Source: Pseudomonas sp. WJP1 (lineage in GTDB: Bacteria > Pseudomonadota > Gammaproteobacteria > Pseudomonadales > Pseudomonadaceae). Taken from it: a stretch of DNA of 64,000 nucleotides. The translations under genes were made by a program, and so were the position numbers. This document shows, piece by piece, positions 1-64,000 of the stretch. The stretch spans positions 4,452,501-4,516,500 of the forward strand of contig NZ_CP110128.1 in assembly GCF_028471945.1 (NCBI RefSeq). The letters are read 5' to 3'. A model generated the notes under the pieces. It did no database searches and was not told the origin of the DNA. It worked only from the letters and a program-made list of their open reading frames with translations. The first letter of the stretch is position 1, and every line of letters starts with the position of its first letter.

Positions 1-1
1 G

Positions 2-175
2 ATCGCGGGCGTGCCGGATCGCCACGAACCGGACCTGCACAACGAGTTGAACTACCCCTACCTGTTCGAGCTGATCGATCAACTGGGCTACCGCGGCTGG
101 GTGGGTTGCGAGTACCGGCCGCGCGGCAACACGAGCGAGGGGTTGCGATGGTTGCGCGATTGGCAGGCGCGCTGA
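2..175 (+). CDS. Hydroxypyruvate isomerase / OtnI-like TIM-barrel protein, C-terminal end (partial)
   Basis: The open frame enters from outside the window and ends in TGA at 173-175. The visible 57 residues contain [20 protein letters not shown] and [10 protein letters not shown], which match the C-terminus of the hydroxypyruvate isomerase / 2-oxo-tetronate isomerase (Hyi/OtnI) family. These are cytoplasmic xylose-isomerase-like TIM barrels that interconvert hydroxypyruvate with tartronate semialdehyde or 2-oxo-tetronates. The Glu-Tyr-Arg-Pro segment is typical of the last strand of this family. Substrate and operon partners lie outside the window, so Hyi and OtnI cannot be separated here. 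Confidence 0.75.
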
Positions 176-299
176 ATCAATAGCGAGCAGCCCTATCAAT
201 CCTGGCACGACCTTTTTTCAATGCACCGGGATCTGCGAAAAACCGGCCCAGCATTTACAATCACACCTTTCATCGCAGATCAGAAAGGTTCTACAGGCT

Positions 300-1469
300 A
301 TGGCGCTCGACCCACCCACGATGTTGACCATTTCGACCGCCCTCGCAGCCGCCGCCGCGCTGTACCTGGCGATCGAATGGCGGAGCATTCGCGAGCCCTC
401 GCTGCTGTTCTGGAGCGCGGGTTTCGCAACCATCACCCTGGGGTCGACACTCGCCTTGCTGCGCGGGGCCGGCCTTCTGCTGGTCGGCATATGGTTCGCC
501 AATGGCCTGCTGGTGGTGGCCCACTGGTGTTTCCTGCTGGGTGTCGCGCGCTTCACGCAGACGCGGCTGTCGCGTGCCTGGTACCTGATCTTCGTCGCCT
601 GGGTGGCCTTGCTGTTGTTGCCGGACGAGCCGTCGTGGTCGAAGGTCATGCTGCTGGCCAATTCGCTACTGGTGGCCCTGGTGACGCTCAGGGCCAGTTT
701 CCTCCTGCGCCCCCATGGCAAGTCGTTGAGCGTGGGAGCGGTGCAACTGCGTTATGTACTGCTGGTCCATGGGCTGTTCTATCTGGCCAAGTCGATCACC
801 GCCATCGTTCCCGGCACGCTGATCGACCTTGCCGCGTTTCGTGGCGAGATCATTCAGATTTCCCTGGTCGAGGGCGCGATGGCGATCATGCTGATCGCCC
901 TATCCATGACCGGTACCGAACGCTACAGGCGCGAGAAACGCATCGCCCGGCTGGCCGCACGTGATCCGCTGACCTCTTTGTACAACCGCCGCGCCCTCGA
1001 AGTGCGGGCACCGCGCCTGCTCGATGACGTCTCCACCGCACGACCCGGCGCCCTGCTGCTGATCGATATCGACAACTTCAAACAGGTCAACGACCTGTAC
1101 GGCCATACCGCAGGCGACCGACTGCTGGTCACGCTGAGCGGGTTGATCCGTTCGGTCCTGCCTGAGGGCGCACTGGCGGCGCGGCTGGGCGGTGACGAAT
1201 TCGTGATCCTGCTGCGCAACGCATCGAATGAGCAAATCGTCGGGTTGGGCAACGCCCTGCGTGAGCAGTTTCACCACGCCGCCGCACAGACATTCGCCAC
1301 ACCTGCAGCGGTGACCCTGAGCATCGGCGCCAACCTGTTCGACCATCCGCCAGCGAGCCTGGCGGCATTGATCGAGCAAGGCGATGCGGCGCTCTACCAG
1401 TCCAAGCGTGGCGGACGCGACAGCATACGTTTGGTTGATCAGACCTTTGCCAGCAATGAACCGCTTTGA
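300..1469 (+). CDS. Membrane-anchored GGDEF diguanylate cyclase
   Basis: The protein has 389 residues. Roughly residues 8-205 form about six or seven hydrophobic segments with no recognised periplasmic sensor domain. A C-terminal GGDEF domain (about 215-380) makes cyclic di-GMP from two GTP. Visible motifs are DPLTSLYNRRAL at the domain start, DIDNFKQVNDLYGH (metal and substrate binding) and an intact GGDEF at about 297-301. The position of the inhibitory I-site (RxxD, five residues before GGDEF) reads PEGA, so product inhibition is probably absent. The start at 300 was chosen as the first ATG, and an ATG at 321 is possible. The gene stands alone and the sensed signal is unknown. Confidence 0.9.
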   Translation: MALDPPTMLTISTALAAAAALYLAIEWRSIREPSLLFWSAGFATITLGSTLALLRGAGLLLVGIWFANGLLVVAHWCFLLGVARFTQTRLSRAWYLIFVAWVALLLLPDEPSWSKVMLLANSLLVALVTLRASFLLRPHGKSLSVGAVQLRYVLLVHGLFYLAKSITAIVPGTLIDLAAFRGEIIQISLVEGAMAIMLIALSMTGTERYRREKRIARLAARDPLTSLYNRRALEVRAPRLLDDVSTARPGALLLIDIDNFKQVNDLYGHTAGDRLLVTLSGLIRSVLPEGALAARLGGDEFVILLRNASNEQIVGLGNALREQFHHAAAQTFATPAAVTLSIGANLFDHPPASLAALIEQGDAALYQSKRGGRDSIRLVDQTFASNEPL

Positions 1470-1478
1470 TTACCGGGT

Positions 1479-1883
1479 CTAATAATCAGGAAAATCGCTC
1501 AGATAGCATACTGGCGAGCTGGGTTCCGCGAACCGCTCCAACTCATCTTCCAGCCAATGAGCCAGGACAATTGCATTGTTCGCCTGCAGATCCCTGGCCG
1601 CAAAAACCAGGGTAAGCGTGCCCCTTTCGCCGAGCAGCAACAATTGCCACCAGCCCTGCGGTTTGGCCGCCAGCTCGCGCCGATAGGCAACGGTGAACTG
1701 CGCAAAGCTGATTTTTTTGCTGTTGAAGGCTTTGCGTAATTCCGTCGAGGGGGCGACATCGGGAAGCCATGCCGTCAATTGAAGACTGCCCTTTGGACAA
1801 TTGCGCGGCCACAGGCGGTCAACCAGCACACGGTTTCCGTCTCCGTCAGTCGCATCTGCATAGGCACTCTTGCACTGAATCAT
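1479..1883 (-). CDS. DUF488 family protein
   Basis: A 134-residue cytoplasmic protein of the DUF488/YeaO type. The family features seen are RVLVDRLWPRNCPKG near the N-terminus (about 18-32) and a basic central helix, with LVFAARDLQANNAIVLA towards the C-terminus. The biochemical role of the family is unknown. The start is supported by GAGGAG eight bases before the ATG at 1883. It converges on the diguanylate cyclase gene with a gap of only 9 bp and is divergent from the multicopper oxidase gene. Confidence 0.85.
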   Translation of the reverse strand: MIQCKSAYADATDGDGNRVLVDRLWPRNCPKGSLQLTAWLPDVAPSTELRKAFNSKKISFAQFTVAYRRELAAKPQGWWQLLLLGERGTLTLVFAARDLQANNAIVLAHWLEDELERFAEPSSPVCYLSDFPDY

Positions 1884-1966
1884 GGCGGTATGCTCCTCGC
1901 TGCGAGGTCGCTTTATGATGCCCCAGTCCAGGGAAGGCTCGTATCTTTAGGTTGGGTACGATTTAT

Positions 1967-1990
1967 TGTAGGAGCGAGCCTGCTCGCGAA
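1967..1990 (+). repeat. Single REP palindrome
   Basis: TGTAGGAGCGAGCCTGCTCG is a canonical Pseudomonas REP core (GAGC-CTGCTC imperfect palindrome). It lies in the 363 bp between DUF488 and the multicopper oxidase gene. Apart from this and the inverted repeat at 2108, I see nothing else in that interval. Confidence 0.8.
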
Positions 1991-2107
1991 AAACCTGAGC
2001 ATCTCTGACGGTCGAAGATCGCCGAATGACGGTAGAAAATCGCCTTTCATCGCTTCAGGGTGACGCTGGATCCAAAAAACTTGCGAGCGGCCGGACGTGT
2101 TCTAAAC

Positions 2108-2122
2108 TGCGAAAAGTTCGCA
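2108..2122. promoter_or_regulatory. Candidate operator upstream of the multicopper oxidase operon
   Basis: TGCGAAAAGTTCGCA is a perfect 6-bp inverted repeat (TGCGAA/TTCGCA) with a 3-bp spacer, about 125 bp before the multicopper oxidase start. The symmetry and position suit a dimeric repressor or activator. It does not match a copper-regulator box I know, so its role is inferred. Confidence 0.35.
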
Positions 2123-2246
2123 ATTACACTGTGCGCCACACCGGACGTGGCCGTGCGCATTGCCCGGTGTGTCTTCTGGTCACCTTCGGCAACGCATGGT
2201 CGGACCACGCAGGTCGTTCCTCGCCAAGCCAACGAAGGTCGCGATC

Positions 2247-3779
2247 ATGCCCAGAGCTCTCAGCGTCCGTTCCTTTGCACTCTGCGCGAGCGTGTTCGCT
2301 CTGGCATTGAGCGGTTGTGCGACCCAGCGCTCCACTGAACCTGCGTCCCCACCCCTGCGGCAGAATCCCGAATTCACCTACGATGCCAGCGGCGTGACCC
2401 ACGCCACGCTGACGGCGGCCGAGCAACAGGTCAATGTGGGCAACGAGCGTTATGTGTCCCTGGTATTCAACGGCGATTACGACTCGCCGCTGATTCGAAC
2501 GCGACCCGGCGGCACCATGGCGATCCGCCTGGATAACCGCATGGACGAAATCACCAACCTGCATTTCCATGGCATGCAGGTCTCGCCCTTGGACCAGGGC
2601 GACAATATTTTCCGCGTGACCCGCCCGCATCAAGTCGGTGAGTACAACGTCAAGCTGCCGCTCGCTCACAGCCCCGGCGCCTATTGGTATCACAGTCATT
2701 TCCATGGCGGTTCCCAGCGCCAGGTGTCGGCGGGCATTGCCGGGCCGATCCTGGTCGACGGCATGCTCGACCCGTTCCCCGAACTCAGGGGCATCAAGGA
2801 ACAGGTGCTGGTGCTGCGCAACTTCCAGAAAACCCTGACCGGTAAAGTCGCCAGCGAGATCATCACCAGCGCCCCGTCGATCCGCACGATCAACGGCCAG
2901 GAAGTCCCCACCATCGACATCAAGCCGGGCGAAACCCAGCTCTGGCACTTCATCAACATTGCCGCCAACCAGTACTTTCGCATCCGCCTCAACGGCCAGA
3001 CGATGCAGGTGCTGTCCCGAGACGGCAATACCGTGACCCGTCGGGTCGAGACCAAACAGGTGCTGATCGGGCCATCGGCGCGCTTCAGCGTGCTGGTTGT
3101 CGGGCCGCCAGCGGGCACCTACGAAGTTGAAGCGGGTTCGGGCAATACCGGGCCGGCAGGCGATGATTACCCTTCGGCCAAACTGGCAGTCCTGCGCTCC
3201 AGCGGTCAACAGGTGGCGACGAAGCAGATCACCAGCCCCTACCCGCCCGCCGAGGACTTCAGCAAGATCGCGGTGAACAAGACCCGCCAGTTCGCCTTCC
3301 AGGACTCGGACACCGACCCCAATGCATTCCTGATCAACGGCACGCGCTTCGAGCTGGACCGGGTCAATACCACGGTGAAACTCGGTGACGTCGAGGAATG
3401 GCGGCTGTTCAACCCGTCCCAGGAATTGCACCAGTTCCATATCCACCAGGTGGACTTCCAGGTCACCGAAATCAATGGCAAGGCGGTGCAGTTCAGTGGC
3501 TACCGGGACAACGTGTTCATTCCCGCCACGGGCTCGATCACCGTGCGCATCCCCTTCCGCGATCCGGTGATCCTCGGCAAGTTCGTCTATCACTGCCACA
3601 TCCTCGAACACGAGGACGGCGGCATGATGCAAGCGATCCAGGTGGTCAAGCCCGAGGACTACGAGCAGGCGGTCAAGCTCGAACCCCTGGGCGGCCTGTA
3701 CGGTGAAAACAACCAGTTGTGCTCCTACCTGCGCAACACCGGACAGGACCCGAAAGCGTCCAGCCCGCTTATCAAATAA
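2247..3779 (+). CDS. Lipoprotein multicopper oxidase
   Basis: A 510-residue three-cupredoxin-domain multicopper oxidase. The start at 2247 is preferred over upstream codons because GAAGGT precedes it and it begins a clean lipoprotein signal peptide ending in LSGC (Cys about 25), so the enzyme should be membrane anchored outside the cytoplasm. All four copper motifs are present: HFHG (His106/His108), HSHFH (His149/151/153), HQFHIH (His395/398/400) and HCHILEHEDGGM (His449, Cys450, His451, His455, Met460), giving a type 1 site with Met axial ligand plus a trinuclear centre. It oxidises a substrate while reducing oxygen to water. The substrate (metal, phenol or other) is not evident. It is followed after 12 bp by an outer-membrane barrel gene and then a SCO1 gene, which could help load its copper. 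Confidence 0.92.
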   Translation: MPRALSVRSFALCASVFALALSGCATQRSTEPASPPLRQNPEFTYDASGVTHATLTAAEQQVNVGNERYVSLVFNGDYDSPLIRTRPGGTMAIRLDNRMDEITNLHFHGMQVSPLDQGDNIFRVTRPHQVGEYNVKLPLAHSPGAYWYHSHFHGGSQRQVSAGIAGPILVDGMLDPFPELRGIKEQVLVLRNFQKTLTGKVASEIITSAPSIRTINGQEVPTIDIKPGETQLWHFINIAANQYFRIRLNGQTMQVLSRDGNTVTRRVETKQVLIGPSARFSVLVVGPPAGTYEVEAGSGNTGPAGDDYPSAKLAVLRSSGQQVATKQITSPYPPAEDFSKIAVNKTRQFAFQDSDTDPNAFLINGTRFELDRVNTTVKLGDVEEWRLFNPSQELHQFHIHQVDFQVTEINGKAVQFSGYRDNVFIPATGSITVRIPFRDPVILGKFVYHCHILEHEDGGMMQAIQVVKPEDYEQAVKLEPLGGLYGENNQLCSYLRNTGQDPKASSPLIK

Positions 3780-3791
3780 AGGGGGGGCGCC

Positions 3792-4928
3792 ATGAGCAAC
3801 TATCGCTTGGCTGTGTTGTTGCTGGGATCGGTGTGCGGCGTCGAGGCGACGCTGGCCGATGACGGGCAGTACCCCAACGTCGGCATGGATTACGACGCGA
3901 CCTTTCAATATGACCATGTGCATGCCGACTCGCCCCAGGGCGGCAATCGCAACAGCACGGACGCCTACCCGGACATCAACACCACGTTCTACTTTCGCTT
4001 CACCCACGACCAGCAGATCCAGCTGTCCACCGAGATCAATCCCATAGCCGGGCCCGAGCCCGGGCAAAAGCGTTTTTTCGAAGACGTGGGCCTGGTGATC
4101 AACGACCTCAACTACTACCAGAACAACGCCAACTCGGCGTTCTCGGTCGGCAAGTTCCACGTGCCGTTCGGACGTGCGCAGGATCAGGCGCCGGGCCTCT
4201 ACACCAATGATTACGTCAGCACCTACGACCTCGACGGCATGCTCGGCGGCACCGTGGCGTACCGTTTTTTCGACCAGAAACTGGGCATGATAGAGCCCAA
4301 CCTGAGCCTGTACACCGCGGACAATTCGTTCCTCGGCCGACCGTATCTGCGCCATGGCGAGAAGCTGCAGCGAAGCGACGGCGGCCCCTCGAATACCGGC
4401 AAGCTCGATTCCTGGGCGCTGATGGTGAACTGGATTGCGATCCCGGCGGTGCCTTATCTGGAAATGCAGGCCGGCTATATGTTCAACAAAAAGGCCGAGG
4501 ACCAGACGCAACCCGATCCGCCGGGGGAAGACGACGAAACCATCAAGATCGCCTCCGCCCGCTACATCTGGGCCTATGAACCGAGCACGGATCTTGAGCC
4601 GACGCTGGAGGGGCGTTACTTCGATATCGTGCCCTTCATCGAATTCGCCGATGTCGACAATGAAGATGGCATCAAGGGCAACGACACCCGCTACCTCACC
4701 ACATCGCTGACGTTCGATTTCGGTGACTGGTCCTTCGGCGCGACCCGCACCGACAAGCATCGCCAATCGACGGGGGGCGCCGATCGGCAGGATTATCTGA
4801 ACGAGCTGAGTCTGACCTACAACATCACCGGGCAGATCAAGCTCGGGCTGTCCGCCGGCACCCAGAAAGAGGATGGCCAGATGTCCGAACTCGTCGGCCT
4901 GGCGCTGACGTATTCCGGAGGGTATTGA
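3792..4928 (+). CDS. Outer-membrane beta-barrel protein, porin-like
   Basis: A 378-residue protein with a signal peptide cleaved near ALA or LAD (about residue 23). It has alternating hydrophobic/polar strands, many aromatic residues and a terminal LTYSGGY strand ending in an aromatic residue, as expected for an outer-membrane barrel inserted by BAM. It is rich in Asp/Glu (for example near 236-250), which might favour cations. A strong G-rich ribosome site (AAAGGGGGGGCG) precedes the ATG. Its position between a multicopper oxidase and SCO1 suggests a role in metal or substrate passage for the oxidase, but I do not recognise a characterised homologue. Confidence 0.8.
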   Translation: MSNYRLAVLLLGSVCGVEATLADDGQYPNVGMDYDATFQYDHVHADSPQGGNRNSTDAYPDINTTFYFRFTHDQQIQLSTEINPIAGPEPGQKRFFEDVGLVINDLNYYQNNANSAFSVGKFHVPFGRAQDQAPGLYTNDYVSTYDLDGMLGGTVAYRFFDQKLGMIEPNLSLYTADNSFLGRPYLRHGEKLQRSDGGPSNTGKLDSWALMVNWIAIPAVPYLEMQAGYMFNKKAEDQTQPDPPGEDDETIKIASARYIWAYEPSTDLEPTLEGRYFDIVPFIEFADVDNEDGIKGNDTRYLTTSLTFDFGDWSFGATRTDKHRQSTGGADRQDYLNELSLTYNITGQIKLGLSAGTQKEDGQMSELVGLALTYSGGY

Positions 4929-4931
4929 TCG

Positions 4932-5498
4932 ATGAGGTGGCTTTGTGCGGTTTTCGCCCTGCTGTTGATGGGCTTGGTAACCAGTACCGGCGCCGCCACC
5001 CGCAGCGACATCGGCGGGCCGTTCCAGCTGACCAATCAGAATGGCCAGCGGGTCAACGAGCGCAGCTTCGGTGAGCCGGTGCTGCTCTACTTCGGCTTCA
5101 TGACCTGCCCGGCCATCTGCCCCACCGACCTTGCGAAAATGGCCCGCATCAGCCGGCAGTTGCAACAACGGCAAGGCATCAAGGTGCGGCCGGTCTTCGT
5201 CACCATCGACCCGGAGCGTGACACCCCCGGCAAACTCAAGGCCTACGTGAAATACTTCGCCAGCGATTTCGTCGGCCTGACCGGCACGGCGCAAGAGATC
5301 GCCCGGATCACCGATGCCTATCACGTGTACTACAAGAAAGTGCCGTCGGGCGACAAACCGGACCAGTACATGATGGACCACTCGACCATCCTGTTTTTAC
5401 TCGACAGCCAGGGCCGCTACCTCAAGCACTTCGGGCGAGGGATGGATGAGCAGGACATAGAGCAACAGGTGGTCACTGCGCTGGCTGACGGGGCATGA
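4932..5498 (+). CDS. SCO1/SenC/PrrC family copper chaperone / thiol oxidoreductase
   Basis: A 188-residue thioredoxin-fold protein with an N-terminal signal or anchor (about 1-22). The SCO copper site is complete: CPAIC (Cys59 and Cys63) within YFGFMTCPAICPTDL, and a distal His150 in MDHSTILF. The VTIDPERDTP motif is also typical. SCO proteins deliver Cu(I) or reduce cysteines for cytochrome oxidase and other copper enzymes. Here there is no oxidase operon. The neighbour is a secreted multicopper oxidase, so copper delivery to that protein is the natural inference. The gene follows the barrel gene by 3 bp with GGAGGGT before the ATG. Confidence 0.92.
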   Translation: MRWLCAVFALLLMGLVTSTGAATRSDIGGPFQLTNQNGQRVNERSFGEPVLLYFGFMTCPAICPTDLAKMARISRQLQQRQGIKVRPVFVTIDPERDTPGKLKAYVKYFASDFVGLTGTAQEIARITDAYHVYYKKVPSGDKPDQYMMDHSTILFLLDSQGRYLKHFGRGMDEQDIEQQVVTALADGA

Positions 5499-5499
5499 C

Positions 5500-5835
5500 A
5501 TGAACGAAAAAAAATCGTCGATCAGCTTGAATGAAGATATCTGCGTGCATGTCTTTACCGCTTCGGCGGCCATGGTGGGCGTGTGCATTACGGTCATTGG
5601 AATTTTCCAGGTGGTGACCACGCTGAGAAGTGAAGACTCCCTGGGTGACGACTTTCTTGCGATGAACGCCATCCTGTATTTAATTACGACACTTCTGTCC
5701 TACTGGGCATTGCGCACCAGCAACGTGAACCGCAATCATTTTCTGGAAAAACTGGTCGACGTTCTTTTCCTTATCGCCTTGACCTGTACCACGGCCATTG
5801 CAGGGTTCATCACTTGGGCGATCACCGTGCATTAG
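5500..5835 (+). CDS. Small integral membrane protein, unknown
   Basis: A 111-residue protein with three predicted transmembrane helices (about 22-42, 58-75 and 87-108) and a charged N-terminus (MNEKKSSISLNED). It starts 1 bp after the SCO1 stop, so it is very likely the last gene of the multicopper oxidase operon. Its stop overlaps the convergent GNAT gene by 14 bp. I recognise no family; an accessory role in the copper-oxidase system is inferred only from position. Confidence 0.75.
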   Translation: MNEKKSSISLNEDICVHVFTASAAMVGVCITVIGIFQVVTTLRSEDSLGDDFLAMNAILYLITTLLSYWALRTSNVNRNHFLEKLVDVLFLIALTCTTAIAGFITWAITVH

Positions 5836-6343
5836 GGTCTGGATTGAGCACACGGACGAATCGGCATTCGGCTTCCGACGCTTCATTGCTGGAGGGTTGT
5901 TCAAGCACGAATCCGCACCGGGTCAGTACTTTTCGCGAGCCGGCATTGTCCTTGAATACATAAGCCACCAGTTGCGTGAGTTGCCAACGCGCCTGTGCCT
6001 CCTCGATCAGATGTTTGAGTGCCTGCGTCGCCAGTCCCTGGCCGCAAGCGTCACGACCGATTCGATAGCCCACCTCTGCAGATCTCGTCGATGGGTCTAT
6101 GCCTTTCAAGTTTGCCCGCCCTACGATCCGTTCACTGCTGTCTTCAATAACGAACGGGTGCCAGGTGCCGATGGCATAACCGGATAAATAGACTTCGATA
6201 TGTTCGGCGACACCTTGCAATGAGTAAAAAGAAGGGTCGCGCGCATCGATATGCGATTCGAACCATTCGCGGTTGCGGGTTTCGAATGCCAGCAAGGCTT
6301 GAGCGTCTGTACTTTTCAGCTCGCGAATTCTAAATGGCTTCAT
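5822..6343 (-). CDS. GNAT family N-acetyltransferase (RimJ/RimL-like)
   Basis: A 173-residue acetyl-CoA-dependent acetyltransferase of the Acetyltransf_3 type. The pattern IRELKSTDAQALLAF at the start, VGYRIGRDACGQGLATQALK (R/Q-x-x-G-x-A acetyl-CoA loop) around 90-110, and AYVFKDNAGSRKVLTRCGF (N-x-x-S-x-x-V-x-x-x-C-G-F) around 125-145 are characteristic of RimJ/RimL relatives. The acceptor could be a protein N-terminus or a small amine. AGGAG lies upstream of the ATG at 6343. It is probably cotranscribed with the Nudix gene 19 bp away. Confidence 0.88.
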   Translation of the reverse strand: MKPFRIRELKSTDAQALLAFETRNREWFESHIDARDPSFYSLQGVAEHIEVYLSGYAIGTWHPFVIEDSSERIVGRANLKGIDPSTRSAEVGYRIGRDACGQGLATQALKHLIEEAQARWQLTQLVAYVFKDNAGSRKVLTRCGFVLEQPSSNEASEAECRFVRVLNPDPNAR

Positions 6344-6362
6344 GCATCAACTCTCCTGTACT

Positions 6363-6773
6363 TCAGGCCGAAAGCGTGACCGTCAGGTACCGTAATGCCC
6401 GGCGGAAGACCGGATGACAATCAGCAAACGGCAATTCATCAAGCGGTGCCCAGAAGAAGCTGAAGACGTGGCCATGGTCATCGCGCGTCTGGTGGGTCCA
6501 TTGCTCCGGCAGCGACGCCGGTGTGTGGCACAGTTGAAATGACCATACCTGCTCGAGGTGTTCGGCGTTCCAGCAACCCAGGTCAATGACAACCGTGGCG
6601 TCGTCAATGCCGGACTCCTCGCTCAATTCCCGAAGAGCGGCCTCGGCGGGTGTTTCACCTGACTCGATGGTGCCTTTGACCAGTTGCACGCCTGCGAGGG
6701 GATGGCGGAACAGAAGGATGCGGGGCCCGGCAATGCTGGAGAGGATGACGGGGCAAGCCTTGTTGGGGGACAT
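6363..6773 (-). CDS. Nudix hydrolase
   Basis: A 136-residue Nudix-fold pyrophosphohydrolase. The Nudix box is GTIESGETPAEAALRELSEE followed by SGI, with all catalytic Glu residues present. I place the start at the ATG at 6773 (MSPNKACPVIL), which has AAGGAC in front of it. The frame stays open upstream to 6899, but that extension is the translation of the REP pair at 6828-6914 and is unlikely to be coding. The nucleotide substrate cannot be deduced. It precedes the GNAT gene and is likely in the same transcript. Confidence 0.87.
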   Translation of the reverse strand: MSPNKACPVILSSIAGPRILLFRHPLAGVQLVKGTIESGETPAEAALRELSEESGIDDATVVIDLGCWNAEHLEQVWSFQLCHTPASLPEQWTHQTRDDHGHVFSFFWAPLDELPFADCHPVFRRALRYLTVTLSA

Positions 6774-6827
6774 GGCGACGTCCTTATCGACAATGAAGCC
6801 AGCATCATACGGCGTTTGACATGCATT

Positions 6828-6914
6828 TGTAGGAGCCAGGCTTGCCGGCGAAGGCGGCCTTGAATGCTGCGTCGGTCTTTCGGGCGCCTTCGCCGGCAAG
6901 CCGGGCTCCTACAG
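6828..6914. repeat. Inverted REP pair (BIME)
   Basis: TGTAGGAGCCAGGCTTGCCG and its reverse-oriented partner ending CCGGGCTCCTACA form a long imperfect hairpin around a short spacer. It is a typical Pseudomonas REP doublet upstream of the Nudix gene. Confidence 0.85.
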
Positions 6915-7052
6915 AAGTTCACATCAATTTTTTTGCCCCCTCACACCCTGAGCCTGTCCGTCAACTTCTGACGACCTCCTTCGGAGCCTCTAGCAACGTT
7001 GATCCATGCCGCGTCAAAGTCTGTGGGAGATGTTGTGTGGGAGATTGTTATC

Positions 7053-7791
7053 TGAGTACATATCCATTGCTGCGGTAACGACCACTTATGGTTTCGCCCT
7101 TACGGCGACTCACTTTTCCAAACGCCGAAAAGTAAGCAAAAGGCTTTGCCCCACCACTTGGTGCCTCGCTTAGGCTCGGCATGCCCTCACTCCGGCATTG
7201 CTCCGTGGGTCGCCGCGATGGGCCATCCATGGCCCAGCGCGGCTAAACCGGCGTCCTGCCGGTTTCCCCACTGCGCAATGCCTGCGTTCGGCCAGCATGG
7301 TTAACGGGGCACCCAAATCCAAAGCAAAGCGAGGCGGCCTGACAGCCGACCTGACTTTTGCAGATACCCCAATCCCCTGTAGGAGCCAGGCTTGCCGGCG
7401 AAGAACGATAACGCGGTACAACAGACACACCGCAGCGCCTGGTTCGCCGGCAAGCCTGGCTCCTACAAGGGAATTGCGTACGGCTCCCGATCAGGTCGGC
7501 TGTCAGGCCGCCTCGCTTTGCTTTGGCTTTTGATTTTCTTGCCCCCTCGAGAGGCCGAGTGGAGGTTCTGCGCAGTGGGTAAACCGGCATGGATGCCGGT
7601 TTAGCCGCGCTGGGCCATGGATGGCCCATCGCGGCGACCCACGGAGCAGGACCGGAGCGAGGGTACCCCGAGCCCCAGCGAGGGGCCGAACGCCAGGGGC
7701 AAGAGCCCTTGGTTACTTGGGGCTCTTCCAAGTGACTCGCCGTAAGGGCGAAACCATAGGTGGCCGTTACCGCAGGAATGGATATGTACAC
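7053..7791. repeat. Composite inverted repeat R1 (~740 bp), IS-free
   Basis: First of four copies of a long element. It begins GAGTACATATCCATTGCTGC and ends with the inverse (GCAGGAATGGATATGTAC). The left arm (type A, with CACTTTTCCAAACGCC) and right arm (type B, inverted, with the GGGCTCTTCCAAGTGACTC version) share a core around GGCCATCCATGGCCCAGCGC. The centre (7379-7467) is an inverted REP pair. Both arms carry CGCCCTTA / TAAGGGCG where the IS-bearing copies carry CGCTCTTA. The open frames across it look like by-products of the repeat. Upstream flank 6998-7015 is also shared with R2. No gene is seen between 6774 and 7959. Confidence 0.85.
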
Positions 7792-7959
7792 CTGAAAGAC
7801 AATCATCGGCCATCTAAAGCAGGACCCACCAAGAGTGGACACCGGATTCAGTGCAGGCTAAAAAGTAACGTCACCGGTACTGCATTCGGAGCATTACCCG
7901 ACTTTCCAGAGCGCCCGGCACGCCCCCCTGATAACCCGGCAAAAAAAGGAGTTTGCAAC

Positions 7960-8178
7960 GTGACTGAAGAGACACAAACAAAAGGACCCGCCTCGTACTT
8001 CCCCTCTATCGAAAAAAAGTACGGACACCCGGTCACCCACTGGCTTGACCTGCTCAAGACCGTCAACACCAAGAAGCACATGGAAATGGTGGCCTGGCTC
8101 AAGACCGAGCACGGCTTGGGTCATGGCCACGCCAATGCTCTGGTCGCCCATTACCTGGCCAGCGCGAAAAACCAGTGA
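7960..8178 (+). CDS. DUF4287 small protein
   Basis: A 72-residue protein starting at GTG 7960 behind a strong AAAAAAAGGAG site. The sequence SYFPSIEKKYGHPVTHWLDL and LKTEHGLGHGHANALVAHYL match the DUF4287 family, a short helical domain of unknown function that also occurs fused to DUF5655. It is likely cytoplasmic. The longer in-frame opening upstream runs back through repeat R1 and is rejected as N-terminus. The gene has a bidirectional hairpin terminator directly after it. Confidence 0.85.
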   Translation: MTEETQTKGPASYFPSIEKKYGHPVTHWLDLLKTVNTKKHMEMVAWLKTEHGLGHGHANALVAHYLASAKNQ

Positions 8179-8186
8179 CAGCGCCT

Positions 8187-8215
8187 GGCGCCCTTTCAGC
8201 AGGTTGAAGGGCGCC
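8187..8215. terminator. Bidirectional hairpin between convergent genes
   Basis: GGCGCCCTT at 8187 pairs with AAGGGCGCC ending at 8215 around a ~9-base loop. It lies exactly between the DUF4287 stop and the convergent gene's stop. There is no long T-run, so termination strength is uncertain. Confidence 0.55.
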
Positions 8216-8217
8216 CC

Positions 8218-8433
8218 TCACGCCAGCTTGATCCCACCCCCCTGAATCTCATCCCGCGCAATCCGCAAATCGATGGCGTCCTGGTTGAGCCGATGAATCA
8301 GGTTGAGCAAGCGTTGACGCAACACTTCATCCTTGAGCTGTTCAGCGGCGCGCATCACGTCCAGCGCCGCGCTTTCATTGTTGGCGGCGACGGAGTCGAG
8401 CAGTTTGCGCAGGCTTCTTGATGGCCGATTCAT
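8218..8433 (-). CDS. Hypothetical small helical protein
   Basis: A 71-residue protein (MNRPSRSLRKLLDSV...) that is predicted to be all-helical and highly charged, with heptad-like leucines (about 25-55) suggesting a short coiled coil. I chose the ATG at 8433 because a purine-rich GGGAACG lies before it; an ATG further upstream at 8490 would add 19 poorly structured residues. I recognise no family and its function is unknown. It is monocistronic, facing DUF4287. Confidence 0.6.
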   Translation of the reverse strand: MNRPSRSLRKLLDSVAANNESAALDVMRAAEQLKDEVLRQRLLNLIHRLNQDAIDLRIARDEIQGGGIKLA

Positions 8434-8605
8434 GGGTCGTTCCCTGAGTTTTGGTTGAGGCGGATCATAGGCGCGCATTGTTGCGGCCATGTTGCAGCCA
8501 CAAAAGGTTTGAACGGCTTTTCAACAGGGTTGCGATGGCATGGGCTAATCTGCCTTCACGCTCGACAGACGTCACCGTCCCTCATCAGCCCGAGGCATCG
8601 GCAAT

Positions 8606-9751
8606 ATGATCATTTCGTCCGCATCCGATTATCGCGAGGCAGCGCGTCGCAAGCTCCCGCGTTTTTTGTTCGACTACATCGATGGCGGAGCCTATGCCGA
8701 GCATACGCTGAAGGCCAACAGCGCCGACTTGACGCAGGTCAGCCTGCGCCAGCGGATCCTCAAGAACGTCGAAGCGTTGAGCCTGCAAACCACCCTGTTC
8801 GATCAACGACTGTCGATGCCCATCGTGTTGGCACCGGTAGGCCTGACGGGCATGTTCGCCCGCCGCGGTGAGGTGCAGGCGGTCAAGGCCGCCGAAAACA
8901 AGGGCATCCCGTTGTGCCTGTCCACCGTGTCGGTGTGCTCGATCGAAGAAGTCTGCGCCAACACTCAACAACCCATCTGGTTTCAGCTGTATGTGCTCAA
9001 GGACCGGGGCTTCATGAAAAACGCCCTGGAACGCGCCAAGGCCGCCGGTGTGCAGAACCTGGTGTTCACGGTGGATATGCCCACGCCTGGCGCCCGTTAT
9101 CGCGATGCCCATTCGGGCATGTCCGGTCCCTATGCATCGTCGCGGCGGATGCTGCAGGCTATGACCAGACCCGACTGGGCCTTAAACGTCGGCCTGCTGG
9201 GCCGTCCACATGACCTGGGCAACGTCTCGAAGTACCTCGGCAAGGCCGTTACCCTCGAAGACTACATCGGCTGGCTGGCCAACAACTTCGACCCCTCGAT
9301 CAGCTGGAGCGACCTGGAGTGGATTCGCGACTTCTGGAAAGGCCCGATGATCATCAAGGGCATTCTCGACCCCGAAGACGCCAGGGATGCGGTCACTTTT
9401 GGCGCCGACGGCATTATCGTCTCCAACCACGGCGGCCGCCAGCTGGACGGCGTGCTCTCCACGGCCCAAGCGTTGCCGCCGATCATGCAAGCGGTCGGCA
9501 ATGACCTAAAGGTGCTGGTCGATTCGGGGATCCGCTCGGGGCTGGATGTGGTGCGCATGTTGGCCCTGGGCGCAAAAGGGGTGCTCCTGGGACGCTCCAT
9601 GGCCTATGCACTGGCGGCCGATGGGCAACGCGGGGTGGAAAACATGCTGGATATTTTCGCCAAGGAAATGCGCGTGGCCATGACCTTGACGGGGGTCACC
9701 TCTATTGATCAGATCAACGAATCGATTCTGGTGCGCCATCCCCTCAAGTAA
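8606..9751 (+). CDS. lldD: FMN-dependent L-lactate dehydrogenase
   Basis: A 381-residue member of the alpha-hydroxy-acid oxidase family. It oxidises L-lactate to pyruvate at the inner membrane and passes electrons to quinone. The start [20 protein letters not shown] and the FMN/active-site block [13 protein letters not shown] with catalytic His275 match LldD closely, and [12 protein letters not shown] plus the C-terminal LVRHPLK are also typical. Length equals the E. coli enzyme. Neither a lactate permease nor a D-lactate dehydrogenase is adjacent, unlike the usual lldPD arrangement. It is followed 37 bp later by a metallophosphoesterase gene. Confidence 0.95.
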
Positions 9752-9788
9752 GTGGCCACCAACCTTCATGACTGCCAGGAACCGTTCC

Positions 9789-10556
9789 ATGCGCATCGCC
9801 CTGCTTTCCGATATCCACTTGTCCGTCGATACCCTGCCTTTTCCGGCTGTGGACGCCGATATCCTGATCCTGGCCGGCGACATATCCCGACCGGCCGCGG
9901 CCATCGAGTGGGCCAGGGCATGCCCGATACCGGTGCTGTACGTGGCCGGCAATCACGAGTTCTATGGCAGTGACCTGATCTCGACCTACGATCAGTTGCA
10001 CAGGTTGGCGCAAGGCACACCGATCCGCGTGCTGGAACGCACGGCGCATATTCACGACGGCGTACGGTTCCTCGGTTGTACCCTGTGGTCCGATTATCGC
10101 CTCTTTGATCAGGCAGAAGAGCGGGCGCAGGGGATCGACATGGCCACCCGGCTCATCCGCGACTTCAGCCGCATCAAGGTTTCGCCGGATTTTCCAGACC
10201 TGTTCACGCCGGCCATTTCCCAGATGCTGTTCATGCAGACGGTCGCCTGGCTGGAAGACTGCTTTGCCACCGACCCCGACATCCCCACGGTGGTGATCTC
10301 GCATTTCGCGCCGACACGCTTGAGCATCAGCCCGGGTTTCGCCGATTCGCCGATCAACGCGAGTTTCGTTTCAGACCTCCGGGAACGGATCGAGACGTGG
10401 CAGCCCGCACTTTGGCTGCACGGGCACACCCATGGCAGCTTCGATTACCGGATCGGCAAGACCCGGGTCATGTGCAACGCCCGGGGCTATGCCAAGGGGG
10501 GTGTCAATGAAAATGCTCAATTCAACTCCGCCCATGTGATTGAGCTGAATCCATGA
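9789..10556 (+). CDS. Calcineurin-like metallophosphoesterase
   Basis: A 255-residue cytoplasmic phosphoesterase with the ordered motifs of the family: SDIHLS (Asp8, His10), LAGDIS, GNHEFY, SHFAPT and HGHTHGS, which form the di-metal centre. The ATG at 9789 is preferred over one at 9768 because AGGAA precedes it and the first strand MRIALLSDIH begins there, as is usual. The substrate (phosphodiester, nucleotide or protein) is unknown. It may be cotranscribed with lldD. Confidence 0.9.
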   Translation: MRIALLSDIHLSVDTLPFPAVDADILILAGDISRPAAAIEWARACPIPVLYVAGNHEFYGSDLISTYDQLHRLAQGTPIRVLERTAHIHDGVRFLGCTLWSDYRLFDQAEERAQGIDMATRLIRDFSRIKVSPDFPDLFTPAISQMLFMQTVAWLEDCFATDPDIPTVVISHFAPTRLSISPGFADSPINASFVSDLRERIETWQPALWLHGHTHGSFDYRIGKTRVMCNARGYAKGGVNENAQFNSAHVIELNP

Positions 10557-10776
10557 TCCCTGCTCTCATACCAAAGCGTTAACCGGCCACACCCTTGTCT
10601 AGTGGTCGGTGGCAGGGTTTGCCCCTACATTGCCCGCGCCCAAAGGGAACAGCCCTTCGGGCCTTGCCCATGGCCTCAGCACAAAAATCGTATCGCATGG
10701 CCCTTTGCTGGATTTAGTATCTGTCATGGCCAACCAGATCGCCCCTTTCGGCAACTTCGCCAACGGACATTGACCC

Positions 10777-11295
10777 ATGGACATCGCCCCCCGTTTCATC
10801 ATTCATGAAACCGCCCACTGGATCCTCAACCACCATATGTCTTCGGCGCTGCCCGGCTACCTGGTCCTGGGAACCCGGCACAACGCCAATTCGCTGTCCG
10901 ACCTTCCCGAGCAGGCCCTGGCCGAGATGGGCGTACTGCTCGCCAGAGTCCAGAAAACCCTGCAAGTGGAGTTGAAGCCCAAGTGGCTCTACATCAGCCG
11001 ATTCGGCCATGATCCGCGCTTCCCCATCCATTTCCATTACATACCGGTGTATCAGTGGGTCGAAGACCTGTTCTGGCAGGATGAGCGCTACAGGCTGCTG
11101 GAAAACTTCGGCGCCAGTGCCGCTGCGCATACGCTGACCGATGGCGCGGAAATGACCCTGTTCATCTGGCGTGAATTTGGCGAGAACCCGTTACCTCCGG
11201 CCATTGAAGGGCCGTCGATCGACCAGGTCATCGACCGTTTGCGCACAGCCTTCAGTCCGGTGAGCCAGCGCCTGCTTGTTCAAGTCGACAGCTGA
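10777..11295 (+). CDS. HIT-like nucleotide-binding protein
   Basis: A 172-residue protein of the HIT-like superfamily. It shows the first-strand region WILNHHMSSALPGYLVLGTR, the central KPKWLYISRFGHD and a degenerate HIT triad HFHYIPVY (about 88-95) in place of HxHxHxx. Loss of the middle or last His may reduce nucleotidyl hydrolase or transferase activity. The gene stands alone. The ~220 bp before it contain no recognised site. Confidence 0.7.
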   Translation: MDIAPRFIIHETAHWILNHHMSSALPGYLVLGTRHNANSLSDLPEQALAEMGVLLARVQKTLQVELKPKWLYISRFGHDPRFPIHFHYIPVYQWVEDLFWQDERYRLLENFGASAAAHTLTDGAEMTLFIWREFGENPLPPAIEGPSIDQVIDRLRTAFSPVSQRLLVQVDS

Positions 11296-11379
11296 CTTCG
11301 GCGATCGCGGTGCTAACATGACGGGCGTACCCGGATGCCTCACCCAGCGCATCCCCCATCAACAGCCGGCAGTCACCGC

Positions 11380-13086
11380 ATGATCGAAGTCACCGAAGTT
11401 TCCATTGCCCAACTGCGCGCTGCGCTCGAATCCGGCCAGACCACCGCCGTTGCGCTGGTCCAGGCTTATCTGGCCAGGATCGATGCCTACGACACGCCCC
11501 AGACGCCCACTGCGCTCAACGCGGTGGTGGTGCGCAACCCCGATGCGTTGCAAGAGGCGCAGGCCAGCGATGCTCGTCGAGCCAAGGGCCAGACATTGGG
11601 CCCGCTTGATGGCATCCCTTACACGGCCAAGGACAGTTACCTGGTCAAGGGCCTCACCGCCGCCTCCGGCAGTCCGGCCTTCAAGGACCTGGTCGCCTAT
11701 CGCGATGCATTCACCGTCGAACGCTTGCGCGCCGGCGGTGCCATCTGCCTGGGCAAGACCAACATGCCGCCGATGGCCAATGGCGGTATGCAGCGTGGCG
11801 TCTACGGCCGCGCAGAAAGCCCGTACAACGCCGACTACCTCACCGCCCCCTTCGCCTCGGGCTCTTCGAACGGTGCCGGGACGGCCACGGCCGCGAGTTT
11901 TGCCGCCTTCGGCCTGGCTGAAGAAACCTGGTCGAGCGGTCGCGGCCCTGCGTCCAACAATGGCTTGTGTGCCTACACGCCGTCACGCGGCGTGATCTCG
12001 GTGCGCGGCAACTGGCCGTTGACGCCGACCATGGACGTGGTCGTGCCGTTTGCCAGGACCATGGCCGACCTGCTCGAGGTGCTCGACGTGGTGGTGGCCG
12101 AGGACCCGGACACCCGCGGCGACCTGTGGCGCCTGCAACCCTGGGTGCCGATTCCGGCTGTCGATTCGGTGCGCCCCGCTTCTTACCAAGACCTGGCGGT
12201 CAACGCCGCTGCACTGGCCGGCAAGCGCCTGGGCGTTCCGCGCATGTACATCAACGCCGATCCCGAGGCCGGTACCAGCGAGTCCCCTGGCATCGGCGGC
12301 CCGACCGGGCAGCGCATTCACACCCGGCCGTCGGTGATCGGGCTCTGGGAACAGGCACGCCAAGCCTTGCAAGCCGCTGGCGCCGAGGTCATCGAGGTCG
12401 ATTTCCCCCTCGTCTCCAACTGCGAGGGCGATCGCCCCGGTGCGCCGACCGTGTTCAATCGCGGGATCGTGTCCAAGGAGTTCCTGCATCACGAGTTGTG
12501 GGACCTGACGGCCTGGGCGTTCGACGACTTCCTGCAGGCCAACGGCGATCCGAAATTGAACCGCCTGGTCGATGTCGACGGGCCGCTGATTTTCCCCCAC
12601 GACCCGGGCACCCTGCCCAACCGCGAGGGCGACCTTGCCGCCGGCATGGACGAGTACGTGCGCATGGCCGAGCGCGGCATTACCCCGTGGGACCAGATCC
12701 CCACGGTGCCGGACGGCCTGCGCGGCCTCGAACACACCCGCAATATCGATCTTGAGCAGTGGATGGATGGTTTGGGGCTCGATGCGGTGATTTTCCCGAC
12801 GGTCGCCGACGTCGGCCCGGCCAATGCCGACGTCGATCCGGCGGCGGCGGACATCGCCTGGAGCAACGGTGTCTGGGTGGCCAACGGCAACCTCGCGATA
12901 CGCCATCTAGGTGTACCAACGGTTACCGTGCCGATGGGGATAATGCCAGACATCGGCATGCCCGTGGGGCTGACCTTTGCCGGTCGCGCCTATGACGACT
13001 CGAGCCTGCTGCGCCTGGCGTCGGCGTTCGAAGCCACAGGCTCCAAGCGCTTGATCCCGCCGCGTACCCCACCGCTGGGCGAGTGA
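11380..13086 (+). CDS. Amidase signature family enzyme
   Basis: About 568 residues with the Ser-cisSer-Lys triad of the amidase signature family: Lys84 in YTAKDSY, cis-Ser162 in SGSSNG and nucleophile Ser186 in EETWSSGRGPAS. The usual GGS before the nucleophile is replaced by WSS, which may alter the oxyanion pocket. The enzyme hydrolyses a carboxamide, and its natural substrate is unknown. The ATG at 11380 (MIEVTEVSIAQLRAAL) starts at the first predicted helix; an in-frame ATG at 11335 would add 15 residues. No signal peptide is seen. Confidence 0.88.
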   Translation: MIEVTEVSIAQLRAALESGQTTAVALVQAYLARIDAYDTPQTPTALNAVVVRNPDALQEAQASDARRAKGQTLGPLDGIPYTAKDSYLVKGLTAASGSPAFKDLVAYRDAFTVERLRAGGAICLGKTNMPPMANGGMQRGVYGRAESPYNADYLTAPFASGSSNGAGTATAASFAAFGLAEETWSSGRGPASNNGLCAYTPSRGVISVRGNWPLTPTMDVVVPFARTMADLLEVLDVVVAEDPDTRGDLWRLQPWVPIPAVDSVRPASYQDLAVNAAALAGKRLGVPRMYINADPEAGTSESPGIGGPTGQRIHTRPSVIGLWEQARQALQAAGAEVIEVDFPLVSNCEGDRPGAPTVFNRGIVSKEFLHHELWDLTAWAFDDFLQANGDPKLNRLVDVDGPLIFPHDPGTLPNREGDLAAGMDEYVRMAERGITPWDQIPTVPDGLRGLEHTRNIDLEQWMDGLGLDAVIFPTVADVGPANADVDPAAADIAWSNGVWVANGNLAIRHLGVPTVTVPMGIMPDIGMPVGLTFAGRAYDDSSLLRLASAFEATGSKRLIPPRTPPLGE

Positions 13087-13093
13087 TCGTACG

Positions 13094-13128
13094 GGCGGGA
13101 CTGGAGCGTTTCAGGCGCCAGTCCCGCC
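13094..13128 (+). terminator. Hairpin after amidase gene
   Basis: An 11-bp perfect stem (GGCGGGACTGG with CCAGTCCCGCC) and 13-base loop start 7 bp after the amidase stop. No T-run follows, so this may be a weak terminator or an RNA-stabilising hairpin. Confidence 0.5.
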
Positions 13129-13354
13129 ACCGCCACCGACTGGTGCACCCGGGTGCACGTGGCGCTTTATAAAAGTGCAGACAGCGGATGCGGCGCCGTT
13201 CTTTGGCACCGACGTTCGATGGTCTCCCCTCGCCCCAGAACCGCACAAAACTGCGGTTTTCACCCGGTAAAGCCGTGCCCCCACCTGTGTATTGGCTTCG
13301 ATCACGACCTCAAGCGCATTTCTGGCGCGTGACTTGCTAGTAACACCTCAACCC

Positions 13355-13398
13355 TGCAGTCAACGCTGATTGCATGCATACGACAAAGGCGCCGTGTG
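13355..13398 (+). promoter_or_regulatory. Two-hairpin ANTAR-type antitermination motif (NasT/NasR target)
   Basis: Two stem-loops with six-base loops lie in tandem. P1 is TGCAGTC, loop AACGCT, GATTGCA (13355-13374). P2 is CATACGAC, loop AAAGGC, GCCGTGTG (13377-13398) with one mismatch. Both loops have A at position 1 and G at position 4, the signature bound by ANTAR-domain antiterminators such as NasR/NasT. The P2 loop and 3' arm overlap the 5' arm of the following terminator (13385-13393), so P2 formation and termination are mutually exclusive. The placement before an assimilatory nitrate reductase gene fits known nas control. Confidence 0.8.
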
Positions 13399-13441
13399 TC
13401 CCCCGTTTTTACTGACGGTGGGCCGCATGGCGCCTTTTTTG
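13385..13441 (+). terminator. Leader terminator before the nitrate reductase gene
   Basis: AAAGGCGCC (13385-13393) pairs with GGCGCCTTT (13429-13437), followed by a T-run, within the untranslated leader and 45-100 bp before the start codon. Read with the overlapping ANTAR hairpins, it is the attenuator that would block transcription without the antiterminator. Confidence 0.82.
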
Positions 13442-13485
13442 TTTCCGGCTTCGGCAACGGCCGGCAAGAGATTCGAGGGGCGAGG

Positions 13486-16400
13486 ATGGCAAGCAAAACC
13501 GTACGCAGTGTATGTCCCTATTGTGGTGTGGGCTGCGGCATCGTCATGCAGGTCGAAAACAACCGGGTCGTCAAGGTCAGCGGCGACAAGGCCCACCCGA
13601 CCAACGCCGGCAGGCTCTGCACCAAAGGCACCACCTGCGGCCAGGCCATCGCCGAGTCGGGCCGGATGGAGCATGCCTACCTGCGCCACGAACGCCGCCG
13701 CGACCCGGTGCGCATCGCCATGGACAAGGCCATCAGCGAGACGGCCAGCCGGCTGCGAGACACCCTCGAGCGCCACGGCCCCGATGCGTTGTCGTTCTAC
13801 GTGTCCGGGCAAATGTCGCTGGAAGCCCAATACCTGATCAACAAACTGGCCAAGGGTTTTGTCGGTACCCACAACATCGAATCCAATTCCCGCCTGTGCA
13901 TGGCCAGCGCCGGCAGCGGCTACAAGCTCTCCCTCGGTTCTGACGGCCCTCCGGGTTCGTATCAGGACTTCGATCAGGCGGACCTGTTTTTCGTCATCGG
14001 CGCCAACATGGCCGACTGTCACCCGATCCTGTTCCTGCGCATGATGGACCGGGTCAAGGCCGGGGCGAAGCTGATCGTGGTCGACCCACGGCGCAGCGCC
14101 ACCGCGGACAAGGCCGACCTGTTCCTGCCGATCAAGCCTGGGACCGACCTGGCATTGCTCAATGGCTTGCTGCACCTGCTGGTGAAAAACGGCCACACCG
14201 ACCCAGCCTTCATCGCGGCGTTCACCGAAGGCTGGGACGCCATGCCGGAGTTTCTCGAGGACTATCCGTCAGCCCGGGTCGCGCACCTCACCGGCCTGCC
14301 CGAGGCGGACATTCGCCAGGCCGCGCAATGGATCGGCGAAGCCGCGCAGTGGATGAGCTGCTGGACCATGGGGCTCAACCAGAGCACCCACGGCACCTGG
14401 AACACCAACGCCCTGTGCAACCTGCACCTGGCCACCGGGACGATCTGCCGGCCCGGCAGCGGGCCGTTTTCCCTGACCGGGCAACCGAACGCCATGGGCG
14501 GTCGCGAGATGGGCTACATGGGCCCAGGCCTGCCCGGCCAGCGGTCGATGCTGGTGGAGGCGGACCGCGAATTCATCGAGGATTTGTGGGGCATCCCGCG
14601 CGACCGCCTGCCGCGCAGCGCCGGTGGCGGCACCGTGGCCATGTTCGAAGACATGAGCGCCGGACGGATCAAGGCCTGCTGGATCATCTGCACCAACCCG
14701 GTCGCGTCGGGCCCCAACCGCCAGAAAGTGATCGACGGCCTGCAGGCGGCCGAGCTGGTCATTACCCAGGACGCCTACCTCGACACCGAGACCAACCGTT
14801 ACGCCGACATCCTGCTGCCCGGCGCGCTCTGGGCCGAAGCCGAGGGCGTGATGATCAACTCCGAGCGCAACCTGACGCTGATGCAAAAAGCCGTGGAGCC
14901 CCCGGGCGAGACGCTGCCTGACTGGCAGATCATCGCCCGGGTGGCCTGCGAGATGGGCTTCGCCGCGGCGTTCACCTACAGCACTGCCGATGAGGTATTC
15001 GAAGAGATCAAGCGCGCCTGGAACCCCAAGACCGGTTATGACATTCGCGGCGCCAGCTACCCGCGCCTGCGTGATAAACCCCTGCAATGGCCCTGCGCCA
15101 GCGATACCGCGGCGGACCGCAATCCGATTCGCTACCTCAACAATGGCGTCAGCCAGACGCTCAGGATCGAAGCCGATGGCAGCCAGCCGGCGATCGTCTT
15201 TGCCACCGAGCGCGGCAAAGGCATCTTCCTCGCCCGGCCGCACATGGCACCCGCCGAAATGCCGGACGAAACCTTTCCCTTCGTGCTCAACACCGGACGC
15301 CTGCAGCACCAGTGGCACACCCTGACCAAGACCGGCAAGGTGGCGACCCTGAACAAGCTCAACCCGGGCCCCTTCGTCGAGATCCATCCCGAGGATGCCA
15401 GCGCGTTGGGCATCGAGGACAAGGACCCGGTCGAGGTGCGCTCGGTGCGCGGTCGGGCCGTGTTGCCGGCGGTGGTGAGCGACCGCGTGCGCCAGGGCAA
15501 CTGCTTTGCGCCCTTTCACTGGAACGATGTGTTCGGCGAGAACCTGGCGATCAATGCCGTGACCAACGATGCCGTCGACCCGATCTCGCAGCAGCCCGAA
15601 TTCAAATTCTGTGCGGTCGCCCTGCAACGTGTCGAACTGATCGACCATCAGTTCCTGCAAACACCAGCGCCTGCCACCGTCGACTCATCCCCCTTACCAG
15701 AGGAACTCGCCATGTCGAGCATCGAGACCTTCGCCGATCTCGCGGGCATCCGTCGCCTGCCCTCCCCGCAATTGAACGACAGTGAACGCACCTACCTCGC
15801 CGGTTTCCTCAGTGGCCTGCAATCCCCGGCCGGTCGCCAGGCCGCCGGTGTACCGGTGCTGCCGGCCAGCGCGCCCCTGGCCACCGAGACTCGGCTGTGG
15901 CTGGACGGGCTCCTGGGTGGCTTGTTCAGTCGGGTCGATGCGGGTGTAGCTGATCAGGCTGGAACCCTGTCCCCCGCCATTGCAGAAAATGCCCCCGCCG
16001 TGACCTTGCTCTGGGCGTCGCAAACCGGCAATGCCGAGACCCTCGCCGAGCGTATGGCCGCGCGCCTGCGCGACGGCGGTTTCGCCGTGGAGCTGAGCGC
16101 GATGGCCGACTTCCCCGCCAGCAAATTGGCCAGCACGCAGAACCTGGCCCTGATCAGCAGCACCTTCGGCGATGGCGATCCGCCGGACAATGGCGAAGGT
16201 TTCTGGCACACCCTCAGCACCGCCCAGACGCGCCTGGAATCGCTGCGCTTTGCCGTGCTGGCCCTGGGTGATCCGGCCTACGACCGGTTCTGCCAGCATG
16301 GCAAGCAACTCGATCAACGCCTGCAGGAACTGGGCGCCACCCGCCTGCTGGAACGGGTCGATTGCGACACCGAGTTCGAGGAGCGCGCCGATACCTGGCT

Positions 16401-17580
16401 GGCGCAATTGCAAAAGACCCTCAAGCCCGAGGCTGTGGTCGCCGCTCCGGCGCCTAACAACAGTGCCGCCGAGACACCCGGCAAGTCCAAGCCCCATGCT
16501 TCGCGGCTGTTGGCAAACCTTCACCTGAACCGCCAGAGCCCGCACAAGGAAACCCGCATGTTTTCCCTGGACCTGGCGGATTCCGGACTGGGCTATGAAG
16601 CGGGAGACGCGCTGGGTGTCCATCCGCGCAACTGCCCGGAACTGGTCGACGAGCTGCTCGAGCTGACCCGGTTGCATGGCGAGACGCCGGTGAGCGTCGA
16701 TAAATACGGCGAGCTGTCGTTGCGTCAGGCGCTGACCGAACACTTCGAAATCGCCCGGCCCAACAGCGACACCCTGGCCTTCATCGCCGAGCGCAGCGCC
16801 AACCCTGGTTTGAAACAGCTGCTGGGCAATGAGCACAAGGCTCAGTTGAAAGACTGGATGTGGGGGCGGCAACTGGCGGACGTGCTGCAGGAGTATCCGC
16901 TGGACTGCTCGGCGAGCGAGCTCCTGGGCACCTTCAAGCGCCTGCAACCGCGCCTGTATTCAATCGCTTCGAGCGCCAAGGCGCATCCACGGGAAGTCCA
17001 TCTCACCGTGGCCGCGGTGCGCTACGGCAAACGCAAGGGCGTGTCCTCGACCTTCCTCGCCGACCGCGCCCAGGACGCCGAAGTACCGGTATTCGTCCAG
17101 CCGTCGAAACACTTTCGTGTGCCGAACGACGGCGATGTGCCGATGATCATGATCGGCCCCGGCACCGGGGTCGCGCCCTTCCGCGCCTTCCTGCAGGAGC
17201 GCCGGGCGCGGGGCGACCAGGGCAAGAACTGGCTGTTCTTCGGCGAACAGCACGCCGCCAGTGATTTCTACTATCGCGACGAACTGCAAGGCATGCAACA
17301 CGATGGCCTGCTGACACAACTGAGCCTGGCCTTTTCCCGCGACCAGGCCGAAAAAATTTACGTGCAGGACCGCATTCGCGAACAAGGCGCCGAACTCTGG
17401 CGCTGGCTGCAGGACGGCGCCAGGTTGTACATCTGTGGCGATGCCAGCTGCATGGCCAAGGATGTCGACCAGGCCTTGCGCCAGGTCGCCCAGCACCACG
17501 GCGGGCTGGACCCGCAAGGCGCGGCTGATTACTGGCGGCAGATGAGTGAGCAGAAGCGTTATTTGCGGGATGTTTATTGA
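13486..17580 (+). CDS. Fused assimilatory nitrate reductase / CysJ-like flavoprotein
   Basis: A single 1364-residue protein. Residues 1-about 700 are a NasA-type molybdoenzyme: [4Fe-4S] ligands Cys10, Cys13, Cys17 and Cys45, and the molybdenum ligand Cys138 in SRLCMASA. A linker follows, then a flavodoxin domain from about 839 (LLWASQTGNAET), an FAD domain (RLYSIASSA) and an NADPH-binding module (GPGTGVAPFRAFL) ending YLRDVY as in CysJ. The design passes electrons from NADPH through FAD and FMN to the molybdenum site, reducing nitrate to nitrite in the cytoplasm without a separate NasC/NasB. I chose ATG 13486 because GAGGGGCGAGG precedes it. The leader carries an ANTAR antitermination switch. 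No nitrite reductase gene is in the window. Confidence 0.93.
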   Translation: MASKTVRSVCPYCGVGCGIVMQVENNRVVKVSGDKAHPTNAGRLCTKGTTCGQAIAESGRMEHAYLRHERRRDPVRIAMDKAISETASRLRDTLERHGPDALSFYVSGQMSLEAQYLINKLAKGFVGTHNIESNSRLCMASAGSGYKLSLGSDGPPGSYQDFDQADLFFVIGANMADCHPILFLRMMDRVKAGAKLIVVDPRRSATADKADLFLPIKPGTDLALLNGLLHLLVKNGHTDPAFIAAFTEGWDAMPEFLEDYPSARVAHLTGLPEADIRQAAQWIGEAAQWMSCWTMGLNQSTHGTWNTNALCNLHLATGTICRPGSGPFSLTGQPNAMGGREMGYMGPGLPGQRSMLVEADREFIEDLWGIPRDRLPRSAGGGTVAMFEDMSAGRIKACWIICTNPVASGPNRQKVIDGLQAAELVITQDAYLDTETNRYADILLPGALWAEAEGVMINSERNLTLMQKAVEPPGETLPDWQIIARVACEMGFAAAFTYSTADEVFEEIKRAWNPKTGYDIRGASYPRLRDKPLQWPCASDTAADRNPIRYLNNGVSQTLRIEADGSQPAIVFATERGKGIFLARPHMAPAEMPDETFPFVLNTGRLQHQWHTLTKTGKVATLNKLNPGPFVEIHPEDASALGIEDKDPVEVRSVRGRAVLPAVVSDRVRQGNCFAPFHWNDVFGENLAINAVTNDAVDPISQQPEFKFCAVALQRVELIDHQFLQTPAPATVDSSPLPEELAMSSIETFADLAGIRRLPSPQLNDSERTYLAGFLSGLQSPAGRQAAGVPVLPASAPLATETRLWLDGLLGGLFSRVDAGVADQAGTLSPAIAENAPAVTLLWASQTGNAETLAERMAARLRDGGFAVELSAMADFPASKLASTQNLALISSTFGDGDPPDNGEGFWHTLSTAQTRLESLRFAVLALGDPAYDRFCQHGKQLDQRLQELGATRLLERVDCDTEFEERADTWLAQLQKTLKPEAVVAAPAPNNSAAETPGKSKPHASRLLANLHLNRQSPHKETRMFSLDLADSGLGYEAGDALGVHPRNCPELVDELLELTRLHGETPVSVDKYGELSLRQALTEHFEIARPNSDTLAFIAERSANPGLKQLLGNEHKAQLKDWMWGRQLADVLQEYPLDCSASELLGTFKRLQPRLYSIASSAKAHPREVHLTVAAVRYGKRKGVSSTFLADRAQDAEVPVFVQPSKHFRVPNDGDVPMIMIGPGTGVAPFRAFLQERRARGDQGKNWLFFGEQHAASDFYYRDELQGMQHDGLLTQLSLAFSRDQAEKIYVQDRIREQGAELWRWLQDGARLYICGDASCMAKDVDQALRQVAQHHGGLDPQGAADYWRQMSEQKRYLRDVY

Positions 17581-17731
17581 GTGGTTGGTGGGAGTCGGTG
17601 ACAGCCGAGTTGCCGGCGATGGTGGCCTTGAGCGTTGCGTTGGTTGATCCATGCCGCGTCGAAGCTTGTGGGAGATTGTTCTGAGTACATATCCATTGCT
17701 GCGGTAACGGCCACCTATGGTTTCGCTCTTA

Positions 17732-17986
17732 TGTATGGACTCGCCCCCACTGGCCACCTGTTTTTCAAACACTGCTACCCGGTTGCATCTATGTATAAGG
17801 CCTGTTCGAGGAAGCCCTGTCTGCGGCTTCTGGCCGACATTGGTTGAGCTCGCGGTATGCCGATTACATGCAGGCCTCGAAGGCCGGTAAGAGCGCAGGC
17901 ATCGATCCGCGACGGTCTGACCTGGGGTCAATGTTTTCTAGCAGGGGCTGAAGCGCCGTGGCGCCCCGGTGGCAGAACGCTTATGT
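17732..17986 (-). ncRNA. Candidate seekRNA/bridge RNA region of IS copy A
   Basis: The 255 bp between the transposase stop and the nearby IS end is non-coding, and this is where IS1111-type elements encode their guide RNA. On the transposase strand it contains CGCTCTTA (17895-17888), which reproduces the eight bases directly flanking the insertion at 17724-17731. The transcript was not observed; boundaries are those of the non-coding region. Confidence 0.55.
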
Positions 17987-19090
17987 TCAGTGACTTGGCG
18001 CAGCTGGCCGGCCATGGGCCGGTTGGCTGCGGTAAGTCTGCTCATTTTGTAGCAGCACCCAAATGATTCGCAGGTTGCGGTTCGCCAAGCGTATCGCCGC
18101 TTCCTTGCGCCCCAGCCGGGCCTGCCACCGTTGCAGGCGACGATCGTCGGGCTGCTCCGAATCCGCGCGCAAATGCCTCAATACCGCGTGAGCGCCTTGA
18201 ACCATCAGGCTGCGCACATAGCTGTCGCCGCGTTTGCTTATCCGGCCCAGGCGAATTTTCTGCCCACTGCTTTTCTGCTCAGGCACCATGCCGAAGTAGG
18301 CGGCGAACTGGCGTGCATTGGCGAAGCGCTCAGGGTCGGTCTGCTTGGCCAAAAGCGCAGTGGCGATGATCGGGCCGATCCCGCGCACGGTCATCAGCCG
18401 CCGGGCCGTTTTGTCCTCGTTCGCGGCCTTCTCCAGGCGACCGGTCAGGACGTTGACCCGTTCGCCCAGTTGGCGCCATTCGCCCAGCAGCTCGTCGATC
18501 AGTTCACGCAACATCTCCGGCAACGGTTGGGTGGCGTCTTCGAGCACCCGAGGCAGGGTCTGGTTGATCGCCGCATCACCCTGAGCCAGGACAACGCCAT
18601 GCTCCATCAGCAAACCGCGCATCTGGTTACTCATGGCTGTGCGCCGACGGACATAACCCTGGCGGGCCCGGTGCAAGGCCTGCATGGCCAGCGCGGTGGC
18701 GCTTTTGATGGGGACCGCGGCAATTTTGCTGTCCCGTCCCGCACGCAATATGGCCAGTGCATCATTTCGATCATTTTTGGCGCCGCTGCGGTGCTGGGCC
18801 ACCAGCTGTGCCGGAAGAATCCGCGCCAGATTGCCCTGAGCCTGTAGCTGGCGCGCCCATGCTTGAGCGCCTGGACCTGTTTCCACCAGCACTACTACGC
18901 TTGGCGGCAGTTGGCGCAGAAAGGCGTGAAAGGCTTCACGCGACTTGATACGTTCTTCGTAAAGCACCTGGCCAAGGGCGTCTTCGCCAGCCACCTGAAA
19001 GACCTGCTTGGCCAGATCGACCGCCACTGTCGTGCAGGCCGACAGATCGCTGGAAGACAAAGACTGTTTAACCGTCGTATGCTTTTTCAT
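17987..19090 (-). CDS. IS110-family DEDD transposase, copy A
   Basis: A 367-residue transposase. The N-terminal RuvC-like DEDD domain shows Asp25 (AVDLAKQVF), Glu70 (LVETGPGA), Asp107 and Asp110 (KNDRNDALAI). The C-terminal Transposase_20 domain contains TVRGIGPIIATALLA and FAAYFGMVPEQKSSGQK with the conserved serine region. It is full length and intact. It differs from copies B and C at a few residues (Gln versus Leu in SEQPDDR; Ile versus Val in LRIIWVL). GCGAGGGCG precedes the ATG. It recombines IS ends with a target chosen by an element-encoded RNA in this family. Confidence 0.95.
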   Translation of the reverse strand: MKKHTTVKQSLSSSDLSACTTVAVDLAKQVFQVAGEDALGQVLYEERIKSREAFHAFLRQLPPSVVVLVETGPGAQAWARQLQAQGNLARILPAQLVAQHRSGAKNDRNDALAILRAGRDSKIAAVPIKSATALAMQALHRARQGYVRRRTAMSNQMRGLLMEHGVVLAQGDAAINQTLPRVLEDATQPLPEMLRELIDELLGEWRQLGERVNVLTGRLEKAANEDKTARRLMTVRGIGPIIATALLAKQTDPERFANARQFAAYFGMVPEQKSSGQKIRLGRISKRGDSYVRSLMVQGAHAVLRHLRADSEQPDDRRLQRWQARLGRKEAAIRLANRNLRIIWVLLQNEQTYRSQPAHGRPAAPSH

Positions 19091-19965
19091 GGATTCGCCC
19101 TCGCTGTCGGTGGCTTCTTAGACTGCCCCCGTGGCGCATTGACGCCTCGGCGCGGGCGAGTCCATCCAATTACAGCGACTCCCTTTTTCAAACGCCAAAA
19201 AGGAAGCAAAAGGCTTTGCCCCACCACTCGGTGCCTCGCCTAGGCTCGGCATGCCCTCACTCCGGCATTGCTCCGTGGGTCGCCGCGATGGGCCATCCCT
19301 GGCCCAGCGCGGCTAAACCGGCGTCCTGCCGGTTTCCCCACTGCGCAATGCCTGCGTTCGGCCATCGTGGTTAACGGGGCACCCAGATCAAAAACAAAAG
19401 CGAGGCGGCCTTAAAGCCGACCTGACTTTTACGGATGTACCTGATTTCCTGTAGGAGCCAGGCTTGCCGGCGAACCAGGCGCTGCGGTGTGTCTGTTACA
19501 CCGCGTTATCGTTCTTCGCCGGCAAGCCTGGCTCCTACAGGGGAAACGCGTACGGCTCCCGATCAGGTCGGCTTTAAGGCCGCCTCGCGCGCTTTTGATC
19601 TGCTTTGGCTTTTGATTTTCTTGCCCCCTCGAGAGGCCGAGTGGAGGTTCTGCGCAGTGGGTAAACCGGCAAGGATGCCGGTTTAGCTGCGCTGGGCCAA
19701 GGATGGCCCATCGCGGCGACCCACGGAGCAGGACCGGAGCGAGGGTATGCCGAGCCTTAGCGAGGCACCGAACGCCAGGGGCAAGAGCCCTTGGTTACTT
19801 GGGGCTCTTCCAAGTGACTCGCTGTAAGAGCGAAACCCTAAGTGGCCGTTACCGCAGGAATGGATATGTACGCGGTCAACAAACAATAGATCGGCTGTCA
19901 GGCCGCCTTCGCCGGCAAGCCTGGCTCCTACAAGGGTTTCATTCGTCGCGAGGGTGGAATGGCAA

Positions 19966-21291
19966 TTACAACAGCGACAGGGTGTAGTTGATGATGAACC
20001 GATTCTGGTCAACGTTGCGCCCGGCATCAGTGTTCGACTTGCCGTTACGCACACTGAACGCAAGCCCCCTGAGCGAACCCGACTGAATCACATAGTCCAG
20101 CGTCATATCACGCTCCCACTCGGACTGGTCCGCTGCGTTTTGCACCTTGATCCCCGTGCCCTTCAGATACGCCACTGACGCTTTCAGCCCCGGGATTCCC
20201 AGAGGCGCGAAGTCATAGGAGTACTGACCGAAAGCGGTTTGCTCCCCGGCGCGGGCAAAGCTCTGGATCATGCGGTCGGTGGGCAGGTAGACGCTGCCGC
20301 CGCCCGCGCCTTTGTCCACCAGACTGCCCTGGTTGGGCTGGACAAAGTTGCTGCCATCGCCCACTTGCTGGTAGCCGAGCGCAACGGCATGGCCACCGTT
20401 GGTATAGGTGATCATCGCGGCCCAGGTGTCGTTGTCGATCTCACCGTTGTTGTCCTCGGTGTAACCCGACACGCGATAGCCTTGCGCCCGGCCTGCGGCG
20501 GAGCTGTTGGCACCGCTGGAGGTAGTGCGGAAATAACGCAGGTCAGTGGTGATGGCGCTGGCACTGTCGATGGGCAGGCTGTGGGTCAGGCCAATGAAGT
20601 TCTGGTTGTAGAAATCCTCCAGTTGCGCGAAGTAGTACTGCGCCTTCAGCGCCTGGGTCACCTGGTAGTCGCCACCGGCGAAGTAGAACTTGTTGCTGTC
20701 CTGGGTGCCGCCGGCAACCGACAGGCCGGTGCGATCGGTCGAGGCACGACCGACCGCGTGCTCCAGCACCCCACCGGTCATGGTCAGGCCATCGATGTCT
20801 TTGGACGTGACCTGGCCGCCGGTGAAGGACTGCGGCAGCACACGGGCATCGTTGGAAAGCAGGATCGGCAACTTCGGCAGCAGCGTGCCGTAGCGCAATT
20901 CGGTCTTGGCGATGCGCATCTTCGCCGTGGGCCCGAAGCTGCTCCAGGCATCGGCCGCACCGTCGCCCTTCGAGGGGATCATGCCGCTGCCGACGTGGCG
21001 GCCGGCGCCGCTGTCCAGGGTAATTCCCTGCAATGCCTGGGCATCGAGCCCGAACCCCAGGGTGCCCTGGGTGAACCCCGATTCATAACGCAGCACGAAA
21101 CCCTGGGCGGCCTCTTCGGTTTTGGAAGGGTCGGCGCTGCCGTCGCGGTTATCGCTGTTGAAGTACAGGGTACGCATGGAAAGGCTGGCCTTGCTGTCTT
21201 CCAGAAAGCCGCGCGTGCCAGGCTCTGCTGCCTGTGCGCCCATCGAACCGCCGAACAACAGGATGGCGGCGGGTATTGCTCGTTTGAACAT
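19966..21291 (-). CDS. OprD-family outer-membrane porin
   Basis: A 441-residue OprD-type substrate-specific porin. A signal peptide ends near AQAAEPG (about 20). Then comes the family start GFLEDSKASLSMRTLYFNSD, and the C-terminus RNVDQNRFIINYTLSLL is the typical last barrel strand. The ATG at 21291 follows GAGGAGTACCGC. An upstream in-frame ATG at 21363 is unlikely because it would precede the signal peptide by 24 residues. The family imports basic amino acids, carboxylates and aromatic acids; this member's substrate is unknown. A small REP lies in its upstream region. It is not clearly in an operon. Confidence 0.93.
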   Translation of the reverse strand: MFKRAIPAAILLFGGSMGAQAAEPGTRGFLEDSKASLSMRTLYFNSDNRDGSADPSKTEEAAQGFVLRYESGFTQGTLGFGLDAQALQGITLDSGAGRHVGSGMIPSKGDGAADAWSSFGPTAKMRIAKTELRYGTLLPKLPILLSNDARVLPQSFTGGQVTSKDIDGLTMTGGVLEHAVGRASTDRTGLSVAGGTQDSNKFYFAGGDYQVTQALKAQYYFAQLEDFYNQNFIGLTHSLPIDSASAITTDLRYFRTTSSGANSSAAGRAQGYRVSGYTEDNNGEIDNDTWAAMITYTNGGHAVALGYQQVGDGSNFVQPNQGSLVDKGAGGGSVYLPTDRMIQSFARAGEQTAFGQYSYDFAPLGIPGLKASVAYLKGTGIKVQNAADQSEWERDMTLDYVIQSGSLRGLAFSVRNGKSNTDAGRNVDQNRFIINYTLSLL

Positions 21292-21483
21292 GCGGTACTC
21301 CTCAAGAGGGTCACGTCGAAATATTTGTGAAACTCTTAGAACATTTCGAGGCACGAACTTCAAACGAGATGAAAGTAATTTCCGTAGAGGGATAAGAGTT
21401 GTCGCAATGAGGTACGCGACCTCATGGTTTTTGCAAAAAGTGCGGGGGGATTTTCATTGGAATCGGGCGTGCCGAAGGCCCCC

Positions 21484-21511
21484 TGTAGGAGCGAGCATGC
21501 TCGCTCCTACA
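21484..21511. repeat. Perfect palindromic REP
   Basis: A 28-bp perfect inverted repeat, TGTAGGAGCGAGCATGCTCG continuing to CTCCTACA, lies just after the acyl-CoA synthetase stop on the minus strand. It could act as a transcript end or stabiliser. Confidence 0.85.
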
Positions 21512-21529
21512 GTGGTTGAACGTCACAGC

Positions 21530-23173
21530 TTAGGCAAGCGCCTGTTCCCGGATCAGCTTCTTGTTGATCTTGCCGACGCTGGTCTTGGGAATCTCGGCGA
21601 CGAACTTGAACTGCTTGGGGATCGCCCATTTATTGATCCGGCCGAGCTCGACAAACCCTTGCAGGTGCGCCTCCAGGATCTTGCGGTCCAGGTACTGCCC
21701 CGGCTGGCACACCACCAGGGCCATGGGTCGTTCGCCCCATTGCTCGTCGGCAATGCCCACCACCGCGACCGACAACACCGCCTCGTGTTCGCTGATCAGG
21801 CTTTCCAGCTCCAGGGAGCTGATCCACTCGCCGCCGGTCTTGATCACGTCCTTGATGCGATCCTTGATTTCCACGCCGCCCAACGAGTCGATGGAAGCCA
21901 TGTCGCCGGTGTGCAGCCAACCGTCCTGCCACAGCTCGGCGCCTTTTTGCGGCTCCTTCAAATAGCCTTGGGTCAGCCAGGGTGCGCGCACCACGATCTC
22001 GCCCAGGGATTCGCCGTCATGGGCGACGTCATTGCCACTGGCATCGATGATTTTCAGGTCGACCATCGGCACCGGGGTGCCGGTCTTGATGCGCGTCGGC
22101 AGTTGGGCCTGGAGCGGTAGCTGGCGGTCTTCATCGCGCAGGTAAGTCAGGCACAACAGCGGGCAGGTTTCCGACATGCCGTAGCCGGCGTGCACCACCA
22201 TGCCCTTGGCACTGGCTTCGCTGGCAAGGCCCAATGGGAACGCGCTGCCGCCCAGGAGCATTTTCCAGCCGTCGAAACGGGCAGACTTGCCTTGCTCACA
22301 GGTGAGGAGCATTTGCAGGATGGTCGGCACACAGTGGGAAAAGGTCACCTTCTCCTCCTGGTACAGGCGGACCAGGCTGTTGGGTTCGTAGCGGCCGGGG
22401 TACACCTGCTTGATGCCCATCAGGGTAGCGACGTAGGGCACGCCCCAGGCATGCACGTGGAACATCGGCGTGATCGGCATGTACACGTCGTCGGAACGCA
22501 GCAGGGGTGTCCCCTGGTAAACGCCCAAAGTGCCCACGGCATTCAAGGTGTGCAGGACCAGCTGGCGATGGGTGAAATACACGCCCTTGGGGTCGCCGGT
22601 GGTGCCGGTGGTGTAGAACAGCGTCGCCACCGAGTTCTCGTCGAAATCGGGAAAGTCGTACTGGTCCGGGCACTGCGACAGCAACTGCTCGTACTCGCCC
22701 TGCACCGGCAATGAAGTGGCGGATGCCTGGTCATCGGTGAGCTGCACAAAGCCTTTGACCGTGGTCAGCCGCCCCTGGATCTGCTCCACCAGCGGCAGGA
22801 AATCGTCATGTACCAGCACCAGGTCGTCCTCGGCGTGGTTCATGGTAAACAGCACCTGCTCCGGCGACAGGCGAATGTTCACCGTGTGCAGCACCGCGCC
22901 GATCATCGGCACGGCGAAGAAGCATTCCAGGTAGCGATGGCTGTCCCAGTCGAGCAGGGCCACGGTGTCCCCGGCCTTGACCCCGGCCGCGGTCAGCGCA
23001 TTGGCCAGGCGGCGGATGCGCTGGTTGAGGGTCTGGTAGCTGTAGCGCAGTTTGTCGGCGTAGACGATTTCCCGGCCCGGTTCGTAGCGCACCCCGGACA
23101 GCAGCAATTGCTTGATCAGCAAGGGATAGGCGTAGGCGCCATCGGCGGGTGGAATTATTTTTGTCGCCATCAT
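21530..23173 (-). CDS. AMP-forming fatty acyl-CoA synthetase
   Basis: A 547-residue member of the adenylate-forming family. The P-loop-like motif is YTTGTTGDPKGVYFTHR (about 180-196), followed by GYGMSETCPL and DRIKDVIKTGGEWISS. The C-terminal KTSVGKINKKLI contains the catalytic Lys. It activates a carboxylic acid to its CoA thioester with ATP; medium or long chain is suggested by the neighbours. Tandem ATGs (23173, 23170) follow AAGGAACC. It is the last gene of a minus-strand set with an acyl-CoA dehydrogenase 19 bp upstream. Confidence 0.93.
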   Translation of the reverse strand: MMATKIIPPADGAYAYPLLIKQLLLSGVRYEPGREIVYADKLRYSYQTLNQRIRRLANALTAAGVKAGDTVALLDWDSHRYLECFFAVPMIGAVLHTVNIRLSPEQVLFTMNHAEDDLVLVHDDFLPLVEQIQGRLTTVKGFVQLTDDQASATSLPVQGEYEQLLSQCPDQYDFPDFDENSVATLFYTTGTTGDPKGVYFTHRQLVLHTLNAVGTLGVYQGTPLLRSDDVYMPITPMFHVHAWGVPYVATLMGIKQVYPGRYEPNSLVRLYQEEKVTFSHCVPTILQMLLTCEQGKSARFDGWKMLLGGSAFPLGLASEASAKGMVVHAGYGMSETCPLLCLTYLRDEDRQLPLQAQLPTRIKTGTPVPMVDLKIIDASGNDVAHDGESLGEIVVRAPWLTQGYLKEPQKGAELWQDGWLHTGDMASIDSLGGVEIKDRIKDVIKTGGEWISSLELESLISEHEAVLSVAVVGIADEQWGERPMALVVCQPGQYLDRKILEAHLQGFVELGRINKWAIPKQFKFVAEIPKTSVGKINKKLIREQALA

Positions 23174-23192
23174 GATTAAGGTTCCTTGTCCT

Positions 23193-24971
23193 TTAGAACT
23201 GGTCGGCTTGCAGCTCGTAGAGGCAGTCGCTACCGGCCTTGGCCGATGCGCTCAACGAGTGGATACGCGGCAGCAACCGGGCGAAGTAGAAACGCGCGGT
23301 GGCCAGTTTGCTGGTGTAGAAATCGTCCTCGGCATCGCCGCTGACGACGGCCTCGGCCATGCGCGCCCACATGTAGGCGTACGCGGTGTAGCCGAACACA
23401 TGCAGGTACTCGACGGAGGCTGCGCCGATTTCATTCGGGTTGCCCTGGGCCCGGTCCAGCAACCACGCCGTCAGCTCGTCGAGGGTGTCCACCGCGGCGC
23501 TCAGCGGTTGGGTGAACTCGCCAAGCTCAGTGCGGGCGTTGGCGATGAAGTTGCGGATCTCCGAAGCGAACAGGCGGTAGAGCGCCCCGCCGCTGCCGAC
23601 GATCTTGCGCCCGGCCAGGTCCAGGGACTGGATGCCGTTGGTGCCTTCGTAGATCTGCGTGATGCGCACATCGCGCACCAGTTGCTCCTGGCCCCACTCG
23701 CGGATGTAGCCATGGCCGCCGAACACCATCTGCCCGTGCAGGGTGGTTTCCAGGCCCATGTCGGTGAGGAACGCCTTGGCCACCGGGGTCAGCAAGGCCA
23801 CCAGTTCCTGGGCGCGGGAGCGCTCGGTCGGGTCTTCGCTGAACTTGGCGATGTCCAGTTGCAGGGCCACGTAGCTGGAGAACGCTCGGCCACCTTCGTT
23901 CAGGGCTTTCATGGTCAACAGCATGCGGCGCACGTCGGGGTGGACGATGATCGGGTCGGCCGCCTTGTCCTTGCACTGCGCGCCGGTTGGCGCACGGCTT
24001 TGCAGGCGGTCACGGGCGTACGCCAGTGCGTTCTGGTAGGAGCGTTCGCCCTGCGCCAGGCCCTGGATACCCACGCCCAGACGCTCGTAGTTCATCATGG
24101 TGAACATCGCTGCCAGGCCCTTGTTCGGCGCATCGATGATCCAGCCGGTGGCGCCGTCGAAGTTCATCACACAGGTAGCCGAGGCCTTGATGCCCATCTT
24201 GTGTTCGATCGAACCGCAGGACAGCGAGTTACGCTCGCCCAGGGAACCGTCGGCATTGACCAGCACCTTGGGCACCAGGAACAGCGAAATGCCTTTGGGG
24301 CCGGCCGGTGCATCCGGCAGTCGCGCCAGTACCAGGTGGATGATGTTCTCGGTCAGGTCGTGGTCGCCGCCGGTGATGAAGATCTTGCTGCCGCTGACCT
24401 TGTAGCTGCCATCCGCCTGGGGTTCGGCCTTGGTGCGAATCAGGCCCAGGTCGGTGCCGGCATGGGCTTCGGTCAGGCACATCGAACCGGTCCAGGTGCC
24501 GGCGTACATGTTGGGCAGGTAACGTTCCTTGAGTTCTTCACTGGCGTGCGCCTTGATCGACAGGCAGGCGCCGGCGGTCAGCATCGGGTACAGACCGAAC
24601 GACAGGCTGGCTGCGTTGACCATCTCTTCGACCTGGGCGGAAATGGCCTTGGGCATGCCCATACCGCCGTACTGCGGATCACCGCCGACACCGACCCAGC
24701 CGCCTTCGGCGAAGGCTTGATAAGCCTCGGCAAAACCGTCTGGCGCGGTGACCGAACCATTGCTCCAGGTACAACCCTGCTCGTCGGTGGCGCGGTTCAA
24801 GGGTGCGATGACTTCGCCACTGATCTTGCCGGCTTCTTCGAGGATGGCGGCAGCGGTATCTTCATCGATCACCTCGGCCAGGCCAGGCAATTGGGCCCAC
24901 AGCCGGGACACCTGAAAAACCTCGTTGAGTACGAAGCGCATGTCGCGCAGGGGAGCTTTGTAATCAGACAT
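23193..24971 (-). CDS. Acyl-CoA dehydrogenase (long form with C-terminal domain)
   Basis: A 592-residue FAD enzyme of the ~600-residue acyl-CoA dehydrogenase class, longer than the ~380-residue short forms because of a C-terminal helical extension (about 470-592). Motifs include CLTEAHAGTDLGLIRTKA (FAD/substrate), GSKIFITGGDHDL, and GGHGYIREWGQEQLVRDVRI with the IYEGTNGIQSLDL block. It oxidises acyl-CoA to trans-2-enoyl-CoA in the first beta-oxidation step. It sits between an RND transporter gene (6 bp away) and the acyl-CoA synthetase, so the same substrate is probably exported or imported, activated and dehydrogenated. Confidence 0.93.
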   Translation of the reverse strand: MSDYKAPLRDMRFVLNEVFQVSRLWAQLPGLAEVIDEDTAAAILEEAGKISGEVIAPLNRATDEQGCTWSNGSVTAPDGFAEAYQAFAEGGWVGVGGDPQYGGMGMPKAISAQVEEMVNAASLSFGLYPMLTAGACLSIKAHASEELKERYLPNMYAGTWTGSMCLTEAHAGTDLGLIRTKAEPQADGSYKVSGSKIFITGGDHDLTENIIHLVLARLPDAPAGPKGISLFLVPKVLVNADGSLGERNSLSCGSIEHKMGIKASATCVMNFDGATGWIIDAPNKGLAAMFTMMNYERLGVGIQGLAQGERSYQNALAYARDRLQSRAPTGAQCKDKAADPIIVHPDVRRMLLTMKALNEGGRAFSSYVALQLDIAKFSEDPTERSRAQELVALLTPVAKAFLTDMGLETTLHGQMVFGGHGYIREWGQEQLVRDVRITQIYEGTNGIQSLDLAGRKIVGSGGALYRLFASEIRNFIANARTELGEFTQPLSAAVDTLDELTAWLLDRAQGNPNEIGAASVEYLHVFGYTAYAYMWARMAEAVVSGDAEDDFYTSKLATARFYFARLLPRIHSLSASAKAGSDCLYELQADQF

Positions 24972-24977
24972 CTTGAC

Positions 24978-27497
24978 TTACTCGGAAGTGGTCACGGCAT
25001 GGGGCATGCCGGGACGTTCAGTGGATTCAGTGATTTCGCTTGCCGCGACAGTGCCGGGCTGTGGTGCCCGTTCACGCAGCAGGAAGTACGACAGGGCGGG
25101 AATCAGGATCAGCGCACCGAGCATGTTCCACAGGAACATGAAGGTCAGCAGGATGCCCATGTCGGCCTGGAACTTGATCGGCGACCAGACCCAGCACACC
25201 ACGCCAGCGGCCAGGGTGATACCGACCAGCCCGACCACCCGGCCGGTGAACGACACGGCGTTGCGGTAGGCCTGGGACAGCGGCAAGCCCTGGCGCTGGA
25301 AGTGCAATTGCACGCTGAGCAGATACAAGGCGTAGTCGACGCCAATCCCCACGCCCAGGGCGATCACCGGCAGGGTCGCGACTTTCACGCCAATACCCAT
25401 GGCTACCATCAGCGCTTCGCACAGGATCGAGGTCAGCACCAGTGGCAGCAGCGCTACCAGCGTGGCCCGCCAGCTGCGGAAAGTGATCAGGCAGAACAGC
25501 GTCACCGCCAGGTAGACGTACAGCAGCATGGTGCGGTTGGCCTCGCGCACCACGATGTTGGTCGCAGCCTCGATACCGGCGCTGCCGGCGGCCAGCAGGA
25601 ACTGACGATCCTGGGTGCTGTTTTCCTTGGCGAACTTGTCGGCAATCGCCACCACGGCGTCGAGGGTCTCGGCCTTGTGGTCCTTGAGGAAGGCAATCAC
25701 CGGCATCAGCGAGCAGTTGTTGTTAAACAGCTCCGGCGAGTTGACCGAGGCTTGCTGCGCGGCGTAGTTCAGCACGTCCTGGTTGCGCTGGATGCTGTTG
25801 AGCTTGGGGTTGCCTTCATAGGTGCCGGCGGTGATCTGGCGTACCGCGTTGACCAGCGAGGACGTCGCCTGCACACCCGGATACTGCTGCAGTTCCCAGG
25901 CCAGGCGATCAGCGAGGACCAGGGTCTTGTAGTTCAGGCAGCCTTCCGGCGCGGTCTTGATCATCACCGCGAACAGGTCGCTGGACAGCGCATAGTGGCT
26001 GGTGATGTAGGCGTTGTCGCGGTTGTAGCGCGAGTCGGCGCGCAACTCCGGCGCCCCGCTTTCAAGGTCACCGATCTTTAACTGCAGGCTGACCATGAAG
26101 CCGCCGATGCCCATCAGCACCGCGACCAGCACGGCGCCCGTGGCCCAGCGGCGCGTGGTGAAGCGGTCGAGCAGGTCCCAGAGTTTGCCGAAGCCTTTGT
26201 GGTGCTCGGCACGGGTGTCGATTTTCAGCGCGCGCTCGGCGGCCTTGGCACCAACGCCGATGTAGGACAGCGCCACCGGCATCAGCAACAGCGAGGTGAA
26301 GATCAGCACCGCAACACCGATGCTGGCGGTGATCGCCAGGTCCTGGATCACCGGGATGTCGATCAGCATCAGCACGGCAAAGCCCACGGCGTCAGCCAGC
26401 AAGGCGGTGACGCCAGCGATGAACAGACGGCGGAAGGTATAGCGCGCCGCGATCAGCTTGTGAGTGCCACGGGCGATGTCCTGCATGATGCCGTTCATCT
26501 TTTGCGCCGCGTGGGACACGCCGATGGCGAAGATCAGGAACGGCACCAGCACCGAGTACGGATCGATGGCGTAACCCAGCCAGGCGACGATGCCCAGTTG
26601 CCAAACGACGGCGATCAGCGAACAGCCGACCACCAACAGGGTGCTGCGCACACAACGGGTGTAGGCGTAGATGATGACCAGCGAGGTGACCACGGCCAGG
26701 CCGAAGAACATCATCACCTGGATCAGGCCGTCGATCAGGTCGCCCATCAGCTTGGCGAAACCGATCACCCGCACCTTGTACGGGCCCTTGCCCTCTTCCC
26801 CGGATTTACGCGCGGCGCTGTCGCCGGCGAATTCGATCTTGTCGCGCAACTGCTCTTCGAGCATCTGCGAAAAGGCGTGGTAGTTGATGCGCTGGCCACC
26901 CGCGGCGGACTTGTCCAGCAGCGGCACGATCAGCATGCTCGACTTGTAGTCGCTAGCCACCAGGCTGCCGACGATGCCGGCACGGCCAATGTTCTGCCGC
27001 AGCTGTTCGATTTGTTCGGGTTTGCCCTCATAGGTATCGGGCATCACCGGGCCACCCTGGAAACCTTGCTCGGTGACTTCGGTCCAGCGCACAGCCGGGC
27101 TCCACAGCGACTTCATCCACGCACGGTCGACGCCTTCGGTGAGGAACAGCTGGTCGTTGACCTGCTTGAGCACGTCCAGGTATTGAGGGTCGAAAATATC
27201 GCCCTGAGTGTTCTCCACCACCACCCGCACCGAGTTACCCAGGCCGCGCAACGACTGGCGGTTCTCGAGGAAATTCTGGATGTACGGCTGGCTCTGCGGA
27301 ATCATCTTCTCGAAGCTGGGGCGCAGTTCCAGGCGGGTCACGGCCATGAAGCCCAGGACCACGGTGGCCAGGGCCATCAGCAGCATGAACAGCGGCCGAT
27401 AGTTGAACACCAGGCGTTCGAGCAGGTTGCCAGAGCGGCGGTCGAAATCGCGCAGCTCGCGGATCACCGGCATGGCGTCTTGTTTGATATTGCCCAT
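24978..27497 (-). CDS. RND/MMPL superfamily transporter
   Basis: An 839-residue inner-membrane protein with a first helix near 35-55, a large periplasmic domain (about 60-260), a block of five helices (about 270-440), a second periplasmic loop and a final block of helices (about 690-820). This is the two-fold RND plan of MMPL/HpnN-like transporters, which typically move lipids, sterols or other hydrophobic molecules. It is shorter than tripartite HAE pumps and has no membrane-fusion partner nearby. It lies between a YCF48-like gene and the acyl-CoA dehydrogenase, an arrangement that often accompanies DUF1302 and DUF1329 proteins. Confidence 0.9.
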   Translation of the reverse strand: MGNIKQDAMPVIRELRDFDRRSGNLLERLVFNYRPLFMLLMALATVVLGFMAVTRLELRPSFEKMIPQSQPYIQNFLENRQSLRGLGNSVRVVVENTQGDIFDPQYLDVLKQVNDQLFLTEGVDRAWMKSLWSPAVRWTEVTEQGFQGGPVMPDTYEGKPEQIEQLRQNIGRAGIVGSLVASDYKSSMLIVPLLDKSAAGGQRINYHAFSQMLEEQLRDKIEFAGDSAARKSGEEGKGPYKVRVIGFAKLMGDLIDGLIQVMMFFGLAVVTSLVIIYAYTRCVRSTLLVVGCSLIAVVWQLGIVAWLGYAIDPYSVLVPFLIFAIGVSHAAQKMNGIMQDIARGTHKLIAARYTFRRLFIAGVTALLADAVGFAVLMLIDIPVIQDLAITASIGVAVLIFTSLLLMPVALSYIGVGAKAAERALKIDTRAEHHKGFGKLWDLLDRFTTRRWATGAVLVAVLMGIGGFMVSLQLKIGDLESGAPELRADSRYNRDNAYITSHYALSSDLFAVMIKTAPEGCLNYKTLVLADRLAWELQQYPGVQATSSLVNAVRQITAGTYEGNPKLNSIQRNQDVLNYAAQQASVNSPELFNNNCSLMPVIAFLKDHKAETLDAVVAIADKFAKENSTQDRQFLLAAGSAGIEAATNIVVREANRTMLLYVYLAVTLFCLITFRSWRATLVALLPLVLTSILCEALMVAMGIGVKVATLPVIALGVGIGVDYALYLLSVQLHFQRQGLPLSQAYRNAVSFTGRVVGLVGITLAAGVVCWVWSPIKFQADMGILLTFMFLWNMLGALILIPALSYFLLRERAPQPGTVAASEITESTERPGMPHAVTTSE

Positions 27498-27513
27498 GTC
27501 TGGGTTCTCGCTA

Positions 27514-28602
27514 TTAAAGTTCGAGGGCTGGATCGGCGGCTAGCACCTGGGCGCCACGGCTGCCCGCTACCACCAACGCGCCGTCGGCGGCCTGGGTGGC
27601 ACCGGCGACCGGGGTGCGTGCCGGTTGCTGCACCAGATGCAATTGCGCGCCAGTGCCCTGGCTGACCAGCATCTGCCCGCCTTGGGTGAACAGGCGGTAA
27701 TGGCCCCGGGCATCGACGAGGCCGGCGGTGATGCTGACGTGCAGGCCACTGTCCAGCGCGGTCCAGTTCTGGCCGCCGTCGGTACTGCGCAGCACGTTGC
27801 CGCGCAAGCCGTAGACGAGCACTTCGCCAGGCTTGCCGAGCACGCCGAAGAAGCTGCCCTGATAGGGCGTCGGCACGGTGGCGAAGCGTTGGGTTTGGTC
27901 ATCCCATTTGAGCAACAGGCCTTGCTCGCCGGCGATGTACAGACCGTCGCCGGTGGAGGCGATGGCGTTGAGGTGCAAGCCTTGCGGGTTGTCGGTGCGA
28001 TCCTGGAACGGTGTCCAGCTCAGGCCGCCATCGTCAGTGCGCAGGATCAGGTTGAACACGCCGACCACATAGCCGACTTTGTCATTGGCGAACCAGACGT
28101 CGAGCAACGGTTTGTCGGCGCCCTGCTCGGCCAGGCGCTGGCCTTCGGCGACCAGCAGTGGCCATTGCTCGTTGCCCGGTTCGGCACTGGCCAGCGCCGT
28201 GTAATGCTTGACCAGCAAGGTCCCGATCTGGCGACCGTCAAGTTGCTTGTTCCAGGTCACGCCAGCGTCGCTTGTGTGCAGCACCACGCCGTCATTGCCG
28301 ACCGCCCAGCCTTGACTGGCGTTGGGAAAACTCACGGCGGTGAGGTCGGCACTGACCGGCACGGCAGCCTGTTGCCAGTGCTTGCCGGCGTCATCGGAAA
28401 ACAGGATATGGCCGCGCTGGCCAACGGCGATCACGCGCTCACCGGCGCGGGCCATGCCGGACAACGGGCTGTTGCTGGCCAAGGCACTGACCCTGGCCGG
28501 CAGGTCCAGCACATCGACGTAATCGGCTGCGTGGGTGACGCCCTGCAACAGGCCGAGCGCCAGGCCAAACGCCACGTGCTTGAAATTCTTGTATGAACAC
28601 AT
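27514..28602 (-). CDS. YCF48-like beta-propeller protein, exported
   Basis: A 362-residue protein with a signal peptide (MCSYKNFKHVAFGLALGLLQ...THA) and repeated blades such as ILFSDDAGKHWQQA, VLHTSDAGVTWNKQ, ILRTDDGGLSWTPF and VLRSTDGGQNWTAL. These are BNR/YCF48 (photosystem II stability factor HCF136-like) repeats forming a periplasmic propeller. The ATG at 28602 follows GAAGAGGATG. The frame runs further upstream through a REP pair, which I exclude. Placed 16 bp before the RND gene, it is probably a periplasmic adaptor for that transporter. That role is inferred. Confidence 0.85.
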   Translation of the reverse strand: MCSYKNFKHVAFGLALGLLQGVTHAADYVDVLDLPARVSALASNSPLSGMARAGERVIAVGQRGHILFSDDAGKHWQQAAVPVSADLTAVSFPNASQGWAVGNDGVVLHTSDAGVTWNKQLDGRQIGTLLVKHYTALASAEPGNEQWPLLVAEGQRLAEQGADKPLLDVWFANDKVGYVVGVFNLILRTDDGGLSWTPFQDRTDNPQGLHLNAIASTGDGLYIAGEQGLLLKWDDQTQRFATVPTPYQGSFFGVLGKPGEVLVYGLRGNVLRSTDGGQNWTALDSGLHVSITAGLVDARGHYRLFTQGGQMLVSQGTGAQLHLVQQPARTPVAGATQAADGALVVAGSRGAQVLAADPALEL

Positions 28603-28679
28603 ACCGCATCCTCTTCGGAAAACCGCGCCGGGACACACAGCCGTGTGCCCGACGTTCGAACCTTGTGCCGCGCAGGTCA

Positions 28680-28779
28680 TGTGGGAGCGAGCCTGCTCGC
28701 GATGGACGTTAACGATGACGCGTTCTGTCTGGATGCCCGCGTCGCCCTCTGGTCCATCGCGAGCAGGCTCGCTCCCACA
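28680..28779. repeat. Inverted REP pair (BIME)
   Basis: TGTGGGAGCGAGCCTGCTCG and its inverted copy ending GGCTCGCTCCCACA flank a ~45-bp spacer between the DUF1329 stop and the YCF48-like start. It may dampen transcription or stabilise the upstream mRNA within this operon. Confidence 0.88.
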
Positions 28780-28811
28780 GTGGATCGAGCGAGCGTCTGC
28801 TTGCGGTTGGC

Positions 28812-30170
28812 TTAGCGAATGCCGCTGCCGGCCAGGGATTCCGACGACCACTGCGCCTTGGAGAGCGGATCGATGTACTTGATGCCGCCGTAAGGGCCGA
28901 CTACACCGTTGATGTTGTAGGAGCCACCGACCAGGTCGTAGATCATGAAGGGCGTGGAGTCCGGGATCTGCTTGTCATAGCTCTGGCTGAGGAAGGCGAA
29001 GGAACCACGATAGAGCTGACCACGGGCGTCATATTGATCCGAGGCCAGAGCGGTCCAGCTGTCTTCGTCGAGGTAGAAGCGGCGCTTGGCGTAGATGTGC
29101 CGGGCACCGGCCTTGAGGGTGCCTTCGACGACCCAGACACGGTGTTTTTCCCAACGTACGAAGTCCGGTGCCAGGTGATTGGCGGTGGTCAGCGACTTCG
29201 GATCCTGGGCGTAGGTCAGCTTGTAGGTGTTGTAGGGCACGATCATTTCCTGTTTGCCCACCAGCTTCCAGTCGAAGCGATCCAGCGCACCGTTGAACAC
29301 GAACACGTCATCGTAGGTGCCCGCACCCGCGGTGCCCGGGTTCGGCGTGTCGTACGCCAGGTTCGGCGCCAGCTTGACCCGACGCTGGCCAGGCAGGTAT
29401 TGCCAGGCGCGACGTGGTTGCTGCAGCGGGTTGGCGGCGTCCTTGAGCATCACCGCTTCGCCGGCTCGACGTGCTGGGCCGGTGTACGACAGCTTCATCT
29501 GGTAGTACACGTCGGCGCTGCTGATCGGCTGCGAAAGGTTTTCGTAGATCGGGTAGGAAATGAACGCCTGCCCGGTGGTGGCCAGGCTTGGCACACCGGC
29601 GGAGTCAACGTTCCAGGAGTCGTACTTGGAGTTGATGCTCACGCCCTGGTAACGCAACAGGAAGTTCCACATCGCTTCGTTACCCGATTGCGGAATCGGG
29701 AACGGCACGCCCGGCAGCACGTTGTCGATGGCCAACCCGCCTTCCAGGGACTTGGCACCACTGGCGTTCTTCACGCCGTTATCGAGGATGGCCTTGGGCA
29801 GCGAAACGGTGCGGTGGGTCGGAAACACGTCGACACGGAACGTCGGGAAGCGCTTGGCCAGTTCCACCGTGGTGGCGCTGAGCAAGCCCTTGTACTGGTC
29901 GACGTTCTTGCCGTCGATCACCAGCAAGGGTTTTTCGCTGGCAAACGGATCCGGGCGCATGCTGTCGCCGGATTTGAAACTGGCCGGCGGCGTGGTCAGG
30001 CCACCGTTGTAGGCCGGAATGGAACCATCGGCGTTCGCGGCTTTTTCGGCGCCTACCAGGGTCAGGCTGCTGCCCAGCTTGGCAGCGTCCTGGGTTGAAA
30101 CAGCGGCCTGTACCTGGGCGGCAAGGACCATGGCCAGCGAAGCGGCCAACACGGTTTTCACGAATTTCAT
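28812..30170 (-). CDS. DUF1329 outer-membrane-associated protein
   Basis: A 452-residue exported protein with a clear signal peptide (MKFVKTVLAASLAMVLAAQVQA). The DUF1329 features are GSSLTLVGAEKAANADGSIP near the start, RRAWQYLPGQRRVKLAPNLAYD in the middle and RFYLDEDSWTALASDQYDA towards the end. The family is related in predicted fold to LolA/LolB-like lipid-binding proteins and usually sits next to DUF1302, as here (41 bp). A role carrying a hydrophobic molecule between the outer membrane and the RND protein is a reasonable inference. AGGAGAATAACAAG precedes the ATG. Confidence 0.9.
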   Translation of the reverse strand: MKFVKTVLAASLAMVLAAQVQAAVSTQDAAKLGSSLTLVGAEKAANADGSIPAYNGGLTTPPASFKSGDSMRPDPFASEKPLLVIDGKNVDQYKGLLSATTVELAKRFPTFRVDVFPTHRTVSLPKAILDNGVKNASGAKSLEGGLAIDNVLPGVPFPIPQSGNEAMWNFLLRYQGVSINSKYDSWNVDSAGVPSLATTGQAFISYPIYENLSQPISSADVYYQMKLSYTGPARRAGEAVMLKDAANPLQQPRRAWQYLPGQRRVKLAPNLAYDTPNPGTAGAGTYDDVFVFNGALDRFDWKLVGKQEMIVPYNTYKLTYAQDPKSLTTANHLAPDFVRWEKHRVWVVEGTLKAGARHIYAKRRFYLDEDSWTALASDQYDARGQLYRGSFAFLSQSYDKQIPDSTPFMIYDLVGGSYNINGVVGPYGGIKYIDPLSKAQWSSESLAGSGIR

Positions 30171-30211
30171 CTTGTTATTCTCCTGCTTGCATTGAGCAAA
30201 TCAGTGTTGGA

Positions 30212-32215
30212 TCAAAAGGTTGTTTTCATCGTCAGGTACACGGCGCCACGGTCCTCAGTCGTGGCACCCCCTCCGGAAAAGGACGAATAGCCACCGGCGT
30301 AACAGGCGTAGTTTTCGTTGCCGCTGAAGGCGTTCGGCGCAGCACCGTCACCGCCTTTCGGGCCAGTACTCACACCGCTGACATTGCACTTGTCGGCCTT
30401 GCCGAAAGAGTCCACGTACTTCAGGTCGACGAAGTATTTGTTGTACACAACGGCCCCGAGGCCGACGGCGTAGTTACCGGTATCCTTGGCACCGCCACCG
30501 GAGACCGGTGACACGCCATCGAGACCGAGGTTGATGGACATCGGCGCGTTGAGGTCGACACCGGGAAACACCTGGTACCAGGTCGGTGTGAAGTTGACCG
30601 CAATACCCCAGTTGTCCCGGGTCGGCTGGTCGATGCCGCGGTAGGTGTCCTTGCCTTTGTAGAGCGCCTCGTTCTTGCTATCGAGCTTGAGCAAGTTGCT
30701 GTAGTACACCTCGGCGAGCAGGGTCGCCGAATCGAACACCGGGGTTTTCGGCATGGTCATCAGACCGTTGATCGTCCAGTGCAGGGTGTCGCCGGTGGCG
30801 GCCATGCTGTCGCCCTTCCCCGGGGTGTCATAGATCACGCCGGTGCCGGGCGTGCGCGCCGGCAACAGGCCGAGACCCTGGCCCAGGCCCAACGGACTGG
30901 TGGAGCTGACGACGGCCGGAATACTGGCCAGCGGCATGTTGTGCCGCACGTTCAGGTCGGAGCCGACGCTCACCCCGCCCACGTCCTTGGACAGGCTCAG
31001 GCCAACGATCTTGATGTTGTCGGCATAAGCCATTTGATAGGTGGCGGTGCTCAGCGAGTTGAGCGTATTGATCACCGCGGGCACCTGGCCGGCTGGCCGG
31101 GTGCCGTTCGGGTTGGCCGAGCTCAGGCCCCGGGCATCCAGCCAGGCTTGCGGGAGGATTTCCGAGGTTTCGCGGTAGTAAACGCCCAGGGTGCCGTCCA
31201 GCCAGGCGGGCGACCACTTGGCCATGAGGCCCCAGTCGCCACGCTTGTCCGGCGTCAGGTCATGCCCGCGACGCACGTTGGTCAAGCCGTTGCACGGTGC
31301 CAGGCCGCAACCCAGAGGACTGCCAGGCACGACAGCATTAGTGTTACCCAGCAGGAACGACTGTGCGCCGAAACCGACCAGGTCGGAGCCGCCGTAGTAG
31401 GTGCCGGCTTCTGGTAGGCGTGCGGCGTCCCAGTCGAGAAAGTACTGGGCGGCCAGGGTCAACTCAGGGTTGACAGTGAACGACATCGACAGCTGGTTAC
31501 GCGGAACGAACAGTTCCTTGGCTTCGGTGCCCGGCGACGCGGCCAGCTTGGCCAGGTCCAGGCCGGACTGGCCGTAGCTGATCGAATGCACCGGGTTGAG
31601 AATGGTCTCGCCCCAGAACACGTTGTGCTGGCCAGCCTTGAAGCTCAGCATCGACTCCTCGCCCACTTCGGTGCTGTAGAACACGAAGGCGTCGAGAATT
31701 TCACCGGACGGACCGGTGTAGTAGCGCTGGGCATAGTTGCTCAGGTGCGGGCTGCCGTTGCCGACGTTGTCATTGGTGACCCCGGCCAGGCGCGGGTCGT
31801 TGGCGATCAGGCCCGAGGTCGAACCGTTGCCGTTGACGAACGGGTTGGAATTGGAACCGGTGTTCTCGTAGGCCTTGTCGTACCAGCTGGCGGCGCTGAC
31901 GCGAAAGCCCATGTGGTTCTGGTAGACCACGTCCATCTCGGTCAGCAGGTCGACACGGTTGGTGATGTTGGTGCCGGACTTGCGGAAGTTGTAGTCGCCG
32001 TCGTTGTTGTTGGGCGTGCCCAACATGCGCTTGTCAGCGCTTTCAGTACGTACGCCATAGTTGTACTTGATAGTGTTATCCAGGCGAACGGTCCAGTCCG
32101 GGCTACCTGTCTCGATCTCTACCGCATGGGCCATCGGCACCGTTGCCGCGAGAATGGCCGAAGCCAGCAAGGTGTAGCGTGAAGCGGTGAACCCGTGACT
32201 CTTGTTGTTGTGCAT
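30212..32215 (-). CDS. DUF1302 outer-membrane beta-barrel protein
   Basis: A 667-residue protein with a signal peptide ending near MAHAVE. The DUF1302 opening WTVRLDNTIKYNYGVRT, NFRKSGTNITNRVDLLTEMD and a C-terminal aromatic strand (RGAVYLTMKTTF) mark it as a large outer-membrane barrel. It is thought to admit hydrophobic compounds. The first gene of the DUF1302-DUF1329-YCF48-RND set, it has GGCGGAGAAACAC before its ATG. A serine hydrolase gene lies upstream and an AraC-type regulator is divergent. Confidence 0.9.
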   Translation of the reverse strand: MHNNKSHGFTASRYTLLASAILAATVPMAHAVEIETGSPDWTVRLDNTIKYNYGVRTESADKRMLGTPNNNDGDYNFRKSGTNITNRVDLLTEMDVVYQNHMGFRVSAASWYDKAYENTGSNSNPFVNGNGSTSGLIANDPRLAGVTNDNVGNGSPHLSNYAQRYYTGPSGEILDAFVFYSTEVGEESMLSFKAGQHNVFWGETILNPVHSISYGQSGLDLAKLAASPGTEAKELFVPRNQLSMSFTVNPELTLAAQYFLDWDAARLPEAGTYYGGSDLVGFGAQSFLLGNTNAVVPGSPLGCGLAPCNGLTNVRRGHDLTPDKRGDWGLMAKWSPAWLDGTLGVYYRETSEILPQAWLDARGLSSANPNGTRPAGQVPAVINTLNSLSTATYQMAYADNIKIVGLSLSKDVGGVSVGSDLNVRHNMPLASIPAVVSSTSPLGLGQGLGLLPARTPGTGVIYDTPGKGDSMAATGDTLHWTINGLMTMPKTPVFDSATLLAEVYYSNLLKLDSKNEALYKGKDTYRGIDQPTRDNWGIAVNFTPTWYQVFPGVDLNAPMSINLGLDGVSPVSGGGAKDTGNYAVGLGAVVYNKYFVDLKYVDSFGKADKCNVSGVSTGPKGGDGAAPNAFSGNENYACYAGGYSSFSGGGATTEDRGAVYLTMKTTF

Positions 32216-32341
32216 TGTGTTTCTCCGCCTTTTTGTATTTGTTTTAAGCGCAGCAGTCCCCGCGTAACCCCTTGTTCCAGGGATTTACGTTTTCAGGGGT
32301 GGGGGTGAATGCCGGATGGCGCGGGCCAACCGGCGCCTGAA

Positions 32342-32908
32342 TCAGCGATCCAGCTCGAGGATGAGGGCTTCGGCTTGTGGCCAGTGCCCGTACCCGGCAG
32401 CAGGATTGAGATGACCGACGTCGCCCAGGTTGAGCAGTTCGCTGCCCCAGCCTTCGGCCAAGTGCGTAACGGCTTGCAGGCTGGCGAGGTGGTCGTTGGT
32501 ACTGGCGGCCACCAGGCTGCGAAATGGCAGCGGGCCTTTGGGTAGAGGATCCCAACCCTGGCTACGCAGGGTTTCAGGCGATGGATAGCCTGACGGCCAA
32601 GGGGCATCGAGGTCAGGTGGAGCGGCCAGCAGCGCGCCCTTGATCGGCCGGCTATGCTGCGCGGCCCAGTGCGCGACCATCAGTACGCCGGCGCTATGGG
32701 CGACCAGGATCACCGGCCCGTCGATCTGCTCCAGCGCGTGCTGGATCGCTTGCACGCGCTTGTTGCAATCGAGCTTGTCGGTCTCCTGCGGCGGTACACT
32801 ACGTACCTTGCTGAGCCTGGCTTCAAGCAACGTCTGCCAATGTTCGGCAACGTGCTCGCGCAGGCCCGGTACGATCAGAATGGTTGCGGCAGTTTGCAGT
32901 TTGTTCAC
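32342..32908 (-). CDS. RBBP9/YdeN family serine hydrolase
   Basis: An alpha/beta hydrolase of about 188 residues from the GTG at 32908 (VNKLQTAATILIVPGLR), preferred because the domain's first strand begins there and TAGGTG lies before it. An ATG at 33016 would add 36 residues of poor family match. The nucleophile elbow is HSAG (in VILVAHSAGVLMVAHWA), with Asp in TNDHLAS and His in GDVGHLNPAAGYGHW. The family cleaves small esters. It is cytoplasmic. Next to the DUF1302 uptake genes and acyl-CoA enzymes, hydrolysis of an imported ester is a plausible role. Confidence 0.82.
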   Translation of the reverse strand: MNKLQTAATILIVPGLREHVAEHWQTLLEARLSKVRSVPPQETDKLDCNKRVQAIQHALEQIDGPVILVAHSAGVLMVAHWAAQHSRPIKGALLAAPPDLDAPWPSGYPSPETLRSQGWDPLPKGPLPFRSLVAASTNDHLASLQAVTHLAEGWGSELLNLGDVGHLNPAAGYGHWPQAEALILELDR

Positions 32909-33264
32909 TTCAACACCTACGCTTTCTCGATGACTCGACTGGCTCTGTCGCCAGGGGCTTTTTGTAGGACTGACATTAAAGAGCGGCCACCCGAGGTGCT
33001 TTTCATTGGACGTCATGCACTTTTCTTTTCATGACAAATGCTCCGCTGGTGGCGCGGTGCGACCACCGGTCTAAAATCCCGGCAGGTTCTGTGCGGGTCA
33101 CTGTAATCAATGGGTGAGCCTAGACGAGGTTTGCGCAAGAGTGGTAAATCGGACAGCAATGGGCGAGTGACTCCGCTCACTTCACAACTGTTCAATTGCT
33201 GATGTGCTGGATATAGTCGCCACGCTTTTTTTTGAATCGCAATCGGCCCAGGAAAGACCTTCGC

Positions 33265-34308
33265 ATGACCAAGCTTGTTCGCGCCGCCGTCTTGACCAAC
33301 TATCTGGAGGTCACTCAATACCTGGGGTTCAACCCACGCGATGTGCTGGCCGGCGTCGGGCTGACCAAGACCTTGCTGCAGGCGCCGGAACACCGCATCC
33401 CCATCGATTCCGCCGTGCGCCTGCTGGAAGATTCAGCCGCCGCCAGCGGCTGCCAGACCTTCGGCCTGAGCATGGCCGAATCACGCCAGCTCTCGGACTT
33501 CGGCGTGGTCAGCCTGCTGCTCAGCCACCAGCGCACGTTGCGCGATGCCTTGCAGGTGGTGGTGCATTACCGGCACTTGATGAATGATTCGCTGGCCATC
33601 TTCATCGAAGAGGCCGGCAAGATGGTGATCATTCGCGAAGAGGTGGTCACCGAATCGCCGCTGCCTAGCCGACAGGCCACAGAGCTTGCCATCGGCGTGA
33701 TGTTCCGCCTGTGCGCCGCCCTCCTCGGCTCACACTGGCATCCCTACAGCGTCAATTTCACCCACCAGCCTCCTGACAACCTGCAGCTGCACCGTCGCCT
33801 GTTCGGCTGTACCCTGGAGTTCGGCAGTGAGTTCAACGGCATCGTCTGCGCAGGCGCCAGCCTGGACATGACCAACCCCAACGCCGACCCGGCCATGGCC
33901 CGCTACGCCCAGGGCTACCTCGATTCGCTGCAGAGCAACCAAAGCACTTCGATGCTGTTCGAAGTGCGCAAGGCCATCTACCTGCTGCTGCCCATGGGCC
34001 GCGCCACCATCGAGCAAGTCGCGCAGAGCCAGGGCATGAACGTACGCACGCTGCAACGTCGCCTCAAGGATGATGGCTGTGCGTTCAACGATGTGATCAA
34101 CGACGTGCGCCGCGACCTGGTGCTGCGTTACCTGGACAACCCGAATTACTCGCTCAGTCGCATTGCCGACATGCTGGGTTACTCGATGGCGAGTTCGTTT
34201 ACGCGCTGGTTCATCAGCCAGTTCGGCATGCCACCGGCGACGTGGCGCGCGCAGAAGCAGGGTTCGGCAAAAGTCCCGACGGATGCTGTCCCGCCCAAGC
34301 CCTACTGA
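33265..34308 (+). CDS. AraC-family transcriptional regulator with Arabinose_bd-type N-domain
   Basis: A 347-residue regulator. The N-terminal Arabinose_bd (PF12625-type) domain spans about 10-200 (LEVTQYLGFNPRDVLAGVGL), and the AraC HTH pair is at about 240-335 with NVRTLQRRLKDDG and DMLGYSMASSFTRWF. AGGAAAG precedes ATG 33265. It is divergent from the hydrolase/DUF1302 set across a 356-bp region and is the obvious candidate regulator of those genes. Members of this class commonly control lipase or fatty-acid-related genes. The effector is unknown. Confidence 0.9.
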   Translation: MTKLVRAAVLTNYLEVTQYLGFNPRDVLAGVGLTKTLLQAPEHRIPIDSAVRLLEDSAAASGCQTFGLSMAESRQLSDFGVVSLLLSHQRTLRDALQVVVHYRHLMNDSLAIFIEEAGKMVIIREEVVTESPLPSRQATELAIGVMFRLCAALLGSHWHPYSVNFTHQPPDNLQLHRRLFGCTLEFGSEFNGIVCAGASLDMTNPNADPAMARYAQGYLDSLQSNQSTSMLFEVRKAIYLLLPMGRATIEQVAQSQGMNVRTLQRRLKDDGCAFNDVINDVRRDLVLRYLDNPNYSLSRIADMLGYSMASSFTRWFISQFGMPPATWRAQKQGSAKVPTDAVPPKPY

Positions 34309-34318
34309 TATCGCGCCT

Positions 34319-34345
34319 GTTGTGGGATTGAGCCTGCTCGCGATG
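34319..34345 (+). repeat. Single REP
   Basis: TGTTGTGGGATTGAGCCTGC then TCGCGATGG is a degenerate single REP directly after the AraC gene. Confidence 0.6.
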
Positions 34346-34384
34346 GCGGCCTAACAGCCGATTTGTTGTTTGTTGTTTGTTGAA

Positions 34385-35134
34385 TGAGTACATATCCATT
34401 CCTGCGGTAACGGCCACCTATGGTTTCGCCCTTACGGCGAGTCACTTGGAAGAGCCCCAAGTAACCAAGGGCTCTTGCCCCCGGCGTTCGGTGCCTCGCT
34501 AAGGCTCGGCATGCCCTCGCTCCGGTCCTGCTCCGTGGGCCCGCCGCGATGGGCCATCCATGGCCCAGCGCGGCTAAACCGGCATCCTTGCCGGTTTACC
34601 CACTGCGCAGAACCTCCACTCGGCCTCTCGATGGGGCAAGAAAATCAAAAGCCAGATCAAGATCAAACGCAAAAGCGAGGCGGCCTGACAGCCGACCTGA
34701 TCGGGAGCCGTACGCGTTCCCCTGTAGGAGCCAGGCTTGCCGGCGAATCAGACGCTGCGGTGTGTCTGTTGTACCGCGTTATCGTTCTTCGCCGGCAAGC
34801 CTGGCTACAAGGGATTGGGGTATCTGAAAAGATCAGGTCGGCTGTCAGGCCGCCTCGCTTTTGTTTTTGATCTGGGTGCCCCGTTAACCACGATGGCCGA
34901 ACGCAGGCATTGCGCAGTGGGGAAACCGGCAGGACGCCGGTTTAGCCGCGCTGGGCCAGGGACGGCCCATCGCGGCGACCCACGGAGCAATGCCGGAGTG
35001 AGGGCATGCCGAGCCACAGCGAGGCACCGAGTGGTGGGGCAAAGCCTTTTGCTTCCTTTTTGGCGTTTGAAAAAGGGAGTCGCCGTAAGGGCGAAACCAT
35101 AGGAGGCCGTTACCGCAGCAATGGATATGTACTC
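34385..35134. repeat. Composite inverted repeat R3 (~750 bp), IS-free, opposite orientation
   Basis: Same element as R1/R2 but with arm B on the left and arm A inverted on the right. Termini are GAGTACATATCCATTCCTGC and GCAGCAATGGATATGTAC. The central REP pair (34723-34808) has lost two bases in its 3' half (CTGGCTACAAG). Both arms carry CGCCCTTA / TAAGGGCG at the position used by the IS in R2 and R4, and both are empty. No gene is supported between 34309 and 35294. Confidence 0.85.
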
Positions 35135-35172
35135 AGACAACAACCTCCCACAGCCGCACCGAACAAAAAAAA

Positions 35173-35198
35173 ACGGCGACTGCTGGTACAGTCGCCGT
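35173..35198 (-). terminator. Strong intrinsic terminator (minus strand)
   Basis: A perfect 10-bp stem ACGGCGACTG / CAGTCGCCGT with 6-base loop. Read on the minus strand it is followed by nine T residues, and preceded by an A-rich partner tract, so it ends the operon whose last gene stops at 35295. A shorter T-poor side faces the plus strand. Confidence 0.92.
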
Positions 35199-35294
35199 GA
35201 AAAAACCGGTGCTGTCCACACCGGTCGAGAACACCACCGCAGCTAGGAGCCAACCACGGTGCAGTCCTCTGCCAGAAAGCTTATGCGTCGGGCG

Positions 35295-36305
35295 TCAAAG
35301 CCCCCAGTGCAGCAACAACAGCACCAGCACGACGAGGAACACCGTCTCCCCCACCATCAGCAGGATCGGCTTGATACCCACCGCCGCCAGCTCCTTGAGC
35401 TGGGTCTTCATGCCCAGGGCACTGATGGACACCACCAGGCACCAGCGCGACAGCTCATTGACCGAACCCTGCACCCCCGGGGCGATCCACCCGGTGCTGT
35501 TGATGCACGCCAGAATCAGGAAACCCACGGCGAACCACGGTAGCAACGGTGGACGCTTGCCAGTCGGATCGGCGCCCTGCATACGGGTGATCATTGCGGC
35601 GGTGACGATCACCGGCAGCAGCATGGCGACCCGCATCAGCTTGACCACCGTAGCCGTGTCACCGGTCTCGGTAGACATGCTGTAGCCGGCGCCAACCACC
35701 TGGGCCACGTCGTGGATGGTCGCCCCGAGAAACACCCCGGCCACCTGCGGCGACAGTTGCAGCCAGTTGGCGATCATCGGGTAGACGATCATCGCCATCG
35801 TCGACAGCGCCGAGACACCGATTACCGTGAACAGGGTCGCGCGTTCTTTCTGCGGGTGATTCGGCAGCGCGGCCGCCAGCGCCAGCGCGGCCGAGGCACC
35901 ACAGATCGCAGTAGCCCCTCCAGTGAGCATCCCGAACAAGCGCTGAAAGCCCAGCGCCTTGGCCGCGATCACCGACACACCGATCGTCACCACCACCAAA
36001 ATCACCACCAGGGCCACGGGCTTCCAGCCCAGCGCCGCCATCTGTTCGAGGGTGATACGCATGCCCAGCAGCGCTACGCCGATGCGCAACACGGTGCGCG
36101 CGGTGAACTCGATGCCGGCCTTGCAGGCGCCGTCACCGGAGAGGAAATTCAGGGCCATACCCAGCAGCAGGGCAAACAGCATGACGGGCGCACCGTAGTG
36201 CTCGGACAGGAACGACGCGGCGGCGGCCACGATCAAGCTGACGATAAACCCCGGGGCCAGTTCGCGCGTGCGGCTATGGATACGGGTAAGGGCGATGGCG
36301 CTCAT
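35295..36305 (-). CDS. YeiH family (UPF0324) putative sulfate/sulfite exporter
   Basis: A 336-residue polytopic inner-membrane protein with about nine or ten helices. Family signatures are FALLLGMALNFL, AGIEFTARTVLRIGVALLGMRI, GATAICGASAALALAAAL and GATIHDVAQVVGAGYS. YeiH proteins are annotated as putative sulfate exporters. It overlaps the Rieske gene by an ATGA, is the last gene of the operon, and is followed by the terminator at 35198. An anion exporter beside a TauD-type dioxygenase could remove sulfite or sulfate released from a sulfonate; that link is inferred. Confidence 0.9.
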   Translation of the reverse strand: MSAIALTRIHSRTRELAPGFIVSLIVAAAASFLSEHYGAPVMLFALLLGMALNFLSGDGACKAGIEFTARTVLRIGVALLGMRITLEQMAALGWKPVALVVILVVVTIGVSVIAAKALGFQRLFGMLTGGATAICGASAALALAAALPNHPQKERATLFTVIGVSALSTMAMIVYPMIANWLQLSPQVAGVFLGATIHDVAQVVGAGYSMSTETGDTATVVKLMRVAMLLPVIVTAAMITRMQGADPTGKRPPLLPWFAVGFLILACINSTGWIAPGVQGSVNELSRWCLVVSISALGMKTQLKELAAVGIKPILLMVGETVFLVVLVLLLLHWGL

Positions 36306-36628
36306 GGCGCGGACTCCTCAGGAACGATGACGATGAACGCCTGGCCGTCGATGATCTCGACCGGGTAGTTGTTGACCTTGACCTGCCTGGAATTGAGCAG
36401 GTAGCCGCTGTGCAGATCGAAGCGCAAACCATGGGCGCAACATTGAATCACCCGCCCCTCAAGACGCCCGCCACACAGCGAGGCGCCCTGGTGCGGGCAA
36501 CTGTCGTCGATGGCGAACAGTTGCCCGTCGACGTTGAACAACGCCAGGCTTTTGTCTTCGAACTCGAACAACGCCCGGCCACCGGCCTGCGGGTGTTTGC
36601 CGGCAGGTACGGGAATGCGCCGGGTCAT
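36302..36628 (-). CDS. Rieske [2Fe-2S] ferredoxin-like protein
   Basis: A 108-residue soluble Rieske protein. Cluster ligands are Cys44 and His46 in SCPHQGASL and Cys63 and His66 in CCAHGLRFD. Such small proteins transfer electrons to oxygenases or act as the small unit of nitrite-reductase-like enzymes. It is translationally coupled on both sides: the ATG at 36628 overlaps the preceding thiol oxidoreductase stop, and its TGA overlaps the YeiH start. An electron-transfer role in the operon's oxidation steps is inferred. Confidence 0.9.
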   Translation of the reverse strand: MTRRIPVPAGKHPQAGGRALFEFEDKSLALFNVDGQLFAIDDSCPHQGASLCGGRLEGRVIQCCAHGLRFDLHSGYLLNSRQVKVNNYPVEIIDGQAFIVIVPEESAP

Positions 36629-37287
36629 GCCGGCGCCTGCTCGCGCTCACCTTCCTTGAGGGCTTGGTTCATGGCCGTCAGCAGCGCTTGGGCAGGTTGG
36701 GCACCGATCACCGTCAGGCGACCGTCAAACTGGAAACTCGGCACGCCACTTGTCGCTCCGGGGGCTCCGGCAAATGGCGTGGCGTCGCCCTTCAGGCAAT
36801 CGAGCACGGCGGCGGTATCGACGCCGCAGGAGCGGGCAATGGCGAGCAAAGTCTCGCGGCAACCAAGGTTTTCGCGTTTGCGGAAATAAGCGGCGAACAT
36901 CCGCTCGAGCAACATTTCACGCTGGGCAGCATTGCCCAGCGCGCTGACCCGCTCGAACAGACGATGGGCGTCCGCGGTGTTGGGCATCGTCTCGATGTCG
37001 CTGAGGTCGATGGTCAGTCCAACTGCCGCGGCAGCCTTTTGTACCTGGGCCTGGCGCATGGTCATGGCATCGGCATTGCCCAGGCGCTTGCGGTAGAAAT
37101 CGGCGAAGGGCTCACCTTCCAACGGCAACTGCGGCAGCAACTGCACGCCATGCCACCGCGTACTGATCTGCACATCCGGATGGCGATTGCGAAACTGTAC
37201 CTGCGCATGCTCCAGCTGGCGTTTGCCGATCAGGCACCAGGGGCAGATAAAATCGAAAAACACATCAATCTCTAGACGACGACTCAC
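36625..37287 (-). CDS. DsbA-family thiol oxidoreductase (FrnE-like)
   Basis: A 220-residue cytoplasmic DsbA-fold protein starting at GTG 37287 (AGAGGTGAAGTT before it, GTGA overlap with the MFS stop). The active-site motif is CPWC (Cys15 to Cys18) in FFDFICPWCLIGKRQ, and the C-terminal GVPSFQFDGRLTVIGAQPA is the cis-Pro substrate region of FrnE and 2-hydroxychromene-2-carboxylate isomerase relatives. No signal peptide is seen. The role may be glutathione-type isomerisation or thiol chemistry on a pathway intermediate. FrnE-like oxidoreductase is the broader safe call. Confidence 0.87.
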   Translation of the reverse strand: MSRRLEIDVFFDFICPWCLIGKRQLEHAQVQFRNRHPDVQISTRWHGVQLLPQLPLEGEPFADFYRKRLGNADAMTMRQAQVQKAAAAVGLTIDLSDIETMPNTADAHRLFERVSALGNAAQREMLLERMFAAYFRKRENLGCRETLLAIARSCGVDTAAVLDCLKGDATPFAGAPGATSGVPSFQFDGRLTVIGAQPAQALLTAMNQALKEGEREQAPA

Positions 37288-38600
37288 AACTTCACCTCTA
37301 ACCCGGCTTGGCTGACGGGGTCAGGCACGCTCTGACCCTGAAGACGGGCAATATCTTTGTGGTAATGACACTTGGCGTAAAAGAACACGGCCGCTGCAGC
37401 GAGGCTGACCAGTGGCACCAGCTGGAAAGCGGCATGCAGGCCGATGAGGTCCGACACCCTTCCGGTGATGAACGGCCCCGGCGCCAGTCCCAGCATGTTG
37501 TTGGCCAATGTCAGCGTGGCGAAGGCCGTGCCATGGACCGAGTAATGGGTCAGGTTGGCAACCATCGCGCCAGCTGGGCCGGTGGTACCGGTGGCAATCA
37601 GCATGCCCAGGCAGATCAGTGCCAGTTGCAGAGGCCCTGCCGTCAGTGCGAAGGCCGCCGACAACAACAGGCAACTGCCCAGGCAAAAAGCGATGGCCAG
37701 GCTGACCTTGCGTTCCGGCGAGTTGCGACACAACCGATCGCTGAGCATGCCGCACACAATCATCCCCGCACCGCTGCACAGCACGATGATCGCAGCCATG
37801 CCACCGGCCTTGTCCGTGGGCATGTCGTAATAGCGATTGAGGTAGCTGGGAATCCACACCATCACCGTGCCACCGACGAACAGCTGCAAGCCGCTGGCGA
37901 CGTAGGTCGCCACCACCGAACGGCTGGACCACAGCGTACGCAGCGGGCGCTTGGCCCCCGCGACAGCCTTGGCAACCCGTTGCGGTGCGATGCGCGCTTC
38001 CTTGACGATGATCGGGTAAAGGATTGCCAGCAGCAGGCCGAACAGCGCCATGCCGGCGAACGACCAGCGCCAGCCGAGCTTGGCGGCGATAGCACCGCCC
38101 AACGCCATGCCCAACACCGAACCGAACATCCCGCCCGCCATGAAGGCGCTGGCCAGGGTTGCCCGCATGTGTTTCGGAAACACCGAAATCACCACCGCGA
38201 TGCCAACGCTGCCGTAGGCCGCTTCGCCGACGCCGACCATGAAGCGGGCGATGAACATTTGCTGATAGTCCTGCGCCAACGCACAACCCAGGGTGGCCAG
38301 GCTCCACAGCATCGCCATCAGCGCCAGGCTCTTGACCCGACCAAAGCGGTCGGCCATCAGCGACAGCGGGAATGTCAGCAAGCCGACCATCAGCGCGACA
38401 ATGCCACTGAGCAGGCCAAGCTGGCCGTCGCTCAGGGCCCATTCGCTCTTGAGCAGCGGGAATACCGCGTTCAGCACCTGGCGTGACATGTAATCGGAAA
38501 TCAACAGGCTGAACGTCAGTGCAAAAACAATCCAGGCATATTTACGCGCAACGTTGACGCCACCAGCGTCGTCATCGTCGGCGATTGGGTGAAAGGCCAT
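37284..38600 (-). CDS. MFS transporter
   Basis: A 438-residue major-facilitator protein with 12 predicted helices. The loop 2-3 motif is LMADRFGRVKSLA, and FIARFMVGVGEAAYGS marks helix 4; the pattern resembles aromatic-acid/metabolite:H+ symporters. The start follows GAGGAGGCTGC. It is in the middle of the minus-strand operon, after the BKACE gene, so it probably imports the pathway substrate. Substrate unknown. Confidence 0.9.
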   Translation of the reverse strand: MAFHPIADDDDAGGVNVARKYAWIVFALTFSLLISDYMSRQVLNAVFPLLKSEWALSDGQLGLLSGIVALMVGLLTFPLSLMADRFGRVKSLALMAMLWSLATLGCALAQDYQQMFIARFMVGVGEAAYGSVGIAVVISVFPKHMRATLASAFMAGGMFGSVLGMALGGAIAAKLGWRWSFAGMALFGLLLAILYPIIVKEARIAPQRVAKAVAGAKRPLRTLWSSRSVVATYVASGLQLFVGGTVMVWIPSYLNRYYDMPTDKAGGMAAIIVLCSGAGMIVCGMLSDRLCRNSPERKVSLAIAFCLGSCLLLSAAFALTAGPLQLALICLGMLIATGTTGPAGAMVANLTHYSVHGTAFATLTLANNMLGLAPGPFITGRVSDLIGLHAAFQLVPLVSLAAAAVFFYAKCHYHKDIARLQGQSVPDPVSQAGLEVKL

Positions 38601-38688
38601 GCAGCCTCCTCAAAGCTTTTATTTATTTTTGTTATCAAGCGTTTTGCAGTGCGCACGAGTGGTCACGGCCTCTCGTGCGCACCACGGG

Positions 38689-39741
38689 TCAGCCGCGTTG
38701 CGGCACACCCTTCTGCCCAGCCTTGCGGTTGGGGGACATGCCGTTGGCCAACAGGGTTTCTTCGATGCTGTCGTACTGCACACCGATGCGGTAGATCTCA
38801 CGGGCTTCTTTGCCAGTGGCGATTTCGCGACCCAGTTCGTGGGCAATGCGTACGGTTTGCTTGATCTGCGCAACCGAGCCGAAACGCTCGCCCTTGTGAT
38901 CAATGATAGTGTCTTCGTTGCCAACACGCGGGTGCAGCCCCATGGACATCGCCATGGTATTGAACGGCAGAACGTTCTTGAGCAGCGATTCGGAGGTCAG
39001 GGTGCAGCCGTCCGGAACACGGTGGATGAAGTTGAAGAAGTTGAACGGGTTCGGACCATCGAAACCACCGCCGATGCCGATCCAGGTCAGGTTCATCGGC
39101 CCCTTGTAGATGCCCTTGCGTACCAGGCGCTCCAGGGTTTCGTAGGCATGAATGCCAGTCAGCTGGAAGTGCGGCTGGATGCCGTTGTCCATCAGGCGCT
39201 TGAGGTGTTCGGCGACCCAGGCTGGACCTGCCGGCACGGTCATTTCGCTGTAGGCCGCCTGGACCAGCGGGTTGGCCAGGGAAGTGCCTTCCAGGTATTC
39301 CGGGTACAGCAGCTCCATGATGTTCATCTGGGTGGTGTTGATCGCCACCGTGACCTGGTCCGGTTTTGGCGTCAGCTCGGCCAGCATGTGGCGGGTATCG
39401 TCGGACAGCCACTTGGCGGCTTCGCCATCGCTTTCCGGGGCGAAGGAAATCGAGCCACCGACCTGGATGATCATGTCCGGCACGGCTTCGCGTACACCGG
39501 CGATCAGCTCGTTGAACTTGGACAGGCGCTTGGAGCCCTTGCCGTCCAGTTCACGCACATGCAGGTGCAGGACCGTGGCGCCGGCTTCATAGCAATCGAC
39601 CGCTTTCTGGACTTGCTCGTCCATGGTCAACGGGATGTCTTCAGGGAAATCTTCAGGCATCCATTCCGGGCCATACGGGGCCACGGTGATGACCACTTTT
39701 TCCATGTTTTCGGGGTGCAGGGAATCGTCGAAGAATTGCAT
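38689..39741 (-). CDS. BKACE (DUF849) beta-keto acid cleavage enzyme
   Basis: A 350-residue member of the 3-keto-5-aminohexanoate cleavage family. The Zn site is visible as HLH (His59, His61) in VLHLHVRELDG, and the later MGLHPRVGNEDTI block is characteristic. These enzymes condense a beta-keto acid with acetyl-CoA and split it to acetoacetate and a CoA ester. The family is diverse, so the keto acid cannot be named. Partners are a TauD-type dioxygenase and a quinone oxidoreductase upstream. The 86-88 bp gaps on both sides contain no clear promoter. Confidence 0.92.
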   Translation of the reverse strand: MQFFDDSLHPENMEKVVITVAPYGPEWMPEDFPEDIPLTMDEQVQKAVDCYEAGATVLHLHVRELDGKGSKRLSKFNELIAGVREAVPDMIIQVGGSISFAPESDGEAAKWLSDDTRHMLAELTPKPDQVTVAINTTQMNIMELLYPEYLEGTSLANPLVQAAYSEMTVPAGPAWVAEHLKRLMDNGIQPHFQLTGIHAYETLERLVRKGIYKGPMNLTWIGIGGGFDGPNPFNFFNFIHRVPDGCTLTSESLLKNVLPFNTMAMSMGLHPRVGNEDTIIDHKGERFGSVAQIKQTVRIAHELGREIATGKEAREIYRIGVQYDSIEETLLANGMSPNRKAGQKGVPQRG

Positions 39742-39827
39742 GGTTTACTCCATTTTTATGTTTGTCGCGCCCACCCGGGTTCGAGCCGGGCAGGCGTGTC
39801 TACGAGTGCGTATGCAGAGAGGGTCGA

Positions 39828-40676
39828 TCAGTAGGTCTTGTCGCCGATGATCCCGGCGCGCTCCATCTTGCGATGGCACGGCGGGTAGTCCATGACGGCG
39901 TAATGCTGCGTGCTGCGGTTGTCCCAGATGGCGATGCTGTTGGGCTTCCAGCGCCAGCGCACTTGATACTCGGGGATGTACGCCTGGCTGATCAGGTAGC
40001 GCAGCAACTCGCTCGCGCCCGGGTTGGCGTCCTGGCCGAAGCGCACCCGTTCAGCGGTGTGGTAGTTGCTGAAATGGGTGGTGAAAGCGTTGACGAACAG
40101 CACCTTCTCGCCGGTTTCCGGGTGAGTGCGCACCACCGGGTGTTCGGCGTCCGGGTACATCGCCTTGAGTGCCAGGCGTTTTTCAATCGGCATGGCGGCA
40201 CCGAAGCTCGCTTCGATGCTGTGGCGGGCGCGCAGGTCGGCGATCTTGACCTTTACGTCTTCCGGCAAGTTCGCATAGGCCTGGACCATGTTGGCCCACA
40301 TGGTGTCGCCGCCCACCGGTGGACACTCCACGCAGCGCAGCACGCAACCCATCGGCGGTGCATCGCGCCAGGTCGCATCGGTATGCCAGGCGTTTTCGTA
40401 GCGGTCCATCGGCTGGTCCGGGTTCTTGTAGATGCGCACCAGTCCCGGGTGCTCCGGATCGCTGCCGGCCACCGGATGGTCCTCCAGCTCGCCGAAGCGC
40501 CGGGCAAAGGCCACGTGTTCGGCGCGCGTGATGTCCTGGTCGCGCAGGAACACCACCCGGTGCTTGAGCAACTGGGCACGAATCTCGGCAAACAGACCGT
40601 CATCATGCACCGCGTCGGCGAGGTTCACGCCGATCAGTTCGGCGCCGATGCTGCAGGTCAATTGTTCGACTTTCAT
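39828..40676 (-). CDS. TauD/TfdA family 2-oxoglutarate-dependent dioxygenase
   Basis: A 282-residue Fe(II)/2-oxoglutarate dioxygenase. Iron ligands are His98, Asp100 (AWHTDATW) and His258 (DNRSTQHYAV), with Arg269 for the co-substrate. It hydroxylates a substrate at a carbon next to a leaving group, as taurine (giving sulfite) or 2,4-D (giving phenol). AAGGAGCAGCC precedes ATG 40676. Longer in-frame openings upstream overlap the neighbouring gene and are rejected. The YeiH exporter at the operon end makes a sulfonate a candidate, not proven. Confidence 0.92.
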   Translation of the reverse strand: MKVEQLTCSIGAELIGVNLADAVHDDGLFAEIRAQLLKHRVVFLRDQDITRAEHVAFARRFGELEDHPVAGSDPEHPGLVRIYKNPDQPMDRYENAWHTDATWRDAPPMGCVLRCVECPPVGGDTMWANMVQAYANLPEDVKVKIADLRARHSIEASFGAAMPIEKRLALKAMYPDAEHPVVRTHPETGEKVLFVNAFTTHFSNYHTAERVRFGQDANPGASELLRYLISQAYIPEYQVRWRWKPNSIAIWDNRSTQHYAVMDYPPCHRKMERAGIIGDKTY

Positions 40677-40689
40677 GGCTGGCTGCTCC

Positions 40690-41670
40690 TTAAATGACGA
40701 AAATCGATGAACCGGTGGTCTTGCGCGACTCAAGATCGCGATGAGCCTGCACCGCATCCTGCAAGGCGTAGTGCTGGTTGATCTCGATCTTGATCCGGCC
40801 GCTGCCGACGTGGTCGAACAACTCACCGGCCAGGGCGGCTTTTTCCGCAGGGTCGGCGATGTAGTTGGCCAGGGCCGGACGGGTCAGGAACAGCGAACCT
40901 TTCATCGCCAGCATCACCGGGTCGAACGCCGGGATCGGTCCGGAGGCGGTACCCACGCACACCATCAGGCCACGGGGTTTCAACGAATCCAGCGAGCCCA
41001 TGAAGGTGTTCTTGCCGACGCTGTCGAACACCACGTTGACGCCGACACCGTCGGTCAATTCACGAACGCGTGCGGCGACGTCTTCATGGCTGTAATTGAT
41101 CGTATGGTCGCAACCGTGGGCCCGGGCGATTTCGGCCTTTTCCTCGGTCGAGACCGTGCCGATCACGTTCAGGCCGAGCAATTTGGCCCACTGCGAGACG
41201 ATCAGGCCGACGCCACCGGCGGCGGCGTGCAGCAGGATGCTGTCGCCTTCCTTGAAGTCGTAGATGCGACGCATCAGGTACGAAGACGTCAGGCCGCGCA
41301 TGGTCATGGCCGCTGCCGCTTCGAAACTGATGGTTTCCGGCAGCTTGATCAGCGGCGCGGCGGCGATCAGTCGTTCGGTGCTGTAGGCACCCAGGGTGTT
41401 GAGGAAACCGGTATAGGTGACGCGGTCACCCACCTGGACATTGGTCACCCCTTCGCCGATGGCCTGGACCACGCCGGAGGCCTCGACGCCCATGCCGTTG
41501 GGCATCGGGATCGGGTAGGTGCCATTGCGAAAGTAGGTGTCGGCATAGTTCAGGCCGACCGCCACATGACGCAGACGAACCTGGCCCGGGCCTGGATCGC
41601 CGACTTCGACATCCTCATAACGAAGGACTTCAGGACCACCAGTTTCGTAGAAGCGTACGGCCTTGGCCAT
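40690..41670 (-). CDS. NADPH:quinone oxidoreductase (zinc-free MDR)
   Basis: A 326-residue QOR-type medium-chain reductase without the structural zinc cysteines. The start MAKAVRFYETGGPEVLRYED, GLNYADTYFRNG, and the NAD(P)-binding AAAGGVGLIVSQWAKLLG all fit QOR. The ATG at 41670 follows GGAGAATAAG. It is the first gene of the minus-strand operon and divergent from the MocR regulator across ~210 bp, which should hold the shared control region. It reduces quinones or an enone intermediate. Confidence 0.9.
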   Translation of the reverse strand: MAKAVRFYETGGPEVLRYEDVEVGDPGPGQVRLRHVAVGLNYADTYFRNGTYPIPMPNGMGVEASGVVQAIGEGVTNVQVGDRVTYTGFLNTLGAYSTERLIAAAPLIKLPETISFEAAAAMTMRGLTSSYLMRRIYDFKEGDSILLHAAAGGVGLIVSQWAKLLGLNVIGTVSTEEKAEIARAHGCDHTINYSHEDVAARVRELTDGVGVNVVFDSVGKNTFMGSLDSLKPRGLMVCVGTASGPIPAFDPVMLAMKGSLFLTRPALANYIADPAEKAALAGELFDHVGSGRIKIEINQHYALQDAVQAHRDLESRKTTGSSIFVI

Positions 41671-41880
41671 TTTTCTTATTCTCCAGTCTGCAATATTGGC
41701 TGTTGCGTCGATTTGCGCTGATTGGACTGTAGGACGCTGCCTGTTGAGCCGCTTCTCATCAGACGACAATGGCTTTTCATTTCATGACAGTGCTCGCCAT
41801 GGCGTTCATGGCGGTAGATGACTTATCCCGTGCCGCTCGCTACCCTGCACACCACGACACACCGTCCAGACGAGTGCTTC

Positions 41881-43389
41881 ATGAAATCCCCCGCAGGTTT
41901 GTTGCTGTCGGCCATCGAGCTGGACCGTGCCAGCGCCATCCCCTTGTACCGCCAACTGTATTTGCAGATCCGCAAACAGATCCTCGGAGGGCGGATCCAG
42001 GGCGGCGTGCGCTTACCATCGACCCGCACCTTGAGCAAGGAACTGGCGTTGTCGCGGATCACCATCCTCAATGCCTTCGATCAGTTGATCGCCGAGGGTT
42101 TCCTGGCCTCGCGCACCGGCGCTGGCACCTACGTCGGCACCGAATGGGAGCACCGCACGGCTGTCGACGACGGGCAGGCACGCCAGCCCCCTCGCCTGTC
42201 CGACCTGAGCCAGTCGATGCTGTCGCTGCGCAGCGATCATTTTCGCGGGGTGTCCTATGCCGACTGGGACCCTGCCACCCCGACCTCCTTCCTGCCCAGC
42301 CACAGCACCTACGACGCCTTCCCGCACGCGATCTGGCGGCGCCTGATGAACCGTCACCTGCTCAAGCCGACCAAGGCCATGCTCGGTTACGGCGAACTGC
42401 AAGGCTTGCAGGCGTTGCGCACGGCCATTGCCGAGTACGTCTTCGACGCCCGGGGCATCGACTGTGATGCCGGGCAAGTGGTGATCGTTTCCGGTGCGCA
42501 GCAAGCCTTCAACCTGCTGGGCATGCTGCTGCTCAACCCGCAGGACCGCGTGTGGATGGAGGACCCGGGGCACATCGCGGCGCGCATCGCCCTGCAGGCC
42601 CAGGGCGCGCAGGTGGTGCCGCTGCCTGTCGATGAACAGGGGATCGATGTCGAGCAAGGCCTGGCCCAATGCCCGGATGCGCGCCTGGTGTTCACTACGC
42701 CCTCGCGCCAGCATCCCCTGGGCGTGACCCTCAGTTATGCGCGACGCCAGGCACTGATCGATTGGGCGGCACGCCAGCAGAGCTGGATCATCGAAGACGA
42801 TTGCGACAGTGAATTGCGCTACAGCGGCCGCCTCCTTCCCGCGCTCTATGCCATGGACCAGATGGCACGGGTGATCTACGTCGGGACGTTCAGCAAAGTG
42901 CTGTTTCCCTCGCTGCGACTGGGCTACGTGATATTGCCCCAGGCCCTGGTCGAGCCCTTCTGCACCTTGCGCGCGGTCATGGATCGCAGCCCGCCCACCC
43001 TGCTGCAGGCGACGACGGCGGACTTCATGGTCGAAGGCCACTTCCTGGGGCACATCCGCCGCCTGCGCGCACTGTACCAGGCGCGCCAGCAGGCCCTGGT
43101 CGAGCAGCTGCAACAACAGCTCGGCGGCTTCTTGCGGATCACCCCGGTGGACGCCGGCATGCACCTGATCGCCTGGCTACCCCCCACGCTCGATGGCGAC
43201 GCGATTGCCAAGCAACTGGCGCGACACAACATTCACACCTACGCCCTCTCCGACTACTGCATCGGGCACGTCCAGCCGCCCGCCCTGCTGATCGGTTTTG
43301 CCGGCACCCCCGAACACCAGGCCCGGGAACGCGTCGAGGCGCTGGCCCGGGCCCTGGACGCCATGGGGTGCCTGACGCAAACCACTTGA
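41881..43389 (+). CDS. MocR-type GntR/aminotransferase-like regulator
   Basis: A 502-residue regulator with an N-terminal GntR winged helix (about 15-85; IPLYRQLYLQIRKQIL and LPSTRTLSKELALSR) joined to a class-I aminotransferase-like domain with PLP lysine about Lys339 (GTFSKVLFPSLRLGY). MocR proteins sense PLP or an amine through this domain. ATG 41881 follows GACGAG. It is divergent from the QOR-TauD-BKACE operon and may control it, and it lies ahead of the TIM-barrel and MFS genes on the same strand. Confidence 0.92.
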   Translation: MKSPAGLLLSAIELDRASAIPLYRQLYLQIRKQILGGRIQGGVRLPSTRTLSKELALSRITILNAFDQLIAEGFLASRTGAGTYVGTEWEHRTAVDDGQARQPPRLSDLSQSMLSLRSDHFRGVSYADWDPATPTSFLPSHSTYDAFPHAIWRRLMNRHLLKPTKAMLGYGELQGLQALRTAIAEYVFDARGIDCDAGQVVIVSGAQQAFNLLGMLLLNPQDRVWMEDPGHIAARIALQAQGAQVVPLPVDEQGIDVEQGLAQCPDARLVFTTPSRQHPLGVTLSYARRQALIDWAARQQSWIIEDDCDSELRYSGRLLPALYAMDQMARVIYVGTFSKVLFPSLRLGYVILPQALVEPFCTLRAVMDRSPPTLLQATTADFMVEGHFLGHIRRLRALYQARQQALVEQLQQQLGGFLRITPVDAGMHLIAWLPPTLDGDAIAKQLARHNIHTYALSDYCIGHVQPPALLIGFAGTPEHQARERVEALARALDAMGCLTQTT

Positions 43390-43500
43390 AGCACGGCAAG
43401 TGGTCTTAACAATTAACTGATAATGGATCTATCGAGAGTTCCTGGCTGGCGCGATAAAGGCTGCGTCGCAAGACCCGTGTCTGAACCAGGAACGACTCGA

Positions 43501-44571
43501 ATGAACAATAAGATCCAGGAACGATTCAACGCCTTGCTTTGCCACAACGTGGTCGAGGACGGCACGGCGCCCGTGCTGACGGACGCACTGGCCCGGCAGT
43601 TGCTCGAACGACTGGCGCAACTGCGCCTGTTTGCCCACGCCTACCCGCTGCTGACCAACCTCACCCACGGTCGCGTCACCCCCGCCGACCTCCTCGACTT
43701 CGCCTATCGCCACGAGCTGCAAGGCCTGAGCCTGCACTTGCTCGACGGCGAGGCCAACAGCCTGAGCCAGATGACGCCTGCGCAACTGCAGGTGTTTGCC
43801 GACAAGGCCCGTGCCCTGGGACTGGATGTGCATCTGGAAATCAGCAGCACGCGAAAAAAAGATGTCGACCAGGTGATCGCCATCGCCCTGGCCCTGGGCG
43901 TGCGCAACATCCGCGTCTACTCGCGCTACGAGGGAACGCTGTCGCGGGTCATGGACCTGATCGAAACCGACCTGCGCTACCTCGCACAGCAGGCAGACGC
44001 GCACGACCTGTACTTCGACTTCGAGCAGCATGAAGAGCTCAAGAGCGACGAGATCGCGCAACTGCTGAACCGCCTCGACCACCCTCGCCTGCATGCCCTG
44101 TTTGACTTCGGCAACATGATCAATGCCTGCGAACAACCCCTGCAGGCGCTGCGTAACCTGGCGCCGCACATCCGCCAGGCGCACCTCAAGGGCGTGCGCG
44201 TGGTCCCCGAGCAAAACGGCTTCGGGCACTACGGCGTGCTGCAGGGCAGCGCCGAAGACCACCTGCCCAGCGCTCGCCTGCTGTTCGAGCTGTTGATGCT
44301 TGGCGAAACAAGCCCGCAGGTGATCGCCTTCATCCTCGAGCAGGAAAACCACTACGTGGCCCCGGCGTTCCGCCAGACCCTCGAGGCGGCCGACCCCTTC
44401 ATCGCCTATCGGGAAATGAGTGACACGCCACTGCCCGACGGCTTCACGCTGGAGCAAATGCTGGCCGACGAACACCGCTGGGCGAACAACCAGGTGGCCT
44501 ACGTGCGCGGCGTGCTGGCCGAGTTGCGCACCCTGGCTGAACTGACCCTTGCTCACAGTCCTCAAGCCTGA
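43501..44571 (+). CDS. Xylose-isomerase-like TIM-barrel protein
   Basis: A 356-residue AP-endonuclease-2/xylose-isomerase-like barrel (sugar phosphate isomerase/epimerase superfamily). Metal ligand candidates lie in FDFEQHEELKSDE, HALFDFGNMINA and IRQAHLKGVRV. The start at 43501 gives MNNKIQERF; an in-frame ATG at 43423 lacks a good ribosome site. The substrate is likely a sugar or sugar-like carboxylate. It is followed by an MFS gene 38 bp later, suggesting import and isomerisation of the same compound. Confidence 0.85.
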   Translation: MNNKIQERFNALLCHNVVEDGTAPVLTDALARQLLERLAQLRLFAHAYPLLTNLTHGRVTPADLLDFAYRHELQGLSLHLLDGEANSLSQMTPAQLQVFADKARALGLDVHLEISSTRKKDVDQVIAIALALGVRNIRVYSRYEGTLSRVMDLIETDLRYLAQQADAHDLYFDFEQHEELKSDEIAQLLNRLDHPRLHALFDFGNMINACEQPLQALRNLAPHIRQAHLKGVRVVPEQNGFGHYGVLQGSAEDHLPSARLLFELLMLGETSPQVIAFILEQENHYVAPAFRQTLEAADPFIAYREMSDTPLPDGFTLEQMLADEHRWANNQVAYVRGVLAELRTLAELTLAHSPQA

Positions 44572-44609
44572 ACCCGACGCTACGAACCAAATACGCCCGG
44601 AGAACAATA

Positions 44610-45875
44610 ATGACAACGCAAAACAAGGCCAAATGGCTCAGATTCCTGATACTCATCCTCGGTGGCGGCACCATCTACAAGCTGGCCAACCTCAAGGACG
44701 CCTTCTATGTGCCCATGCAAGAATTCATGGGCTTGAGCCACACTGAAATCGGCCTGCTGCTGAGCGCCAACGCAATCATCGCCACCGCGTTGTTCGTGGT
44801 CGGCGGCCTGCTCGCCGATCGCTACGACACCCGCAAGCTGATCCCCATCGGCCTGATCGGAACCGGCAGCCTGGGGCTGTACCTGGCCACCTTTCCGCCC
44901 TTCAGCAACTTGTTGATCGTGTTCAGCCTGCTGGCGGTGTGTGCCGACTGCATCTTCTGGCCCTCGCTGCTCAAGGCCATCCGCAACCTGGGCGACGATC
45001 AGGAACAGGGCCGGCTGTTCGGCCTGCTGGAAGGCGGACGTGGCGTCGTCGATACCCTGGTGGCCTTCTGCGCGCTGGGCGTGTTCGTCGCCATGGGTTC
45101 GGGCGAAGCCGGCCTGAAATCGGCGATCCTGTTCTACTCGGTGATCGACATCCTCGCCGGGACCCTGACCTGGTTCCTGCTCAAGAGCGGTGGCACACAG
45201 ACGACCGCCAAGCCCGGGAATGGCCTGGCCAACCTGTTCGAAGCGATCAAGGTGCCGGGCATCTGGCTGGTCAGCCTCAATGTGTTCATGGTCTACATCG
45301 TCTACTGCGGCCTGACCTATTTCATTCCCTACCTCAAGGAAATGTACGGCCTGCCCGTGGCACTGGTGGGCGCCTACGGCATCATCAACCAGTACTTCCT
45401 CAAGATCCTCGGCGGCCCTGCCGGCGGTTTCATCGCCGACAAGCAGTTCAAGAGCACCAGCCGCTACCTCAAGTGGGCGTTCCTCGCATTGCTGCCGCTG
45501 ATGGGCGTCATCCTGCTGATTCCCAAGAGCCCGAGCTTCATCTATGCCGGCATGGCCGCCACCCTGTCCTTTGCGCTGATCGTGTTCTCCATGCGCGGCG
45601 TGTTCTGGGCGCCCATGGGTGAAGTCGGCATTCCCCCGCACATCACCGGCTCGGCCTTCGGCATCGGCTGCCTGATCGGCTATGCACCGGGCATGTTCGC
45701 CTACGTGATCTATGGCGCCATCCTCGACCACTTCCCCGGCCAGCAGGGCTATAACTATGTATTCAGCCTGATGAGCGGGTTGGCGATCATTGGCTTCATG
45801 GTGTCCAGCCTGCTGTATCAATCGGTGCGCAGGAAGTCCACGGCCAGCGGCCAGGTGAGTGCAGCGCAGGCCTGA
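44610..45875 (+). CDS. MFS transporter
   Basis: A 421-residue 12-helix major-facilitator protein. LLADRYDTRKLIPIG is the loop 2-3 motif. CCCGGAGAACAATA precedes the ATG. It lies directly after the TIM-barrel gene and is likely cotranscribed. Its N-terminus (GGGTIYKLANLKDAFYVPM) resembles metabolite/H+ symporters of unknown substrate. Confidence 0.9.
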   Translation: MTTQNKAKWLRFLILILGGGTIYKLANLKDAFYVPMQEFMGLSHTEIGLLLSANAIIATALFVVGGLLADRYDTRKLIPIGLIGTGSLGLYLATFPPFSNLLIVFSLLAVCADCIFWPSLLKAIRNLGDDQEQGRLFGLLEGGRGVVDTLVAFCALGVFVAMGSGEAGLKSAILFYSVIDILAGTLTWFLLKSGGTQTTAKPGNGLANLFEAIKVPGIWLVSLNVFMVYIVYCGLTYFIPYLKEMYGLPVALVGAYGIINQYFLKILGGPAGGFIADKQFKSTSRYLKWAFLALLPLMGVILLIPKSPSFIYAGMAATLSFALIVFSMRGVFWAPMGEVGIPPHITGSAFGIGCLIGYAPGMFAYVIYGAILDHFPGQQGYNYVFSLMSGLAIIGFMVSSLLYQSVRRKSTASGQVSAAQA

Positions 45876-46042
45876 TCCGACGCTGTGTATCACTGTGTAT
45901 CTGGACAACGGCGGGATACAGGTGCTTGCACCGGTCCCGCTCTTTGGACACAGGCCAGATACGTCACCGCGCTCAAATGCAGGCAGGGTTTGAAGGGGAT
46001 CGGCCGGATCCCCTGGCCAGCGGCTTGCAAAGGAGCATCACC

Positions 46043-47110
46043 ATGAAGATGGCACAGCAGAACGACAACACCGGTAAACCCCGTCGCAGTCTGATCAGCG
46101 CTTCGATCCTCGCGCTGAGTCTGTTCGGCGTGCTGGGTGCCGCCCACGGGCAAACGTCCGCGACCGCGCAGCCTGGCGCGACAGCGGCGGGTGCCACGCA
46201 GGCGGCCACTTCGCCGTTCGGTCCGCTCAAGCATGTCAACGCCGGCCTGCTGAACGTGGCATACGCCGAAACGGGCCCGGCCGACGGACCGGTGGTGATC
46301 CTGCTGCACGGCTGGCCGTACGACATCCACAGCTATGACGAGGTCGCGCCCTTGTTGGCGGCCAAGGGTTATCGCGTGTTGATGCCCTATGCGCGAGGCT
46401 ACGGCGACACGCATTTCCTCTCCGACAAAACCCTGCGCAATGGCCAGCCGGCCGCGCTGGCCAGCGACGTCATCGACTTCATGGACGCCCTGAAGATCAA
46501 GCAAGCCGTGCTCGGTGGCTATGATTGGGGCGCACGTTCCGCCGGCATCGTTTCGGCGCTATGGCCAGAACGGGTCAAGGCACTGGTCTCGGTCAGTGGC
46601 TACCTGATCGGCAACCAGGCCGCCGGCAAGAACCCGCTGCCGCCCAAGGCCGAGCTGCAGTGGTGGTACCAGTTCTACTTCGCCACCGACCGCGGCCGCG
46701 CCGGCTACGAGAAAAACACCCATGACTTCGCCAAGCTGATCTGGCAAACGGCCTCGCCAAAATGGGCCTTCGACGACGCCACCTTCGACCGCAGCGCCAA
46801 GGCGCTGGAAAACCCCGACCATGTCGACATCACCGTGTTCAACTATCGCTGGCGCCTGGGCCTGGTTCAGGGCGAGAGCCGATACGAAGCGCTGGAGCAG
46901 AAACTGGCCACCGCGCCTTCCATCAGCGTGCCGACCATCACGATGGAGGGCGATGCCAACGGCGCGCCACACCCGGCCCCCGAGGATTACGCCAAGCGCT
47001 TTACCGGCAAATACGAATTCCGCCTGATCAGCGGCGGTATCGGCCACAACCTGCCGCAGGAAGACCCGCAGGCGTTCGCCAAGGCGGTGATCGATGCGGA
47101 TCATCTTTGA
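46043..47110 (+). CDS. Exported epoxide-hydrolase-like alpha/beta hydrolase
   Basis: A 355-residue enzyme with a long N-terminal signal region (about 1-45, ending near AAHG) so it should act in the periplasm. The oxyanion motif HGWP (LLHGWPYDIHSYD), the nucleophile elbow GGYDWGARS with Asp161, and His335 in GGIGHNLPQED are those of epoxide hydrolases and haloalkane dehalogenases (Asp rather than Ser nucleophile). The ATG at 46043 follows AAGGAGCATCACC. Another ATG lies two codons later. A secreted epoxide hydrolase is unusual but known in pseudomonads (Cif-type); the substrate is unknown. Confidence 0.88.
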   Translation: MKMAQQNDNTGKPRRSLISASILALSLFGVLGAAHGQTSATAQPGATAAGATQAATSPFGPLKHVNAGLLNVAYAETGPADGPVVILLHGWPYDIHSYDEVAPLLAAKGYRVLMPYARGYGDTHFLSDKTLRNGQPAALASDVIDFMDALKIKQAVLGGYDWGARSAGIVSALWPERVKALVSVSGYLIGNQAAGKNPLPPKAELQWWYQFYFATDRGRAGYEKNTHDFAKLIWQTASPKWAFDDATFDRSAKALENPDHVDITVFNYRWRLGLVQGESRYEALEQKLATAPSISVPTITMEGDANGAPHPAPEDYAKRFTGKYEFRLISGGIGHNLPQEDPQAFAKAVIDADHL

Positions 47111-47271
47111 GGCCCAGCGATAGGGGCTGGCAGCCGACCAATTGCTCGCGGCTGTACCCGATCTACTGTAGGAGCCCGGCTTGCCGGCGAAGGCGTCCTG
47201 ACATTCGATGATTGTCTTTCAGGAGTACATATCCGTTCCTGCGGTAACGGCTGCTTATGGTTTCGCTCTTA

Positions 47272-47526
47272 TGTATGGACTCGCCCCCACTGGCCACCTG
47301 TTTTTCAAACACTGCTACCCGGTTGCATCTATGTATAAGGCCTGTTCGAGGAAGCCCTGTCTGCGGCTTCTGGCCGACATTGGTTGAGCTCGCGGTATGC
47401 CGATTACATGCAGGCCTCGAAGGCCGGTAAGAGCGCAGGCATCGATCCGCGACGGTCTGACCTGGGGTCAATGTTTTCTAGCAGGGGCTGAAGCGCCGTG
47501 GCGCCCCGGTGGCAGAACGCTTATGT
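47272..47526 (-). ncRNA. Candidate seekRNA/bridge RNA region of IS copy B
   Basis: Non-coding 255 bp beyond the transposase stop. On the transposase strand it carries CGCTCTTA (47435-47428), reproducing flank 47264-47271. Interpretation as for copy A. Confidence 0.55.
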
Positions 47527-48630
47527 TCAGTGACTTGGCGCAGCTGGCCGGCCATGGGCCGGTTGGCTGCGGTAAGTCTGCTCATTTTGTAGCAGCACCC
47601 AAACGATTCGCAGGTTGCGGTTCGCCAAGCGTATCGCCGCTTCCTTGCGCCCCAGCCGGGCCTGCCACCGTTGCAAGCGACGATCGTCGGGCAGCTCCGA
47701 ATCCGCGCGCAAATGCCTCAATACCGCGTGAGCGCCTTGAACCATCAGGCTGCGCACATAGCTGTCGCCGCGTTTGCTTATCCGGCCCAGGCGAATTTTC
47801 TGCCCACTGCTTTTCTGCTCAGGCACCATGCCGAAGTAGGCGGCGAACTGGCGTGCATTGGCGAAGCGCTCAGGGTCGGTCTGCTTGGCCAAAAGCGCAG
47901 TGGCGATGATCGGGCCGATCCCGCGCACGGTCATCAGCCGCCGGGCCGTTTTGTCCTCGTTCGCGGCCTTCTCCAGGCGACCGGTCAGGACGTTGACCCG
48001 TTCGCCCAGTTGGCGCCATTCGCCCAGCAGCTCGTCGATCAGTTCACGCAACATCTCCGGCAACGGTTGGGTGGCGTCTTCGAGCACCCGAGGCAGGGTC
48101 TGGTTGATCGCCGCATCACCCTGAGCCAGGACAACGCCATGCTCCATCAGCAAACCGCGCATCTGGTTACTCATGGCTGTGCGCCGACGGACATAACCCT
48201 GGCGGGCCCGGTGCAAGGCCTGCATGGCCAGCGCGGTGGCGCTTTTGATGGGGACCGCGGCAATTTTGCTGTCCCGTCCCGCACGCAATATGGCCAGTGC
48301 ATCATTTCGATCATTTTTGGCGCCGCTGCGGTGCTGGGCCACCAGCTGTGCCGGAAGAATCCGCGCCAGATTGCCCTGAGCCTGTAGCTGGCGCGCCCAT
48401 GCTTGAGCGCCTGGACCTGTTTCCACCAGCACTACTACGCTTGGCGGCAGTTGGCGCAGAAAGGCGTGAAAGGCTTCACGCGACTTGATACGTTCTTCGT
48501 AAAGCACCTGGCCAAGGGCGTCTTCGCCTGCCACCTGAAAGACCTGCTTGGCCAAATCGACCGCCACTGTCGTGCAGGCCGACAGATCGCTGGAAGACAA
48601 AGACTGTTTAACCGTCGTATGCTTTTTCAT
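47527..48630 (-). CDS. IS110-family DEDD transposase, copy B
   Basis: A 367-residue intact transposase with the same catalytic residues as copy A (Asp25, Glu70, Asp107, Asp110). It differs from copy C only at residue 65 (Val here, Ile there), while copy A differs from both at SELPDDR and LRIVWVL. It is therefore closer to its inverted neighbour in R4. Confidence 0.95.
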   Translation of the reverse strand: MKKHTTVKQSLSSSDLSACTTVAVDLAKQVFQVAGEDALGQVLYEERIKSREAFHAFLRQLPPSVVVLVETGPGAQAWARQLQAQGNLARILPAQLVAQHRSGAKNDRNDALAILRAGRDSKIAAVPIKSATALAMQALHRARQGYVRRRTAMSNQMRGLLMEHGVVLAQGDAAINQTLPRVLEDATQPLPEMLRELIDELLGEWRQLGERVNVLTGRLEKAANEDKTARRLMTVRGIGPIIATALLAKQTDPERFANARQFAAYFGMVPEQKSSGQKIRLGRISKRGDSYVRSLMVQGAHAVLRHLRADSELPDDRRLQRWQARLGRKEAAIRLANRNLRIVWVLLQNEQTYRSQPAHGRPAAPSH

Positions 48631-49451
48631 GGATTCGCCCTCGCTGTCGGTGGCTTCTTAGACTGCCCCCGTGGCGCATTGACGCCTCGGCGCGGGCGAG
48701 TCCATCCAATTACAGCGAGTCACTTGGAAGAGCCCCAAGTAACCAAGGGCTCTTGCCCCTGGCGTTCGGTGCCTCGCTAAGGCTCGGCATACCCTCGCTC
48801 CGGTCCTGCTCCGTGGGTCGCCGCGATGGGCCATCCATGGCCCAGCGCGGCTAAACCGGCATCCTTGCCGGTTTACCCACTGCGCAGAACCTCCACTCGG
48901 CCTCTCGATGGGGCAAGAAAATCAAAAGCCAGATCAAGATCAAACGCAAAAGCGAGGCGGCCTTAAAGCCGACCTGATCGGGAGCCGTACGCAATTCCCT
49001 GTAGGAGCCAGGCTTGCCGGCGAAGAACGATAACGCGGTACAACAGATACACCGCGGCGCCTGGTTCGCCGGCAAGCCTGGCTCCTACAGGGGATTTGAG
49101 GGGTGTCTGGAAAAGATCAGGTCGGCTTTAAGGCCGCCTCGCTTTTGTTTTTGATCTGGGTGCCCCGTTAACCACGATGGCCGAACGCAGGCATTGCGCA
49201 GTGGGGAAACCGGCAGGACGCCGGTTTAGCCGCGCTGGGCCAGGGATGGCCCATCGCGGCGACCCACGGAGCAATGCCGGAGTGAGGGCATGCCGAGCCT
49301 AAGCGAGGCACCGAGTGGTGGGGCAAAGCCTTTTGCTTACTTTTTGGCGTTTGAAAAAGTGAGTCGCTGTAATTGGATGGACTCGCCCGCGCCGAGGCGT
49401 CAATGCGCCACGGGGGCAGTCTAAGAAGCCACCGACAGCGAGGGCGAATCC

Positions 49452-50555
49452 ATGAAAAAGCATACGACGGTTAAACAGTCTTTGTCTTCCAGCGATCTGT
49501 CGGCCTGCACGACAGTGGCGGTCGATTTGGCCAAGCAGGTCTTTCAGGTGGCAGGCGAAGACGCTCTTGGCCAAGTGCTTTACGAAGAACGCATCAAGTC
49601 GCGTGAAGCCTTTCATGCCTTTCTGCGCCAACTGCCGCCAAGCATAGTAGTGCTCGTGGAAACAGGTCCAGGCGCTCAAGCATGGGCGCGCCAACTACAG
49701 GCCCAGGGCAATCTGGCGCGGATTCTTCCGGCACAGCTTGTGGCCCAGCACCGCAGCGGCGCCAAAAATGATCGAAATGATGCACTGGCCATATTGCGTG
49801 CCGGGCGCGACAGCAAAATTGCCGCGGTCCCCATCAAAAGCGCCACCGCACTGGCCATGCAGGCCTTGCACCGGGCCCGCCAGGGTTATGTCCGTCGGCG
49901 CACAGCCATGAGTAACCAGATGCGCGGTTTGCTGATGGAGCATGGCGTTGTCCTGGCACAGGGTGATGCGGCGATCAACCAGACCCTGCCTCGGGTGCTG
50001 GAAGATGCCACTCAACCGTTGCCGGAGATGTTGCGTGAACTGATCGACGAGCTGCTGGGTGAGTGGCGCCAACTGGGCGAACGGGTCAACGTCCTGACCG
50101 GTCGCCTGGAGAAGGCCGCGAACGAGGACAAAACGGCCCGACGGCTGATGACCGTGCGCGGGATCGGCCCGATCATCGCCACTGCGCTTTTGGCCAAGCA
50201 GACCGACCCTGAGCGCTTCGCCAATGCACGCCAGTTCGCCGCCTACTTCGGCATGGTGCCTGAGCAGAAAAGCAGTGGGCAGAAAATTCGCCTGGGCCGG
50301 ATAAGCAAACGCGGCGACAGCTATGTGCGCAGCCTGATGGTTCAAGGCGCTCACGCGGTATTGAGGCATTTGCGCGCGGATTCGGAGCTGCCCGACGATC
50401 GTCGCTTGCAACGGTGGCAGGCCCGGCTGGGGCGCAAGGAAGCGGCGATACGCTTGGCGAACCGCAACCTGCGAATCGTTTGGGTGCTGCTACAAAATGA
50501 GCAGACTTACCGCAGCCAACCGGCCCATGGCCGGCCAGCTGCGCCAAGTCACTGA
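49452..50555 (+). CDS. IS110-family DEDD transposase, copy C
   Basis: A 367-residue intact transposase, identical to copy B apart from Ile65. Catalytic Asp25, Glu70, Asp107 and Asp110 are kept, as is the C-terminal FAAYFGMVPEQKSSGQK block. GCGAGGGCG is before the ATG. Confidence 0.95.
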   Translation: MKKHTTVKQSLSSSDLSACTTVAVDLAKQVFQVAGEDALGQVLYEERIKSREAFHAFLRQLPPSIVVLVETGPGAQAWARQLQAQGNLARILPAQLVAQHRSGAKNDRNDALAILRAGRDSKIAAVPIKSATALAMQALHRARQGYVRRRTAMSNQMRGLLMEHGVVLAQGDAAINQTLPRVLEDATQPLPEMLRELIDELLGEWRQLGERVNVLTGRLEKAANEDKTARRLMTVRGIGPIIATALLAKQTDPERFANARQFAAYFGMVPEQKSSGQKIRLGRISKRGDSYVRSLMVQGAHAVLRHLRADSELPDDRRLQRWQARLGRKEAAIRLANRNLRIVWVLLQNEQTYRSQPAHGRPAAPSH

Positions 50556-50810
50556 ACATAAGCGTTCTGCCACCGGGGCGCCACGGCGCTTCAGCCCCTG
50601 CTAGAAAACATTGACCCCAGGTCAGACCGTCGCGGATCGATGCCTGCGCTCTTACCGGCCTTCGAGGCCTGCATGTAATCGGCATACCGCGAGCTCAACC
50701 AATGTCGGCCAGAAGCCGCAGACAGGGCTTCCTCGAACAGGCCTTATACATAGATGCAACCGGGTAGCAGTGTTTGAAAAACAGGTGGCCAGTGGGGGCG
50801 AGTCCATACA
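50556..50810 (+). ncRNA. Candidate seekRNA/bridge RNA region of IS copy C
   Basis: The 255 bp between the transposase stop and IS end. CGCTCTTA (50647-50654) is the exact complement of the right flank TAAGAGCG (50811-50818) and is followed by a GGCC-TTCGA-GGCC hairpin (50657-50669). Shorter stretches ATGTA (50673-50677), GCGAG (50689-50693) and CCAAT (50699-50703) match the right IS junction, the left flank (4-5 nt) and the left IS end respectively, but are short enough to be chance. Confidence 0.6.
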
Positions 50811-50969
50811 TAAGAGCGAAACCATAGGTGGCCGTTACCGCAGCAATGGATATGTACGCAGTCAACAAAGCATGGGTCGGCTGTCAGGCCGCCTTCGCGG
50901 GCAAGCCTCGCTCCTACAGTTTTTATCACCATCCGACCAGAAACTCCTATTCGGCTATTGCGCATCCGG

Positions 50970-50985
50970 TATTATGGTATACCAT
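50970..50985. promoter_or_regulatory. Operator site 1 of the catabolic regulon
   Basis: TATTATGGTATACCAT includes the perfect palindrome ATGGTATACCAT, 41 bp before the DUF1185 start. The 16-mer GTATTATGGTATACCA (50969-50984) recurs exactly at 58412. Palindromes of this type (TGGT-x-ACCA) are usual GntR/FadR-subfamily targets. Confidence 0.72.
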
Positions 50986-51025
50986 CATACGCACAGACAC
51001 CTTTCACCCTGATACGGAGCAGCTC

Positions 51026-51616
51026 ATGAGTTTCGAAATCCGCAAGATCGTCAGCTATGTCGAAGAAACCTTCATTGAAGGCGGCAAGGCCACCGACAAG
51101 CCCGTAACCATGGTCGGCCTGGCCGTGGTGATGAAGAACCCCTGGCTGGGCAACGGTTTCGTTGAAGACCTCAAGCCGCAGATCCGCGCCAACTGCTCCG
51201 ACCTCGGCGCCCTGATGGTCGAGCGCCTGGTGGGCATCATCGGTGGTGCCGAGAAGATCGAAGCGTATGGCAAGGCCGCCGTGGTCGGTGCCGACGGTGA
51301 AATCGAACACGCCTCCGCGGTGATCCACACCCTGCGCTTCGGCAACCACTACCGCGAAGCGGTGAAAGCCAAGAGCTACCTGAGCTTCACCAACAAGCGC
51401 GGCGGCCCGGGCACTTCGATCCAGATCCCCATGATGCACAAGGACGATGAAGGCCTGCGTTCGCACTACATCACCCTGGAAATGCAGATCGAAGACGCCC
51501 CGCGCGCCGACGAAATCGTCGTGGTCCTGGGTTGCGCCGATGGCGGCCGCCTGCACCCACGCATCGGCAATCGCTACATCGACCTGGAAGAACTGGCAGC
51601 CGAAAAAGCCCAGTAA
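51026..51616 (+). CDS. DUF1185 'amino acid synthesis family' protein
   Basis: A 196-residue protein of the AA_synth/DUF1185 family (MSFEIRKIVSYVEETFIEGG; VVMKNPWLGNGFVEDL; RGGPGTSIQIPMMHKDDEGL). The family's enzymatic role is unestablished. The ATG at 51026 follows ACGGAGCAGCTC. A longer frame upstream reads through the R4 repeat end and is rejected. It is the first gene of the catabolic operon, 41 bp downstream of operator site 1 and 42 bp before the hydrolase gene. Confidence 0.88.
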   Translation: MSFEIRKIVSYVEETFIEGGKATDKPVTMVGLAVVMKNPWLGNGFVEDLKPQIRANCSDLGALMVERLVGIIGGAEKIEAYGKAAVVGADGEIEHASAVIHTLRFGNHYREAVKAKSYLSFTNKRGGPGTSIQIPMMHKDDEGLRSHYITLEMQIEDAPRADEIVVVLGCADGGRLHPRIGNRYIDLEELAAEKAQ

Positions 51617-51658
51617 GCCGGTCGGTCACTAAAACAAAAAGGTATGCAGGAGCGCTCC

Positions 51659-52492
51659 ATGATTCGGCTCACCGCTGAACGCACCCCGGCTGGCACCAGT
51701 TACCTGGCGACCGGCCAAGGCCAGCCCGTGGTCTTGATCCACGGCGTGGGCCTGAACAAAGAAATGTGGGGCGGCCAGATCGTTGGCCTGGCCACGAAAT
51801 ACCGCGTCATTGCCTACGACATGCTCGGTCATGGCGCCAGCCCGCGCCCGCAAAGCGGCACGCCGCTGCTCGGCTATGCCGATCAACTGCTGGAGCTGCT
51901 CGATCATCTGCAATTGCCCAAGGCTGCTGTGATCGGTTTTTCCATGGGTGGGCTGGTGGCGCGGGCTTTTGCCCTGCATTACCCGCAGCGCCTGCAAAGC
52001 CTGGTGGTGCTCAACAGTGTGTTCAATCGCACCGCCGAGCAACGCGCCGGTGTCATCGCCCGCACGGCCCAGGCCGCCGAACACGGGCCGGATGCCAACG
52101 CCGAAGCCGCACTGTCGCGCTGGTTCAGCCGCGAGTACCAGGCGGCCAATCCGGCGCAGATCGCCGCATTGCGCCAGACCCTCGCGCAGAATGATCCGCA
52201 GGGTTACCTGACCACTTATGAACTGTTCGCCACCCAGGACATGTACCGCGCCGATGACCTGGCCAGCATCCAGGTGCCGACGCTGGTCGCTACCGGTGAA
52301 CTCGACCCGGGGTCGACCCCGGAAATGGCCGAGCAACTGGCCCAGCGCATTCCCGGTGCGCAGGTTGCCGTACTCGCCGAGCAGCGGCATATGATGCCCG
52401 TAGAATCGCCGCGCCTGGTCAACCAGCTGTTGCTGGAGTTTCTCGACACGGCGCACACCCGACAAAACCAGATCAAGGGGATCGTTGCATGA
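51659..52492 (+). CDS. Alpha/beta hydrolase (TgnD-like candidate)
   Basis: A 277-residue cytoplasmic hydrolase with nucleophile Ser95 in GFSMGG, oxyanion HGVG, acid in GELDPGS and His244 in RHMMPVE. I chose ATG 51659 because CAGGAGCGC precedes it, over ATG 51644. It overlaps the next gene by ATGA. In trigonelline-degradation clusters an alpha/beta hydrolase opens an N-formyl/amide intermediate, and the order here (hydrolase, aldehyde dehydrogenase, flavin reductase, semialdehyde dehydrogenase) fits that. The assignment is by context. Confidence 0.88.
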   Translation: MIRLTAERTPAGTSYLATGQGQPVVLIHGVGLNKEMWGGQIVGLATKYRVIAYDMLGHGASPRPQSGTPLLGYADQLLELLDHLQLPKAAVIGFSMGGLVARAFALHYPQRLQSLVVLNSVFNRTAEQRAGVIARTAQAAEHGPDANAEAALSRWFSREYQAANPAQIAALRQTLAQNDPQGYLTTYELFATQDMYRADDLASIQVPTLVATGELDPGSTPEMAEQLAQRIPGAQVAVLAEQRHMMPVESPRLVNQLLLEFLDTAHTRQNQIKGIVA

Positions 52493-53970
52493 CTCTCGCA
52501 CGCTTCCAGATGTGCATCGGCGGTGAATGGGTCGATGCCCTCTCCGGCAAGACTTTTGAAAGCCTCAACCCGGCCCTGGCCGAACCGTGGGCCGAACTGC
52601 CCGATGCCGACGAAGCCGACGTCGAACGCGCCGTACAGGCTGCGCAGACTGCCTTCGACAGCCCGGCCTGGCGCGGCCTGACCGCCACCGCCCGGGGCAA
52701 GTTGCTGCGGCGCCTGGGTGACCTGATCGCCGAAAACAAGGAACAACTGGCGCAGCTGGAAAGCCGCGACAACGGCAAGCTGATCCGCGAGACCCGCGGC
52801 CAGGTCGGCTACCTGCCAGAGTTTTTCCATTACACCGCGGGCCTTGCGGACAAGCTCGAAGGCGGCACCCTGCCGCTGGACAAACCGGATCTGTTTGCCT
52901 ACACCGTGCACGAAGCCATGGGCGTGGTCGCCGCGATCATTCCATGGAACAGTCCGCTGTACCTGACCGCGATCAAGCTGGCGCCGGCGCTGGCGGCAGG
53001 CAACACCATCGTGATCAAGCCGTCCGAGCACGCCTCGGCGACCATTCTCGAGCTGGCGCGCCTGGCGCTGGAAGCCGGGATTCCACCGGGGGTGGTCAAC
53101 GTCGTCACCGGTTACGGCCCAAGCACCGGCGCCGCCCTGACCCGCCATCCGCTGGTGCGCAAGATCGCCTTCACCGGCGGCGCGGCCACGGCGCGGCATG
53201 TGGTGCGCAGCAGCGCAGAGAACTTCGCCAAGCTGTCGCTGGAACTGGGTGGCAAATCGCCGAACATCATTTTCGCCGACGCCGACCTCGACAGCGCGAT
53301 CAACGGTGCCATCGCCGGGATCTATGCGGCGTCCGGGCAAAGCTGTGTGTCGGGTTCGCGCCTGCTGGTGCAGGACGAAATCTACGACGAATTCGTCGCC
53401 CGCCTGGTGGAACGCGCCCAGCGCATCCGCATCGGCAACCCGCAGGAAGACAGCAGCGAAATGGGCCCGATGGCCACCGCGCAGCAGCTTGCTGTTGTAG
53501 AGGGGCTGGTGTCGGATGCCATTGCCGAAGGTGCGCGTTTGCGTCTGGGTGGCAAGCGTCCAGAGAATCTGGGCGAAGGCTGGTTCTATGAGCCGACCCT
53601 GTTCGAGTGCGACCGCAACTCGATGAAGATCATGCAGGAAGAAGTGTTCGGCCCGGTGGCCTCTGTCATCCGTTTCAAGGACGAAGCCGAAGCCCTGGCG
53701 ATCGCCAACGACTCGCAGTTCGGCCTCGCCGCCGGCATCTGGACCCGCGACCTGGGCCGTGCCCATCGCCTGGCCCGGGACGTGCGCTCGGGGATCATCT
53801 GGGTCAACACCTACCGTGCCGTTTCGGCCATGGCGCCGATCGGCGGCTTCAAGAACAGTGGCTATGGACGCGAAAGCGGCATCGATTCCGTGCTGGCCTA
53901 CACCGAGCTGAAAACGGTGTGGATCAATCTTTCCCAGGCACCGATGCCTGATCCGTTCGTGATGCGCTAG
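52489..53970 (+). CDS. NAD(P)-dependent aldehyde dehydrogenase (TgnC-like candidate)
   Basis: A 493-residue aldehyde dehydrogenase. Catalytic Cys286 (GQSCVSGSR) and general base Glu252 (LELGGKSPN) are present, and PWNSPLYLTAIKLAPALAAG is the cofactor region. It oxidises an aldehyde or lactol to a carboxylate or lactone. It is translationally coupled (ATGA) to the hydrolase and followed by a flavin reductase, matching the tgn gene set. Substrate assignment is contextual. Confidence 0.93.
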   Translation: MTLARFQMCIGGEWVDALSGKTFESLNPALAEPWAELPDADEADVERAVQAAQTAFDSPAWRGLTATARGKLLRRLGDLIAENKEQLAQLESRDNGKLIRETRGQVGYLPEFFHYTAGLADKLEGGTLPLDKPDLFAYTVHEAMGVVAAIIPWNSPLYLTAIKLAPALAAGNTIVIKPSEHASATILELARLALEAGIPPGVVNVVTGYGPSTGAALTRHPLVRKIAFTGGAATARHVVRSSAENFAKLSLELGGKSPNIIFADADLDSAINGAIAGIYAASGQSCVSGSRLLVQDEIYDEFVARLVERAQRIRIGNPQEDSSEMGPMATAQQLAVVEGLVSDAIAEGARLRLGGKRPENLGEGWFYEPTLFECDRNSMKIMQEEVFGPVASVIRFKDEAEALAIANDSQFGLAAGIWTRDLGRAHRLARDVRSGIIWVNTYRAVSAMAPIGGFKNSGYGRESGIDSVLAYTELKTVWINLSQAPMPDPFVMR

Positions 53971-53982
53971 GAGTCCTGAGAA

Positions 53983-54468
53983 ATGATCGAACCCGGCATT
54001 TACAAAGACGTCATGAGCTCGTTCCCTTCCGGGGTCACGGTGGTCACCACCCTGGACCCGGACGGTGGCATCGTCGGCATTACCGCCAGCGCCTTCAGTG
54101 CGCTGTCGATTGATCCGGCACTGGTGCTGTTCTGCCCCAACTACGCCTCGGACACTTACCCGGTGCTGCGCGACAGCAAGCAGTTCGCGATTCACCTGCT
54201 GTCCGCCGACCAGACCGCCGAAGCCTATGCGTTCGCCGGCAAGGGCAAGGACAAGGCCAACGGCATCGATTGGCACTTGAGCGAACGGGGTAACCCGTTG
54301 CTGCGAAAAGCCACGGCGATCATCGAGTGCGAACTGTGGCGTGAATACGATGGCGGCGACCACGCCATCATCGTCGGCGCGGTGAAGAACCTGATCCTGC
54401 CCGAGCAACCGGTGACGCCGATGATCTACCACAAAGGCAAGCTGGGCCCCCTGCCCGCCCTGGCCTGA
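53983..54468 (+). CDS. Flavin reductase of a two-component monooxygenase (TgnB-like candidate)
   Basis: A 161-residue flavin reductase-like domain protein (MSSFPSGVTVVTTLDPDGG; ASAFSALSIDPALVLFC; FAIHLLSADQTAEAYAF). Such proteins supply free FMNH2 or FADH2 to a partner oxygenase. TAGGAGTCC precedes the ATG. The oxygenase partner is not in the window: no LuxAB-like monooxygenase gene is seen here. It is separated from the next gene by a REP pair. Confidence 0.93.
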   Translation: MIEPGIYKDVMSSFPSGVTVVTTLDPDGGIVGITASAFSALSIDPALVLFCPNYASDTYPVLRDSKQFAIHLLSADQTAEAYAFAGKGKDKANGIDWHLSERGNPLLRKATAIIECELWREYDGGDHAIIVGAVKNLILPEQPVTPMIYHKGKLGPLPALA

Positions 54469-54484
54469 TGGCTTCACCAGCCTC

Positions 54485-54551
54485 TGTAGGAGCCCGGCTT
54501 GCCGGCGAAGGCGTACTTGCGGACGCCTTCGCCGGCAAGCCGGCTCCTACA
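54485..54551. repeat. Inverted REP pair inside the catabolic operon
   Basis: TGTAGGAGCCCGGCTTGCCG pairs with the inverse ending GGCTCCTACA; it lies between the flavin reductase and the semialdehyde dehydrogenase genes. Confidence 0.85.
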
Positions 54552-54580
54552 GGTAATCACCTTATTCTCCAGGAGCCGGC

Positions 54581-56032
54581 ATGAGCCCAGCAGCCTCGCA
54601 ACTGTTCCGCCAGCAGGCGTACATCAACGGCCAATGGCTGGATGCGCCCGACGGTGCCCGACAGGACATCTTCAACCCGGCCACCGGTGAACGCATCGGT
54701 AGCGTGCCGAACCTTGGTGCCGAGCACGCCCGGCAGGCCATCGTCGCCGCCAACAACGCGTGGCCGGCCTGGCGCGCGCTGACCGCCAAAGAGCGCAGCA
54801 ACACCCTCAAGCGCTGGCACGCGCTGATGCTGGAAAATGCCGATGCCCTCGCCGAAATCCTGACCCTCGAACAAGGCAAACCGTTGGCCGAAGCCAAGGG
54901 TGAAATCCTCTACGCCGCCAGCTTCATCGAGTGGTTCGCCGAAGAAGCCAAACGCATCTACGGCGACACCATTCCCAGCCACAAGGGCGATGCGCGGATT
55001 GTCGTCAGCAAGGAGCCGATCGGTGTCGTCGCGGCGATCACCCCCTGGAACTTCCCGGCGGCGATGATCACTCGCAAGGCCGGCCCGGCGCTGGCCGCCG
55101 GTTGCCCGTGCATCGTCAAGCCGGCACCGGAGACGCCCTTCTCGGCACTGGCCATGGCGGCGTTGGCCGAACAGGCCGGCATGCCTGCGGGTATTTTCAA
55201 CGTGATCACCGGCGATGCCATCGCCATCGGCGCCGAACTGACCGCAAGCCCATTGGTGCGCAAATTGTCGTTCACCGGTTCCACGGCCATCGGCAAGTTG
55301 CTGATGGCGCAGTGCGCGCCGACGCTGAAGAAAGTTTCGCTGGAACTGGGCGGTAACGCGCCGTTCATTGTCTTCGACGACGCCGACCTTGAGCGTGCGG
55401 TGGAAGGCGCGCTGATTGCCAAGTTTCGCAATGCCGGCCAGACCTGCGTCTGCGTCAATCGCTTCCTGGTGCAGGACGGCATTCACGACACCTTTGTCGC
55501 GCGCCTGGCCGAACGGGTGTCGCAACTCAAGGTCGGCAGCGGTTTCGCTGACGGTGTCACCCAGGGTCCGCTGATCAACGAGCGCGCCGTGGCCAAGGTT
55601 GAAGACCATGTGCAGGACGCACTGGCGCAAGGCGCCCGCTTGCTGTGCGGCGGCGAACGTCATGCGCTGGGCCACGGCTTCTTCCAGCCAACGGTCTTGG
55701 CCGGCATCACCACGCAGATGAAAGTCGCCCGGGAAGAAACCTTCGGCCCGCTCGCCGCGGTGTTCCGTTTCGACAGTGAAGCGCAGGCCGTGCACATGGC
55801 CAACGATACCGAATTCGGCCTCGCCGCCTACTGCTACACCCGCGACCTGGGCCGCGCCTGGCGCATGAGCGAGGCGCTGGAGTACGGCATGGTCGGGATC
55901 AACGAAGGGCTGATTTCCACCGAAGTCGCACCTTTTGGCGGGATCAAATCCTCAGGCCTGGGCCGTGAAGGCTCCAAGTACGGCATCGAGGATTACCTGG
56001 AACTCAAATACACCCTGATGGGCGGACTGTGA
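54581..56032 (+). CDS. NAD(P)-dependent succinate-semialdehyde dehydrogenase family
   Basis: A 483-residue aldehyde dehydrogenase of the GabD/SSADH subfamily with Cys289 (GQTCVCVNRF), Glu255 (LELGGNAPF) and the GabD-typical NPATGERIGSVPN and ILTLEQGKPLAEAKGEI. It would oxidise succinate semialdehyde to succinate for the TCA cycle. CAGGAGCCGGC precedes the ATG. In the tgn pathway the last step is of this type, so it is a TgnE candidate by context. Confidence 0.92.
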   Translation: MSPAASQLFRQQAYINGQWLDAPDGARQDIFNPATGERIGSVPNLGAEHARQAIVAANNAWPAWRALTAKERSNTLKRWHALMLENADALAEILTLEQGKPLAEAKGEILYAASFIEWFAEEAKRIYGDTIPSHKGDARIVVSKEPIGVVAAITPWNFPAAMITRKAGPALAAGCPCIVKPAPETPFSALAMAALAEQAGMPAGIFNVITGDAIAIGAELTASPLVRKLSFTGSTAIGKLLMAQCAPTLKKVSLELGGNAPFIVFDDADLERAVEGALIAKFRNAGQTCVCVNRFLVQDGIHDTFVARLAERVSQLKVGSGFADGVTQGPLINERAVAKVEDHVQDALAQGARLLCGGERHALGHGFFQPTVLAGITTQMKVAREETFGPLAAVFRFDSEAQAVHMANDTEFGLAAYCYTRDLGRAWRMSEALEYGMVGINEGLISTEVAPFGGIKSSGLGREGSKYGIEDYLELKYTLMGGL

Positions 56033-56040
56033 ATCAATAC

Positions 56041-56121
56041 CTGTAGGAGCTGCCGCAGGCTGCGATCTTTTGATTTTCGTTTTTAAGATCAAAAGATCGC
56101 AGCCTTCGGCAGCTCCTACAG
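56041..56121. repeat. Long perfect-arm palindrome (81 bp)
   Basis: CTGTAGGAGCTGCCGCAGGC to the mirrored GCAGCTCCTACAG flank a stem around GATCTTTTGA/TCAAAAGATC. This is a distinct Pseudomonas intergenic palindrome. It lies between the SSADH and CMD genes and could form a stable RNA hairpin that partly terminates or protects the transcript. Confidence 0.85.
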
Positions 56122-56142
56122 AGGGTGTGGGAGATCATTGAA

Positions 56143-56532
56143 ATGAGCAACGAGAAATACGAAAAAGGCCTGAAAATCCGCACCCAGGTGCTAGGCGAAG
56201 CTTATGTGAACCGCTCCATCGAGAACGCCGACGACTTCACCCGTCCCCTGCAGGAGATGGTCACCGAGTACTGCTGGGGCCACGTCTGGGGCCGTGAGGG
56301 TTTGTCGCTTAAAGAGCGCAGCATGATAAACTTGGCGATGATTTCGGCCCTCAATCGGCCTCACGAACTCAAGTTGCACGTGCGTGGTGCCTTGCGTAAC
56401 GGACTGAGTCGTGAACAAATACGCGAAATTCTGCTTCAGGTCGGTATTTATTGCGGGGTTCCCGCGGCCGTAGACAGCTTCCGGCTCGCCCGTGAAGCGT
56501 TCGCCGAAGCCGATGCCGAGGCCTCCAGTTAA
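56143..56532 (+). CDS. Carboxymuconolactone decarboxylase family protein
   Basis: A 129-residue PcaC-like (CMD) protein. EYCWGHVWGREGLSLKERSM, NLAMISALNRPHELKLHVRGA and LQVGIYCGVPAAVDSF follow the gamma-CMD pattern with the conserved His and Glu. ATG 56143 follows GGGAGATCATTGAA; an earlier ATG at 56125 overlaps the palindrome. It may decarboxylate or lactonise an intermediate of the pathway. Confidence 0.9.
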   Translation: MSNEKYEKGLKIRTQVLGEAYVNRSIENADDFTRPLQEMVTEYCWGHVWGREGLSLKERSMINLAMISALNRPHELKLHVRGALRNGLSREQIREILLQVGIYCGVPAAVDSFRLAREAFAEADAEASS

Positions 56533-56619
56533 CCCTTGGCTATCTGACTGAACGAGCACCAGGATTATTGCAATCGAAGTGCTCTTTTTGCATGGACAGC
56601 CACATTCAGAGCGGACCCC

Positions 56620-57938
<1,319 letters not shown>

Positions 57939-57986
57939 CGATTCACATCAATCATCACCGCATAATCTCTGGGTGCAGCCATCTCC

Positions 57987-58076
57987 TGTGGGAGCGAGCC
58001 TGCTCGCGATGAGGGAGTGTCAGTCGACACTTGAGTTGATTGATACGCCGCCATCGCGAGCAGGCTCGCTCCCACA
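57987..58076. repeat. Inverted REP pair (BIME)
   Basis: TGTGGGAGCGAGCCTGCTCG and its inverse ending GGCTCGCTCCCACA flank a 40-odd-base spacer between convergent genes, where it can terminate or stabilise transcripts from both sides. Confidence 0.88.
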
Positions 58077-58093
58077 GGGGGCAATAGTGTCCT

Positions 58094-58390
58094 TTAGAGC
58101 GGGGCCACACCTTCGACGATGATCACTTCAGCGCTCGCCACACCCTCGCGATGCCCTTTGGCCTCCTGATACAGCTCTGACCGATAACAGGCCAGCGCCT
58201 GCTCGTAGGAATCGAACTCGATCACCACGCTGCGTTGCGGCGTCGGCCGCCCTTCCATCGCTTCGCTGCGCCCACCGCGCGCCAGTATCCGACCACCGTA
58301 TCGGGCAAAGGCCTGCGGTGCCCGCTGGGTGTATTGGCTGTATTGATCGGGGTCGGTGATATCCACGTGAGCAATCCAGTACGCCTTCAT
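58094..58390 (-). CDS. DUF1330 family protein
   Basis: A 98-residue small ferredoxin-like-fold protein (MKAYWIAHVDITDPDQYSQY; GGRILARGG; QRSVVIEFDSYEQALACYRS), matching DUF1330. Function is unknown. Its start is 22 bp from operator site 2, which it shares with the divergent ribBX gene, so it is expected to be co-regulated with the catabolic set. Confidence 0.9.
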   Translation of the reverse strand: MKAYWIAHVDITDPDQYSQYTQRAPQAFARYGGRILARGGRSEAMEGRPTPQRSVVIEFDSYEQALACYRSELYQEAKGHREGVASAEVIIVEGVAPL

Positions 58391-58411
58391 AGTGACCTCT
58401 GTGCTTGTTTT

Positions 58412-58427
58412 GTATTATGGTATACCA
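58412..58427. promoter_or_regulatory. Operator site 2 of the catabolic regulon
   Basis: GTATTATGGTATACCA is the same 16-mer as at site 1 (50969-50984). It lies between divergent DUF1330 and ribBX starts, 34 bp before the ribBX ATG, so one regulator dimer could control both. Confidence 0.75.
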
Positions 58428-58461
58428 CATTATACCTCCATCAAACACCGAGAATCCCGAC

Positions 58462-59571
58462 ATGGCCTTCAACAGCATCGAAGAAATCATCGAAGACTAC
58501 CGCCAAGGCAAGATGGTGCTCCTGGTCGACGACGAGGACCGGGAAAACGAAGGCGACCTGTTGTTGGCCGCCGACCGCTGCAGCGCCGAAGCCATCAGCT
58601 TCATGGCCCGTGAGGCGCGCGGCCTGATCTGCCTGACCCTGACCGACGAGCATTGCCAGCGCCTGGGCCTTGAGCAGATGGTGCCGAGCAATGGCAGCGT
58701 GTTCAGCACCGCGTTCACGGTGTCGATCGAAGCGGCTGTTGGCGTGACCACCGGCATCTCCGCCGCCGACCGCGCGCGCACCGTGGCCGCCGCCGTCGCC
58801 CACGGCGCGAGTGCCGCCGATATCGTGCAGCCCGGTCACATTTTTCCCTTGCGCGCCCGTGAGGGCGGCGTATTGACCCGTGCCGGTCATACCGAAGCCG
58901 GTTGCGACCTGGCGCGCCTGGCCGGCTTTACCCCGGCCTCGGTGATCGTCGAAGTGATGAACGATGACGGCACCATGGCGCGCCGCCCGGACCTGGAAGT
59001 GTTCGCGCGCAAACACGGGATCAAGATCGGCACCATCGCCGACCTGATCCACTATCGCTTGAGTACCGAGCACACGGTGGTGCGCATCGGCGAGCGCGAG
59101 CTGCCGACGGTGCATGGCACCTTTCGTCTGATCACCTTTGAGGATCGCATCGAAGGCGGTGTCCACATGGCAATGGTCATGGGTGACCTGCGCCGCGATG
59201 AAGCGACGCTGGTGCGCGTGCACGTCATCGACCCGTTGCGCGACCTGGTCGGTGCCGAATACAGCGGCCCTTCCAACTGGACGCTGTGGGCGGCGTTGCA
59301 GCGCGTGGCTGACGAAGGTCGCGGCGTGGTGGTGGTGCTGGCCAACCACGAATCCTCGCAAGCGTTGCTGGAGCGGGTGCCGCAGTTGACCCAGGCACCC
59401 CGGCAGTTCAGCCGTTCGCAGTCGCGGATCTATTCGGAAGTCGGCACCGGGGCACAGATCCTGCAGAACCTTGGCGTCGGCAAGCTGCGGCATCTCGGGC
59501 CGCCGCTGAAATACGCGGGGTTGACCGGTTATGACCTGGAAGTGGTGGAGAGCATTCCGTTCCCCCAGTGA
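58462..59571 (+). CDS. ribB: RibBX: 3,4-dihydroxy-2-butanone-4-phosphate synthase with degenerate GTP cyclohydrolase II domain
   Basis: A 369-residue protein. The N-terminal half is an intact DHBP synthase (DDEDRENEGDL; HIFPLRAREGGVLTRAGHTEA), which converts ribulose-5-phosphate to the four-carbon riboflavin precursor. The C-terminal half has the GTP cyclohydrolase II fold but lacks its Cys zinc ligands: the SECLTGD...RCDC region is replaced by VIDPLRDLVGAEYSGPSNW. This is a RibBX arrangement. It has no FMN riboswitch in its 5' region; instead operator site 2 lies 34 bp upstream. This suggests extra flavin supply on induction of a flavin-dependent pathway. ATG 58462 was taken as the first codon of the conserved domain. 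Confidence 0.93.
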   Translation: MAFNSIEEIIEDYRQGKMVLLVDDEDRENEGDLLLAADRCSAEAISFMAREARGLICLTLTDEHCQRLGLEQMVPSNGSVFSTAFTVSIEAAVGVTTGISAADRARTVAAAVAHGASAADIVQPGHIFPLRAREGGVLTRAGHTEAGCDLARLAGFTPASVIVEVMNDDGTMARRPDLEVFARKHGIKIGTIADLIHYRLSTEHTVVRIGERELPTVHGTFRLITFEDRIEGGVHMAMVMGDLRRDEATLVRVHVIDPLRDLVGAEYSGPSNWTLWAALQRVADEGRGVVVVLANHESSQALLERVPQLTQAPRQFSRSQSRIYSEVGTGAQILQNLGVGKLRHLGPPLKYAGLTGYDLEVVESIPFPQ

Positions 59572-59583
59572 CCCACCGCTTTT

Positions 59584-59651
59584 TGTAGGAGCCAGGCTTG
59601 CCGGCGAAGGCGTCCGCAAGATCGCCTTCGCCGGCAAGCCTGGCTCCTACA
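59584..59651. repeat. Inverted REP pair
   Basis: TGTAGGAGCCAGGCTTGCCG and the inverse ending TGGCTCCTACA follow the ribBX stop directly. Confidence 0.87.
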
Positions 59652-59721
59652 AGTCCTCCACCGGCAATAAAAAAAGCATTTTTGGCTGATAGCCGGTAAG
59701 GCAAAGTGCTTGCACAAAGTT

Positions 59722-59746
59722 TGGAATACCATAATATGATATTCCA
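59722..59746. promoter_or_regulatory. Operator site 3 of the catabolic regulon
   Basis: TGGAATACCATAATAT then GATATTCCA: on the minus strand ATATTATGGTATTCCA matches 14 of 16 bases of sites 1 and 2. It is also a wider inverted repeat (TGGAATA / TATTCCA). It lies 153 bp before the ABC transporter's first gene. Confidence 0.65.
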
Positions 59747-59898
59747 TAGACCGGACGATTTAGCCAAGCGCACCCGACAGGGAAAGCACCCACAACAGCC
59801 CTTGGCACGGTCGCCTTTCAAGGCCAGATGGACCTACTGCTCCCGATAGGCGGGCATTACCAAGCCCGCTCAAAAACACAACAAATGAGGGCGTGAAA

Positions 59899-60924
59899 AT
59901 GGTGTTGAACAAACGTGCATCCGCAGTACTGTTCGCCGGCTTATTGGCCACGGTCAGTCATGTGGCCCTGGCGGCTGAAAGCGTCAACTTCGTCAGCTGG
60001 GGCGGTAGCACCCAGGATGCGCAGAAGCAGGCCTGGGCCGATCCGTTCAGCAAGGCCAGCGGCATCACCGTGGTCCAGGATGGCCCCACCGACTACGGCA
60101 AGCTCAAGGCCATGGTCGAAAGCGGCAACGTGCAGTGGGACGTGGTCGACGTCGAGGCCGACTTCGCCTTGCGCGCCGCCTCCGAAGGCCTGCTCGAACC
60201 CCTCGACTTCAAGGTCATCGAGCGCGACAAGATCGACCCGCGCTTCGTCTCCGATCACGGCGTCGGCTCGTTCTTCTTCTCCTTCGTCCTCGGCTACAAC
60301 GAAGGCAAGCTCGGTGCCAACAAACCCCAGGACTGGTCCGCGCTGTTCGACACCAAGACCTACCCCGGTAAACGCGCCCTCTATAAATGGCCAAGCCCCG
60401 GCGTGCTGGAACTGGCGCTGCTGGCCGATGGCGTGAGCGCCGACAAGCTCTACCCGCTGGACCTGGACCGCGCCTTCAAGAAACTCGACACCATCAAGAA
60501 AGACATCGTCTGGTGGGGCGGCGGCGCCCAGTCGCAGCAGCTGCTGGCCTCCGGTGAAGCGAGCATGGGCCAGTTCTGGAACGGCCGGATCCATGCCCTG
60601 CAGGAAGACGGCGCTCCGGTGGGCGTAAGCTGGAAGCAGAACCTGGTGATGGCCGACATCCTGGTCATTCCCAAGGGTTCGAAAAACAAGGACGCGGCGA
60701 TGAAGTTCCTGGCCAATGCCAGCAGCGCCAAAGGCCAGGCCGACTTCTCCAATCTGACCGCCTACGCCCCGGTCAACGTCGACAGCGTGGCGCGCCTGGA
60801 CTCGGAGCTGGCGCCAAACCTGCCGACGGCCTACGCCAAGGACCAAATCACGCTTGATTTCGCGTACTGGGCCAAGAACGGTCCTGCTATCGCCACACGG
60901 TGGAACGAATGGCTGGTCAAATGA
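59899..60924 (+). CDS. ABC transporter substrate-binding protein, polyamine/quaternary-amine type
   Basis: A 341-residue periplasmic protein with a signal peptide (KRASAVLFAGLLATVSHVALA) and the PotD-like start ESVNFVSWGGSTQDAQKQAW. The ATG at 59899 has GAGG eight bases upstream; a GTG at 59893 is too close to it. It overlaps the first permease start by ATGA. Family members bind putrescine, spermidine or related organic cations; a methylated pyridinium compound would suit the tgn-like context, but this is inference. Confidence 0.92.
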   Translation: MVLNKRASAVLFAGLLATVSHVALAAESVNFVSWGGSTQDAQKQAWADPFSKASGITVVQDGPTDYGKLKAMVESGNVQWDVVDVEADFALRAASEGLLEPLDFKVIERDKIDPRFVSDHGVGSFFFSFVLGYNEGKLGANKPQDWSALFDTKTYPGKRALYKWPSPGVLELALLADGVSADKLYPLDLDRAFKKLDTIKKDIVWWGGGAQSQQLLASGEASMGQFWNGRIHALQEDGAPVGVSWKQNLVMADILVIPKGSKNKDAAMKFLANASSAKGQADFSNLTAYAPVNVDSVARLDSELAPNLPTAYAKDQITLDFAYWAKNGPAIATRWNEWLVK

Positions 60925-61853
60925 AAATGACGGCAACCGCGTCCCGTCCATCCACGCCCGTCGGGAGCGCCACCGGCGCTGCCGGCAAGGCGGCTGCGAT
61001 GACCCAAACCCCGACCCTGGCGCAACGCTGGCGCGGATCGAGCAACCTGATCCCCGCCCTGCTGTTCCTCGGCCTGTTCTTCCTCGGGCCATTGATCGGT
61101 TTGCTGCTGCGCGGTGTGCTGGAACCGACCCCGGGCTTAAGCAACTACGAGCAGCTGTTCGCCAACTCGGCGTATGCCCGGGTCTTGCTCAACACCTTCT
61201 CGGTGGCCGGCCTGGTAACGCTGTTCAGCCTGCTGCTGGGTTTCCCGCTGGCCTGGGCGATCACGCTGGTGCCACGTGGCTGGGGTCGCTGGATCCTGAA
61301 CATCGTGCTGCTGTCGATGTGGACCAGTCTCCTGGCGCGTACCTACTCCTGGCTGGTGTTGCTGCAAGCCTCCGGAGTGATCAACAAGGCGCTGATGGCC
61401 ATGGGCATCATCGACCAGCCGCTGGAGATGGTGCATAACCTCACCGGCGTGGTGATCGGCATGAGCTACATCATGATCCCGTTCATCGTGCTGCCGCTGC
61501 AGGCGACCATGCAGGCCATCGACCCGATGATCCTGCAGGCCGGTTCCATCTGCGGCGCCAGTCCGTGGACCAACTTCTTCCGGGTGTTCCTGCCGCTGTG
61601 CCGGCCGGGGCTGTTCTCCGGCGGCCTGATGGTGTTCGTGATGTCGCTCGGTTACTACGTCACCCCGGCGCTGCTGGGTGGGGCGCAGAACATGATGCTG
61701 CCGGAGTTCATCATCCAGCAGGTGCAGTCGTTCCTCAATTGGGGCCTGGCCAGCGCCGGCGCCGCGTTGCTGATCGTCATCACGCTGGTGCTGTTCTACT
61801 TCTACCTGAAGCTCCAGCCGGAATCCCCGGTTGGCGCCAGCAACGCGAGGTAA
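60921..61853 (+). CDS. ABC transporter permease 1 (PotB-like)
   Basis: A 310-residue inner-membrane permease with about six helices from about residue 45. The cytoplasmic EAA-type loop is ICGASPWTNFFRVFLPLCRPGLFSG. I chose ATG 60921 (MKMTATASRPS) because it overlaps the binding-protein stop and fits the first helix. The N-terminal ~40 residues are low-complexity and probably cytoplasmic. Confidence 0.9.
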   Translation: MKMTATASRPSTPVGSATGAAGKAAAMTQTPTLAQRWRGSSNLIPALLFLGLFFLGPLIGLLLRGVLEPTPGLSNYEQLFANSAYARVLLNTFSVAGLVTLFSLLLGFPLAWAITLVPRGWGRWILNIVLLSMWTSLLARTYSWLVLLQASGVINKALMAMGIIDQPLEMVHNLTGVVIGMSYIMIPFIVLPLQATMQAIDPMILQAGSICGASPWTNFFRVFLPLCRPGLFSGGLMVFVMSLGYYVTPALLGGAQNMMLPEFIIQQVQSFLNWGLASAGAALLIVITLVLFYFYLKLQPESPVGASNAR

Positions 61854-61859
61854 GCCGTC

Positions 61860-62669
61860 ATGCTCCTGACCCCCAATGCCATGAGCCGCCGGATGCGCCT
61901 TGGCCTGTATGCCACCACCGGGCTGATCGGGCTGTTCCTGTTGTTGCCGATCGTGTTCATCGTGCTGCTGTCGTTCGGCTCGTCCCAGTGGCTGGTGTTC
62001 CCGCCACCGGGCTGGACACTGAAATGGTACGGCCAGTTCTTCTCCAATGCCGACTGGATGAACGCGGCCATGGCCAGCCTCAAGGTCGCGGTACTGACCA
62101 CGTTCTTTGCCGTGGCCCTGGGCCTGCCGACTGCGTTTGCCCTGGTACGTGGGCGCTTCCCGGGCCGGGAAATGCTCTACGGCCTGTTCACCCTGCCGAT
62201 GATCGTGCCGCTGGTGATCATTGCCGTGGCGGTGTACGCGCTGTTCCTGAAACTGGGCTACACCGGGACCATGTTCGCCTTCGTCGTCAGCCACGTCATC
62301 GTCGCGCTACCGTTCACCATCATCTCGATCATCAACTCGCTGAAGCTGTTCGACCAGTCGATCGAAGATGCCGCGGTGATCTGTGGTGCCTCGCGCCTGC
62401 AGGCGGTGTTCAAGGTGACCTTCCCGGCGATTCGTCCGGGCATGGTGGCAGGCGCCCTCTTCGCCTTCCTCGTCTCGTGGGATGAAGTGGTACTGAGCGT
62501 GATGATGGCCAGCCCGACCCTGCAAACCCTTCCCGTGAAAATGTGGACCACCCTGCGCCAGGACCTGACGCCCGTGATCGCCGTCGCCTCGACGTTGCTG
62601 ATCGGCCTCTCGGTCTTGGTCATGGTGATCGCCGCCGCACTGCGCCGGCGCAATGAAATCAGCGCCTAA
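61860..62669 (+). CDS. ABC transporter permease 2 (PotC-like)
   Basis: A 269-residue permease with six helices and the EAA-type loop VICGASRLQAVFKVTFPAIRPG. It starts 6 bp after permease 1 with GAGGTAAG before the ATG. With permease 1 it forms the translocation pore. Confidence 0.92.
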   Translation: MLLTPNAMSRRMRLGLYATTGLIGLFLLLPIVFIVLLSFGSSQWLVFPPPGWTLKWYGQFFSNADWMNAAMASLKVAVLTTFFAVALGLPTAFALVRGRFPGREMLYGLFTLPMIVPLVIIAVAVYALFLKLGYTGTMFAFVVSHVIVALPFTIISIINSLKLFDQSIEDAAVICGASRLQAVFKVTFPAIRPGMVAGALFAFLVSWDEVVLSVMMASPTLQTLPVKMWTTLRQDLTPVIAVASTLLIGLSVLVMVIAAALRRRNEISA

Positions 62670-62684
62670 GCGCAGGAGTACGAC

Positions 62685-63839
62685 ATGAGTGCAGTGATCA
62701 AAGATGCCGCGCAGCAAAATGACAAGCCCCTGGTGAGCCTGCGCAACCTGAACAAATACTACGGCGACTTTGCCGCCGTGGACGACATCTCGCTGGACAT
62801 CAAGGACGGTGAGTTCCTCACCTTCCTCGGCTCCAGCGGCTCGGGCAAAAGCACCACGCTGTCGATGCTCGCCGGCTTCGAAACACCCAGCAGCGGCGAG
62901 ATCCTGGTCAACGGCCAGTCGCTGGTGAACGTGCCGCCGCACAAACGCGACATCGGCATGGTGTTCCAGCGCTACTCGCTGTTCCCGCACCTGTCAGTGC
63001 GCGACAACATCGCCTTCCCGCTGGCCATCCGCAAGCTGGCCGCGGCCGAGCGTGATCGCCGGGTCGATGCGATGCTCAAGCTGGTGCAACTTGAACAATT
63101 CGCCCATCGCCGCCCTTCGCAACTCTCCGGCGGCCAGCAGCAACGCGTCGCGATCGCCCGGGCGCTGGTCTACGAGCCACGCATCCTGCTGATGGATGAA
63201 CCGCTGGGCGCACTGGACAAAAAACTGCGTGAAGATTTGCAGGACGAACTGCGCCAACTGCATCGGCGCCTGGGCATCACCATCGTCTACGTGACCCACG
63301 ACCAGGAAGAAGCCATGCGCCTGTCCCAACGCATTGCGATCTTCAGCCACGGCAAGATCGTCGGCCTGGGCAGCGGCTATGACCTGTACCAGAACCCGCC
63401 GAATGCCTTCGTCGCCTCGTTCCTCGGCAACTCCAACTTCCTCAAGCTCAAGGCCCAGGGCAATGCGGTCGCTTCGTTTGAGGGGCAGTCGCTGTCGATC
63501 CGCCTGACGGCCGGCCTGCAAACCAATCAGGATGTACTGTTGATGGTGCGCCCGGAAAAGGCCTTGGCCTTGAGCATCGAGCAAGCCGCCCAGGAACCGT
63601 TGGCCGCGGGGTGGAATGAAGTGACCGCCAAGGTCGTGGAAGTGTTGTTCCTGGGTGAAAGCCAGACGTGCAGTGTGGTGACTTCGGGCGGAACGTCGAT
63701 GACCGTCAAGGCGCTTTCTGCGGCGGGCATGCCTATGAAGGCGGGGGATCCGGTGCGGGTGCGCTGGGCGACGGCCGATGCCTGTGTTTATACCGAATGG
63801 GCTGAGAGCGATTTGAACAAGGCTGCTGGGGCGCATTGA
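62685..63839 (+). CDS. ABC transporter ATP-binding protein (PotA-like, with TOBE domain)
   Basis: A 384-residue ATPase with Walker A GSSGSGKST, signature LSGGQQQRVAIARAL, Walker B ILLMDEPLGALD and H-loop VYVTHDQEEA. The C-terminal ~110 residues are a TOBE-type regulatory domain. It completes the importer operon and is followed by an intrinsic terminator. Confidence 0.94.
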   Translation: MSAVIKDAAQQNDKPLVSLRNLNKYYGDFAAVDDISLDIKDGEFLTFLGSSGSGKSTTLSMLAGFETPSSGEILVNGQSLVNVPPHKRDIGMVFQRYSLFPHLSVRDNIAFPLAIRKLAAAERDRRVDAMLKLVQLEQFAHRRPSQLSGGQQQRVAIARALVYEPRILLMDEPLGALDKKLREDLQDELRQLHRRLGITIVYVTHDQEEAMRLSQRIAIFSHGKIVGLGSGYDLYQNPPNAFVASFLGNSNFLKLKAQGNAVASFEGQSLSIRLTAGLQTNQDVLLMVRPEKALALSIEQAAQEPLAAGWNEVTAKVVEVLFLGESQTCSVVTSGGTSMTVKALSAAGMPMKAGDPVRVRWATADACVYTEWAESDLNKAAGAH

Positions 63840-63887
63840 TTTTTTTGAGGTTCGTGCCAGTGGATTGCTAGTTAAGTATCACCCTCG

Positions 63888-63924
63888 GGTCGCCGCAACG
63901 TCGGGTTGCGGTGGCCTTTTTTTT
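63888..63924 (+). terminator. Intrinsic terminator after the ABC transporter operon
   Basis: A 12-bp stem (GGTCGCCGCAAC with GTTGCGGTGGCC, one G-T pair plus a T-G pair) and loop GTCGG is followed by eight T residues. Confidence 0.93.
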
Positions 63925-63937
63925 GCTTTTTGAATGG

Positions 63938-63975
63938 GGGCATATCCGTTTCTTCGGTAACGGCCACTCATGACG
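63938..63975 (+). repeat. Probable start of a further composite-repeat arm, or a decayed remnant
   Basis: GGCATATCCGTTTCTTCGGT and the following AACGGCCACTCATG resemble the outer end of the repeat arms (GTACATATCC...GCGGTAACGGCCACC). It then diverges. The copy is cut by the window end, so it cannot be judged. Confidence 0.4.
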
Positions 63976-64000
63976 GCGGGTGAAAATCCTGAACTGCCCC

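What the first reader, a model, noticed from the sequence alone, without database searches (positions are those of the whole stretch)
50556..50818. IS110/IS1111-type element carries an 8-nt guide candidate complementary to its own insertion flank
The three IS copies have 255 bp of non-coding DNA after the transposase, subterminal repeats and no target duplication, as in the IS1111 subgroup whose members use an element-encoded guide RNA (seekRNA/bridge RNA). In copy C the segment CGCTCTTA (50647-50654) is the exact complement of the right flank TAAGAGCG (50811-50818), and it is preceded by no gene and followed by a tight hairpin. The same relation holds in copies A (17888-17895 versus 17724-17731) and B (47428-47435 versus 47264-47271). 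Shorter matches to the other flank and to the IS ends occur nearby. The element would therefore read out its target in these repeats by RNA.
Basis: partly seen in the sequence, partly recalled or inferred. Interest (0 to 1): 0.78.

Follow-up and report, generated by a model that had tools for sequence, protein, structure and literature searches.

The report
Jumping gene with 8-letter RNA address
This bacterial jumping gene carries a short stretch of eight letters, probably read out as RNA, that matches the place where it sits; its relatives carry different stretches that match their own landing places, so it is a clear natural example of a recently discovered kind of RNA-guided element.

Summary
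The element is IS110/IS1111-type, 49370-50810, 1441 bp. Its transposase gene is followed by a 255-bp non-coding right end containing CGCTCTTA (50647-50654), the exact complement of the right flank. The host genome has 12 full copies at independent places: 11 flanked by TG|TAAGAGCG, one by TG|TAAAAGCG. Among 70 rows distinct in genome and flank letters (9 guides), guide and own flank match 8/8 in 66 and 7/8 in 4; the ninth base matches in 1 of 70. In the host, 11 of 25 perfect YGTAAGAGCG sites are occupied, against 0 of 600 YGTAGGAGCG and 0 of 112 CGCCGTAAGGGCG sites, each one G·U wobble away on the guided side. The RNA-guide reading is strongly supported by sequence comparison; transcription and catalysis remain inferred. 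The kind is known (seekRNA, bridge RNA). New here are the member, its repeat target, a guide one base away from those of close relatives at TAGGAGCG sites, and nearly one-sided recognition: 8 nt on the right, only an invariant G on the left.

The parts
49370..50810 (+). IS copy C, 1441 bp, complete element (7-bp left extension TAATTGG, 3-bp right extension ACA)
   Evidence: empty-site comparison and sTIR
17732..19172 (-). IS copy A
   Evidence: 98% identical, 1441 bp
47272..48712 (-). IS copy B, inserted at the other end of the same composite repeat as copy C
   Evidence: 99% identical, 1441 bp
49452..50555 (+). transposase, 367 aa; DEDD_Tnp_IS110 + Transposase_20; GMVPEQKSSG motif at aa 267-276
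50610..50763 (+). guide-RNA (seekRNA/bridge-RNA) region as aligned here; true RNA ends unknown
   Evidence: alignment of 16 relatives and consensus fold; covariance model: 12 matches in the host, all in the IS copies (150 of 2675 first-look candidates scored)
50647..50654 (+). target guide CGCTCTTA, complementary to the top strand of the right flank TAAGAGCG
   Evidence: 66 of 70 rows exact; scan peak at alignment column 38
50657..50669 (+). terminal hairpin GGCCTTCGAGGCC of the target loop
   Evidence: helix 4, columns 48-61, one pair with a change on both sides
50671..50680 (+). candidate second (bottom-strand) guide GCATGTAATC; shares TGTAA with left flank plus core
   Evidence: GTAAT invariant in 16 of 16 aligned RNAs; no covariation at -2
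50699..50704 (+). candidate donor guide CCAATG; CCAAT is complementary to ATTGG of the left IS extension
   Evidence: weak covariation with the left extension, 2 of 2000 permutations reach it
50746..50752 (+). candidate second donor guide ATACATA, same letters as the right IS end plus core, ATACA|TA
   Evidence: direct reading; the region differs in L058 and L059, whose right end is ATA
50811..50818 (+). right target flank TAAGAGCG (outside the IS)
49360..49369 (+). left target flank TGAGTCGCTG (outside the IS)
19820..19832 (+). intact perfect target CGCTGTAAGAGCG without IS (empty site in the window)

Best explanation
This is a transposon of the IS1111 group of the IS110 family. The non-coding right end after the transposase gene encodes a guide RNA. 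An 8-nt segment in its first loop (CGCUCUUA) pairs with the top strand of the target, core TA plus six bases to its right. A short segment across the loop (GUAAU) covers the core and an invariant G to the left. A second loop probably pairs with the IS ends in the excised circle. The RNA-bound DEDD transposase recombines circle and target at TG|TA. Shown by sequence: ends, target, guide-target covariation, conserved RNA fold, and sharp discrimination between sites in the host genome. Inferred: that the RNA is made and bound, that it pairs during recombination, and the donor-loop role.
For: 70 rows distinct in genome and flank letters: 66 match 8/8 and 4 match 7/8; per-position matches 70, 70, 70, 68, 70, 69, 70, 69, then 1 of 70 at position nine, so the guide has a sharp 8-nt edge. 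One locus missed by the reading rule (L199) also matches 8/8 on inspection. Scan for complementarity to the right flank: of 111 RNA windows column 38 stands out, 7.94 of 8 with own flank versus 6.01 with others, 0 of 2000 permutations; the next difference is 0.29. One row per genome and guide, n=19: 7.947 versus 6.181, 0 of 100,000. Host genome: 11 of 25 perfect YGTAAGAGCG sites occupied, 0 of 600 YGTAGGAGCG, 0 of 112 CGCCGTAAGGGCG (Fisher p about 3e-17 for 11/25 against 0/600). Outer flanks of the 12 copies show no match at E 1e-10 except for neighbours B and C. RNA fold: 98.3% of cells pair and 6 of 30 pairs change on both sides, both 0 of 500 shuffles. Protein: NCBIfam IS110 RNA-guided transposase, 294.7 bits against a cut-off of 140. 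Joining the IS ends gives a CATAAT/TATAAT box with a -35-like box at 17-18 bp in 13 of 13 elements examined, with no chance control.
Against: No RNA data for this element. The single sequence does not fold better than shuffles (z 0.02) and its minimum-energy fold differs from the consensus fold. The left guide hardly covaries: -2 is T in 51 of the 62 insertions where it can be read, also where the RNA has C. The donor-guide signal is weak and many elements match only in part. In the same-letter orientation of the scan a window overlapping the guide (columns 34-41) also reached 0 of 2000 permutations, with a small effect (2.81 versus 2.31), and the left-flank scan gave only weak peaks elsewhere. 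The four 7/8 rows show that the guide is not absolute. In this element the -35-like box at the joined ends is poor (TGGCCA) and the circle scores only one letter above the integrated form.
Confidence: 0.94

Rival explanations
1. The transposase alone recognises the target hairpin (TCGCY-GTAAG-RGCGA, insertion in the loop), without RNA.
For: All 12 full host copies sit in the loop of such a hairpin, and several other IS elements target palindromic repeats (PMC1525189, passages).
Against: 112 CGCCGTAAGGGCG sites, whose hairpin is predicted to be more stable (-8.5 versus -6.4 kcal/mol, RNA parameters), are not occupied by any of the 12 copies. Relatives with 72-82% identical transposases insert next to, not in the loop of, the palindromes TAGGAGC..., and their flank follows the RNA octamer.
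Confidence: 0.03
2. The copies spread by duplication or recombination of the host repeat together with its IS, so the shared flank is only inheritance.
For: The IS copies are 98-100% identical and the target repeats recur: 133 sites with up to 2 mismatches.
Against: Outer flanks of the 12 copies do not match each other apart from the neighbouring pair B/C; inner flanks belong to different repeat variants; relatives in other genomes show different flanks that follow the guide.
Confidence: 0.02
3. The 8-nt complement is chance or serves only another purpose, for instance regulation like the sRNAs Asr9/Ssr9 of ISPpu9.
For: ISPpu9 makes two sRNAs, of which Ssr9 lies downstream of tnp and can pair with Asr9 (PMC8450116, abstract and one results section).
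Against: Chance is excluded by the covariation in 70 rows. A regulatory role beside the guide role is not excluded, but it does not explain the match to the flank.
Confidence: 0.01

Closest known systems
IS1111-group IS with seekRNA (ISEc11, ISPa11, ISKpn4, ISPst6; PMC11187229)
   Same: sTIR, DEDD transposase with G--P----SG, non-coding region downstream of tnp, segment complementary to the target top strand, repeat as target (ISPa11 in REP), promoter-like sequence at the joined ends
   Different: RNA not shown here; second (bottom-strand) match reduced to core plus one G; target is another repeat; guide differs by one base from guides of close relatives
IS621-type bridge RNA (IS110 group; PMC11208160)
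   Same: target loop then a donor-like loop in one RNA region, core dinucleotide, guide-target covariation
   Different: RNA region downstream, not upstream, of tnp; long right and very short left target guide; long sTIR
ISPpu9 / ISPpu10 of P. putida KT2440 (PMC8450116, PMC1525189)
   Same: IS110-family IS inserted at a fixed point of a repeat; ISPpu9 has an sRNA (Ssr9) downstream of tnp
   Different: they target REP; their sequences were not compared here and an antisense RNA like Asr9 was not looked for

Membership tests
IS1111 group of IS110 family | DEDD transposase, PF01548 + PF02371, with G--P----S(T)G motif | tested here: met
   PF01548 53.1 bits, PF02371 91.9 bits; NF033542 294.7 bits; GMVPEQKSSG at aa 267. 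The single catalytic residues were not assigned.
IS1111 group of IS110 family | subterminal inverted repeats of sufficient length with a 7-bp left extension | tested here: met
   11-12 bp sTIR, 7-bp left and 3-bp right extensions; the 7-bp rule read in PMC11187229, the 3-bp rule recalled
IS1111 group of IS110 family | longer non-coding region downstream of tnp | tested here: met
   255 bp after tnp, 82 bp before it
IS1111 group of IS110 family | fixed target, no extra duplication | tested here: met
   12 full copies; intact sites in window and genome
seekRNA | segment complementary to the target top strand that changes with the target | tested here: met
   66 of 70 rows at 8/8, 4 at 7/8
seekRNA | second segment complementary to the bottom strand, 3' of the first | tested here: inconclusive
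   GTAAT in the right place; G at -1 in 63 of 63, no covariation at -2
seekRNA | RNA co-purifies with the transposase and is essential | not testable with these tools
   needs experiment
bridge RNA | donor-binding loop matching the IS ends | tested here: inconclusive
   left extension covaries weakly, 2 of 2000 permutations; many partial matches
IS1111 group of IS110 family | circular intermediate with promoter at the joined ends | tested here: inconclusive
   promoter-like sequence at the junction in 13 of 13, no chance control, poor -35 in this element; circles cannot be observed here
ISPpu9-like IS | sequence relation to ISPpu9 and presence of Asr9 | not tested
   no ISPpu9 sequence was fetched

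The most novel reading that the evidence does not exclude
A point mutation in a guide RNA would then act as a natural switch of target family and a cap on copy number.
Probability: 0.45. Interest if true: 0.62.

Novelty: new member of a known kind. Interest (0 to 1): 0.5.

Why it matters
The host genome is a natural specificity assay for an IS1111-type guide: perfect sites, near sites and insertions can all be counted. The counts suggest that 8 nt plus one G set the target and that single G·U wobbles are not used. The relatives give nine guide/target pairs differing by one to five bases, useful for testing how these programmable recombinases read DNA and how they change targets in nature.

Tried and rejected
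Hairpin recognition by protein alone, dispersal with the repeat, chance match and a purely regulatory RNA were considered and rejected or left minor (see rivals). Folding the single RNA gave no excess stability, so the structure rests on the alignment of 16 relatives. A left-flank guide longer than core plus G was looked for and not found. Plasmids: 46 records matched at E 1e-60, all below 60% identity, so the close subfamily was not followed there. The tree of 15 close rows (two of them host copies) plus 5 outgroups left the place of the window element open, so the direction of the guide change is inferred from the eight other guides all having G where this one has A. The target repeat was compared with published Pseudomonas repeat families only by size and number (R200: 320 bp, 47 copies in SBW25; PMC2718517, passages); identity was not tested.

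Rows. The search for relatives scored only a few candidates per genome (5, 7), so copy numbers of other genomes are lower bounds. In one search one extra row (L106) came from a duplicated right end and one (L075, + strand) was a palindromic mis-hit without a guide. One search read one rule over the loci and kept one row per genome and flank letters; of 101 loci checked, 70 gave a row and 31 none. Of those 31, 10 repeat the genome and flank letters of a counted row (L008, L123, L132, L135, L187, L192-L196); 19 lack the right end or the guide part, eight of them because the contig ends 117-133 bases before the right end; one (L202) has a right end without the first RNA loop; one (L199) was missed by the rule and matches 8/8. 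Host copies therefore count 11 in the 70 (10 exact), though there are 12.

Literature: PMC11187229, two of four parts of the results, the targets section and passages; PMC11208160, passages; PMC8450116, abstract and one results section; PMC1525189 and PMC2718517, passages; others only as search listings. In the listings and in what I read of these papers I saw no report of this element or of this one-base guide difference; the library holds open-licence papers only, and the element was not searched by name.

Full report
What is there. The window carries three copies of one insertion sequence (A 17732-19172 -, B 47272-48712 -, C 49370-50810 +), each 1441 bp. The 367-aa transposase has both IS110-family Pfam domains and passes the NCBIfam model 'IS110 family RNA-guided transposase'. 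The ends carry 11-12 bp inverted repeats set 7 bp in on the left and 3 bp in on the right, as in the IS1111 group (PMC11187229, for the 7 bp; the 3 bp recalled). Intact sites show the target as TCGCY-GTAAG-RGCGA, a small hairpin near the ends of a composite inverted repeat, with the insertion at TG|TA. The host is taken for a Pseudomonas: a same-genus genome (G204) has a contig of 11559 bases holding a relative, as does a P. akapageensis record; the species is not known to me.

The observation. CGCTCTTA at 50647-50654 is the exact complement of the right flank TAAGAGCG at 50811-50818, and the same holds for copies A and B. The host genome (7.0 Mb, one contig) has 12 full copies and one 38-bp left-end piece among 40 scored of 71 candidates. 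Eleven full copies have TG|TAAGAGCG, and one has TG|TAAAAGCG, one mismatch to the guide. The 255-bp tails differ at most at one base near the tnp end and never in the guide. Outside the repeats the surroundings of the 12 copies do not match each other, save that B and C are neighbours, so these are independent insertions.

Covariation. Close relatives (67-82% transposase identity) were found in named Pseudomonas, Stutzerimonas and Burkholderiaceae records and in unnamed same-genus genomes. Reading guide and flank by one rule gave 70 rows distinct in genome and flank letters, in 19 genome/guide sets with nine targets: TAAGAGCG, TAGGAGCG, TAGGAGCC, TAGGAGCT, TAGCAGCT, TAGGGTGG, TAGGCTGG, TAGGTTGG and TAGGAGGG. 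Of these rows 66 match 8/8 and 4 match 7/8 (L010, L082, L124, L126); the ninth base matches in 1 of 70. L199, missed by the rule, also matches 8/8. A scan of the 111 gap-free 8-column windows of 16 aligned RNAs for complementarity to the right flank found one peak, at the guide: 7.94 with own flank, 6.01 with others, 0 of 2000 permutations; the next difference was 0.29. In the same-letter orientation a window overlapping the guide gave a small difference (2.81 versus 2.31, also 0 of 2000), and the scans with the left flank gave only weak peaks away from the expected place (best 27 of 2000). With one row per genome and guide (n=19), 0 of 100,000 permutations reached the observed match.

Specificity in the host. 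There are 14 intact YGTAAGAGCG sites (the reversed control pattern gives 24) and 11 occupied ones. There are 600 intact YGTAGGAGCG sites (control 72), mostly REP-like by look (the name REP for these is recalled), and 112 intact CGCCGTAAGGGCG sites. Both classes differ from the guided octamer by one base that would give a U·G wobble; the second also has C at -2, which relatives use less often (8 of 62). None of the 12 copies lies in either class. Fisher's exact test gives about 3e-17 for 11/25 against 0/600. Sites are treated as independent, and loss of insertions by selection is not excluded. Of the 14 intact perfect sites, ten are hairpins of the same repeat, one is the same repeat with CG on the left (L144), two are REP-like (L136, L149) and one is elsewhere (L137).

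Left side. G at -1 is constant in 63 of 63 readable left flanks; T stands at -2 in 51 of the 62 where that base can be read. The RNA base that would read -2 is C in some elements whose flank still has T, so this base is not clearly guided. The target is thus read mainly from one side.

RNA. The consensus fold of 16 relatives puts the guide and GTAAT on opposite sides of an internal loop closed by two stems and capped by a hairpin, followed by a second stem-loop whose flanking single strands resemble the IS ends. Of the cells, 98.3% pair, 6 of 30 pairs have changes on both sides, and no version slid by 1 to 3 columns comes near; the count of further pair types is less striking (14 of 500 shuffles reach it). 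The single sequence alone folds no better than shuffles and differently. A covariance model gives 12 matches in the host, all in the IS copies, with 150 of 2675 candidates scored, so no orphan RNA was seen, and matches in 21 of 397 same-genus genomes under stricter filters. Rfam has no match over the region at gathering score. Joining the IS ends creates a CATAAT or TATAAT box with a -35-like box in 13 of 13 elements, one or two letters better than the integrated form, without a chance control; in this element the -35 is poor (TGGCCA). This is consistent with expression from the circle, no more.

Mechanism and judgement. The best reading is an IS1111-type RNA-guided recombinase, with the right-flank guide shown by comparison and the rest inferred. 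The kind is known from seekRNA and bridge-RNA work. What this case adds is a member whose guide differs by one base (C to T in the DNA) from guides of relatives at TAGGAGCG sites such as L054 and L079, with the effect visible in the site counts. The tree does not settle the direction of that change.

Noticed in passing
window 7036-7789, 19170-19871, 34442-35152, 48710-49372 and 133 target-like sites in the genome: A composite inverted repeat, often with about 570-700 bp between its two target hairpins, occurs many times; its parts score just above gathering for Rfam TwoAYGGAY (5 hits in the window). Possibly the R200 family of P. fluorescens; not tested.
   Followed up: partly
window 47272-50810: Copies B and C occupy both ends of the same composite repeat in opposite orientation, enclosing 657 bp.
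   Followed up: no
target hairpins in the repeats: The hairpin stem mostly keeps pairing: TCGCC/GGCGA, TCGCT/AGCGA and CCGCT/AGCGG all occur, so the repeat itself seems to keep this hairpin; L144 (TCGCC/AGCGA) breaks it.
   Followed up: partly
L106: An IS copy in another same-genus genome has two right ends in a row, 73 bp apart, as after a tandem duplication.
   Followed up: no
L200, L201, L203, L205-L209 (several genomes): Contigs break 117-133 bases before an IS right end, inside the RNA region; multi-copy IS probably split these assemblies, so guides there could not be read.
   Followed up: partly
window 13324-13395: Rfam narK RNA match (52.2 bits, gathering 43.2).
   Followed up: no
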